42,440 bases of DNA from Flavobacteriia bacterium. Lineage in GTDB: Bacteria; Bacteroidota; Bacteroidia; Flavobacteriales_D; Crocinitomicaceae. The stretch covers positions 1 to 42,440 of the forward strand of contig JACOTM010000096.1 of the NCBI GenBank assembly GCA_016178305.1, in the 5' to 3' direction. This document shows, piece after piece, positions 1 through 42,440 of this stretch. Made by a program: the position numbers and the translations under genes. Below the pieces are notes generated by a model that saw only the letters and a list, made by a program, of their open reading frames with translations, was not told the DNA's origin and ran no database searches. Within the stretch, counting starts at the first letter, position 1. Every line of letters begins with the position of its first letter.

Positions 1-89
1 GTAAAAATCAAGAAGAAAATTATCAGAATTAATACATAAATTTGTAAAAATAACGGCTAGATAAAAACGCTCTTTTTTAATATTAAAAT

Positions 90-138
90 GACTGGTCAAT
101 TAACTCCGGAATGGGGTGGTCAACATCACTGGAATATG
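90..138. mobile_element. Possible IS21-family terminal repeat remnant
   Basis: TGGTCAA occurs at 93-99 and 117-123, and each copy is followed by a CCGGAAT or CTGGAAT word (106-112 and 129-135). This gives two repeats about 24 bp apart. Paired TGGTCA/CCGGAAT words are typical of the multiple terminal repeats of IS21-family elements in Bacteroidota; that comparison is from memory. No istA or istB reading frame is present to the right. Either the element lies to the left of the window or this is a solo remnant. The rest of 1-346 is AT-rich and shows no gene. Confidence 0.35.
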
Positions 139-346
139 CACATATATTTTATTCAACATTTTTTTTTGAATAAAAGTAGTCAATAAAATCGTCTAAATAT
201 ATAGTTCAACTATTAAAATGTAATTTGATAAATATTTAAAAACTATTATATTCTACTATTTTATCATTTGAGTTAAAAATTTGGCACATAACAAATAGGC
301 GATTGAACATAATTTTAAAGATTTTCTCATTAAGAATCTCTCTAAA

Positions 347-1264
347 TCAATAATTTTTCCCTTGCCATTTTTTTGATTCAACTAATTCTTTTCTTATTTT
401 TTCAACAACCTCAAAATTTTTAAACCCACCCCAATTAGGGGCAACTAAAAGATGTTTAGGTGATTCGCTTGTGAAACGTTCAATAAATATTGAAGGTCGC
501 AAAAGTGTTATAAATTCACTGATAAAGCGAACATATTCATCTAATTCAAATAAATCATACTTTTCGGGATATTTTGCAAATTCTTTTTCCATCATTGTAT
601 GCTTTACAATTTGTAACTGATGTATTTTTAACGTTTCGATTGGTAATTTAGAAATTTCAATGGCATGCTGCATCATTTCTGCTCTTGTTTCACCAGGTAA
701 ACCTAAAATAATATGAGCGCCTAAATGAATTCCTTTGTCCTTCGCTAGCTCGTAAGCCGCAATAGTTTCTTCGTACGTATGGCAACGGTTAATTCTTTCT
801 AATGTTTTATTTAAAGTGCTTTCTACTCCAAATTCTAATGAAACATAATTGTTTTTTGCCAAATCACTTAAAAAATCAATTAATTCCTCATTGATACAAT
901 CTGGTCGAGTTCCAATAACAAGTCCTACAACTTTAGGATGACTTAAAGCTTCTAAATACAATTCTTTCACCAATTGAATATCCGCATAGGTATTGGTATA
1001 AGATTGAAAATAAGCTAAATATTCTTGTGTTTTATATTTTTTCGAAAAAAAGAAAATTCCATCTTCTAATTGTTTAGCAATGTCTTTTCTTTTAGAAGTG
1101 TATGCTGGACTAAAAGTTTGATTATTACAATAGGTACATCCACCCTGTCCTTTTGAACCATCTCTATTTGGACAAGTAAATCCTGTGTTCAAAGAGATTT
1201 TTTGCACACGACCACCAAATTTCTCTTTTAAAAAGCTTGCGTAATTATTATACAAAAAATCCAT
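347..1264 (-). CDS. TIGR01212-family radical SAM protein (YhcC-like)
   Basis: A radical S-adenosylmethionine enzyme of the TIGR01212/YhcC group, whose substrate is not established. The [4Fe-4S] cluster cysteines are visible at residues 31, 43 and 46 (TCPNRDGSKGQGGCTYC), with the long spacing between the first and second cysteine that marks this family rather than the standard CX3CX2C. Later motifs GLVIGTRPDC, LEFGVES and GAHIILGLPGET fit the TIM-barrel core of the family. The length of 305 aa is normal. It lies 11 nt downstream of the methyltransferase-like gene and is probably co-transcribed with it. Family assignment is firm; function is not. Confidence 0.9.
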   Translation of the reverse strand: MDFLYNNYASFLKEKFGGRVQKISLNTGFTCPNRDGSKGQGGCTYCNNQTFSPAYTSKRKDIAKQLEDGIFFFSKKYKTQEYLAYFQSYTNTYADIQLVKELYLEALSHPKVVGLVIGTRPDCINEELIDFLSDLAKNNYVSLEFGVESTLNKTLERINRCHTYEETIAAYELAKDKGIHLGAHIILGLPGETRAEMMQHAIEISKLPIETLKIHQLQIVKHTMMEKEFAKYPEKYDLFELDEYVRFISEFITLLRPSIFIERFTSESPKHLLVAPNWGGFKNFEVVEKIRKELVESKKWQGKNY

Positions 1265-1275
1265 TTCAAAATCAT

Positions 1276-2139
1276 TTACTCAGCAATCATTATCCAATAC
1301 GAGCCACCGTGTTTTTCAACATTTTTCAAATTTTCATGTTTCCAAATCGGGGCGATTATAGCACTTAATTCTTTGTCTTCGCTGATAAAATAATTAGGTA
1401 AAATAGTTTTGTATTTTTTTGGATTTGCTAGTACAAATGCCGCTAAAACATATTGCTCATTATAGAAACGATCACACATAAATTGGGGGTAATCATAAGG
1501 TAAATAAATATCATGAATATGTATGATAACGCCTTTTTTCAAATAAGGTAATAATTCTAAAAAACAAACTGTGGCATCTGAGTTTGAAAAACATCTGTGT
1601 GAATTATCGATAAATAAGATGTCATTTTCCTCCAACGAATTGATAATAAACTGTAAATCATTTAATTTCTCAAATGGTTCACGAATAACTTTATCCGCCA
1701 AATGATCAATATTTGCTCGTGGATATGGGTCTATTGAAGTTATTTTGGCATCTAATTTTAAATCTGAAATGGCTTTTCGAGCAACTTTTGTTGAATTACC
1801 TGAGCCTATTTCTATATATTGCTTTGGTTTATACATGGCGATAATTCCATACAATCCAACAATATCTAGTCCTGGTAAAAATTCATTGTTCCATGCAGGA
1901 AGATTTTCATTTTTCTCTATCGAGCTATCTTGAATCGTATGAATATTTGCTGAAAGATGCAAAAAATCATGTAAGGTTTGTTTGTACATCGCTCTATTTT
2001 CGTCGATAATTTTATACAAAAGTGAATGAGCTGGTTTTCCATGTCCTTGTCGTGGCTGAGGAGTAACCGTGTAATCCAAATGTACTGTTTGAAATCTTGG
2101 AGAGATAAATCTATATAGTGATTTTAATTTTTCTTTCAT
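1276..2139 (-). CDS. Class I SAM-dependent methyltransferase-like protein
   Basis: About 287 aa starting MKEKLKSLYRF. The reading frame is open up to 2199, but the upstream extension is hydrophobic and unlike the family, so the ATG at 2139 is preferred; an A/T-rich leader precedes it. YIEIGSGNSTKVARKA near residue 115 is a glycine-rich motif I of class I methyltransferases. TSIDPYPRANID and ILFIDNSHRC follow at the expected distances, as in the Methyltransf_24-like group. The substrate cannot be predicted. It is followed after 11 nt by the radical SAM gene, which suggests a two-gene unit. Confidence 0.7.
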   Translation of the reverse strand: MKEKLKSLYRFISPRFQTVHLDYTVTPQPRQGHGKPAHSLLYKIIDENRAMYKQTLHDFLHLSANIHTIQDSSIEKNENLPAWNNEFLPGLDIVGLYGIIAMYKPKQYIEIGSGNSTKVARKAISDLKLDAKITSIDPYPRANIDHLADKVIREPFEKLNDLQFIINSLEENDILFIDNSHRCFSNSDATVCFLELLPYLKKGVIIHIHDIYLPYDYPQFMCDRFYNEQYVLAAFVLANPKKYKTILPNYFISEDKELSAIIAPIWKHENLKNVEKHGGSYWIMIAE

Positions 2140-2210
2140 AATTAATAAATAAAGCTCAAATATCATGTTTGTTTTTTGAAATTGCAAATAACCAAACAAT
2201 TCAAAATTTT

Positions 2211-2230
2211 GACTTCTACTTCGCTCAGTC
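2211..2230. repeat. REP-like intergenic motif
   Basis: On the minus strand this reads GACTGAGCGAAGTAGAAGTC, with GACT/AGTC ends. The CTGAGCG-AGT-GAAG word recurs in intergenic regions of many Bacteroidota genomes (recalled, not searched). It sits between the DbpA-like helicase stop and the methyltransferase-like gene and is much more GC-rich than its surroundings. Confidence 0.4.
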
Positions 2231-2243
2231 TAAAATTCATTTT

Positions 2244-3437
2244 TTATCTTGAAATTCCAATTTTCAACTTCTTCCCTTTGATTTTTTCATCTTTAATCGC
2301 AGCTAATACTTGTCGAATTTTCTTTCTATTAACCGCTGCATACGAAGTAAAATCTTGAACAATAATCAAACCTAAATCATCTTTCTCTAAGTTTCCTTTC
2401 TTGGATAAAAAGCCGACAATATCAATCTTGTTGATTTTATCTTTTTTCCCACCACTCATATATAACGTTTCCCATTTCGGCTCTTTCGGAATACCATTAC
2501 GATGAATAAAAGCATCTTTTGTCAATGGTAAATGATAATGAATAATGTATTTTATCTCTGGAATATCCAATCCTCTCGCAGCTAAATCAGTTGTAACCAA
2601 ATAATTGGAACTTCCATTTCTAAATTTGATCAATGTTCGTTCACGTTCAGCTTGTTCTAAACCACCATGAAAAAAAGTAACTACGATTCCTAAATCTGCC
2701 AAAAATTCAGCAACTCGCTCAACTGGTTCTCGATGATTGCAGAATATTATTGTTGGTTCATTTGAATTTTGACATATCAAATCAAACAGAGATTGTAATT
2801 TATCTTTCTCAGCTGAAACAACCATTTTCAAAGTCAAATTATCTGATTTTTCGACCAAATAATTGATTTCAATTGAATCTTTAATTCCTGTAAAAGTTGG
2901 AATCTCTCTCATTTCAGTTGCGGAAACCAACATTCTTTTTTTCAATCCTTTGGTATAAGCCAAAATGTACTCCATTTGATCATAGAATCCCATTTCTAAA
3001 GATTTATCAAATTCATCTAAAATAAGCGTAGAAACGTTTTCTAAATCTAAATTCCCACGTTGAATATGATCGCAAATTCTTCCTGGAGTACCGACTAAAA
3101 CTGCTGGAGCTTGAATAAAATTGTTTTCTTCCACCCGCATCGAATGTCCTCCATAAGTTGCATTCACTTTAAAAGGCGTTCCTAAAGATCTAAAAACAGA
3201 TTCTATTTGTATCGCTAATTCTCTTGTAGGCGTAATGATTAATGCTTGAACATGATTTTGTTTATCATCCAAAAAGCGTAACAAAGGCAATAAAAAAGCC
3301 AATGTTTTCCCTGAACCTGTTGGCGATAACAAGACACAATCTTGATGTGTTTTGTTCACATCTAAAGATTCTTTCTGCATCTCATTTAGCGATGCTATTT
3401 TTAAATTTTTTAATGCTTGTTCAATGTATTTCTCCAT
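2244..3437 (-). CDS. DbpA-like DEAD-box RNA helicase with apparent internal deletion
   Basis: An ATP-dependent RNA helicase with motif I SPTGSGKT (38-45), Ia PTRELA (70-75), motif II DEFD (141-144) and motif III SAT (172-174). The C-terminal part from about residue 325 (GGKKDKINKIDIVGFL through KIKGKKLKIGISR) matches the DbpA RNA-binding domain, which directs related helicases to 23S rRNA. Oddity: motif VI, normally HRIGRTGR or HRNGRTAR, reads HRNG (312-315) and then passes directly into IPKEPKWETLY. About 40 residues normally found here, including the motif VI arginines, are missing in frame. At 397 aa it is shorter than E. coli DbpA (457). Catalytic activity is therefore doubtful unless this is an assembly artefact. 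The gene lies 6 nt downstream of rhlE. Confidence 0.85.
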   Translation of the reverse strand: MEKYIEQALKNLKIASLNEMQKESLDVNKTHQDCVLLSPTGSGKTLAFLLPLLRFLDDKQNHVQALIITPTRELAIQIESVFRSLGTPFKVNATYGGHSMRVEENNFIQAPAVLVGTPGRICDHIQRGNLDLENVSTLILDEFDKSLEMGFYDQMEYILAYTKGLKKRMLVSATEMREIPTFTGIKDSIEINYLVEKSDNLTLKMVVSAEKDKLQSLFDLICQNSNEPTIIFCNHREPVERVAEFLADLGIVVTFFHGGLEQAERERTLIKFRNGSSNYLVTTDLAARGLDIPEIKYIIHYHLPLTKDAFIHRNGIPKEPKWETLYMSGGKKDKINKIDIVGFLSKKGNLEKDDLGLIIVQDFTSYAAVNRKKIRQVLAAIKDEKIKGKKLKIGISR

Positions 3438-3443
3438 AATTCA

Positions 3444-4754
3444 TTATTTCCGATCTCCACTCCAAGACCACTTTTTCTTTTTTGAACGTTCTTCTTTAGG
3501 AGCTTGAGCTGTATTATTTTTTCTATTTGGAGCATTTTGTTGTTTATTCGCTGCCATTGCTGCTTTTTTCTTTTTATTCGGTTTAACCGGCTTATCAGCC
3601 ACAGGAGGCACCAAATTTTGCGCTGGATATGGGTGCTCTGAAACTACAGGTATTTTAATTGAAATCAGCTTTTCAATATCTTTCAAATAGGGACGTTCTT
3701 CTATGTCGCAAAATGAAATTGCTTTTCCACTTGCTCCAGCTCTTCCAGTTCGACCAATACGATGAACATAGGTTTCAGGAACATTTGGAATTTCATAATT
3801 TATAACGAAAGCCAATTCATCAATATCAATGCCACGAGCTGCTATATCTGTTGCAATTAAAACTCTTATGGTTTTATTTTTGAAGTTTTTCAACGCATTT
3901 TGGCGGGCATTTTGAGATTTATTCCCATGAATTGCCGCTGCTTTGATTTCTTTTTTAGCTAAATAAGTAACTATTTTATCAGCACCATGTTTTGTCCGAG
4001 TAAATACTAATATTGAATCATTTTTATCATTTTCCAATACATGAACTAGCAATTCTCTTTTCAATTTCGCATCACAGAAATAAACTTCCTGTTGAATCTT
4101 TTCAGCTGTGGATGAAATTGGTGTTACTTCAACTTTTTCTGGATTATTTAAGATTGTACTTGCCAATTGCATAATTGATGGTGGCATTGTAGCTGAAAAA
4201 AACAAAGATTGTCTTTGAGTCGGGATGATTCTTAAGATTTTTTGAACATCATGAATGAATCCCATGTCCAACATTCTGTCTGCTTCATCCAAAACAAATA
4301 ATTCAATGTGTGAAAGCTTAATAATTCCTTGTGAAACTAAGTCAATTAGACGACCTGGAGTTGCGACTAAAATATCAATTCCTGCTCTTATTTGATTAAC
4401 CTGCGAAGATTGAGAAACACCTCCAAAAATCACAGCATGCTTTAAGGGTAAGTTTCTACCATAACTTGCAAAGCTTTCGTCAATTTGAATGGCTAACTCC
4501 CTTGTTGGTGTTATAATAATTGCTCTAATTTTCCGAGCCCCTTTTTCCTGTTCTTTTTTGGCACTTAATAATTGTAAAATCGGAATTGCAAACGCGGCTG
4601 TTTTTCCAGTACCTGTTTGTGCGCATCCTAATAAATCTGTTCCTTTTAAGATAATAGGAATCGCTTTTTGTTGAATTGGTGTTGGTTTTTCGTATCCTTC
4701 CTCTTTTAATGCTTTTAAAATTGGATCAATAATTTCTAATTGTTCAAATAACAT
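3444..4754 (-). CDS. rhlE: DEAD-box RNA helicase RhlE
   Basis: A cytoplasmic ATP-dependent RNA helicase of the RhlE group, linked in other bacteria to ribosome assembly and mRNA turnover. The Q motif PTPIQQKAIP (24-33), Walker A AQTGTGKT (45-52), PTRELA, DEAD followed by RMLDMGF, SAT and an intact HRIGRTGR (about residue 330) are all present. The C-terminal 60 residues are Lys/Asn/Gln-rich and probably unstructured, as usual for RhlE. The start MLFEQLEIIDPIL matches the family N-terminus. It has its own promoter upstream and is followed after 6 nt by the DbpA-like helicase, so the two are probably one transcript. Confidence 0.93.
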   Translation of the reverse strand: MLFEQLEIIDPILKALKEEGYEKPTPIQQKAIPIILKGTDLLGCAQTGTGKTAAFAIPILQLLSAKKEQEKGARKIRAIIITPTRELAIQIDESFASYGRNLPLKHAVIFGGVSQSSQVNQIRAGIDILVATPGRLIDLVSQGIIKLSHIELFVLDEADRMLDMGFIHDVQKILRIIPTQRQSLFFSATMPPSIMQLASTILNNPEKVEVTPISSTAEKIQQEVYFCDAKLKRELLVHVLENDKNDSILVFTRTKHGADKIVTYLAKKEIKAAAIHGNKSQNARQNALKNFKNKTIRVLIATDIAARGIDIDELAFVINYEIPNVPETYVHRIGRTGRAGASGKAISFCDIEERPYLKDIEKLISIKIPVVSEHPYPAQNLVPPVADKPVKPNKKKKAAMAANKQQNAPNRKNNTAQAPKEERSKKKKWSWSGDRK

Positions 4755-4813
4755 ACTATACAGAATCTCCTAAATTATTTCTAAAATCAGAATCAAATGG
4801 AGATTTTCATGTA

Positions 4814-4847
4814 CAAAGATACCAAAACAAAAGTTAGAAATACAAAA
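4814..4847 (-). promoter_or_regulatory. Promoter of rhlE
   Basis: On the minus strand an exact Bacteroidota -7 element TATCTTTG (4814-4821) lies 21 nt downstream of TTTG (4843-4846). The -33 element is made from the U-tract of the terminator of the upstream gene. The predicted transcript start is near 4808, giving a leader of about 54 nt. Confidence 0.65.
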
Positions 4848-4880
4848 AAGCCGTCGCTAACAAGTTAGAAACGGCTTTTT
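4844..4880 (-). terminator. Rho-independent terminator after the nidogen-domain T9SS gene
   Basis: The inverted repeat AAAAAGCCGT (4845-4854) / ACGGCTTTTT (4871-4880) has a 16-nt loop and a T-run on the minus strand. It lies just past the stop codon of the 4901-6412 gene and before rhlE. Confidence 0.85.
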
Positions 4881-4900
4881 CGCGCTAAAATATAAAAAAC

Positions 4901-6412
4901 TTACTTTTTAATCACTTTCACATTTCGAGTGATTCCGTTGTTCGTTTGAATTGATACCAGATAAATTCCGCTTTCTAAATTTGAAACATTCACATTTTGA
5001 CTTGCAGTTGTCAATATTTCCGTTTTCACTTCTTTTCCTGATAAATCAATGATTCTCAAAATTGGATTTTCTCCATTATTGAATTTGTGTTCAACTATTA
5101 ATTGATTATCTGTAGGGTTTGGAGCGACATTAAACATTTCATCATCCGCAATTGAAACAATTCCAGTTGAACTTTGATTACTATAATTTCCTCTAACAAC
5201 TATTGTTTGGGAGCTACTAGCTGCTGGCATTCCATCATCTGTAGCATTAATATCAATATAAAACAATTGACTATTCTCATCTGTCAATAATCCCGTCATA
5301 TCAAAAGTACATTCATATTCTTTAAATGTCGGCGTATCTTTTGTTAACACATAGGAAAAATGATTTGGTTCAGAACTCGTTAACACAGCAGTTACATTTT
5401 GATTCAATTCAGGAGTTGTAACACCAATTGTAAACGTTATTTCATCGATGTACAATGATTTTTTCAAAGTATCTCCTGTATAAACATCAATGGTATCACA
5501 AATAAACTCATTCATAATTAGCGGCGGAACATTTCCTAAATTTGCAAGGTTAAAATAAATTTCTTGATTATCTAAAAAATCAATTTGATCTGCATTGTTA
5601 TATGGCCCATCAAAAGCAGTTCCTAAAGCATCAAAAGTGCCCACTTGAAAATAATTCACACCATCTCCTTGATTCACTCCCACTGTTGCAGGAGAACCTC
5701 CAAACCCACCAACTCCATTTGAAGCATCACCTGTAGTCCAATTCATATCTCCGTAACAAAATGAAACATTATTTCCATTTGGAACAAGAGAGTCATTGCC
5801 ATTTGTAATAATTAATTGAAAAGTATTCGATAAATCACTGTGAACATTAAAATACCCTACATTTTCCCATTTAATAATCAATGCTGAAGGGGTAATTTTA
5901 TAATAAACCAAACCACTCAAAGAATCTCTCGTATCCACATCTCCCCAAAAAGGAGCGATCATATTATAGGAAGCATCTGGAAAAGGCAATGCCGTATAAG
6001 TCATATAAGGTCCTGCAAATGATACATTACCATTATTATTGATATACACAGACTGATATTGAACACCATAGAAATCAAAAACAAAAGGAAGATTGATCAA
6101 ATCTGTTGAACCATCATCATTTCTGTAATCAGGCAAAGAATCTCCAATAAAAGGTACTACTGAAAAAGAAGAATCTAAATCCAATAGACAGTTGCAAACC
6201 GAAGAGCGATTTTTACTAGCTTGAATTTGCTCAAATGATGGATGAATAATCTGATTAGGCGTATTTGAATTTGGGAAAACATATTTCGCCTGCGCGTCTA
6301 ATTGCCCATTTTGTTTTAAAATATCATAATTCTGTGGAGTTATTAATATCGTATTTTGACTAAATGCAATTGTAGATACAATTCCAAATAAAAATGTAAT
6401 AATTTTTCTCAT
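4901..6412 (-). CDS. Secreted nidogen-like domain protein with T9SS type A sorting tail
   Basis: A 503-aa secreted protein. The first 19 residues (MRKIITFLFGIVSTIAFSQ) are a signal peptide. Residues of roughly 90-290 resemble a nidogen-like (NIDO) extracellular domain: VFDFYGVQYQSVYINNNGNV, MIAPFWGDVDTRD, LIIKWENVGYF and a later GVNQGDG stretch. The last 75 residues, starting MFNVAPNPTDNQLIV and ending YLVSIQTNNGITRNVKVIKK, form a type A T9SS C-terminal domain, so the protein should cross the outer membrane and be cell-surface attached or released. NIDO domains are usually adhesive; the ligand is unknown. A strong terminator follows the gene. Confidence 0.87.
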   Translation of the reverse strand: MRKIITFLFGIVSTIAFSQNTILITPQNYDILKQNGQLDAQAKYVFPNSNTPNQIIHPSFEQIQASKNRSSVCNCLLDLDSSFSVVPFIGDSLPDYRNDDGSTDLINLPFVFDFYGVQYQSVYINNNGNVSFAGPYMTYTALPFPDASYNMIAPFWGDVDTRDSLSGLVYYKITPSALIIKWENVGYFNVHSDLSNTFQLIITNGNDSLVPNGNNVSFCYGDMNWTTGDASNGVGGFGGSPATVGVNQGDGVNYFQVGTFDALGTAFDGPYNNADQIDFLDNQEIYFNLANLGNVPPLIMNEFICDTIDVYTGDTLKKSLYIDEITFTIGVTTPELNQNVTAVLTSSEPNHFSYVLTKDTPTFKEYECTFDMTGLLTDENSQLFYIDINATDDGMPAASSSQTIVVRGNYSNQSSTGIVSIADDEMFNVAPNPTDNQLIVEHKFNNGENPILRIIDLSGKEVKTEILTTASQNVNVSNLESGIYLVSIQTNNGITRNVKVIKK

Positions 6413-6579
6413 GTGAATAGTAATTAAATTAATGTAAGTACAATATACTTTTTATTCTTTAATTAATATACGAACTTGTGTAAAACAAACCTTCAAATGA
6501 AAATTTTTGATTTTTCATCGAACCTAATCAATCAAATTTAATATGTTACGGCTATGCCCCCTACTTAACGGCTCTAATT

Positions 6580-7824
6580 TCATCCAATCAATTGTGAAAA
6601 CAATGCTTGATTTTCATTTAAATATTGAAAATTAAAGTTTAAATTCTCCAAGCGCTTGCATATTTGTTCAAAATCATTTTTTTCTTTCAATTCAATCCCT
6701 ACAACCGCTGGCCCGCTTTCTCTATTATTTTTTTTTGAAAATTGAAAATAAGTAATATCATCATTTTCACCTAACACTTCGGTAACAAATAATCGAAGCG
6801 CACCTGGTCGTTGAGGGAATTGTATTAAGAAATAATGCTTTAATCCTTCATAGAATAAGGAGCGTTCTTTTATTTCTTCTGTACGCATAATATCATTGTT
6901 ACTTCCACTCACCACACAGACGACCACTTTTCCTTTTATTCTTGGAGCGCATAAATTTAAGGCCGAAATAGTTAAAGCTCCCGCAGGTTCAACAACAATT
7001 GCTTCTTCGTTGTATAATGACAATATGGTACTACAAACCAATCCTTCTGGAACTAAAATCACCTCATCTAATTTATCTTTACAGATTTCAAATGTTAACT
7101 CTCCTACTCTTTTGACAGCTGCACCATCTACGAATTTATCGATTTTTTCCAAGGTTGTATTCACTCCGTTATATATCGAATTTTTCATTGAACTTGCTCC
7201 AAATGGTTCGACTCCTATGATTTTTGTTTTTGGACTCAATGCTTTAAATACCGTACACATTCCGGCAGCCAATCCACCCCCTCCAATCGGGACAAAAAGG
7301 TAATCAATCGGGCTTACAGAATCTTCCAATATTTCCAGCGCTACTGTCCCTTGTCCTGCAATAACCATCTCATCGTCAAAAGGATGAATAAATGCTTGTT
7401 TGGTTTGAGTAGCAAATTCCACTGCTTCCAAATAAGCATCATCAAAAGTATCTCCTTTCAATACAACATCAACCCAGTGTTTTCCAAATAATTCTACTTG
7501 CTTTATTTTTTGTTTTGGTGTTGTTAAAGGCATAAAAATTGTTCCTTTAACATTCAATAAATTACAAGAATAAGCCACCCCTTGCGCATGATTCCCTGCA
7601 CTGGCGCATACCACTCCTTTGGATTGAAGAAAAGTAGTCAAATGAAACATTTTATTATATGCCCCTCTTAATTTATATGATCGAACTAACTGTAAATCTT
7701 CTCGTTTAAGAAAAATTTCAGAAGCATAACGATCTGATAAATTTACATTTTTCATCAACGGCGTATGAAAAACAATTTTTTGCAAAGCTTTATGTGCTTT
7801 TTCTATTTTTTTTAAGGTTACCAT
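6580..7824 (-). CDS. ilvA: Threonine dehydratase (threonine ammonia-lyase), biosynthetic
   Basis: A PLP enzyme converting L-threonine to 2-oxobutanoate, the first committed step to isoleucine. The PLP lysine is K51 in RSYKLRGA. The phosphate-binding glycine loop PIGGGGLAAG is near residue 190. A single C-terminal ACT-like regulatory domain spans about 331-414 (FLIQFPQRPGALRLF), which makes this the short TIGR02079 form (414 aa) rather than the two-ACT E. coli form (514 aa). It is the last gene of the ilv operon, 43 nt after ilvC. No convincing terminator is visible in the 167-nt gap before the next gene. Confidence 0.94.
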   Translation of the reverse strand: MVTLKKIEKAHKALQKIVFHTPLMKNVNLSDRYASEIFLKREDLQLVRSYKLRGAYNKMFHLTTFLQSKGVVCASAGNHAQGVAYSCNLLNVKGTIFMPLTTPKQKIKQVELFGKHWVDVVLKGDTFDDAYLEAVEFATQTKQAFIHPFDDEMVIAGQGTVALEILEDSVSPIDYLFVPIGGGGLAAGMCTVFKALSPKTKIIGVEPFGASSMKNSIYNGVNTTLEKIDKFVDGAAVKRVGELTFEICKDKLDEVILVPEGLVCSTILSLYNEEAIVVEPAGALTISALNLCAPRIKGKVVVCVVSGSNNDIMRTEEIKERSLFYEGLKHYFLIQFPQRPGALRLFVTEVLGENDDITYFQFSKKNNRESGPAVVGIELKEKNDFEQICKRLENLNFNFQYLNENQALFSQLIG

Positions 7825-7867
7825 GCCATCCTATTATAATATCTGTATGTAAATTATGATTGTATCC

Positions 7868-9367
7868 TCAGCTCATCATAAAAAAAGCTGAATGATTCAC
7901 TCCAATTGACTTCATTTCTATCATTGCTCCTCGCAATACAATTCCCACTACTTCGATTGAATGATTTCGGATCGCTTTGTTCACTGAAATTAATGTTCGA
8001 TTGTCAACTCCATTATCTTTTCCTTCATTGAAATTTTCACCAATTACATCAGTATCGATTTTCTTCATGAAATCAGCTAATAATGATTTACAAGCATGAT
8101 CAAATAAATAACAACCGTATTCAGCAGTATCAGAAATCACACGGTTCATTTCGTATAATTTTTTACGTGCAATGGTGTTTGCGATTAATGGTGCTTCGTG
8201 CAATGACTCATAATATGCTGATTCTTCTTTGATTCCACCTTCAACCATTAATTCGTATGCTAATTCAACTCCTGATTTTACAAAAGCAACCATCAACAAT
8301 CCATTATCAAAATATTCTTGCTCGCTTATTTTTGCTGTAGCAGACGTTTTTTCAAATTGTGTTTCAGCAGTTTGCGCTCTCCAAATCAATAACTTTTCAT
8401 CGTTATTTTCCCAATCTTCCATCATTCCTTTTGAGAAAGTTCCACTCATGATATCATCTAAATGCTTCGCAAATAAAGGACGTAAAATCTCTTTCAACTC
8501 TTCCGCTAATTCATTTGCTTTTAATTTAGCAGGATTAGACAAACGATCCATCATTGCTGTTAAACCTCCTTGTTTTAACGCTTCTGTAATTGTTTCCCAA
8601 CCATATTGAATCAATGTTGCTGCATATTCTTTATTGATTCCTTTTTCAGCCATTTTATCAAAACAAAGAATAGAACCAGCTTGAAGCACACCACATAAAA
8701 TTGTTTGCTCTCCCATTAAATCAGATTTTACCTCAGCTACAAAAGATGATTTCAATACACCTGCTTTGTGTCCACCTGTACCAGCAGCGTAAGCTTTTGC
8801 TAAATCCCAACCTTTTCCTTCTGGATCATTTTCTGGATGAACTGCGATTAATGTCGGTACACCAAAACCTCTTTTGTATTCTTCACGCACTTCTGTTCCA
8901 GGGCATTTTGGCGCCACCATGATTACAGTGATATCTTTCCGAATTTCCATCCCTTCTTCTACAATATTAAATCCATGAGAATAAGATAAAGCAGCTCCTT
9001 TTTTCATTAAAGGCATAATTGCTTTAACTACTTGTGTATGTTGTTTATCTGGAGTTAAGTTTAACACTAAATCAGCTGTTGGAATTAATTCTTCACACGT
9101 TCCAACTGCAAAACCGTTATCAGTTGCATTTTTCCAAGAAGCTCTTTTTTCTTCGATTGCTTCTTTTCTTAAAGTATATGAAACATCTAATCCTGAATCT
9201 CTCAAGTTCAATCCTTGATTCAATCCTTGCGCTCCACAACCTACAATGACTAATTTCTTTCCTTTTAAAGCTTCAACACCATTGAATTGAGATTGATCTA
9301 AAAATTCACAAACTCCTAATTGGTTTAATTTTTCTCTTAATGATAATTTATTGAAATAGTTTTCCAT
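7868..9367 (-). CDS. ilvC: Ketol-acid reductoisomerase, class II
   Basis: Converts 2-acetolactate and 2-aceto-2-hydroxybutanoate to the dihydroxy acids, using NADPH and Mg2+. The Rossmann fingerprint GCGAQG is at 43-48, followed by [15 protein letters not shown], which carries the basic residues that bind the NADPH phosphate in class II enzymes. The 499-aa length with duplicated helical C-terminal domains is the class II (E. coli-like) architecture. The 115-nt spacer separating it from ilvH carries a long inverted repeat. Confidence 0.96.
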
Positions 9368-9371
9368 TTTA

Positions 9372-9479
9372 TTAGATTTTTAGAGATTAGACATTAGAAA
9401 TTAGACCTATCATTGATTCAAAAGAAGAATTTATTCTATCCATCTGTTTGAATCTAACTTCTAATTTCTAAAAATCTAA
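9372..9479. repeat. Long imperfect inverted repeat in the ilvH-ilvC spacer
   Basis: TTAGATTTTTAGA (9372-9384) is perfectly complementary to TCTAAAAATCTAA (9467-9479). A second nested pair, GATTCAAA (9415-9422) / TTTGAATC (9447-9454), lies inside, with further partly matching TTAGA-type words between. The spacer RNA would fold into one long hairpin. Confidence 0.7.
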
Positions 9480-9482
9480 GTT

Positions 9483-10007
9483 CTAGTTATTTGACATTTC
9501 TTCTAAGTACGTTTCCAACGTTTTCATTGGTTTTGAAATTGCGATTCTTCCTGATTTTACGTATTCTAAAATTCCGAAAGGAACAAGTGCATCAAACAAT
9601 CCCTTTAATTCATTTTCGTGCCCTGTTTTTTCTATAATTGTAAAACCTGACTCAACGGTTAAAATACGCGCATGATGTGCTCTTATAATTTTTTCAGCAT
9701 CAAATCGATTGGCTAACATTTTAGTTGGTATTTTATACAAAGCAATTTCTTGAAAAACAACCTCACCGTCTGTATGGTAAAACACTTTCAGGACTTCTAC
9801 TAATTTCTCAATCTGCCCCACCACTTTTTTAGCTTGGTCTTCCGTCATTTGAGCAACAATCGTATAACGATAAACCCCTTTCACTTCTGATTCAGAAGCA
9901 GTGATACTTTCAATATTGATGTGTCTTCGTGTAAAGACAATTGTCACACGATTCAACATTCCAACACTGTTTTCTGTAAATATTGATATGTTATATAATT
10001 TTTCCAT
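9483..10007 (-). CDS. ilvH: Acetolactate synthase small (regulatory) subunit
   Basis: Regulatory subunit of acetohydroxyacid synthase, conferring feedback control by valine on IlvB. The N-terminal ACT domain begins YNISIFTENSVGMLNRVT (residues 4-21) and the C-terminal ALS_ss_C domain follows from about residue 85. The length of 174 aa is normal. The gene is also called ilvN in some genomes. It sits between ilvB (93 nt upstream) and ilvC, the usual neighbourhood for the small subunit. Confidence 0.94.
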   Translation of the reverse strand: MEKLYNISIFTENSVGMLNRVTIVFTRRHINIESITASESEVKGVYRYTIVAQMTEDQAKKVVGQIEKLVEVLKVFYHTDGEVVFQEIALYKIPTKMLANRFDAEKIIRAHHARILTVESGFTIIEKTGHENELKGLFDALVPFGILEYVKSGRIAISKPMKTLETYLEEMSNN

Positions 10008-10030
10008 ATTTCTTTTTTTATTTAGACTAC

Positions 10031-10083
10031 AAGATTCAAGATTGCATGATTCAAAACTTTATGATTATTTAGTCTTGAATCTT
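10031..10083. repeat. Inverted repeat in the ilvB-ilvH spacer
   Basis: AAGATTCAAGA (10031-10041) and TCTTGAATCTT (10073-10083) are perfect 11-bp inverted arms with a 31-nt loop. There is no U-tract on the minus strand, so it does not look like a full terminator. Confidence 0.7.
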
Positions 10084-10100
10084 ATTGTCTTTTATCTATT

Positions 10101-11795
10101 TCAAGACAATCTAATTTCTGATACTGAGGCTCCTGTTTCTACCATTGGGAAAACATTCTCTTCTTGTTCAACAATAATTTCTAATAAATAAGCGCTTTTA
10201 GAATTTAATAAATCATCTAAAGCTCCATCTAATTGAACTCTTTCTTCAATTTTCACAGCTTCTAAACCATAACCTCTTGCAATTGCACAGAAATCAGGAT
10301 TTACAATGTCCGTGAATGAATATCTTTTCTCAAAAAACAATTGCTGCCATTGACGAACCATTCCTAAGAAATTATTATTCAAGATGATAATTTTCACATC
10401 TACTTTCGATTGTAAAATTGTACCTAATTCTTGAATGGTCATTTGGAAACCTCCATCACCTACAATTAAAATAGCCATTTTATCAGGATTACCTAATTTC
10501 GCTCCAATTGCAGCTGGCAATCCAAATCCCATTGTGCCTAATCCACCTGAAGTAATGTTATTATTCGACTCTTTGTATTTGTAATAACGAGAAGTAACCA
10601 TTTGATGCTGACCTACATCTGTAACAATTATCGCACGTCCATCTGTTTTTTTAGATAATTTATGAACTACCTCAGCCATTTTCAATTCATTTTTCACAGG
10701 GTGAATAACATTTTGAATAATTTGCTCATTTTCGACTGCTTCTAAATCTCTAAATTGTTGAATCCATTGATAATGTTTTTTAGGTTCGATCCATTTAGTC
10801 AATTCTTGTAATGCCTCATTTGCATCTGCATGAATTGCAATTTTTGTGTCAACAATTTTACCTAATTCTGATTTATCAATGTCTATATGAATAATTTGTG
10901 CTTGTTTCGCATATCGAGACGTATCACCAGTTACACGATCATCAAAACGCAATCCAATACCAATTAACACATCACATTCATTGGTTAAAACATTTGGTGC
11001 ATAGTTCCCATGCATTCCCAAATATCCAACATATTGAGAGTGATTTGCTGGAATTGCTCCTAAACCTAATAACGTTGAGGCAACAGGTATTCCCGATTTC
11101 TCAGCAAATTCAACCAATGCTTTTTCAGCACTTGATAAGATAATTCCTTGACCAACTAATAAATACGGTTTTTTAGCCCTATTTAATAATTCAGCCGCTT
11201 TTTTAACTTCCTCCACATCTAATTTTGGAGAAGGATTATAACTTCTGATTTCGCCAAATGGTTTGTATTCAAATTCAGTTAAACCAAACTGAGCGTCTTT
11301 TGTTATATCAATTAACACTGGTCCTGGTCTTCCTGAACGGGCAATGTAAAAAGCTTTTGCTAATGCTGGCTGAATATCTTCTGCTCTTGTAACTTGAACA
11401 TTCCATTTTGTAACTGGCATAGAAATACCAATAACATCCGTTTCTTGGAAAGCATCCGTACCTAATAAATGTGATGCTACTTGACCAGTAATACATACTA
11501 CTGGCGTCGAATCAATCATGGCATCTGCAATACCTGTGATTAAATTTGTCGCACCCGGACCTGATGTTGCGAAACAAACTCCAACCGTTTTAGATGTTCT
11601 CGCATATCCTTGTGCAGCGTGAATCGCACCTTGTTCATGTCGTACCAAATGATGCGTTATCGAATCTCTAAAATCATACAAAGCATCATATATTGGCATA
11701 ATAGCGCCTCCAGGATAACCAAATATGGTTGAAACCCCTTCCGCTACTAAGCATTTCATTACTACTTCTGCTCCTCTTATTTTATTATTTTCCAT
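10101..11795 (-). CDS. ilvB: Acetolactate synthase large (catalytic) subunit
   Basis: A thiamine-diphosphate enzyme condensing pyruvate with pyruvate or 2-oxobutanoate. The catalytic glutamate is E54 in VRHEQGAIHAAQGYAR. FATSGPGATN follows, and the ThDP/Mg2+ motif begins VGDGGFQMTIQEL near residue 450 and ends in NNN. At 564 aa it has the standard PYR, central and PP domain arrangement. It is the third gene of the ilv operon, between ilvD and ilvH. No catabolic (ALS) features or unusual residues are seen. Confidence 0.96.
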   Translation of the reverse strand: MENNKIRGAEVVMKCLVAEGVSTIFGYPGGAIMPIYDALYDFRDSITHHLVRHEQGAIHAAQGYARTSKTVGVCFATSGPGATNLITGIADAMIDSTPVVCITGQVASHLLGTDAFQETDVIGISMPVTKWNVQVTRAEDIQPALAKAFYIARSGRPGPVLIDITKDAQFGLTEFEYKPFGEIRSYNPSPKLDVEEVKKAAELLNRAKKPYLLVGQGIILSSAEKALVEFAEKSGIPVASTLLGLGAIPANHSQYVGYLGMHGNYAPNVLTNECDVLIGIGLRFDDRVTGDTSRYAKQAQIIHIDIDKSELGKIVDTKIAIHADANEALQELTKWIEPKKHYQWIQQFRDLEAVENEQIIQNVIHPVKNELKMAEVVHKLSKKTDGRAIIVTDVGQHQMVTSRYYKYKESNNNITSGGLGTMGFGLPAAIGAKLGNPDKMAILIVGDGGFQMTIQELGTILQSKVDVKIIILNNNFLGMVRQWQQLFFEKRYSFTDIVNPDFCAIARGYGLEAVKIEERVQLDGALDDLLNSKSAYLLEIIVEQEENVFPMVETGASVSEIRLS

Positions 11796-11816
11796 TTTAT
11801 ATTAAAATTTAGAATC

Positions 11817-11883
11817 AAGACTATAAGAAAACAGATTTTAAGACTAATATTTTTTTGTCTTTTTTCTTTCTTCTTATGATCTT
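11817..11883. repeat. Imperfect inverted repeat in the ilvD-ilvB spacer
   Basis: AAGACTATAAGAA (11817-11829) pairs with TTCTTATGATCTT (11871-11883) at 11 of 13 positions. The loop is pyrimidine-rich on the plus strand. Confidence 0.5.
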
Positions 11884-11894
11884 TTGTCTATTCC

Positions 11895-13568
11895 CTATTT
11901 ATCAGTTATACAACCCAATGAGGCGCTTGATACACTTTTAGCATATTTAAACAACACTCCACTTTTCACGGGATAATCTGGTTGTTTCCAATTTGCTTTA
12001 CGTTGCGCTAATTCGTTTTCATCAACGTTTAATGTGATTTCGTTTTTCTGAACATCAATTGTAATTAAATCTCCATCTTGAACTAATCCGATCAATCCAC
12101 CTTCAAATGCTTCGGGTGTAATATGCCCTACCACAAATCCGTGCGTACCACCTGAAAAACGACCATCTGTAATTAAAGCAACTTTATCCCCCAAACCTGC
12201 CCCCATAATTGCAGAAGTTGGTTTCAACATTTCAGGCATTCCTGGACCACCTTTTGGACCACAGTATCGAATAACAACAACATCCCCTGCTTTAATTTTA
12301 CCTTCCCGAACACCATCTATGATCGTAAATTCATCTTCAAAAACTACAGCTGGACCTTGGAAATATTCTCCTTCATGTCCGCTAATTTTGGCAACTGAAC
12401 CTTCGTTTGCTAAATTCCCATAAAGAACTTGTAAGTGACCTGTTTCTTTGTAAGGCGCTTCGAATGGCAAAATCACGTCTTGACCTTCGATTAATGAAGG
12501 AACGTCTTTTAAATTTTCTGCGATTGTTTTTCCTGTTACAGTTAAACAATCACCGTGTAAGATCCCTTTTTCTAACAATAATTTCATTACTGCTGGAACA
12601 CCACCTACACGATGTAAATCTTCCATCATGTATTTTCCACTTGGTTTTAAATCCCCTAAAACAGGAGTTTCATCACTCATTTTTTGAAAATCATCAATCG
12701 TCAATTTAACACCAACCGTATCAGCAATTGCAATCATGTGTAAGACTGCATTTGTTGACCCACCTAATACCATAATGATTCGAAGCGCATTTTCAAACGC
12801 TTTTCTTGTCATAATATCAGAAGGCTTAATATCATTTTCTAATAGGTAACGAATTGCCTTTCCTGCTTGTTGCACTTCCAAATCTTTCTCAACACTTTTC
12901 GCAGGATTAGAAGAACTATATGGCAAACTCATTCCTAACGTTTCAATTGCCGAAGCCATTGTATTGGCTGTGTACATCCCCCCACAAGCTCCTGCTCCTG
13001 GACAAGCATTTTTGATGATTCCTTTAAAATCCTCAGGGGTAATTTGATCATTTAATTTTTTACCCAACGCTTCAAAAACAGAAACGATATTCAATGATTC
13101 ACCTTTCCATTTACCAGAATGAATTGTTCCACCGTACACCATAATCGATGGACGATTTAAACGTCCCATTGCCATCACTGATCCCGGCATATTTTTATCA
13201 CAACCAACGACAGCTATTAAAGCATCGTAATACTGAGCGCCCATTACCGTTTCCATCGAATCAGCAATTACATCTCTTGAAACTAAAGAATAACGCATTC
13301 CTCTAGTTCCATTTGAAATACCATCACTCACTCCGATTGTATTAAAGATCAATCCCACTAACTCTGACGATTGAACAGCTGCTTTCACATCTTTCGCCAA
13401 GTCATTCAAGTGCATATTACATGTATTTCCTTCATAACCCGTACTTGCAATACCAACTTGTGCTTTTTTCAAATCTTCTTCAGTCAAACCGATACCATAC
13501 AACATTGCTTGCGCTGCTGGTTGAGTTTCATCTTGTGTAATTGTCTTACTGTATTTATTCAGTTCCAT
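11895..13568 (-). CDS. ilvD: Dihydroxy-acid dehydratase
   Basis: An Fe-S enzyme dehydrating dihydroxy acids to the 2-oxo acid precursors of Ile and Val. The cluster-binding and active-site cysteines are visible in [22 protein letters not shown] and [26 protein letters not shown] and the C-terminal [15 protein letters not shown] are also typical of the IlvD/Edd family. At 557 aa it is complete. The gap to ilvE upstream is only 18 nt, so the two are one transcript. Confidence 0.96.
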
Positions 13569-13586
13569 GATAATTTCTTTCGTTAT

Positions 13587-14474
13587 TTAGAAATAAACTT
13601 CTTTGTATTCATTCGTTGACACTCTTCTTTTATAAGCTCTTTGAATTAAATAACTATTTGACTCTTCCCATTTTAAAGGAAAATTATATGCATCCATTTT
13701 TTTTATTCCAACTACTTCAGCTGCTGTTCCACAAAAAAATGCTGCATCTGCATTCAATACTTCTTCGGGTTTAAAAAACCGTTCCTCTACTTCCAATTTC
13801 AATTCTTTTGCTAATTCAAAAACAGTTGATCTAGTGATACCTGCTAAAATATTTCCAAGAGGTGCTGTCGTTAATTTTCCATCTTTCTCAAAAAAGAAAT
13901 TTGCACCTGGACCTTCTGCTATATACCCATTCATATCTGTTAATAGTGCTTCATCAAATCCTTTTGCTTTTGCTTCAGAAGTTGCTAAAATGCTATTCGT
14001 ATAATGTCCAACTACTTTCGCTTCCACATGACATGCTCTCGGATTTGGTCTTTGATATGAAGACAACATTACATTTAACATATTATCCCCTAAATATTTC
14101 CCCCAACTCCAAGCAGCAATTAAAACATGTACTTCTTTTGTAGGAGTTAAGGACATATTTTCACCCAAGTAAACCAAAGGTCTGATATAAGCATCTTTCA
14201 AGTTATTTTTTTCTAATACTTGATACGTCAATCTTTCTAATTCTTCACTTGTGTAAGGTAATTCTATATGCATCATTTTTGCTGAATAATGCAAACGATC
14301 AAAATGTTCTTTCGCTTTAAAAACCCTTGTTCCATCTGGAGTATCATACGACCGAATACCTTCAAACACACCATTTCCGTAATGCATTGTTTGATTGTAC
14401 AATCCTACATGAGCATCTTTTATTTTCAAAAAATTCCCGTCTAGAAATACTACTGTTTCTTCATTGTAATACAT
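13587..14474 (-). CDS. ilvE: Branched-chain amino acid aminotransferase
   Basis: A fold-type IV PLP aminotransferase that performs the last step of Ile, Val and Leu synthesis and the first of their breakdown. The PLP lysine is K153 in CHVEAKVVGHYTNS. HYGNGVFEGIRSY (31-43) is the family signature and GNILAGITRSTV binds the cofactor phosphate. The length of 295 aa is normal. It is the first structural gene of the operon and starts 31 nt after the second leader terminator. Read-through of both attenuators would be needed to express it and everything downstream. Confidence 0.95.
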   Translation of the reverse strand: MYYNEETVVFLDGNFLKIKDAHVGLYNQTMHYGNGVFEGIRSYDTPDGTRVFKAKEHFDRLHYSAKMMHIELPYTSEELERLTYQVLEKNNLKDAYIRPLVYLGENMSLTPTKEVHVLIAAWSWGKYLGDNMLNVMLSSYQRPNPRACHVEAKVVGHYTNSILATSEAKAKGFDEALLTDMNGYIAEGPGANFFFEKDGKLTTAPLGNILAGITRSTVFELAKELKLEVEERFFKPEEVLNADAAFFCGTAAEVVGIKKMDAYNFPLKWEESNSYLIQRAYKRRVSTNEYKEVYF

Positions 14475-14504
14475 GTTTATTTTATTTTTATTTGTTTATT
14501 TTAG

Positions 14505-14537
14505 ATAAAAAAAAGCCTTTCTACTCGAGAAAGGCTT
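14505..14537 (-). terminator. Attenuator terminator 2, before ilvE
   Basis: On the minus strand the perfect stem AAGCCTTTC / GAAAGGCTT (14513-14521 and 14529-14537, 7-nt loop) is followed by eight or more T residues. It lies 25 nt after the leader-2 stop codon. A competing pairing is available: GAGGGAGG (14557-14564), overlapping that stop codon, can pair with CCTTTCTC (14527-14534) of the 5' terminator arm, with two G-U pairs. Confidence 0.9.
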
Positions 14538-14562
14538 CATTATTTTTTAAATAATTCCTCCC

Positions 14563-14700
14563 TCAACTCAAAAGCTGAATAATAATAATAATAATGATCA
14601 CACTAATGACATTGATAAATTTCAATTTCAAACCTTTATTTTGAGTCCCAAATGTATTTTTCATTTTATACATATAAATTATATTTTTTTCCATTTTCAT
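14563..14700 (-). CDS. ilv leader peptide 2 (Ile-rich)
   Basis: A short ORF whose end reads FINVISV, seven consecutive Ile codons, then QLLS and TGA. Nine of the last 18 residues are Ile, with two Val and two Leu. Three in-frame ATGs are possible: 14700 (45 aa, used here), 14694 (43 aa, best spaced after GGAAA) and 14664 (33 aa). The Ile run ends about 14 nt before the stop, and the terminator lies directly after. This is the classical layout of a transcription attenuator in which a ribosome starved for charged tRNA-Ile stalls and lets the antiterminator form. Translation is inferred, not shown. Confidence 0.85.
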   Translation of the reverse strand: MKMEKNIIYMYKMKNTFGTQNKGLKLKFINVISVIIIIIIIQLLS

Positions 14701-14799
14701 GATTTCCAAAACTTTAAACACCTAATCAAATCTCTGTTTATAAATTATTTACATTTTATTTTTCAATGCTTTCAAAATAAAAACCAATAGTTGTAAAAC

Positions 14800-14831
14800 A
14801 AAAAAAGCTCCCCATTTTTGGGAAGCTTTTT
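14800..14831 (-). terminator. Attenuator terminator 1, distal
   Basis: On the minus strand a 12-bp stem AAAAAGCTTCCC / GGGGAGCTTTTT (one T-G wobble, about 6-nt loop) runs into a T-run (14801-14806). It lies 21 nt after the stop codon of leader peptide 1. A short competing pairing, TGGGA (overlapping the leader stop) with TCCCA in the stem, is possible but weak. Confidence 0.85.
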
Positions 14832-14852
14832 CATATCGTAATTATACAATAA

Positions 14853-14921
14853 TTATCCCATCGCATTGTTTTGAATGACAATGACAGAAATGACAGAAAT
14901 AATAATTGTGCTACTTTTCAT
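14853..14921 (-). CDS. ilv leader peptide 1 (Ile/Val-rich)
   Basis: A 22-codon ORF reading MKSSTIIISVISVIVIQNNAMG and stop. Six Ile and three Val codons lie between residues 6 and 16. The ATG is preceded by an A-rich stretch (AAATAAATAAA) typical of Bacteroidota initiation sites and lies about 15 nt after the predicted transcript start. It is followed directly by terminator 1. The mixed Ile/Val composition suggests that it senses both charged tRNAs, whereas leader 2 is mainly an Ile sensor. Confidence 0.85.
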   Translation of the reverse strand: MKSSTIIISVISVIVIQNNAMG

Positions 14922-14942
14922 TTTATTTATTTGTTTGCGGGA

Positions 14943-14976
14943 CAAAGTTATGTTAAAATAAATTTAACTTCCAAAA
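14943..14976 (-). promoter_or_regulatory. Promoter of the ilv operon
   Basis: On the minus strand an exact TAACTTTG -7 element (14943-14950) is preceded by TTTTGG (14971-14976) with 20 nt between. Transcription would start near 14936 and reach leader peptide 1 at once. No second TAnnTTTG match is seen between the two leaders, so one promoter probably serves both attenuators. The plus-strand stretch from here to 15288 contains no recognisable gene. Confidence 0.8.
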
Positions 14977-15288
14977 TTATTTTAAAACTTTTTGTTTTCC
15001 TATCCTATACGTCCACAATGTTTTCAGAAATAAATCACAGCACACACCGTCATTTCAGAGCAAATTTAAGCCTAGAATATTTAGCTCAAAAAAAGTTGAT
15101 GCGTACTGATATATTTGATGTAAACCGCCATTTTTTTTGAAAAAATTAATCTTTTATTTGGGGTCAATGGTTATCAAATTTTAATCAAACGAAGGATAAT
15201 ATGTAATAATATATATGGTTAATTCAAAAGTAATTGAATCAAAAACAATTTCTATTTCTTGAATTGATTACTTTTAAAGAAAAAATCA

Positions 15289-15807
15289 ATGCAAGTACAA
15301 TTCAATTTTGAGATAAATGACTGGATGGCATTTCAGGAATACCATTTAAGTCAATCCAAACAATTCAAAAAAACAAAATTAATTTCAACATTAATCGTTC
15401 CAATTGTTTATGGTTTCTTTATTATAAATGATCTACTTAAAGGCCATGTTGATGTTATTCTAACTTCCATTTTTACTATTGTGTCCGTGTTATGGTTACT
15501 ATTTTATCCTAAAAGATTAACCGTTCGAACCTTGAAAAAAGTAAGAAAAATATTGGAAGACCCTGCAAATTCAAATGTGCTTGGAACACATACTATTGTA
15601 TTTGATAATGAGGGAATAAATCTCACAAAACCTACGATGCAAAACTTCATCAATTGGGAAGGTATTATCAAAGTAGAACAAACAGATGCTTATATTTTTA
15701 TTTATAACACGACTGTCACCGCTATAATTTTACCTAAAAATAAAATTATAAATCAGCTGAATGAACTCAATCATTTATTAGAAGAAAAATTCCCAATCCA
15801 AAGCTAA
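15289..15807 (+). CDS. YcxB-like two-TM membrane protein
   Basis: A 172-aa inner-membrane protein. An N-terminal beta-like stretch (MQVQFNFEINDWMAFQEYHL) is followed by two close hydrophobic segments at about 31-47 and 57-76. A soluble C-terminal domain contains VFDNEGINLTKPTMQNFINW and VEQTDAYIFIYNTTVTAIILPK. This order (short N-terminus, TM hairpin, PH-like YcxB domain with a conserved W before I/K and a closing IILPK) fits the YcxB-like family (PF14317). Function is unknown. It stands alone, convergent with the following gene. Confidence 0.7.
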   Translation: MQVQFNFEINDWMAFQEYHLSQSKQFKKTKLISTLIVPIVYGFFIINDLLKGHVDVILTSIFTIVSVLWLLFYPKRLTVRTLKKVRKILEDPANSNVLGTHTIVFDNEGINLTKPTMQNFINWEGIIKVEQTDAYIFIYNTTVTAIILPKNKIINQLNELNHLLEEKFPIQS

Positions 15808-15938
15808 ACCATTTATAAAAAATATATGGGATTAACTTCTGACTCTTAGTTGTTTATAGAAGATTTATTTTGGATTTTGAATTTTGAATTTTGGATTATA
15901 TCAAATATTGTATTTAATTTTTCAGGAAATTTTTATTC

Positions 15939-16502
15939 TTATCTCACTTGATGTATTTGAACAGCCATTTTATTCTTTTTGTCATAAAACAAAAAGATTT
16001 CTTCTTCACAATAATCACTAACAAAATCTCCCGAATAGACTTGACAAATAAATATTAACATTTTACCTTCATTATCTAAGGGCCATTGTTGTTCTTGCAT
16101 CCATTCGGGTTGCATACCTAAATTTTTTACTACTTCTGAAATTTCTAAATTATTTTCAATTTTATATAACTCCGAATTTTCAGAATACGATTTTTTCCCC
16201 ATAACAATCCATTTTCCCCAATCTTCATTTGTTTTAAAAATACCAAAGTCAGCTTTATAACAATATTTATTATCAACATGATCAAATGATGCTTTAAAAG
16301 CATTACAGTATTCATTTGAGAAAGTTAGCGCTTCTTCACAATAAGGGTCATTATTATAATAAACAAGGTGTATTTGTCCATCTAAACTTTTATTAACAAA
16401 GGATAAATCAATTGAAACAAGAGGCATAAAATACCTTTTGTAGTTTTCAAAATCATTTATAAATACTTCTTCAATTTTAGGAAATAATCTTACTTTATTC
16501 AT
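15939..16502 (-). CDS. DUF1963/YwqG-like protein
   Basis: A 187-aa cytoplasmic protein with no signal peptide or membrane segment. The C-terminal part PEWMQEQQWPLDNEGKMLIF followed by ICQVYSGDF and EEIFLFYD resembles the end of the DUF1963 (YwqG) family, where a P-x-W-Q element precedes a beta strand ending in a conserved Gln. The N-terminal half is less recognisable. Function is unknown. It is 33 nt downstream of prfB but may be independently expressed. Confidence 0.55.
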   Translation of the reverse strand: MNKVRLFPKIEEVFINDFENYKRYFMPLVSIDLSFVNKSLDGQIHLVYYNNDPYCEEALTFSNEYCNAFKASFDHVDNKYCYKADFGIFKTNEDWGKWIVMGKKSYSENSELYKIENNLEISEVVKNLGMQPEWMQEQQWPLDNEGKMLIFICQVYSGDFVSDYCEEEIFLFYDKKNKMAVQIHQVR

Positions 16503-16535
16503 AAGGTATAGGTTCAGAAGATCTTTAATTAATTC

Positions 16536-17621
16536 CTAATTTCCATAAGTCATTAAATAAGATTTTAAGAATTCATTCAAATCTCCATCTAAAACATTGT
16601 CAACATTGCCCGTTTCACAACCTGTTCTTACATCTTTAATTAATTTATAAGGATGTAATACATAATTACGAATCTGAGATCCCCATTCAATTTTTTTCTT
16701 ACCAGCTTCAATTTCATTTCGTTTCTCCATACGAGCACGGTATTCTAATTCATACAATTGAGACTTCAACAATTGCATCGCTTTTTCTTTATTTCCTAAC
16801 TGAGAACGGGATTCAGAATTTTCAATAATAATACCAGAAGGAGCATGTCTTAAACGAACAGCGGTCTCTACTTTATTGACATTTTGACCACCTGCTCCAC
16901 CAGAACGAAATGTATCCCACGTAATATCAGCTGGATTCACATGGATTTCAATCGTATCATCTACCAAAGGATAAACATAAACCGAAGCAAACGAAGTATG
17001 TCTCTTTGCATTTGAATCAAAAGGTGAGATCCGAACCAAGCGATGAACGCCGTTTTCACCTTTCAAATAACCAAAGGCAAATTCTCCTTCTATTTCCAAG
17101 GTAACTGTTTTTATTCCTGCAACGTCTCCTTCTTGAAAATTAAGTTCTTTTACCTTATTTCCATTTTTTTGAGCCCACATAATGTACATGCGCATTAACA
17201 TCGATGCCCAATCACAACTTTCTGTACCACCTGCGCCTGCTGTAATTTGTAAAACAGCACTCAAAGCATCTTCTTCACCCGAAAGCATGTTTTTCAACTC
17301 CAATTCTTCTAAATCTTTTAGAATAATTGCATAATTTTCATCTACTTCAGATTCCATAGAAGAATCTTCTTTTGCAAAATCAATCATCACTTCTAAATCT
17401 TCAAAAGAAGAATGTAGCGTATCATAAGTATTTACCCAATATTTTAGCCCTCGAATAGATTTCATTTGAGCTTCTGCTTTTTTAGGATCATCCCAAAAAG
17501 AAGGATCTTGAGATTTTAATTCCTCTTCTGCTAATTGCATTCGCTTTTCTTTAATCTTTAAATAAGATTCTATTGCAATTACGCGTTGACCTAATTCTTT
17601 TACTAATTCTTGTTGTACCAT
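16536..17621 (-). CDS. prfB: Peptide chain release factor 2
   Basis: Class I release factor that hydrolyses peptidyl-tRNA at UGA and UAA codons. The peptidyl-transferase motif lies in [15 protein letters not shown] and the UGA-specifying SPF tripeptide in [10 protein letters not shown]. At 361 aa it is full length. The programmed +1 frameshift found at about codon 25 in many prfB genes is absent: the equivalent region ([10 protein letters not shown]) is read in a single frame with no in-frame UGA. The -7 element lies so close upstream that the mRNA should have almost no 5' leader. Confidence 0.95.
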
Positions 17622-17628
17622 GATGATA

Positions 17629-17636
17629 CAAATTTA
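17629..17636 (-). promoter_or_regulatory. Promoter -7 element of prfB
   Basis: TAAATTTG on the minus strand matches TAnnTTTG exactly. Its last base is only 7 nt before the prfB ATG, so the transcript would start within a few nt of the start codon. No clear TTG lies at the usual -33 spacing. Confidence 0.5.
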
Positions 17637-17779
17637 GAAAAAAGTTTCAAGGAAAAGGTACTCCTTTCAAGAATCCAAAAATCTATACATAAATTTTAAT
17701 TTTAATTCTTAAACCTTTCATTTTTGACACATATCTAAGATTTTTTTCTGAAACTACTTTTAAATCTTGTGAAAAATTA

Positions 17780-17787
17780 TACATTTG
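17780..17787 (+). promoter_or_regulatory. Promoter -7 element of gcvH
   Basis: TACATTTG matches the Bacteroidota -7 consensus. Transcription would begin near 17794, which excludes the upstream TTG at 17785 as a start codon and supports the ATG at 17806. Confidence 0.55.
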
Positions 17788-17805
17788 TACTCAAAAATTA
17801 ATAAA

Positions 17806-18183
17806 ATGAACATTCCAGCAAATTTAAAGTACACGAAAGACCACGAATGGGTTAGTTTAGATGGAGATATCGCAACAGTAGGAATTACTGCATTCGCTCA
17901 AAGTGAATTAGGGGATATTGTTTACGTTGAAATCGAAACGGAAGGTGAAACAATTGAAGCAGAAGAGGTTTTCGGTTCTGTTGAGGCTGTAAAAACTGTT
18001 TCAGATTTGTTTATGCCTATTGCTGGTGAAATTATTGAATTCAATACAGAATTAGAATCAAATCCAGAATTAGTTAACTCTGACCCTTACGGTAAAGGTT
18101 GGATGATTAAAGTGAAAGTAGAAGATACTTCTAAAGCGTCTGAATTACTAGATGCTGCAGGATACGCTGCTTTGATTGGATAA
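17806..18183 (+). CDS. gcvH: Glycine cleavage system H protein
   Basis: Lipoyl carrier protein of the glycine cleavage system, shuttling the aminomethyl group between the P, T and L proteins. The lipoylated lysine is K63 in [14 protein letters not shown]. The N-terminal KYTKDHEWV is the family signature. The ATG at 17806 gives 125 aa, the usual length; an upstream TTG in frame overlaps the promoter. The gcvP and gcvT genes are not in the window. A terminator follows at once, so the gene is monocistronic. Confidence 0.95.
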
Positions 18184-18201
18184 TCAATTATAAAAAAACT
18201 G

Positions 18202-18231
18202 AAAAAGACTTCATTTGTGAGGTCTTTTTTT
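18202..18231 (+). terminator. Terminator of gcvH
   Basis: An 11-bp stem AAAAAGACTTC (18202-18212) / GAGGTCTTTTT (18219-18229) with one wobble pair, a 6-nt loop and a seven-T tail, 19 nt after the gcvH stop. Confidence 0.85.
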
Positions 18232-18356
18232 ATGCCCTATAACGTAATTGCCTAATTTCAGGCATCTTATTTTTTTTTGAAAAAAAGAATCTTTTATCAA
18301 CCATTGTATCATATTCCTTTCGTACTTTTACCGCCATTAATTTTTATTCGTTTGAC

Positions 18357-20372
18357 ATGTCAGGTTTTGATACCAAGAAATTAAGTTTAGCAGGATTTTT
18401 AATTACTATCGGAATAGTTTTCGGAGATATTGGAACCTCTCCTCTATATGTATTTGACGCAGTAACACACAATCATAACGGCTCCAATGATTTTTCTGAA
18501 TTAAGAATTATCGGAGGATTATCAGCAATTATTTGGACTTTAATTTTACTTGCAAGTATCAAATATATTTATTTGGCTCTTAACGCTGATAACCGTGGTG
18601 AAGGTGGAATTTTTGCACTTTATGCGCTCCTTAAAGAGAAAAAAGTAAAATGGATATTAATCCCAGCATTAATCGGGTGTGCAACACTGTTAGCTGATGG
18701 TTTTATTACGCCTGCCATTTCAATATCTTCTGCAGTTGAAGGAATTAAAACGGTTATCCCTGAATTACATTCTACAATACCTATTGTTGTTTCAATAATC
18801 ATTGTTCTATTTTTAATTCAACAATTTGGAACTGCGTCAATTGGAAAAGTTTTTGGCCCAATTATGATTATTTGGTTTGGATTTCTATTATACCTCGGAC
18901 TAGTTCATATTGCCCAAAATACTGAAGTTTTAAAAGCATTCAATCCGTATTATGCCTATAAAATGATTTTCGAAGAAGAAGGCGGATTCTTTACGCTAGG
19001 AGCTGTTTTCCTTTGTACTACTGGAGCAGAAGCACTTTATTCCGACTTAGGTCATTGTGGAAAGAAAAATATCCGAGCTTCATGGACTTTAATGAGTACT
19101 ATTTTAGTTATTAATTATTTAGGTCAAGCTGCCATGTGTTTGAAACCTGGCTTTCAATTGGAACAAAATCAAACTGTCTTTTATGCAATGGTTTCTTTTA
19201 TTTCAAAAGACCTCGTGCCATTTGCCATTGTCATCGCTACTGCTGCAACCATTATTGCTTCACAAGCCTTAATAACAGGAGTTTTTACACTTATGAATGA
19301 AGCAATCAAATTAAAACTTTGGACAAATCTAAAAGTAAAATACCCTACCGAACACAATGGACATATCTATATCCCTTTCATTAACTGGTTTTTAATGATT
19401 GGTTGTTTACTAGTCATCTACTTATTCCACACTGCTAAAGAAATGGAAGCCTCTTACGGCTTAGCCATTACGATAAACATGGTTATGACTTCTCTATTAT
19501 TAGGTATGTTGATGATATTGCGTAAACCAAAATTAAAAATTGCTTACATTATCATTTTCTCTATATTTCTTATCATTGAATTCTTTTTCTTAGCTTCAAA
19601 CTTAGGTAAAGTAATCGATGGTGGTTGGTTTACCCTTGCTCTTTCCGTTGTCTTTTTCACTTTATTATATTTGTACCATAAAGCAAAAGATTTACGTCGA
19701 AACATTACCGAATATGTCCCAATGAATCAAGTGATTCCATTGTTGAACGCTGTTCGAAACGACCCTAAAATCGCATACGAGTCAACCAATTTAGTGTATC
19801 CAACACGAAGTGACTCTCCTCAAAAATTAGATTCTACGGTATTCCATTCATTATTTAAGAAAAGACCTCGAAGAGCTGAAGTCACTTGGTTTTTACATCT
19901 AAATATTACAAATGAACCTTGGGGCGTTCATTATACGGTGAATGAAATAATTGATAAACATTGCTATTACGTTTCTTTAAATTTTGGTTTTAAAGAAGAA
20001 CATCGTGTTGAATTTATGATGAAGAAAATTCATGATAAAATGGTTGAAAAAGAAGAGTTATCTGGTAAAAGTATATTCGACTCAGTCAAAAATCTTAATG
20101 AAGGACCTGATTTCAAATTCATTGTTCTCAACTCACGTGTGGCTACGGATAATTTATTAACGCCATTTCAAATAATTTTTGTAAAAGTTTATCGCTTCAT
20201 AAAAGCCACAGGATTAAGTGCCGCAGAAGATTTCGGATTAGACAAAACAAATGTTTGCGTTGAATATGTTCCGATAAGTGTGACAAAACAATTAGATCAA
20301 GAAATGATTGAAGACAGTGAAGATTATTCAGTCAAAATAGATAAAACGGTAGATCGTAGGAAAAAACATTAA
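18357..20372 (+). CDS. kup: Kup-type low-affinity potassium uptake protein
   Basis: An inner-membrane K+/H+ symporter of the Kup/HAK/KT family, 671 aa. The N-terminus carries the hallmark GIVFGDIGTSPLYVFDAV (first TM segment). NRGEGGIFALYAL, DGFITPAISISSAVEG and GAEALYSDLGHCG are further conserved family blocks. About twelve hydrophobic segments run to residue 440, followed by a cytoplasmic C-terminal domain of about 230 residues. It is a single gene; a possible weak promoter (TTG, 16 nt, TACTTTTA) precedes it. Confidence 0.95.
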   Translation: MSGFDTKKLSLAGFLITIGIVFGDIGTSPLYVFDAVTHNHNGSNDFSELRIIGGLSAIIWTLILLASIKYIYLALNADNRGEGGIFALYALLKEKKVKWILIPALIGCATLLADGFITPAISISSAVEGIKTVIPELHSTIPIVVSIIIVLFLIQQFGTASIGKVFGPIMIIWFGFLLYLGLVHIAQNTEVLKAFNPYYAYKMIFEEEGGFFTLGAVFLCTTGAEALYSDLGHCGKKNIRASWTLMSTILVINYLGQAAMCLKPGFQLEQNQTVFYAMVSFISKDLVPFAIVIATAATIIASQALITGVFTLMNEAIKLKLWTNLKVKYPTEHNGHIYIPFINWFLMIGCLLVIYLFHTAKEMEASYGLAITINMVMTSLLLGMLMILRKPKLKIAYIIIFSIFLIIEFFFLASNLGKVIDGGWFTLALSVVFFTLLYLYHKAKDLRRNITEYVPMNQVIPLLNAVRNDPKIAYESTNLVYPTRSDSPQKLDSTVFHSLFKKRPRRAEVTWFLHLNITNEPWGVHYTVNEIIDKHCYYVSLNFGFKEEHRVEFMMKKIHDKMVEKEELSGKSIFDSVKNLNEGPDFKFIVLNSRVATDNLLTPFQIIFVKVYRFIKATGLSAAEDFGLDKTNVCVEYVPISVTKQLDQEMIEDSEDYSVKIDKTVDRRKKH

Positions 20373-20427
20373 CATTTATTTAAAATGTGTTGAAAAGCTT
20401 ATATTCCATTTTTATTACCTTAGTTCG

Positions 20428-20454
20428 ATTCAAATATTATACACAAATTTGAAT
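20428..20454. terminator. Weak inverted repeat between convergent kup and the phosphatase gene
   Basis: ATTCAAAT (20428-20435) / ATTTGAAT (20447-20454) form an 8-bp AT-only stem between two converging genes. It lacks GC pairs and a good T-run, so a role in termination is only possible. Confidence 0.25.
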
Positions 20455-20475
20455 TGAATTAAGGTTTATAAATCG

Positions 20476-22656
20476 TTAACTTATCCTCACACCTATAACA
20501 CAAACATCATCAACTTGTTCATGCTTACCTTTCCATTGCATAAAAAACTCTTCCAATTTCTGTTTTTGAACATCCATACTTTCATTGGTCAATTGTAATA
20601 AAAGCTCCTTCATTCGTAATGCTTTGATTTTTTTACCAATTGTTTTATTTGTTTCACCTCCAAATTGATCTTTATAACCATCTGTAAAAATATAAATGCA
20701 ATCATCTTTATACAAATCAATAATATGCGTTGTGAAAGGTAAACTTTCGAAATATTTACCGATTGGCTGTTTGTCTGGTTTATATTCTAAAAGTTCATTG
20801 TTTCGAACTATCCATAAAGGATTATTAGCTCCTGCCCATTTCAATTGAACGGGATGTGCATGAGTAGTATCTAAATTATCAAATGATAACGTGCATAAAG
20901 AAACATCCATACCATCATTTACATCATCTTCACTTTTTTCAAATTCTGAGATAATTATTTCTCTGGTTTTATTTAAAATCTCTCCTGGATCAGTTAAATT
21001 GTATTCACGAACACTTCTATTCAAAGCATTATTACATAAAACACTTACCATAGCACCAGGAACACCATGACCAGTACAATCAGCTGCGGCAAAAATTAAT
21101 CCATTTTCAATTTGTTCCATCCAATAAAAATCCCCAGCTACAATATCACGAGGAATATAAAGCACAAATGAATCTTTCAAATACTCTTTCACAATTTTAG
21201 GTGCTGGCAAAATAGCAGCTTGAATTCTTTTCGCATAATTGATTGAATCTGTAATTTCTTTATTTTTAATCTCTAACAAATTCTTTTGACGATTTGTCTC
21301 TTGTTCTTTGATACTAATTATTTCTTTTTGACGATTCGCTAGTTTATAACGATTGAATATAAAAATTGCAAATAAAATCATTAAAATCAAACCTCCAAAA
21401 AGGGTTAATCGTTGTGTTCTTTCTTGTTGAAACCGTGCTTCTGTAATTTCTTTTTCTTTTTGTTTCAATAAATTATCTGCGGCTATTTGCTTTTCGTAGT
21501 AATATTTATATTCTTGTCGAATAACTTCATCCCGATTGTTGATACTTTTCAAACTATCTTCCATCTGAATAAATAGCTCATGCATTTTCAAAGCTTCCAA
21601 AACCTTTCCTTCTTTTTTATTTAATTGATATAAAAAAGATGAAATATCTCTCGTTGGCTCAATTGAACCTGTTTTTAAAGTGATTTTTAATGCTTGCTCT
21701 GCATACGCTCTCGAATTTTTAAAATTGTTATTCTTTTCTTCGATAGTTGCTAATACAAGATAAGCATTCGCAATAAGTGAGTTATCTTCAAAATTTTTAA
21801 CAATATCCATAATGTTAAAACAAAGCTTTCGAGCTTTATCGTAATATTCTATTGCTTTTTCCTCATTCTCTTCTTGGTCTCCTAATGCTTTATAAATGAT
21901 CGAAATATTGTTTAAAGATGTGGCAATACCGCTTGAATTATTTGATCTCTCCTCTATTTTTAAACTTTTTTGATAATATTCTAATGCTTTTGTATAATTT
22001 TTCTGATTTTCGTAAACGTTTCCAATATTATTTAACGGAGACGCTAAACCTTTAAAGTCTTTATTTTTTTTCCGAATTAAAACGCTTTTCTTGTAATAAT
22101 CAATTGCTTTTTGGTAATCTCCTAAATCAGCATACAGAATTCCTATATTATTTAGCGAAGTTGCCATACCAGCATAATTTTTTAAACGCTCATCTATTTT
22201 GAGACTATGCATATAGTTATCAATTGCCTCTACGAAATTCCCTTTTTCTTTGTAAATGTTCCCAATGTTATTATAAATCGTTGAAGCTCCTTTAATATCT
22301 TTTTCTAATTTATATTTTTGAAGGCTTTTGGCATAAAAATCAATCGCATTATTGTACTCTTCATTGATATAATAACTGGAAGCAAGTGTATTTAACGACA
22401 AGGCTTGATAATGCACTAATTTTAATTTTGTAGCTTCATTGTATTCAATACGGGCGTAATATTTAGCGCTATCAGGAGTTTCAAAGATATAGTACTCCCA
22501 AATCAAATCTTCTATCGCTTTAAATCTGACTTGATTTGATTTTTCTGAGTTCAACCAAGTATTCAAGTAATCTTTTTTTGATTGCGCAAAAATTGATGAA
22601 CCAATTATCCATAAGGAAAACAAGACGAATAAAAATATTTGAATCTTTTTTTTCAA
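20476..22656 (-). CDS. TPR-repeat, membrane-anchored SpoIIE-type PP2C phosphatase
   Basis: A 726-aa signalling protein. A signal peptide (1-24) is followed by at least five tetratricopeptide repeats (about 70-270, each with a N-N-I-G(N)-Y pattern), a TM segment (LTLFGGLILMILFAIFIF), a coiled coil, and a C-terminal SpoIIE phosphatase domain. Metal-binding PP2C residues are visible in FAAADCTGHGVPGAM, FTDGYKDQFGG and EQVDDVCVIG. The TPRs should be periplasmic, the phosphatase cytoplasmic, acting on serine/threonine phosphates, probably of an anti-sigma-factor antagonist. The start is TTG at 22656: no in-frame ATG exists before an upstream stop. A hairpin and a mini-ORF lie just upstream. Confidence 0.85.
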   Translation of the reverse strand: MKKKIQIFLFVLFSLWIIGSSIFAQSKKDYLNTWLNSEKSNQVRFKAIEDLIWEYYIFETPDSAKYYARIEYNEATKLKLVHYQALSLNTLASSYYINEEYNNAIDFYAKSLQKYKLEKDIKGASTIYNNIGNIYKEKGNFVEAIDNYMHSLKIDERLKNYAGMATSLNNIGILYADLGDYQKAIDYYKKSVLIRKKNKDFKGLASPLNNIGNVYENQKNYTKALEYYQKSLKIEERSNNSSGIATSLNNISIIYKALGDQEENEEKAIEYYDKARKLCFNIMDIVKNFEDNSLIANAYLVLATIEEKNNNFKNSRAYAEQALKITLKTGSIEPTRDISSFLYQLNKKEGKVLEALKMHELFIQMEDSLKSINNRDEVIRQEYKYYYEKQIAADNLLKQKEKEITEARFQQERTQRLTLFGGLILMILFAIFIFNRYKLANRQKEIISIKEQETNRQKNLLEIKNKEITDSINYAKRIQAAILPAPKIVKEYLKDSFVLYIPRDIVAGDFYWMEQIENGLIFAAADCTGHGVPGAMVSVLCNNALNRSVREYNLTDPGEILNKTREIIISEFEKSEDDVNDGMDVSLCTLSFDNLDTTHAHPVQLKWAGANNPLWIVRNNELLEYKPDKQPIGKYFESLPFTTHIIDLYKDDCIYIFTDGYKDQFGGETNKTIGKKIKALRMKELLLQLTNESMDVQKQKLEEFFMQWKGKHEQVDDVCVIGVRIS

Positions 22657-22659
22657 TGC

Positions 22660-22698
22660 AATAGTATTTTCTCGTTTAAAATACTATTTTTTTTTCAT
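22660..22698 (-). promoter_or_regulatory. Mini-ORF and perfect hairpin before the SpoIIE gene
   Basis: On the minus strand ATG-AAA-AAA-AAA-TAG starts at 22698. Its stop runs into an 11-bp perfect inverted repeat, AATAGTATTTT (22678-22688) / AAAATACTATT (22660-22670), with a 7-nt loop. The hairpin ends 3 nt before the TTG start and would occlude the initiation region. A T-run on the plus strand also makes it look like a terminator for plus-strand transcripts. Confidence 0.5.
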
Positions 22699-22760
22699 GT
22701 AAAAAATAATTACATTTTCTTTTTTGAAATTTATATGCTAAATATGATTAAATTAGAGAA

Positions 22761-23732
22761 ATGGAACAGAATCAAAATATTACTTTAACCAATTTACTTG
22801 GAATTCAATTTCCAATTATAATGGCTCCTATGTTTTTAGTGTCAAATGAAAAAATGATTATAGAAGCCGTTAAATCCGGAATTACTGGAGCTATTCCTGC
22901 TCTTAATTATAGAACAACAGATGAATTAAGAAAAGCCATCCAATTCATTAAAAGTGAAGTGAGTGGCCCCTTTGGGATTAATTTAATTGTAAATAAATCT
23001 AATTTTTTATATCAAGAGCAATTGCAAGTTTGTTGTGAAGAAAAAATTGCGTTCATCATTACCTCATTAGGTTCGCCTGAAGAAACAATCAAAGAAGCGC
23101 ATAAAGTCGGAATCAAAGTTTTTTGTGATGTAACGAATAGTAAATATGCGCAAAAAGTCGAACAATTAGGCGCTGATGCTGTGATTGCGGTAAACAAAGA
23201 AGCTGGTGGACATGCAGGCAATCTTTCTTACAAAGAATTAATCCCTGAGCTCGTAAAATCAGTGCGAATACCCGTTATTTCTGCTGGCGGAATTGGAACA
23301 GGAAAAGGAATTCACGACATGATTCAACTTGGAGCAAGCGGAGTTTCAATGGGAAGTTTATTCATCGCAACGCTTGAATCAAATGTTTCAGAAGAGTATA
23401 AACAAGCCTGTGTAGATTATGGTTCGAAAGATATTGTAATGACAACCAAACTTTCTGGTACTCCTTGCTCCGTAATCAAAACGCCTTATGTAGAAAAAAT
23501 TGGGACAGAACAAAATTGGCTGGAAAAAATTCTAAATAAAAACAAACGTTTGAAAAAATGGTTCAAAGCATTTACTTTTTATAGAGGAATGAAAAACTTA
23601 CAAAATGCTGCTTTTGGAGCAACCTATAAAACGGTTTGGTGTGCTGGTCCTAGTATTGAATTTGTAAAAGAAATTCGGCCAGTAAAAACAATTGTATCTA
23701 CTTTAATTGAGGAATACAATGTTGCAAAATAA
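22761..23732 (+). CDS. Nitronate monooxygenase-like FMN oxidoreductase
   Basis: A TIM-barrel FMN enzyme of the 2-nitropropane dioxygenase / NMO family (323 aa). It begins with the typical ITLTNLLGIQFPIIMAPMFL. The FMN-contacting and catalytic region VNKEAGGHAGN (with the conserved H) and the loop PVISAGGIGTGKGIHDMIQL with GASGVSMGSLF follow. The family includes true nitronate monooxygenases and enoyl-ACP-reductase relatives (FabK-like); the sequence does not settle which. The 3' end overlaps the DUF4442 gene by 14 nt, so the two are translationally linked. Confidence 0.85.
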   Translation: MEQNQNITLTNLLGIQFPIIMAPMFLVSNEKMIIEAVKSGITGAIPALNYRTTDELRKAIQFIKSEVSGPFGINLIVNKSNFLYQEQLQVCCEEKIAFIITSLGSPEETIKEAHKVGIKVFCDVTNSKYAQKVEQLGADAVIAVNKEAGGHAGNLSYKELIPELVKSVRIPVISAGGIGTGKGIHDMIQLGASGVSMGSLFIATLESNVSEEYKQACVDYGSKDIVMTTKLSGTPCSVIKTPYVEKIGTEQNWLEKILNKNKRLKKWFKAFTFYRGMKNLQNAAFGATYKTVWCAGPSIEFVKEIRPVKTIVSTLIEEYNVAK

Positions 23733-24195
23733 AGAAATTTCATTGCGTAAAATGAATTGGTTGCTCTTTTTAATGGGGGTAATTCAAATTCCATTGATTG
23801 GATTTATTCGACCAAAATTAGTAGAGATTAACGATGAGGTAGTAAAAGTAAAAATCAAGTTAAGAAGAAGAACAAAAAATCATTTAAAATCTATGTATTT
23901 TGGCGCTTTAGCTGTCGGTGCTGATATTGCTGCAGGAATACATGTTTTTTATTTTTCTGAAACAAAAGGCGTGAAAACTTCTTTTTCATTCAAAGGAATG
24001 AAAGCAGATTTCATCAAACGTGCTGAATCAGATGTAACTTTTGTTTGTGATGAAGGAAAATTAATTGAATCGTTACTAGAACAATCGATAGAAAAGAAGG
24101 AAAGAATTAATCAAACAGTTTTAGTAAAAGCACTTGACAACCAAAATGAATTAGTCGCAAGCTTTGAAATGATTATTTCTTTGAAGGTGATTTAG
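23719..24195 (+). CDS. DUF4442 hotdog-fold protein
   Basis: A 158-aa protein resembling DUF4442, a hotdog-fold group related to acyl-CoA thioesterases. Visible marks are VVKVKIKLRRRTKNHLKSMY followed by FGALAVGADIAAG, the helix region that in the family holds the acyl-binding surface. The ATG at 23719 is preferred over an in-frame TTG at 23707. It overlaps the NMO-like gene, which hints at a shared role in acyl or lipid metabolism, but that is inference. The 211 nt that follow, up to 24406, hold no convincing gene. Confidence 0.72.
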   Translation: MLQNKEISLRKMNWLLFLMGVIQIPLIGFIRPKLVEINDEVVKVKIKLRRRTKNHLKSMYFGALAVGADIAAGIHVFYFSETKGVKTSFSFKGMKADFIKRAESDVTFVCDEGKLIESLLEQSIEKKERINQTVLVKALDNQNELVASFEMIISLKVI

Positions 24196-24406
24196 AATCT
24201 AAATTTGAAAATTCATTACCTTGCAACAACATTGTAATTGTAATTCCAATATTAAATGATCTGGGTGTTTCAATTATAAATATTGGTGATTTATTAGTTA
24301 GATGCAAGTGTGGACAGATAATCGCTTCGAGACTTGAATCATAAAAGACTAAATGTTTCACAAATAAAATTAAAGAGTTCTAATTTAAAAAAATGAAACT
24401 AAACAA

Positions 24407-25375
24407 ATGAAAATTGTTTTTACACTGATATTTATGTATTCATTTCTCGTTTTGTCACAAGAAAAACAAAATGACTTAAGTAAATATTCATTAAATGGAA
24501 AAGTAAAATCTATTCATTCAATAAAATATGATGGATTGCTAACAAATGACACCTTAGTAACAAAAGGACCTAAAAAAGTAAATAAAAGATTTTTTAATAT
24601 TACAGATAGAATTTTGTTATTCAATAATTCTGGTTTTGTTTTAGAAAAAAATGATAATAACGATATTCATGAAAAAAATGTTTATGATGATAAAAATAAT
24701 CTGCTTTATTCTATTGACCTAGATTCAAACTTAAAAATAAAAAGCAAAGTTGAATTTAAATACTATAAAATCAATAAAGTTCGTTCCGAATTATGGTTTG
24801 ATGCAGATAATAAACTTTATTACAAGATTATTGTAAAGTATAAAAAGGGGAAACTTGTAAAAGAAATCGAAAAAAATTTCTTTGAAAAGATTAATTATTT
24901 ACGAAAATATCAATATGATAATATAGGTTTTGTAAATAAAATTGAAGATTTTGAAAATGATAGCTTGAGAAATGCAATTGTTTACACAAATGATACTTTG
25001 GGTAATAATTTGAAAACAGAAACTTACGATAAAGAAATGAAAATTAAAGAGTTTATTGAAAATAAATTTAATAAATCTGGGAATCTAATATCTTCAGTTA
25101 AATATGATTCAAACAAAAATATTATTTCAAAAAACAATTTTACTTATGACTTAGAAAATCATTTAATCGAAGAAAGTGGGTTGATTGATAATCGCAATTA
25201 TTATAAATTTTACAATAAATTAGGAGATGTAATTTTATCAATAAATGAGTATGGTGAAAATATAATAGAATCATTTACTTTTATATATGATGAACATAAT
25301 AATTGGATAAAAAAAATAACATATATTAATGATAAACCCTTTGAAATTGAGGAACGAGAAATTTTATACTACTAA
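24407..25375 (+). CDS. Exported protein with YD-like repeats, function unknown
   Basis: A 322-aa protein with a signal peptide (MKIVFTLIFMYSFLVLSQE). The body is a series of short beta-rich units of the form K-Y-D-x-x-N-x-I, such as VKYDSNKNIISKNNFTYDLE, similar to RHS/YD repeats found in surface proteins. No T9SS tail or lipobox is visible. It is very AT-rich and Asn/Lys-rich. The nearest gene starts 81 nt downstream and is unrelated. It is not a recognised family. Confidence 0.6.
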   Translation: MKIVFTLIFMYSFLVLSQEKQNDLSKYSLNGKVKSIHSIKYDGLLTNDTLVTKGPKKVNKRFFNITDRILLFNNSGFVLEKNDNNDIHEKNVYDDKNNLLYSIDLDSNLKIKSKVEFKYYKINKVRSELWFDADNKLYYKIIVKYKKGKLVKEIEKNFFEKINYLRKYQYDNIGFVNKIEDFENDSLRNAIVYTNDTLGNNLKTETYDKEMKIKEFIENKFNKSGNLISSVKYDSNKNIISKNNFTYDLENHLIEESGLIDNRNYYKFYNKLGDVILSINEYGENIIESFTFIYDEHNNWIKKITYINDKPFEIEEREILYY

Positions 25376-25456
25376 GAACTAATGAGAAAAAAAAATACTA
25401 GCAACTAACAGCTCTTTCTATGCGACCACGGGTGAAAATATTAAACAAATAGAAAA

Positions 25457-26200
25457 ATGATAGAAAATTTACCAACATTTATTTCACTAACTTTTGGACT
25501 GACTACATTTGCGACTTTACAATTTTTCATTTGGACAATCAGAAACTCAAATTCTGAAGTAACACGAAAAAAAGCAACGCCTATTTTTATAGGTTTAATA
25601 CTTTGGCTAACAATTCAAGCCGGTTTGACTTTTAAAAATGTTTACAATGCCGACACTAATTCTTTTCCACCGAAAAGAATGATATTAGGTATATTACCAA
25701 TGATTTTGACAATCATATTTTTATTTGCAACAACTAAGGGAAAACAATTTATTGATAGTTTACCTCTAAAAAACTTGACTTACCTAAACATTGTAAGAAT
25801 ACCAATTGAAATAGTTTTATTTTGGCTTTTTCTCAACAAAGTAATTCCAGAACTAATGACTTTTGAAGGAAGGAACTTTGGCATTCTTACAGGAATTACG
25901 GCACCATTTATAACATATTTTGGACTTACAAAGGCAAAAATGAATAGACAAAAAATTCTGATTTGGAATTTTATCTGCCTTGGACTTTTAATTAATATTG
26001 TTGTGAACGCATTATTTTCAACACCTTTACCAATACAGAAATTTGCATTTGATCAACCGAACATTGCAATATTAAACTTTCCATTTAGTTGGTTACCCAC
26101 ATTTATAATTCCGATAATATTATTTGGACACTTGGTTTCAATTAGAAAATTATTAAAACACAAAACTGGCTTTCAAACAAAAGAAACAACGAAAGGCTAA
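25457..26200 (+). CDS. Polytopic membrane protein, function unknown
   Basis: A 247-aa protein with about seven hydrophobic segments starting at residues 7, 42, 75, 105, 135, 165 and 205 approximately, and short loops between. Similar hypothetical proteins are scattered in Bacteroidota (from memory). No catalytic motif is evident. The stop codon lies within a small inverted repeat (CTAACA...TGTTAG). It is an orphan between two other orphan genes. Confidence 0.6.
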   Translation: MIENLPTFISLTFGLTTFATLQFFIWTIRNSNSEVTRKKATPIFIGLILWLTIQAGLTFKNVYNADTNSFPPKRMILGILPMILTIIFLFATTKGKQFIDSLPLKNLTYLNIVRIPIEIVLFWLFLNKVIPELMTFEGRNFGILTGITAPFITYFGLTKAKMNRQKILIWNFICLGLLINIVVNALFSTPLPIQKFAFDQPNIAILNFPFSWLPTFIIPIILFGHLVSIRKLLKHKTGFQTKETTKG

Positions 26201-26233
26201 CAGGAAATTAGCAAAACATTATAGCAATGTTAG
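26197..26233. repeat. Nested inverted repeat spanning a stop codon
   Basis: CTAACA (26197-26202) and TGTTAG (26228-26233) are complementary ends. The right end GTTAGAT matches the integron core GTTRRRY, but the left end does not fully match RYYYAAC. It resembles an attC site only loosely. Confidence 0.3.
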
Positions 26234-26273
26234 ATAACTAGACAATCATGAAAGACAACTACTAGGATATAAA

Positions 26274-26693
26274 ATGAATTGGTTTAAAGATATTATTTCA
26301 AAGCTTCAATCCAAAAAGCATGTAACGAATTATAACTCCGGAAAATCTTTTGAAGAGAGATATAATGATTTGGGAGTATTTCAATACGACAGCGAAAGCT
26401 TTACAATTACACATAAAGACTTCTCTAGAAGAATAAAATGGGATGACGTAATCCAAATAAATGCTTACAAAAGGGATCAGATTACAATTGACAGAATAGA
26501 AATGGAAATTGTTTTTGACGATAAATATTTTACGATTAGCGAAGACCTTCCTGGTTGGTATCAATTCATTCTCAAGACAAAAGAAATTTATCCACGAATT
26601 CCTAAAGACTGGGACATTAAAATAATTCAACCAGCATTTACTAGTAACTTTACGACTATTTACGACAAAACACAACTTAATATAAATAAGTAA
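26274..26693 (+). CDS. Small cytoplasmic protein, function unknown
   Basis: A 139-aa protein with a mixed alpha/beta pattern. The core FTITHKDFSRRIKWDDVIQI followed by NAYKRDQITIDRIEMEIVFD resembles small PH-like domains in which a conserved W precedes D/E and a strand (K/R-I-x-W-D-D-V). No signal peptide, TM segment or catalytic motif is seen. The 290 nt after it (26694-26983) hold no convincing gene or RNA. Confidence 0.55.
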   Translation: MNWFKDIISKLQSKKHVTNYNSGKSFEERYNDLGVFQYDSESFTITHKDFSRRIKWDDVIQINAYKRDQITIDRIEMEIVFDDKYFTISEDLPGWYQFILKTKEIYPRIPKDWDIKIIQPAFTSNFTTIYDKTQLNINK

Positions 26694-26983
26694 ATGTAGC
26701 AACAAAAGAAACAGAAATTTCAAGAGGCTTTTAGGAAGTAAATCACTTTTTATAGGTGAAATGTACAAAATGCTTTTCAATTAAATTCAAAAAGAAATAA
26801 ATTTTATACGACCTGAAGTTGAAAATACTCCTAAAGAATAAGCTGTATAGTCCGTGTGCTTACCCAGTGCATAACAGCAAATACTCCCGTAGAATTAGGA
26901 AAATTGATGAATATTACAATTTCATCACATTTTTTAAAAATACCATCAAATGAACAACAACGAAATTCAATCAAACATTTAAC

Positions 26984-27286
26984 CTACCCAAAGTAGATAT
27001 TTGTGACTATCTCAAATCCAGCCTTCTGATTTATACGTTCCAAGATGATTTGTTTACCATAACTCAATTCTTCGCGCATAACTGAAGAATCCATATATAA
27101 AAACAAGGTTTTATTTTTTATGTACAGATTTTTTGTTCGCGTCGCAACAGCTTTCCCCATCATTTCTTCCCAAGAATTGATAATATCTAGCTCTTTCATT
27201 TTACCATCCAAACGATAGGCTTTCATTAATTTTTCAATTAATTCTCCAACTGTTGCTTCATTGGAAATTCTTTTTCGCTCATCCAT
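26984..27286 (-). CDS. DciA-like (DUF721) protein
   Basis: A 100-aa DUF721/DciA-type protein. In bacteria without DnaC or DnaI, DciA helps load the replicative helicase DnaB. The motif SWEEMMGKAVATRTKNLYIK followed by a beta strand and VMREELSYGKQIILERIN is the KH-like DUF721 core. It follows recF by 2 nt, and the recF-DUF721 pair is a common arrangement in Bacteroidota, which supports a replication or repair role. Confidence 0.82.
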   Translation of the reverse strand: MDERKRISNEATVGELIEKLMKAYRLDGKMKELDIINSWEEMMGKAVATRTKNLYIKNKTLFLYMDSSVMREELSYGKQIILERINQKAGFEIVTNIYFG

Positions 27287-27288
27287 GA

Positions 27289-28419
27289 TTATTCTATTTC
27301 ACCATTAAGAATTAGATGTTCTTCGTAAATCGCACTATTATCGACCACGAATTGTTTACTGTCAAAACCACTTTCACGGAAGATATTGTGAATTCTTTGT
27401 GGTTCAGTATCCGTCACCATTACTTGGCCAAAATGTTGTTGTGAAACCAATTGCATTAATTTTTGAACACGTGTATTATCCAGTTTATCAAAAATATCAT
27501 CCAACATTAAAACAGGATTGACATGAAGATGTTTTTTTAGCCATTCATATTGAGCTAATTTTAAAGCAATTAAAAACGATTTCTGTTGTCCTTGAGAACC
27601 GAATTTTTTAACTGGATGACCTTTTATCGTAAATAATAAGTCATCTTTATGAACACCCGCATTTGAATATTGTGAAAAAGCATCTTTCTTCTCGAATTCT
27701 TTGATCAATTCATCAAAAGTACTTGTATTTAATTGAGATTTATATTCTAAATGAACTTCTTCTGCCTCTAGTCCAATAAAATTATAGTTGGACTGAAACA
27801 CAGGTATAAATTCTTCTAAAAATGATTTCCGCGCCTCATAAATTGCTGTCCCTACAATCGCCATTTGTTCATTCCAAACTTCGATGGATTCACGATCAAA
27901 CAAACCGTGTTCATACATGTTTTTCAACAAAGCATTACGTTGTTCCAAAATTTTATAATAACGTTGTAAATCATCCAGGTAGCGTCGATTGAATTGAGAA
28001 ATAATTCCATCCATCCATTTGCGACGCAATTCACTGCCTTCAACGATTAAATCTCTATCATACGGCGAAATCATAACGGTTGGAAATTGACCAATGTGAT
28101 CCGCTAATTTTTCGTATTCATTTTTATTGCGTTTGAAAACCTTTTTAGAACCACTTTTTACAGCACAATGAATATGAACTTCTTGTTCGGATTTCATCCA
28201 TGTTCCTTGAATGACAAAAAAATGCTCACCAAAACGAATATTTTGTTTATCAATAGAATTTAAATAGGATTTACACATGCTCAAGTAATGAACAGCATCT
28301 AAAATATTGGTTTTTCCAGATCCATTTTTACCTGAAAAACAATTAATTCCAGGAGATAGACCGATTTCTACCTCTTCGTAATTTTTGAAATTAATTAATT
28401 GTAAATTTTTCAGAAACAT
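27289..28419 (-). CDS. recF: DNA replication and repair protein RecF
   Basis: An SMC-like ATPase that helps load RecA at single-strand gaps through RecFOR. Walker A is GKNGSGKT (30-37 from the ATG at 28419), the Walker B region VLMLDDIFDKLD is near the C-terminus and KFGSQGQQKSFLIALKLAQY is the ABC signature. Length is 376 aa. An in-frame TTG at 28428 overlaps the promoter -7 element and is rejected. The transcript would start at or within about 1-2 nt of the ATG, so the mRNA is probably leaderless or nearly so. Confidence 0.94.
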   Translation of the reverse strand: MFLKNLQLINFKNYEEVEIGLSPGINCFSGKNGSGKTNILDAVHYLSMCKSYLNSIDKQNIRFGEHFFVIQGTWMKSEQEVHIHCAVKSGSKKVFKRNKNEYEKLADHIGQFPTVMISPYDRDLIVEGSELRRKWMDGIISQFNRRYLDDLQRYYKILEQRNALLKNMYEHGLFDRESIEVWNEQMAIVGTAIYEARKSFLEEFIPVFQSNYNFIGLEAEEVHLEYKSQLNTSTFDELIKEFEKKDAFSQYSNAGVHKDDLLFTIKGHPVKKFGSQGQQKSFLIALKLAQYEWLKKHLHVNPVLMLDDIFDKLDNTRVQKLMQLVSQQHFGQVMVTDTEPQRIHNIFRESGFDSKQFVVDNSAIYEEHLILNGEIE

Positions 28420-28425
28420 ATCGTA

Positions 28426-28458
28426 CAAAGGTAGAGAATTATAGTGGCTTTCTCAAAA
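28426..28458 (-). promoter_or_regulatory. Promoter of recF-dciA
   Basis: On the minus strand TACCTTTG (28426-28433) lies 20 nt downstream of TTTTG (28454-28458). This is the same spacing as in the ilv promoter. It places the transcript start next to the recF ATG. Confidence 0.75.
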
Positions 28459-28506
28459 CAATTTTATAATCAATTAAATCCAAAATCAAACATTCAAAAT
28501 CTAAAA

Positions 28507-29238
28507 TTAGATACCTAAGCTTTCTTTCAAAGGACCATAAGCAGTTCTACTAATCGGAACTCTTTTTCCAGATTTCAGTATTGCGACGTATGAATTTTTC
28601 TCGAAGGACTCTATTTTTGTTAATTCATTGATATTGATGATGTATGAACGATGTATACGAACAAATTGATTCGGGTTCAAAGCCTTCTCAAAGTAATTCA
28701 TCGTTTTCTTTTTAAGATGATATTTTTCTTTTGTGTACACTTTCACATAATCATCATACGCTTCAAAGTAGTGAATGTCTGATGTTGGAATGATTTTAAT
28801 CTCACTACCGTCTTTAATTACTATTCGTAAATGTTCGTCTGGTTGCTTGTTATCGATTTCGTTAAGAGAACTTGCAGACGAAGTTTTTTCAGCTTTTTTC
28901 CATTTACTTAATGCAGTGTCAAATCGATCTTTTGGAAACGGTTTCAATAAATAATCAACAGCCGACGCTTCGAAAGCCTTTAAAGCATATTCATCAAATG
29001 CTGTAGTGAAAATTACAGAAGGTGCATCAGGAATTAATTCCAACATTTCAAAACCATTTATTTTAGGCATTTGAACGTCTAAAAAGATTAAATCAGGTTT
29101 TAATTCACTAATTTTTTTAATTCCCTCAAAACCATCATTGCATTCAGCAATTACTTCAAAATCTTCATGATCTTTTAAATATTCTTTTACAATTGCTCTT
29201 GCCAATGGCTCGTCATCGATAATGATTACTGTTTTCAT
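28507..29238 (-). CDS. LytTR-family response regulator
   Basis: A 243-aa regulator. The receiver domain (1-120) has acidic residues D8, D9, the phosphorylated aspartate D54 in LIFLDVQMP and the switch lysine in DYLLKPFPK. The LytTR DNA-binding domain follows (about 143-243: VIKDGSEIKIIPTSDIHYFE and FVRIHRSYIIN). LytTR regulators bind paired TACAGTTAAG-like half-sites. The ATG overlaps the kinase stop by 4 nt, so the two are coupled. An inverted repeat with such half-sites lies upstream of the LiaF-like gene. Confidence 0.92.
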   Translation of the reverse strand: MKTVIIIDDEPLARAIVKEYLKDHEDFEVIAECNDGFEGIKKISELKPDLIFLDVQMPKINGFEMLELIPDAPSVIFTTAFDEYALKAFEASAVDYLLKPFPKDRFDTALSKWKKAEKTSSASSLNEIDNKQPDEHLRIVIKDGSEIKIIPTSDIHYFEAYDDYVKVYTKEKYHLKKKTMNYFEKALNPNQFVRIHRSYIININELTKIESFEKNSYVAILKSGKRVPISRTAYGPLKESLGI

Positions 29239-30287
29239 ATTTGAGGAATTATTAATGTTGTTGTAAATTGAGTTTCGCCTTTATCGATGATCATTAAATC
29301 GTTTTGACCATAGAGCAAGTACAATTTACGTTGTATTGAGTTTAAACCAAAGCCTAAACCTTTTGATGTTTTTTCGTTTTCTTTTGTGTAAGGATTTGAA
29401 ATAGAAATTTCAAGTGCATGAGGTTTACAAACTGATTTCACAGAAATTGTAACATCTTCAGTTGAACCATACAATCCGTATTTTATAGCATTCTCAACTA
29501 TCGGTTGAAGTATCAGTGAGGGTAACATAAATTTTTGACAATTTTCATCAATTTGAAAATCAACATTTAAACGATGACCAAATCGAACCTTCTCTATTTC
29601 TAAATATAAATTCAAATAGCTGATTTCTTCCGATAATGGCATCATTTTTTCCTTTTCTCTGCTTAACGTTCCTCGAAGAAAATCAGAAAGTAACTGAACC
29701 ATTCTTCTTGCTTCATCCGGTTTTACTATTGTTAAAGCGCTAATAGAGTTTAGACTATTGAATAGAAAGTGTGGCTGTAATTGTTGTTGAATATTCGTCA
29801 ATTCAGCGTGATTTAATTGTCGTTCGATTTCAACTAATTTTTCAATCGTTTGTGCTTGTACTTTTTTGAATTTATCCATCCAAAGTTGGAAGAAAGTCAG
29901 GAATAACAAGAAATAAACTAATAACAATCGATAAATAGTGTCATGATTGTATCCAAATTCAAATGAAATATCTTTTTCAAAAAAAGTTGATATAACTGTA
30001 TGAGAGATTATTAAGTGAATATAACTTAAAGAACCAATAAAAGCAATATTTGCAATCGTAATTACTTTTTGAGATTGATAGTATTTTAAGATAAGATTTA
30101 ATATAATTGAACTTAGGAGGAGTAAAATATTGGTTGTAAATGAGTCAACAAAAGCATAGAAAGCATCGAATTTGAGATGATGTAAAATCAAAAATTGAAT
30201 CACAAAAGAAATACTCCACCAACTAATCAGTTGAATGGTCGTATTCTTTTCTAATTCATTAATCTTATTCGTAATTTTTTTTAACAT
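29235..30287 (-). CDS. LytS-type sensor histidine kinase
   Basis: A 350-aa membrane kinase. About four N-terminal TM segments lie between residues 20 and 135, followed by a coiled coil and the His_kinase domain with the phosphorylatable histidine in LQPHFLFNSLNS. A HATPase_c domain follows, with N-box VENAIKYGLYG and glycine-rich KGLGFGLNSIQRKL. There is no large periplasmic sensor domain, so a signal within the membrane or relayed by the co-encoded LiaF-like proteins is likely (inference). The ATG at 30287 is used; a TTG one codon upstream is also possible. Confidence 0.9.
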   Translation of the reverse strand: MLKKITNKINELEKNTTIQLISWWSISFVIQFLILHHLKFDAFYAFVDSFTTNILLLLSSIILNLILKYYQSQKVITIANIAFIGSLSYIHLIISHTVISTFFEKDISFEFGYNHDTIYRLLLVYFLLFLTFFQLWMDKFKKVQAQTIEKLVEIERQLNHAELTNIQQQLQPHFLFNSLNSISALTIVKPDEARRMVQLLSDFLRGTLSREKEKMMPLSEEISYLNLYLEIEKVRFGHRLNVDFQIDENCQKFMLPSLILQPIVENAIKYGLYGSTEDVTISVKSVCKPHALEISISNPYTKENEKTSKGLGFGLNSIQRKLYLLYGQNDLMIIDKGETQFTTTLIIPQI

Positions 30288-30309
30288 CAATTAATCCAAA
30301 ATTTAAAAT

Positions 30310-31089
30310 CTATTTAAAACTTTTGATGTCAATGCCTCCGAATACACAATCACCTTTCAATATAAGAATCTTACTATCTACATCTTCATTTGGGTTCATA
30401 ATTCGCTTATCTTCTATTCCTCCAAAAATTGAATTTAATTCAGATTTCACCTGCCAATTGGAAGGAATAATTAAACTAACTCCTCCAAATACACAGGTTA
30501 TTTCAATAATAGCTTGTTGCTCAAATTCTACGTTTAAAAGATTCAATTCAGTACCTCCAAAAACATTCGTCACATTTGCGCCTTTGAAGTTTTTCGTAAC
30601 AATATTTTTCGTAACACCCCCAAAAATTGCTGTTGATTCAATGAATTCATCCTCTTTATAATCTTGTATATTTTGCTGATTAAAATGTTTGTATTTCTTC
30701 CAATGATTATCACATTTTTTATGTTTATGGCGTTTAAAAATTAAACCTAGACCAAAAAATATGATTGCAATGGGCCAAATTAATTTTGTATTTAATGTAT
30801 TTGGATATAATTCATTGATTAAAAATGCAGCGCCAATACCTAAAACAATCCAACCTTTTGCAAATCTATGTTTAATCAACAAAACCAAACCAAGACCCAT
30901 TAAAAATATTTGCCAAGTAAAAAAACACTTTGGCATTGCAACTCCAATTTCATTTAACAAATAAACAATACCAAAAGCGACAAGTAAAATTCCTGCAGCA
31001 ATTTTTCCTCGTTTTTGTCTTCTTTGCCATTTTACAAAATCGTGTTGTTCTTCTGGGTTTAAATTATTGTTGTCCATATTATTTTTCAT
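30310..31089 (-). CDS. LiaF-like membrane protein
   Basis: A 259-aa protein with a LiaI/LiaF-like N-terminal block of four TM segments (DUF5668-like, residues 30-120). A C-terminal beta-helix of the LiaF/cell-wall-active antibiotic response type follows, with repeated FGG turns (IFGGVTKN, VFGGTELN, VFGGVSL, IFGGIED, VFGGIDI). In Firmicutes LiaF keeps the LiaS kinase inactive until envelope stress. Here the kinase is LytS-type, encoded 22 nt downstream. Another in-frame ATG at 31077 is possible and fits the promoter position better. Confidence 0.8.
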   Translation of the reverse strand: MKNNMDNNNLNPEEQHDFVKWQRRQKRGKIAAGILLVAFGIVYLLNEIGVAMPKCFFTWQIFLMGLGLVLLIKHRFAKGWIVLGIGAAFLINELYPNTLNTKLIWPIAIIFFGLGLIFKRHKHKKCDNHWKKYKHFNQQNIQDYKEDEFIESTAIFGGVTKNIVTKNFKGANVTNVFGGTELNLLNVEFEQQAIIEITCVFGGVSLIIPSNWQVKSELNSIFGGIEDKRIMNPNEDVDSKILILKGDCVFGGIDIKSFK

Positions 31090-31097
31090 TTATAAAA

Positions 31098-31105
31098 CAA
31101 ATGTA
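31098..31105 (-). promoter_or_regulatory. Promoter -7 element of the LiaF-like-kinase-regulator unit
   Basis: TACATTTG on the minus strand matches TAnnTTTG. It would start transcription near 31091. The inverted repeat at 31114-31150 sits over its upstream region. Confidence 0.55.
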
Positions 31106-31113
31106 TGCCACAA

Positions 31114-31150
31114 GATACAGTTTATTACTAATTTATAGGTAAACAGTATC
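31114..31150. promoter_or_regulatory. Candidate LytTR operator (inverted half-sites)
   Basis: GATACAGTTTA (31114-31124) and its inverted partner TAAACAGTATC (31140-31150) match except at the central base, with centres 26 bp apart. Each half resembles the LytTR half-site TACAGTTAAG. The pair lies just upstream of the LiaF-like promoter, so autoregulation by the response regulator is plausible. LytTR sites are more often direct repeats, which is a caution. Confidence 0.45.
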
Positions 31151-31172
31151 TATTTTTCGGTAAAGAAGAAAT

Positions 31173-31406
31173 TTAACAATATTTAGACATTGAATGTCTT
31201 CTTGAATTAAGAATCGATTTTATTCCCAATACTATTAAAAATGATGGCCAAACATAGTGAAAATTAATGCTATTTGGATAGATTTGATTTACTAATAATA
31301 ATAATCCTAAAATAATTGTAAAAATTCCAAAACCTATTTTTCTTCTTTTGTGATTCTTTTTACATTCATTCATTATTTGTTCGAAATGTTGATCTTCAGT
31401 ATTCAT
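31173..31406 (-). CDS. Small two-TM LiaI/DUF5668-like protein
   Basis: A 77-aa protein: a charged N-terminus (1-22) with KKNHKRRK, then two hydrophobic segments (IGFGIFTIILGLLLLVNQIY and an HYVWPSFLIVLGIKSIL stretch) joined by a short loop. The NQIYPNSINFHYVWP link matches the NELYPNTLNTKLIWP link in the adjacent LiaF-like protein, so this appears to be a stand-alone copy of that protein's membrane unit. It lies 83 nt upstream of the LiaF-like gene, which has its own promoter. Confidence 0.7.
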   Translation of the reverse strand: MNTEDQHFEQIMNECKKNHKRRKIGFGIFTIILGLLLLVNQIYPNSINFHYVWPSFLIVLGIKSILNSRRHSMSKYC

Positions 31407-31522
31407 AAATATTTATTTTTAATTGTTAATGAAGTAAAACTAGTTCAACAAGAAATACTTATGAAAATGAAATAGGTGAATAGTAATTTCATTTAGGTAA
31501 AACGGCTTTTTTTTAACTTTTA

Positions 31523-31553
31523 TGAAAAAAAAAGCTGGCAATTATGCCAGCTT
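31523..31553 (-). terminator. Terminator of the Ig-repeat T9SS gene
   Basis: On the minus strand AAGCTGGC / GCCAGCTT arms (31532-31539 and 31546-31553, 6-nt loop) run into a T-run made by the A-tract at 31525-31533. It is 24 nt after the stop codon. Confidence 0.85.
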
Positions 31554-31576
31554 CTTTAAAATGATATGTGTTATTA

Positions 31577-33517
31577 TCAGTTAATGATAAAAGATTTAGA
31601 ATCTTTTAAAGTATTTTTATTTACAATTCTATAAAATCCACTTTCTAAACCTGAGATTTGAACTTTGTAATTGTTTGATTTATTTAAATCAAAATAAGTA
31701 ATGATTTTTCCTTGGCTATTGATTATAAAATAATAACCTCCCGTAATTGCCTCTATATTAATCAATCCAGAAGATGGATTAGGATAAATATTACAAACAA
31801 AATTAGTCGTTTTTAATTCATTAATATAAGCTAAATTTCCTGAAATAATCGTACCAGAAAGAGAATATTGACTGGTGCTTTTTTGAGGGCCATTACTTAC
31901 TACAAAAACAAAATTTCCAGAAATAGTTGGAGCTCCTTCAATAATAACATAGTTATATTCTAAATGCCAATTTACTCCATTCGGAAGACCTGTTACAATC
32001 ACATTGGTCGTATCTTCAACAAAGTAATGAATTGGAGTAATTGAATCACCAACAATCACTAATTGATAATCGGTACTATCTGGAGATATCAAAGTTAAAA
32101 TAGTTGTATCATTTAGTACTAAAAATGGGGTGATTGCTGTCAAAGTTGACCCACAATCATTACTGTAATTAGTTATTAACGATGTCCCTCCAGTTGTTAC
32201 CGGGACACCATGAATATGTGCTAACCCACTAAATGCGATAGAATCATATTGAAATGTTCCAGTAAACCCCAATGGTAAACCTGAAAATGTACAATGGTTC
32301 ATTTGAGCTGTTGAAATATCAATATCAAAAACATTATTGATATGTGATAATATAGGAGTTGCATATAAATTATTTACAACATGAAACTCTGTTTCAATTA
32401 ACAATCTTCCTCTTGCTATAGAATCATTTCCTTCTAGTACTACAAGATAATCAATTGCCATTCCATCAGACACATCAGGGGTTCCTGAGATAATAATTTG
32501 ATTGTTTTGGAAAATTCCAGTTACACCATTAGGTAATCCAGAAAATGTTGCTCCTGTTGCATTGAAAACACTATATATTATAGGAATAATAGGTGTATTA
32601 TTGCATACATATTGTGTATCAGAATATGACGCCGACACTAAAGGTAAATTTAACGATAAATCATGGTTTACAAAAATATTGCCATCAGCAATTGAATCAT
32701 TACCTTCAAAATAAATTAAATATTGATAAAAGCCATACGCTGTAGGAGTACCACTTAAAGTTAATGTATTATTATTTAACGTTGCATTTACACCTGGAGG
32801 TAAATTATGAACATGCATTCCCGTCGCATTATAAACAGCAAAATTAACGGGATTTAATAAGTGATTTTCTTGAACTTGCTGATCAGTGCCATAGTTTGTT
32901 GTAACCAACAATCTTTTAAATCGATCATAAACATGAATTATTCCATTGTAATTATTTGTATTACAACCATTTTGAAATGATAATGTATATGGGAAATTTC
33001 CTGTTGTAAGTGGTATTCCTGAAAAAGTCAATGTGTTATTTGAAAAAGCGCCAAATAAACTATCAGGTAAACTTGAAAATATTGGAATAATATTTTCTTG
33101 AATAGTATATGACCAATTAAATGTGTATGGATCATTTAAGACCCGAAGTGTTGTATCAATAATACTAAAATTATTGATTGTTAAAGCATTTGTTATTATT
33201 GTTGAAATTTCACTTGTATCACTACCATTGTCTCCTGAAACAATACAAAAGTAATGAATTATTGAATCTGCACTTGTATTCGGTGTATAACTTGAATTAG
33301 TTTCGCCATTGATAATTATTGGTAAATTTAAATCATTTGTGTACCATTGATAATTTAAATTAACACCTATCGCCATTACTGATAAGGAAGGTAGAGTTGC
33401 ATTCACACAAACAGTTGTATCGTATTTAATCTGGGAAGTGATGCTTGTTTGCTGACCAAAACTATTACATGATAGAAAACAGCTTAGAAAAAGAAAAAGG
33501 GATTTAAAAGTTTGCAT
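31577..33517 (-). CDS. Secreted Ig-like repeat protein with T9SS type A sorting tail
   Basis: A 646-aa secreted protein. A signal peptide (MQTFKSLFLFLSCFLSCNSFG) is followed by an Ig/PKD-like region with a Trp (LNYQWYTND). About five repeated units of the He_PIG type follow, recognised by pairs like LPPGVNATLNNNTLTLSGTP and LPNGVTGIFQNNQIIISGTP, spaced about 80-100 residues. The last 75 residues, starting NIYPNPSSGLINIEA, are a T9SS type A domain. He_PIG units are adhesion-like in other surface proteins. The upstream -7 element and downstream terminator suggest it stands alone. Confidence 0.82.
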   Translation of the reverse strand: MQTFKSLFLFLSCFLSCNSFGQQTSITSQIKYDTTVCVNATLPSLSVMAIGVNLNYQWYTNDLNLPIIINGETNSSYTPNTSADSIIHYFCIVSGDNGSDTSEISTIITNALTINNFSIIDTTLRVLNDPYTFNWSYTIQENIIPIFSSLPDSLFGAFSNNTLTFSGIPLTTGNFPYTLSFQNGCNTNNYNGIIHVYDRFKRLLVTTNYGTDQQVQENHLLNPVNFAVYNATGMHVHNLPPGVNATLNNNTLTLSGTPTAYGFYQYLIYFEGNDSIADGNIFVNHDLSLNLPLVSASYSDTQYVCNNTPIIPIIYSVFNATGATFSGLPNGVTGIFQNNQIIISGTPDVSDGMAIDYLVVLEGNDSIARGRLLIETEFHVVNNLYATPILSHINNVFDIDISTAQMNHCTFSGLPLGFTGTFQYDSIAFSGLAHIHGVPVTTGGTSLITNYSNDCGSTLTAITPFLVLNDTTILTLISPDSTDYQLVIVGDSITPIHYFVEDTTNVIVTGLPNGVNWHLEYNYVIIEGAPTISGNFVFVVSNGPQKSTSQYSLSGTIISGNLAYINELKTTNFVCNIYPNPSSGLINIEAITGGYYFIINSQGKIITYFDLNKSNNYKVQISGLESGFYRIVNKNTLKDSKSFIIN

Positions 33518-33543
33518 TTTATATAATTATATTAATTGAACCA

Positions 33544-33551
33544 CAAATATA
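33544..33551 (-). promoter_or_regulatory. Promoter -7 element of the Ig-repeat T9SS gene
   Basis: TATATTTG on the minus strand, predicted transcript start near 33537, about 20 nt before the ATG. No good -33 TTG is seen at the expected spacing. Confidence 0.5.
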
Positions 33552-33560
33552 GTTAAATAT

Positions 33561-33594
33561 AAAAAACCGAAGAATTAATTTTCTTCGGTTTTTT
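33561..33594 (-). terminator. Terminator of hppD
   Basis: A perfect 14-bp inverted repeat with arms at 33561-33574 and 33581-33594 and a 6-nt TTAATT loop. It contains a CCGAAGAA/TTCTTCGG core with T-runs at both ends. It lies 37 nt after the hppD stop. Confidence 0.9.
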
Positions 33595-33630
33595 ATATAA
33601 ATTCTAAAAGCTAGATTCTAGTATCTATTT

Positions 33631-34791
33631 TTACAATGTCCCTCTTTTTTCTTGCTCTCTTTCAATTGATTCAAATAATGCCTTAAAATTTCCGGCACCA
33701 AAACCTTTCGCTCCCATTCTTTGGATAATTTCGAAGAATAATGTTGGTCTATCTTCAACTGGTTTTGTGAATATTTGCAGCAAATAGCCTTCTTCATCTG
33801 CATCTATCATGATTGAAAGTTTTTGCAATTCCTTAATGTCTTCTTTCATCATTTTCATGTGTTCACCTAAGCGAACAGGAATTTCATCATAATATGCTTG
33901 TGGTGGTGCTGATAAAAACTCAACTCCTCGAGCTCTTAATTGAGATACGGTTTCAATGATATCATCTGTCGCTACAGCTATATGCTGAACACCTGAACCT
34001 TCATAAAAATCTAAATATTCTTCAATTTGAGAACGTTTTTTTCCTTTAGCTGGCTCATTGATTGGAAACTTAATACGACCATTGCCATTACTCATTACTT
34101 TAGACATCAATGCAGAGTATTCCGTATGAATTTGTTTGTCATCAAATGATAAGAAGTTTACAAATCCCATGACATCCTCATACCATTTTACCCAAGTATT
34201 CATTTCGCCCCAACCAACATTTCCAACCATGTGATCGATGAATTTTAATCCAACTGGAGATGGATTATAAGCTGTTTCTAATTTGACAAAACCAGGTAAA
34301 AATTCTCCTTTATAATTTTTACGTTCCACAAACATGTGAACTGTTTCGCCGTATGTATAGATTCCAGCTGTTACAACCTCCCCGTTTTCGTCTTTCGTTA
34401 CTATTGGTTCTTGGAATGATTTCGCTCCTCTTTTTATTGTTTCTTCATACGATTTACGAGCATCTTCAACCCATAAAGCAACAACTTTAACCCCGTCACC
34501 GTGTTTTTTAACATGCTCGCCAATTGGAGAATCACTTGTTAAAGCAGTTGTTAAAACCAATCGAATTTTATCTTGTTTTAAAACATAAGAAACTCTGTCT
34601 TGAACACCTGTTTCTAGACCTGCGTAAGCAAAATCTTGAAACCCAAATGCCGTTTTATAGAAATGGGCTGCTTGTTTTGCATTTCCAACATAAAATTCAA
34701 CATAATCTGTACCTAATAATGGTAAAAAATCTTGTGCTCCTTCAAATATTTTTTCTAAGCCGTATTCTACGCTTTTTACTTCTTTAGCCAT
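33631..34791 (-). CDS. hppD: 4-hydroxyphenylpyruvate dioxygenase
   Basis: A non-haem Fe(II) dioxygenase converting 4-hydroxyphenylpyruvate to homogentisate. The three iron ligands are visible: H in FIDHMVGNV, H in GVQHIAVATDD and E in PTLFFEIIQR. The vicinal-oxygen-chelate fold repeats twice. From the ATG at 34791 it is 386 aa; an in-frame ATG at 34809 is also possible, but the family usually begins near MAKEVKSVEYG. It lies downstream of hmgA in the same direction, and together they carry out two consecutive steps of tyrosine catabolism. Confidence 0.94.
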   Translation of the reverse strand: MAKEVKSVEYGLEKIFEGAQDFLPLLGTDYVEFYVGNAKQAAHFYKTAFGFQDFAYAGLETGVQDRVSYVLKQDKIRLVLTTALTSDSPIGEHVKKHGDGVKVVALWVEDARKSYEETIKRGAKSFQEPIVTKDENGEVVTAGIYTYGETVHMFVERKNYKGEFLPGFVKLETAYNPSPVGLKFIDHMVGNVGWGEMNTWVKWYEDVMGFVNFLSFDDKQIHTEYSALMSKVMSNGNGRIKFPINEPAKGKKRSQIEEYLDFYEGSGVQHIAVATDDIIETVSQLRARGVEFLSAPPQAYYDEIPVRLGEHMKMMKEDIKELQKLSIMIDADEEGYLLQIFTKPVEDRPTLFFEIIQRMGAKGFGAGNFKALFESIEREQEKRGTL

Positions 34792-34808
34792 TTTTTTTAT
34801 TTTAGTCA

Positions 34809-34840
34809 TTAGTGAATAGTCATTAGAATCTATTCACTAA
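34809..34840. repeat. Hairpin between hmgA and hppD
   Basis: A perfect 11-bp inverted repeat TTAGTGAATAG / CTATTCACTAA with a 10-nt loop, directly 5' of hppD. No T-run on the minus strand, so it may be a processing or stability element. It touches the alternative ATG at 34809. Confidence 0.6.
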
Positions 34841-34865
34841 AAAATTATTTTATTCAATATTTAAC

Positions 34866-34904
34866 ATTCAAAATCAAGAATTCAAAATTCAAAATTCAAA
34901 ATTT
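34866..34904. repeat. Tandem 7-bp repeat (TTCAAAA)
   Basis: Three head-to-tail TTCAAAA units with variant neighbours (ATTCAAAATC, AAGAATTC) in the hmgA-hppD spacer. Similar strings occur at about 15867-15897 and 28477-28506, all between genes. Confidence 0.6.
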
Positions 34905-34908
34905 AGAT

Positions 34909-36066
34909 TTACTCCAACCAACTAGTTGCATACCCTTTATCTTCCAAATCAACTGCTGCTTGAGTCACTTTTAAAGGTCTGAAAGTATCGACCATTACAG
35001 CCAATTCCAACGTTTCTTTTTGACCGATGCTTCTTTCCATAGCTCCTGGATGTGGTCCGTGTGGAACTCCGCCTGGATGCAATGAAATATATCCTTTTTC
35101 AACATGATTTCTACTCATAAAATCACCATCTACGTAATACAAGACTTCATCTGAATCAATATTACTATGGTTATACGGAGCAGGAATTGATTTTGGATGA
35201 TAGTCATACAAACGAGGACAGAATGAACAAATCACATAATTATGTGCCTCAAAAGTTTGGTGTACTGGAGGTGGTTGATGAACTCTACCTGTTATTGGTT
35301 CAAAGTCATGAATACTGAATGCATAAGGGAAATTATATCCATCCCAACCAACTAAATCAAAGGGATGAGTCGCATAAACTACCTCATGCAAAACGTTTTC
35401 TTTTTTGATTTTGATTAAAAAATCTCCTTTTTCATCGTATGTTTCCAATTCACTAGGACCTCTTAAATCTCTTTCACAGAAAGGAGAATGTTCTAATAAT
35501 TGACCAAAATCATTTCTATATCTTTTAGGGGTCACTACTGGACTAAAAGATTCCACTATAAATAAACGATTATCTTCTGTATCAAAATCGATTTGATAAA
35601 TTATTCCTCGAGGAATAACTAAATAATCACCGTATGAAAAATCAATATTACCGACAAAAGTTCTTAATTTTCCTGAACCTTTATGAATAAAAATCACTTC
35701 ATCTGCATCTGCATTTTTATAGAAATAATCTCTTAATGATTTTTTTGGTGCAGCACAAACAATGTTTAAGTCATTGTTAAATAACATGATTGTTCTACTA
35801 TCTAAAAAATCGTCTTTCGCAGGAACATTAAAACCTTTAATCATTCTTGACGAAATATTTTTATCTACCGCTGCTTTTGGAGTTAAATCAATGGGTTTTG
35901 AAACAGATTTTACTTGTGTTGGTCGATGTGTATGGTACAACAATGAAGCGAAACCATGAAACCCTTCAGTTCCAAATAATTGTTCGTAATAAATCCCCCC
36001 ATTTTCTTTTTCGAAAACAGTGTGTCTTTTGTGAGGTATTTTACCTAACTTATAATAAAAAGGCAT
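34909..36066 (-). CDS. hmgA: Homogentisate 1,2-dioxygenase
   Basis: An Fe(II) ring-cleaving dioxygenase converting homogentisate to maleylacetoacetate (385 aa). The cupin iron and substrate residues are in GRVHQPPPVHQTFEAHNYV, YNHSNIDSDEVLYYVDGDF and HPGGVPHGPHPGAME. The N-terminus MPFYYKLGKIPHKRHTVF matches the bacterial/archaeal-type enzyme of Bacteroidota, which is shorter than the human form. It precedes hppD with a 117-nt spacer. Genes for maleylacetoacetate isomerase and fumarylacetoacetase are not in the window. Confidence 0.93.
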   Translation of the reverse strand: MPFYYKLGKIPHKRHTVFEKENGGIYYEQLFGTEGFHGFASLLYHTHRPTQVKSVSKPIDLTPKAAVDKNISSRMIKGFNVPAKDDFLDSRTIMLFNNDLNIVCAAPKKSLRDYFYKNADADEVIFIHKGSGKLRTFVGNIDFSYGDYLVIPRGIIYQIDFDTEDNRLFIVESFSPVVTPKRYRNDFGQLLEHSPFCERDLRGPSELETYDEKGDFLIKIKKENVLHEVVYATHPFDLVGWDGYNFPYAFSIHDFEPITGRVHQPPPVHQTFEAHNYVICSFCPRLYDYHPKSIPAPYNHSNIDSDEVLYYVDGDFMSRNHVEKGYISLHPGGVPHGPHPGAMERSIGQKETLELAVMVDTFRPLKVTQAAVDLEDKGYATSWLE

Positions 36067-36190
36067 ATAATATTTATGTGTTTTATGAATAATAAATTAA
36101 CGATCTCCAAGCAAATTCACTCAGGATTTCTTTTAATCATATATTTCAATAAAAGAGTTAATTCTAACCACATAATTGTTCGACTTCAAA

Positions 36191-36198
36191 CAAAGATA
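36191..36198 (-). promoter_or_regulatory. Possible promoter -7 element of hmgA
   Basis: TATCTTTG on the minus strand matches TAnnTTTG. It would give a leader of about 118 nt. No TTG lies 20 nt upstream. Confidence 0.4.
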
Positions 36199-36314
36199 TT
36201 AAAAGGATTTATATTTTTCTAATTAATATCATTAAAAATCATGACGAATATCCAATATGTTTAACACTTATTTATTTTTTTAATAAAAAGTAGATTTAAT
36301 TAATTGTCTTGTTG

Positions 36315-36322
36315 TAGATTTG
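36315..36322 (+). promoter_or_regulatory. Promoter -7 element of tdh
   Basis: TAGATTTG, an exact TAnnTTTG match, with a predicted transcript start near 36329, about 22 nt before the ATG. The -33 region is weak. Confidence 0.55.
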
Positions 36323-36350
36323 TAAATTAAATTTAGAATTGTAATTGTAG

Positions 36351-37304
36351 ATGAAAAAAATTCTTGTAATTGGAGCTGGTGGTCAAATTGGGTCCGAATT
36401 GGTAATAGCCTTAAGAAATAAATTCAGTAAAGAGCAAGTAATAGCTTCTGATGTTAAAGAAATTTGCCCTGACATTATTCAAGACGGTCCTTATCAGCAA
36501 TTGGATATATTGAATCGAGAAGCCGTTCGAGAATTTGTCATTTCCAATAACATAACAGATGTTTATCTTTTGGCGGCATTATTATCTGCTACAGCTGAAA
36601 AACATCCCGATTTTGCTTGGAAATTAAATATGGAAGGCTTATTTACAATTTTAGATTTAGCGAAAGAAGGACATTTAAAACAAATTTTTTGGCCAAGTTC
36701 AATTGCAGTTTTTGGTCCAACAACACCAAACGTAAATACGCCACAATACACAATCATGGAACCATCAACAGTGTATGGAATTTCAAAGCAAGCTGGTGAA
36801 AGATGGTGTGAATATTACAATAATAAATTCAATGTTGATGTAAGAAGCATCAGGTATCCCGGTTTGATTTCATACACAAGTTTACCTGGTGGAGGAACAA
36901 CAGATTATGCGGTTGATATTTTTTACAAAGCTAAAAGAGACGGAAAATTTGATTGTTTTTTATCGGAAAACACAGAATTACCTATGATGTACATGGCAGA
37001 CGCTATACGAGCAACCATTGAATTAATGGAAGCGCCTAGCGAAAATATTACAATCAGATCTGCTTACAATTTGTCAGGATGTAGCTTTACTCCTAAAGGA
37101 TTAGCTGCAAAAATAAAAAAGATAATTCCAGCATTTGAAATCACCTACACACCTGATTTTAGACAACAAATAGCTGATAGCTGGCCAAAATCTATTGACG
37201 ATTCATTTGCAAGAAAAGACTGGAATTGGGAGGAGGAATTTACGACAGACAAAATAGTCGAAATAATGTTAAATAATGTTAATCCTGCTTTATTAACTAC
37301 GTAA
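36351..37304 (+). CDS. L-threonine 3-dehydrogenase, SDR/epimerase type
   Basis: A 317-aa NAD-dependent extended-SDR enzyme. The nucleotide-binding GAGGQIGSEL begins at residue 8. The catalytic YxxxK is in STVYGISKQAGERW, and YPGLISY with GGGTTDYAVDIF is the signature that separates SDR-type threonine dehydrogenase from UDP-galactose epimerases. It oxidises threonine to 2-amino-3-ketobutyrate, which is cleaved to glycine and acetyl-CoA. The partner lyase (kbl) is not in the window, though glycine cleavage H protein is. It stands alone. Confidence 0.87.
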   Translation: MKKILVIGAGGQIGSELVIALRNKFSKEQVIASDVKEICPDIIQDGPYQQLDILNREAVREFVISNNITDVYLLAALLSATAEKHPDFAWKLNMEGLFTILDLAKEGHLKQIFWPSSIAVFGPTTPNVNTPQYTIMEPSTVYGISKQAGERWCEYYNNKFNVDVRSIRYPGLISYTSLPGGGTTDYAVDIFYKAKRDGKFDCFLSENTELPMMYMADAIRATIELMEAPSENITIRSAYNLSGCSFTPKGLAAKIKKIIPAFEITYTPDFRQQIADSWPKSIDDSFARKDWNWEEEFTTDKIVEIMLNNVNPALLTT

Positions 37305-37437
37305 TATTTCGCAGAAGAATACATATTATTAAGCGTAGTTTTACAATTGTTTAGCGAAAAAATGTATCTTCGCTTTCGTAAATCAAGAATAGTTTGTACA
37401 TTGTCAGTGTGCTACATTTTATATTATTGACTTTAAG

Positions 37438-38307
37438 ATGATTAAACAGTTTGTTATAAGTTTTTTATTTTTAGGAGTTTTTATTAATTCTTCTGTATAT
37501 GCTGGTATAAACCAAGACGAAAAGAATAATAAAAAAGATTCTCAAGGAAAAAAACAAGGGAAATGGATTTATTTTGGAAAAGATCGACCTGAAGAAGGGT
37601 ATCCTGCGAATGGAAAAATAGAAGAAGGAAATTACAAAGATGATCGTAAAGAAGGTGTTTGGATAAAATACTACAATGATGGAATTACTCCTAAATTAAA
37701 AGGAGAATATGTCAACAATAGACCACAAGGTTCTTATGTTAAAATCTACCCTAACGGTAAAATCAGAGAAGTTGGTACTTTTGAAAAAAATCAATATAAA
37801 GATTCGCTCGTTCGTTTTTATGAAAATGGGATTAAAGAATATGAAGCTAAATTTAATGATTCAGGGAAAGAACAGGGAACAGTAAAATATTATTACGCCA
37901 ACGGTCAACTTGAATTTGAATATTCTTCTCAAAATGGAAAGCCTATCGGAAAAGCAACTCGCTATTATGAAAACGGAGACATTAAAGAAGTAATAACTTA
38001 TGGCGCTGATGGTTCTGTTGAAAAAAGTGAACACAAAGAAATGGTTAATCCAACCGTAAAAGTAGTTGAACCAAATGCTTCTAAAGAAACGGCCCCAAAA
38101 ATTCTCAATCCAATTACAAAAGGAATCAAATTCCAAGCAAATGGCTATAATAAAGTTTTTAATGAGAATGATGAAATCTGGCAAGATGGAACCTTTAAAA
38201 ATGGACAACTTTGGGAAGGAAAAGTTTACGAATATGATAAAGACGGTATCCTATTAAAAGTTAAAGTTTTTAAAGGGGGTGTTTATCACTCAGATGGTCA
38301 ATTATAA
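37438..38307 (+). CDS. Exported MORN/YwqK-like repeat protein
   Basis: A 289-aa protein with a signal peptide (1-22) and several copies of a YwqK/MORN-like repeat of about 23 residues with a core of Y-x-N-G-x-I/L/K-x-E (YPNGKIREVGTFEKNQYKDS, FYENGIKEYEAKF, YYANGQLEFEYSS, YYENGDIKEVITY). Databases often call such proteins YwqK family antitoxins, but no toxin gene is next to it and the repeat alone does not show an antitoxin role. A possible surface or periplasmic role is inferred from the signal peptide. A terminator follows. Confidence 0.8.
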   Translation: MIKQFVISFLFLGVFINSSVYAGINQDEKNNKKDSQGKKQGKWIYFGKDRPEEGYPANGKIEEGNYKDDRKEGVWIKYYNDGITPKLKGEYVNNRPQGSYVKIYPNGKIREVGTFEKNQYKDSLVRFYENGIKEYEAKFNDSGKEQGTVKYYYANGQLEFEYSSQNGKPIGKATRYYENGDIKEVITYGADGSVEKSEHKEMVNPTVKVVEPNASKETAPKILNPITKGIKFQANGYNKVFNENDEIWQDGTFKNGQLWEGKVYEYDKDGILLKVKVFKGGVYHSDGQL

Positions 38308-38325
38308 AATAAATATAACTCTTTT

Positions 38326-38359
38326 AAAAGTCAATGAAAATTATTCATTGACTTTTTTT
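38326..38359 (+). terminator. Terminator of the YwqK-like gene
   Basis: A 13-bp perfect stem AAAAGTCAATGAA (38326-38338) / TTCATTGACTTTT (38344-38356) with a 5-nt loop and a run of T. It ends 18 nt before menA. Confidence 0.88.
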
Positions 38360-38376
38360 ATTTATACATTACAACC

Positions 38377-39276
38377 ATGACAAAAAAACAAGCATGGATA
38401 AAAGCTTTAAGATTACGTACACTTCCATTATCTTTATCAGGGATAATTTTAGGTTCATTTATTGCTTACCATAACGGTTATTGGAATTCATTAATCTTTC
38501 TTTTTGCTTTAACGACAACGATATTATTTCAAATAGTATCAAACTTAGCAAACGATTTGGGTGACACTCTCAAGGGAGCTGACAATAACGAAAGAATTGG
38601 TCCCATGAGAGCAGTACAATCTGGATTAATCACCCCTAAAGAAATGAAAAATGCAGTCATATTAACCTCTTTTCTAAGTTTAATTTCTGCATTATCCTTA
38701 ATTTATTTCGGTACTAAAAATCTATCCCAAGAAGTTTTATGGTTCTATATCCTACTCGCTGGATTAAGTGTTTTAGCGGCAATAACTTATACAGTTGGTA
38801 AAAAAGCTTATGGATACAACGGTTTTGGCGATATATTTGTTTTTATTTTCTTTGGCTTAGTAAGTGTTTTAGGCGTTTATACCTTATACTCAAAAACATT
38901 TGAATGGATAAACTTACTACCCGCAACAGCAATTGGATTATTTAGCACAGCTGTTTTAAATTTAAACAATATGCGAGATCAGGTTAACGATCAAAAAGTT
39001 GGTAAAAAAACCTTAGTAGTTCAAATAGGACCTCGGAATGCCAAATTATACCACTCCTATTTAATATTAGGTGGTATCATCAGTTTTCTTCTATTTAATA
39101 TTTTAACAACTAATTACAAAGGAATAATCGGACTATTTCCTTCCATTATCATGTTCATTCATTTGCAAAAAGTAATGATTACTACCAATCCTGCCGATTT
39201 CGACCCTGAATTAAAAAAAATAGCTCTTTCCACTTTTGCTATTTCGGTATTAACAAGTATATTTATTAATATGTAG
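38377..39276 (+). CDS. menA: 1,4-dihydroxy-2-naphthoate polyprenyltransferase
   Basis: A membrane UbiA-family prenyltransferase (299 aa) that attaches the isoprenoid chain to 1,4-dihydroxy-2-naphthoate in menaquinone synthesis. The first Asp-rich motif is NLANDLGDTLKGADN and the second is NNMRDQVNDQKVGKKT, which bind the Mg2+-diphosphate. About eight to nine TM segments are visible. The start ATG follows the upstream terminator by 17 nt. The menC ATG begins 1 nt after the stop, so the two are one transcript. Confidence 0.92.
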   Translation: MTKKQAWIKALRLRTLPLSLSGIILGSFIAYHNGYWNSLIFLFALTTTILFQIVSNLANDLGDTLKGADNNERIGPMRAVQSGLITPKEMKNAVILTSFLSLISALSLIYFGTKNLSQEVLWFYILLAGLSVLAAITYTVGKKAYGYNGFGDIFVFIFFGLVSVLGVYTLYSKTFEWINLLPATAIGLFSTAVLNLNNMRDQVNDQKVGKKTLVVQIGPRNAKLYHSYLILGGIISFLLFNILTTNYKGIIGLFPSIIMFIHLQKVMITTNPADFDPELKKIALSTFAISVLTSIFINM

Positions 39277-39277
39277 A

Positions 39278-40297
39278 ATGCTTGCACGCTTTAAAAAACA
39301 CACTTTATTTTTCAAAAAACCAAGTGGAACTAGCCGAGGGATTTTGAAAGAAAAACATTCTTGGTTCATTGAGATTTACGAAGAAAATTCACCTGAAACA
39401 ATAGGAACCGGTGAATGCAGTGTCATTCCCAATTTATCTCCTGACTTTATTGATTTTAGTACTTATGAAGAAAAGCTAAATGAGGTCTGTAATCATATTA
39501 ACATATATATTGAAAATCTTTCATTGCTAAACGCATTCCCTTCCATTCTATTTGGATTAGAAACAGCTTTACGCGATTTAAAAAATGGCGGTCGTAAAAT
39601 AATTTTCAAAAATTCTTTTTCACAAGATCAAGCAAAAATACCTATTAATGGATTAATTTGGATGGGGGATCCGATATTCATGCAAGAGCAAATTGAACAA
39701 AAATTACGCGAAGGATTTACATGTTTAAAAATGAAAATCGGTGCTATTGATTTCGATTCTGAAATGAAAATATTAGAAAATATTAGACTAAAATTTAATA
39801 GCAATGAAATTATACTTCGCGTTGATGCCAATGGAGCATTTTCACCAAATGAAGCTGAAGAAAAATTAACAATACTTTCTCAATATGACATCCATTCCAT
39901 CGAACAACCTATAAAACAAGGGCAAACAAGCAAGATGAAAAAATTATGCTTGCTAAATATTGTACCTATTGCTTTAGATGAAGAATTAATAGGAATAATT
40001 AATCCTCAAGATAAATACAATCTATTACAGTATATTTCACCACAATTCATTATTCTTAAACCAAGTTTACATGGCGGTTTCATTGGATGTCAAGAATGGA
40101 TCGAAATTGCGAATAAATTATCTATACCTTGGTGGATAACATCTGCTTTAGAATCTAACGTCGGATTAAATGCAATTGCTCAGTTTGCAGGTGAATATAA
40201 TAATTCCCTTCCTCAAGGGTTAGGAACGGGTGGTTTATACTCCAATAATTTTGATTCTAACTTAACAATTAAGCAAGGAAATATATTTCTTCGATAA
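39278..40297 (+). CDS. menC: o-Succinylbenzoate synthase
   Basis: An enolase-superfamily enzyme (339 aa) dehydrating SHCHC to o-succinylbenzoate in menaquinone synthesis. The catalytic lysine is in CLKMKIGAIDFD. Metal-binding carboxylates are D in LRVDANGAF, E in HSIEQPI and D/E in ALDEELIG, and the second lysine is in ILKPSLHGGF. It follows menA with a 1-nt gap. The other men genes are not in this window. Confidence 0.9.
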   Translation: MLARFKKHTLFFKKPSGTSRGILKEKHSWFIEIYEENSPETIGTGECSVIPNLSPDFIDFSTYEEKLNEVCNHINIYIENLSLLNAFPSILFGLETALRDLKNGGRKIIFKNSFSQDQAKIPINGLIWMGDPIFMQEQIEQKLREGFTCLKMKIGAIDFDSEMKILENIRLKFNSNEIILRVDANGAFSPNEAEEKLTILSQYDIHSIEQPIKQGQTSKMKKLCLLNIVPIALDEELIGIINPQDKYNLLQYISPQFIILKPSLHGGFIGCQEWIEIANKLSIPWWITSALESNVGLNAIAQFAGEYNNSLPQGLGTGGLYSNNFDSNLTIKQGNIFLR

Positions 40298-40382
40298 AGT
40301 GTGTTTTGTTAATTCTACTTACTGTTAAAAAACAGACGTTTATTTACAATATTGTTTTTTTTCTCATGTTTTGATAAAAAAA

Positions 40383-40415
40383 TTTGCTAAATCGTTTTTG
40401 TTTTTGTTAGATTTG
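40383..40415 (+). promoter_or_regulatory. Promoter of the large surface-protein gene
   Basis: TAGATTTG (40408-40415) lies 21 nt after TTTG (40383-40386). The predicted start near 40421 gives a leader of about 37 nt. Confidence 0.7.
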
Positions 40416-40457
40416 CTTAACTGATTGAAAACTATAATTCTACAAAAACTATAGACT

Positions 40458-42440
40458 ATGAAAACTTGCTACGATTTGAAATTTCAAATTTTGAAATTGA
40501 TATTGTTTATAACACTATTTGTTCAAAGTAGTTACAATCTTAAAGCACAAAGTCCTGGTGGAGTTTCTACAGGATTAAAATTATGGCTAAAAGCAAATAC
40601 TGGAACTACCAATGCAGGTGCTAATTTAACTTCATGGACCGATCAAAGTCCTGCTCCATTAGGAATAACTTTAAATGGAAGTCCTGATTTAATTCCTACA
40701 GGGTTTAATTTCAATCCGTATATCGATTTTACTTTAAGTGGTGGTAATGGTGGAGACTTTTTACGAATTCCTTCACAAAATTTACGTTCTTTCTTTTGGG
40801 TTTCAAAACTAAATGATTTAAGCAGAAAATCAACTCATTTAGCAACGTATGACGGTGTCACATTATCACTTCCTTGTTCAGCTTGTCCTTTACATGGTGG
40901 GGAGAATGGTACCGCATTTGCTGAATATTTAGAATCAGGATATGGTAGTGGAGGATTTCAAGCAGCAGGTGTTTGGCGTAGAAATGGAACGGCAACAGGT
41001 ATTTCTTTCAATTCTCCGCATACTGGAAAATATGATATTGTAACAGCATTAGGAAACAATACTGTTCCTACAAATGTTCTTATGGGAGGACAAAACAGTA
41101 ATTTACCTTCGTTTGATGGTCGGCCTAGAGATTGGTTTGGTCCAGTCGGTGAAATTATTTCATATAGTGGTGCTATTTCCGTTTCAGATGCAAACAAAAT
41201 AGAAAGCTATTTAGCCATAAAATATGGAATAACCTTAGGAGGAAATGGTTCAACTACTTTAGCATACACTTCTCCAAACGGAACTACAATATGGAATTTA
41301 AATACTGGTTATCATTACGAAGTAGCTGGAATTGGTGCTGACATGGTTTCTGAAGCTTTAAATCAACCTAAATCACATTCAATCAATAGTCCCAGTGATA
41401 TTATTACAATGGCAAATAGTAATTTTACAACACCCGCTGCATTAGCTGATGGTCAGTACTTAGTTTGGGGACACAATAATGCTTCTTTAACTTATACTTG
41501 CCAAAATTTCAATCATGCAGCAACAACTATTTCTGCGATGTGGGACAGAGAATGGAGAACTCAAAAAACAAATTCACCTTCAGGAAATGTTATAATTGAA
41601 ATTGATATGACAACTGTTCAAGGTCCCACAGGATTAGGAACTGCCATCAATGCAGATGTTCGATTACTGTTAGATAACAATAATAATTACTCAGATGCTT
41701 CGTTGGGAGAATTTACGTATTCTCCAACTATTGGCTATTCATCTACAGGTGGAAAAATATATTTTTCAGTTCCTTATTCCGAAATTCAAAGTGGCCAAGG
41801 TTTTTTTAAACTTGCTTTAGCTTCTCCTCTTCCCGTTGCAAATGCAGGATTAGATATTCCTATATGTTCTGGTAGTTCTGGTTCAATAGGAACAAGTAAT
41901 ACTTCAGGTTTTACTTACGCTTGGTCTCCTACTACCGGCTTATCTTCAAGTACAAATTCAAATCCGAATATCACTTTAACAAATTTCACTGGAGCTCCAA
42001 TAGTTTCAACTTATAGTGTAACAACTACTGTTACAGCAACAGGATGTACAGCAACCGACAATGTTGACATTACTATCAATCCAATTGACAATCCTGCTTT
42101 TACAACTTCACCAACTTGTACTGGCGGAACTTGTAATATAACGGGAACAGCTGGGGGAAATTTTACTTTTACAGTACCTCCGACTGACGGTGCGACAATT
42201 AATGCAAGCAATGGAACAGTTAGTAACGGTGTTTCTGGTACAACATATCAAATAACTTATACAACAATAGGAGCTTGTCCTGCAACTTCAAACCAAACGG
42301 TTACAACAACTGCACAAGACAATCCTGCTTTTACTACTTCACCAACTTGTACTGGCGGAACTTGTAATATAACGGGAACAGCTGGGGGAAATTTTACTTT
42401 TACAGTAACTCCGACTGACGGTGCGACAATTAATGCAAGC
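40458..42440 (+). CDS. Large repetitive surface protein, 5' part (runs off the window)
   Basis: An open frame of 661 codons from the ATG at 40458 without a stop before the window end. An N-terminal hydrophobic signal (KLILFITLFVQSSYNLKAQS) is followed by a LamG-like region and a domain with the Bacteroidota marker IESYLAIKYGITLGGN (DUF8202-like). Then come an Ig/PKD-like repeat (PVANAGLDIPICSGSS) and 77-residue repeats starting DNPAFTTSPTCTGGTCNI. The repeat unit is 231 bp (starts at 42087 and 42318) and the two copies differ at 2 of 123 compared bases. A T9SS tail is expected beyond the window but is not seen. Confidence 0.8.
   Translation, partial: MKTCYDLKFQILKLILFITLFVQSSYNLKAQSPGGVSTGLKLWLKANTGTTNAGANLTSWTDQSPAPLGITLNGSPDLIPTGFNFNPYIDFTLSGGNGGDFLRIPSQNLRSFFWVSKLNDLSRKSTHLATYDGVTLSLPCSACPLHGGENGTAFAEYLESGYGSGGFQAAGVWRRNGTATGISFNSPHTGKYDIVTALGNNTVPTNVLMGGQNSNLPSFDGRPRDWFGPVGEIISYSGAISVSDANKIESYLAIKYGITLGGNGSTTLAYTSPNGTTIWNLNTGYHYEVAGIGADMVSEALNQPKSHSINSPSDIITMANSNFTTPAALADGQYLVWGHNNASLTYTCQNFNHAATTISAMWDREWRTQKTNSPSGNVIIEIDMTTVQGPTGLGTAINADVRLLLDNNNNYSDASLGEFTYSPTIGYSSTGGKIYFSVPYSEIQSGQGFFKLALASPLPVANAGLDIPICSGSSGSIGTSNTSGFTYAWSPTTGLSSSTNSNPNITLTNFTGAPIVSTYSVTTTVTATGCTATDNVDITINPIDNPAFTTSPTCTGGTCNITGTAGGNFTFTVPPTDGATINASNGTVSNGVSGTTYQITYTTIGACPATSNQTVTTTAQDNPAFTTSPTCTGGTCNITGTAGGNFTFTVTPTDGATINAS

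Follow-up and report, generated by a model that had tools for sequence, protein, structure and literature searches.

Textbooks treat leader-peptide attenuation as a standard mechanism and usually show a single switch for each operon. In the enterobacterial attenuators (trp, his, ilvGMEDA, leu), a short leader with many codons for the amino acid that the operon makes is combined with an alternative antiterminator and an intrinsic terminator, and starvation leads to read-through. In 2004, Vitreschak and colleagues reportedly predicted single attenuators in some Bacteroidetes.

The trp leader-peptide attenuator is described in section 11 of PMC3641672. In 2010, the authors of PMC2965389 stated that they knew of leader-peptide systems demonstrated in Proteobacteria and Actinobacteria only, and leader-like short ORFs are mentioned for Bacteroides (PMC7366714). 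In Salmonella mgtCBR, a single leader RNA holds two short leader ORFs that each serve as an attenuator; the signals of mgtM and mgtP are ATP and proline, and the stem-loops are unlike intrinsic terminators (PMC3641672). Tandem T-box riboswitches are found on ilv, leu, trp and thrS of Bacillota, doubles being commoner than triples (PMC12452182). Tandem metabolite-binding riboswitches with two different ligands are described for Bacillus clausii metE (PMC3641672, section 11), and the rimP-leader of some Gammaproteobacteria has a second terminator upstream, in tandem, with a potential antiterminator (PMC2965389). Nothing on tandems was found in PMC1262725 and PMC4833913. No tandem leader-peptide attenuator of Bacteroidota was found in the open-access literature, in agreement, for that literature, with the initial annotation of this locus, which knew of no described arrangement of this kind in the phylum.

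The window analysed here (the whole stretch of DNA, 42,440 nucleotides) very probably holds two complete ribosome-mediated (leader-peptide) transcription attenuators, which would act in series behind one promoter and control ilvEDBNCA. Like the enterobacterial trp, his, ilvGMEDA and leu attenuators, each unit has a short leader rich in product codons and an antiterminator opposed to an intrinsic terminator, such that starvation would let the polymerase pass. Unlike in those attenuators, two and sometimes three complete units stand in series, the antiterminator strand lies on the stop codon, and a conserved protector (1:2) hairpin was not found. The locus shares with mgtCBR two leader-ORF attenuators in one leader RNA, but here the amino acids read seem to be the same for both units, each of which has its own intrinsic terminator. 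It shares with the tandem T-boxes two or three attenuators of one class in series before branched-chain amino-acid genes, but T-boxes bind uncharged tRNA directly, whereas the sensor here would be a translating ribosome. Two terminators in series in one leader are also seen at B. clausii metE, where, unlike here, the sensors are the two-ligand riboswitches, and the second tandem terminator with its potential antiterminator is shared with the rimP-leader, which lacks an amino-acid leader peptide.

Anatomy of the ilvE upstream region

All features lie on the minus strand. The first gene of the operon, ilvE (14474-13587, ATG at 14474), scored above the cut-off of NCBIfam NF005146 / TIGR01122 and is followed by ilvD (13568-11895), ilvB (11795-10101), ilvN (10007-9483), ilvC (9367-7868) and ilvA (7824-6580), each passing the cut-off of one or more NCBIfam models. 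From gene order and strand, ilvEDBNCA is probably one transcript. Elsewhere, ilvD was found 3' of ilvE on the same strand in 73 of the 76 named loci with room for it, including 17/17 strict tandem ones. The gene upstream in the window (15289-15807) is oriented oppositely, and the leader region therefore belongs to the ilv operon.

The single promoter (14976-14943), identified by direct reading, consists of TTTTGG (14976-14971), a spacer of 20 nt and TAACTTTG (14950-14943), and is of the TTTG-TAnnTTTG kind, which we take to be the Bacteroidota consensus. Leader peptide 1, the distal one (14921-14853; MKSSTIIISVISVIVIQNNAMG), has 22 aa with 6 Ile and 3 Val and the stop codon TAA; its segment TIIISVISVIVI was aligned by eye, without statistics, with the distal leaders NIIPSIIxVVVI of other genera. 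Its last codons contain the unit-1 antiterminator strand TGGGA (14860-14856), which ends just ahead of the stop codon and is opposite TCCCA (14823-14819), and it is followed by intrinsic terminator 1 (14832-14801; 14 pairs, 5 of them G-C, then TGTTTTAC; fold -18.7 kcal/mol). Leader peptide 2, the proximal one (14664-14563; MKNTFGTQNKGLKLKFINVISVIIIIIIIQLLS), has 33 aa and the stop codon TGA, or 45 aa if read from an ATG at 14700; the ATG at 14664 aligns with the starts of relatives' leaders. Seven consecutive Ile codons (ATC and six ATT) lie within it. The unit-2 antiterminator strand (14565-14557; TGAGGGAGG) includes the stop codon and is opposite CCTTTCTCG (14534-14526), and intrinsic terminator 2 (14538-14512; 11 pairs, 4 G-C; fold -13.7 kcal/mol) has a T-run to 14506. 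Both leaders are thus short ORFs rich in operon-product codons upstream of ilvEDBNCA, with an intrinsic terminator 3' of each. Every element listed in the initial annotation (promoter, two leaders, two terminators, ilvE) was recovered by coordinate, and at 22 aa and 33 aa both leaders are, as it had said, shorter than gene-calling limits; the antiterminator strands of the two units, which it had missed, are an addition.

In most units of the survey described below, a strand at or beside the leader stop codon was complementary to the 5' arm of the terminator. Duplexes of this strand with its own terminator arm averaged -11.7 kcal/mol, against -7.0 for shuffled strands (147 units); 58/147 units beat all 50 shuffles, and 85/147 stood at or below 2 of 50. 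Summed cognate pairing beat summed cross pairing in 25/25 clean two-unit loci (mean -23.7 vs -14.5, p = 1.2e-5), and the strand tracked its own, differing stem (GGATGG/CCATCC, AGGAAGT/GCTTCCT, GATACAG/CTGTATC, GAAGCGGC/GCCGTTTC). A trp-type 1:2 protector hairpin beat all 50 shuffles in 15/157 units; for the two units of the window, its value was reached by 13 and 38 of 50 shuffles.

The reach of the ribosome serves as a yardstick for the distance of an antiterminator. It is given as 12-15 nt from the P site (PMC3641672, section 11). In the 137/147 units with a clear helix, the antiterminator helix started a median of 14 nt (IQR 12-16) past the first base of the last Ile/Val codon, which is about the reach of a stalled ribosome, so that the helix would be accessible with a ribosome stalled there and hidden with a ribosome at the stop codon. 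Judged by pairing and placement, an antiterminator that would exclude the terminator under ribosome control was found across the set; in the window it appears clear for unit 2 and weak for unit 1. The unit-2 antiterminator region folds at -14.6 kcal/mol vs -13.7 for its terminator. The unit-1 duplex is weak (-7.6 kcal/mol vs -5.2 for shuffled strands), strand 2 on arm 1 (-10.4) does better than the cognate strand 1 (-7.6), and the antiterminator region folds at -9.5 vs -18.7 for the terminator, which is 9 kcal/mol stronger.

The following mechanism is proposed for each unit. With ample amino acid, the ribosome would pass the Ile/Val codons, reach the stop codon and cover the antiterminator strand; the terminator would then form and RNA polymerase would stop. 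Under a shortage of charged Ile-tRNA or Val-tRNA, the ribosome would stall on the upstream Ile/Val codons and leave the stop-codon strand free to pair with the 5' arm of the terminator, and the polymerase would pass. Full ilv transcription would require the passing of both units.

Recurrence and conservation of the units at ilvE loci

For the survey, 150 ilvE loci were assembled and reduced to 137 distinct regions, each with at least 450 nt upstream. Seven duplicates (L018, L028, L075, L076, L077, L080, L083) and six loci with less than 450 nt upstream (L027, L043, L049, L079, L082, L146) were left out; L043, with the tail of an upstream terminator at the contig edge, was not scored as tandem. 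L030, L044 and L045 (the same places as L043, L041 and L042) and L149 (ilvE start missing) were not entered, and matches in G109 and G225 lacking the ilvE start were not used. The survey is a non-random sample (genome searches at E 1e-60, plus the best 80 among the matches listed), many of its rows are close relatives, and its counts are loci, not independent events. The strict unit detector called an ATG ORF of 11-50 aa, rich in Ile/Val/Leu, with a G-C-bearing hairpin and a T run at most 75 nt further on; a relaxed detector used weaker thresholds and ATG/GTG/TTG starts.

The strict detector found 89 single, 26 double and 2 triple loci and 20 with none, that is, at least one unit in 117/137 regions and two or three in 28/137. 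The relaxed detector called at least two units in 40/137 regions, and 35 remained after reading removed five (L026, L122, L124, L130, L151) because the first 'leader' resembled the end of an upstream gene or sat in unrelated sequence. These 35 tandem loci comprise 13/56 from the family of the window, 3/10 from elsewhere in the order sample (the family/order split was assigned by hand) and 19/71 named records among the matches listed. Named carriers include Tenacibaculum, Chryseobacterium lathyri, C. defluvii, Pontibacter mucosus, P. indicus, Roseivirga pacifica, Myroides sp. 1354, Flavobacterium sp. NRK F7 and a Bizionia MAG. The triple units are those of genome G110 and the Bizionia MAG.

At the Myroides sp. 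1354 locus (L097), the last 560 nt before ilvE contain a distal unit and then two identical copies of the next unit, and a scaffold gap (a run of N) falls inside the repeated unit. A whole attenuator seems to have been duplicated recently here, and further copies were possibly lost in assembly. The locus was excluded from the leader and cross-pairing statistics, the strict detector having misassigned its first ORF, with the run of N within.

Conservation was examined in both stems. The proximal stem (20/32 units aligned) had 94.0% of cells paired, against 38-76% in slid alignments, and both-side changes in 5/10 pairs, matched by 0/500 shuffles. The distal stem (14/32 units aligned) was 90.2% paired with both-side changes in 2/8 pairs, reached by 43/500 shuffles; its covariation score was reached by 1/500. 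In these alignments covariation appears strong for the proximal stem and weaker for the distal one. Codon differences between the leaders of relatives were commonest at position 3 in 6/7 groups, many of them Ile-Val swaps, and in the proximal leaders of one group (g18) position 1 differed as often as position 3; the pattern is modest evidence that the leaders are translated.

The two units also differ in build. TGA is the stop codon of the last leader in 27 of the 28 strict tandem loci and of the first leader in only 4. Pro-Pro near the leader end was found in 13/27 proximal, 0/27 distal and 2/89 single leaders, many of the carriers being related (Tenacibaculum); L091, L092, L095, L103, L107 and L088 are examples of such proximal leaders. 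Pro-Pro before the proximal stop might delay the ribosome while it covers the antiterminator strand. One set of relatives has GCCATCC/GGATGGC as its distal stem and GCCCTTCTC/GAGAAGGGC as its proximal stem, and some lineages have kept only one unit type: the proximal in the genus of the window and its neighbours, the distal in several G22-type genomes. Six members of the family (L064-L069, from G384, G363, G402, G314, G316 and G394) have single units with the distal-type stem GCCGTCC/GGATGGC, which would fit a loss of the proximal unit. On an ilvE tree made by a quick method, 33/129 rows were tandem and at least 14 changes were needed; ilvE together with its leader may have moved between lineages.

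The distal unit was found in 0/9 of the other genus members with ilvE, but occurs in further genera, families and orders. Lack of conservation of leaders or stems in close relatives, which had been named at the outset as evidence against the arrangement, was thus seen in part. In the nearest relative (G069), a promoter that looks similar by eye lies immediately ahead of the only leader. Because the other nine genus members lack it, the distal unit of the window has either survived late or been gained late. The same absence favours a reading in which only the proximal unit works and the distal one is a decaying relic, or gives a short stand-alone transcript of no regulatory consequence, as do the weaker of the two antiterminators in the window and an inter-unit gap grown to 137 nt. 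This reading is unlikely: the distal unit of the window retains an intact leader and the stronger terminator (-18.7 vs -13.7), the only promoter motif sits before it, so that the transcript must pass it, distal leaders and stems are conserved across families in other genera, and several single loci carry only the distal-type stem (L064-L069).

Amino-acid signals, promoter position and chance

The initial annotation had taken unit 1 to read Ile and Val and unit 2 mainly Ile, and had offered a logical AND or a graded response. The leaders of the window invite that division (6 Ile and 3 Val in leader 1, a seven-Ile run dominating leader 2), but it did not hold over 27 tandem loci, where distal leaders averaged 6.3 Ile, 2.6 Val and 0.9 Leu and proximal leaders 6.7 Ile, 2.0 Val and 1.5 Leu, with no significant difference in paired tests (Ile p = 0.26, Val p = 0.06, Leu p = 0.11). 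A two-input AND gate, with units reading different amino acids, is therefore decidedly unlikely, and different signals per unit, of the mgtCBR type, were not found in the Ile/Val/Leu counts of these 27 loci. Both leaders seem, from their codons, to read the same amino acids, and a steeper graded response therefore fits better than the AND gate. A product of two similar responses would be expected because the leaders read alike; multiplied, they would lower the leak in amino-acid-rich conditions and make the switch-on steeper. On comparative sequence grounds, the serial arrangement is real and conserved, and the switch itself is of a known type: the structural claim stands and the two-signal logic does not.

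The motif TAnnTTTG was found at most 110 nt before the first leader in 17/28 tandem loci (shuffle mean 3.2, max 8) and before the leader in 49/89 single loci (shuffle mean 8.9, max 17). Between units it was found in 0/30 gaps, with 0.9 expected. The gap from terminator to the ATG of the next leader had a median of 24 nt and was at most 45 nt in 23/30 and at most 60 nt in 25/30; gaps of up to 45 nt are too short for a promoter and a ribosome site. The window has the longest of the 30 gaps (137 nt), which offers room for a separate promoter driving the proximal unit, with the units in parallel; no TAnnTTTG lies inside it, and the empty gaps elsewhere, 25/30 of them no longer than 60 nt, make such a promoter very improbable. 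Since gaps are short and the motif stands before the first unit and never between units, one promoter followed by two switches is the simplest reading, as judged by motif. The earlier proposal of two attenuators in series behind one promoter is borne out by the doubled leaders (35/137), the position of the promoter motif and the cognate antiterminators, and the separate promoter that would have contradicted it did not appear as a TAnnTTTG in any of the 30 gaps.

In a generic terminator scan of 13 kb, the two longest minus-strand stems were terminators 1 and 2; terminator counting alone is not convincing, since its total was near expectation (6 found vs 5.1 expected). Whole units were scored in shuffles that preserved dinucleotides. 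With the relaxed detector, 2000 shuffles of the 900 nt upstream of ilvE in the window gave 27 with one unit and 0 with two, and 2740 shuffles over the survey regions gave one unit in 10 and two in 0. The strict detector found one unit in 17 of 4110 shuffles and two in 0, and not a single unit in 238 control stretches, taken from the ilvE coding sequence and, where present, from the region 900-1800 nt upstream. That fortuitous hairpins and Ile-rich frames in A+T-rich spacer produced the layout, as the near-expected terminator total might suggest, is practically negligible and already contradicted by two units arising in 0/2000 window-spacer shuffles and 0/4110 over all spacers and by conservation in other genera.

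Other operons and the design of ilv leaders

Leader units were also sought at other operons. Among 29 hisG matches in the same family, a truncated locus (L182) and one below the cut-off (L183) were left out of the scan; 25/27 scanned loci had a His-rich leader and a terminator, all single. A second 'unit' at L166 was rejected, its leader being the end of a protein, which leaves 0 true doubles. Within the family, ilvE was doubled in 13/56 loci vs 0/27 for hisG (Fisher p = 0.007, on non-independent rows). The leader-peptide mechanism is general in the group, and of the operons examined ilv alone showed stacking. The genome of the window has its own single His-leader attenuator (L162, 1100-1298; G000:C24), with a leader ending in ...FTQLHHHHFHTSIQASRK, a terminator and then hisG.

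At homoserine dehydrogenase loci, a Thr-, Thr/Ile- or Met-rich leader unit was found in 0/30. In the genome of the window, a Thr/Ile-rich short ORF (...ITTILTTTTITTITL; L214, 653-816; G000:C102) precedes a gene of the bifunctional type with a homoserine-dehydrogenase domain and an open frame of 819 aa; the hairpin 3' of the short ORF is doubtful.

No Rfam family reached gathering in the window or in the loci of 8 relatives. The 24 weak matches (E up to 5; best Phe_leader, 30.4 bits vs a cut-off of 55) overlap the terminators, on one strand or the other, and were regarded as chance hits; a T-box riboswitch matched neither at gathering in the window nor among these 24.

Serial leader-peptide attenuation may, more tentatively, be a standing design of Bacteroidota ilv operons, with distinct distal and proximal units, lineage-specific loss of either, fresh proximal duplications (the triples of G110 and the Bizionia MAG and apparently Myroides) and a multiplicative, steeper response to Ile/Val starvation set by switch copy number. 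In such a design, a proximal Pro-Pro pause before the stop would hold the ribosome on the antiterminator strand.

The loci are of practical use for annotation, the leaders lying below gene-calling limits and, for the window and the 8 relatives, outside Rfam. Related bacteria that carry the switch once, twice or three times ahead of ilvE form a natural series, which includes the named cultured genera Tenacibaculum, Chryseobacterium, Pontibacter and Roseivirga. The series makes testable whether stacked identical attenuators sharpen a response or cut leak, as multiplied pass probabilities predict, and it would parallel the tandem T-boxes on ilv and leu of Bacillota, arrived at with a different sensor.
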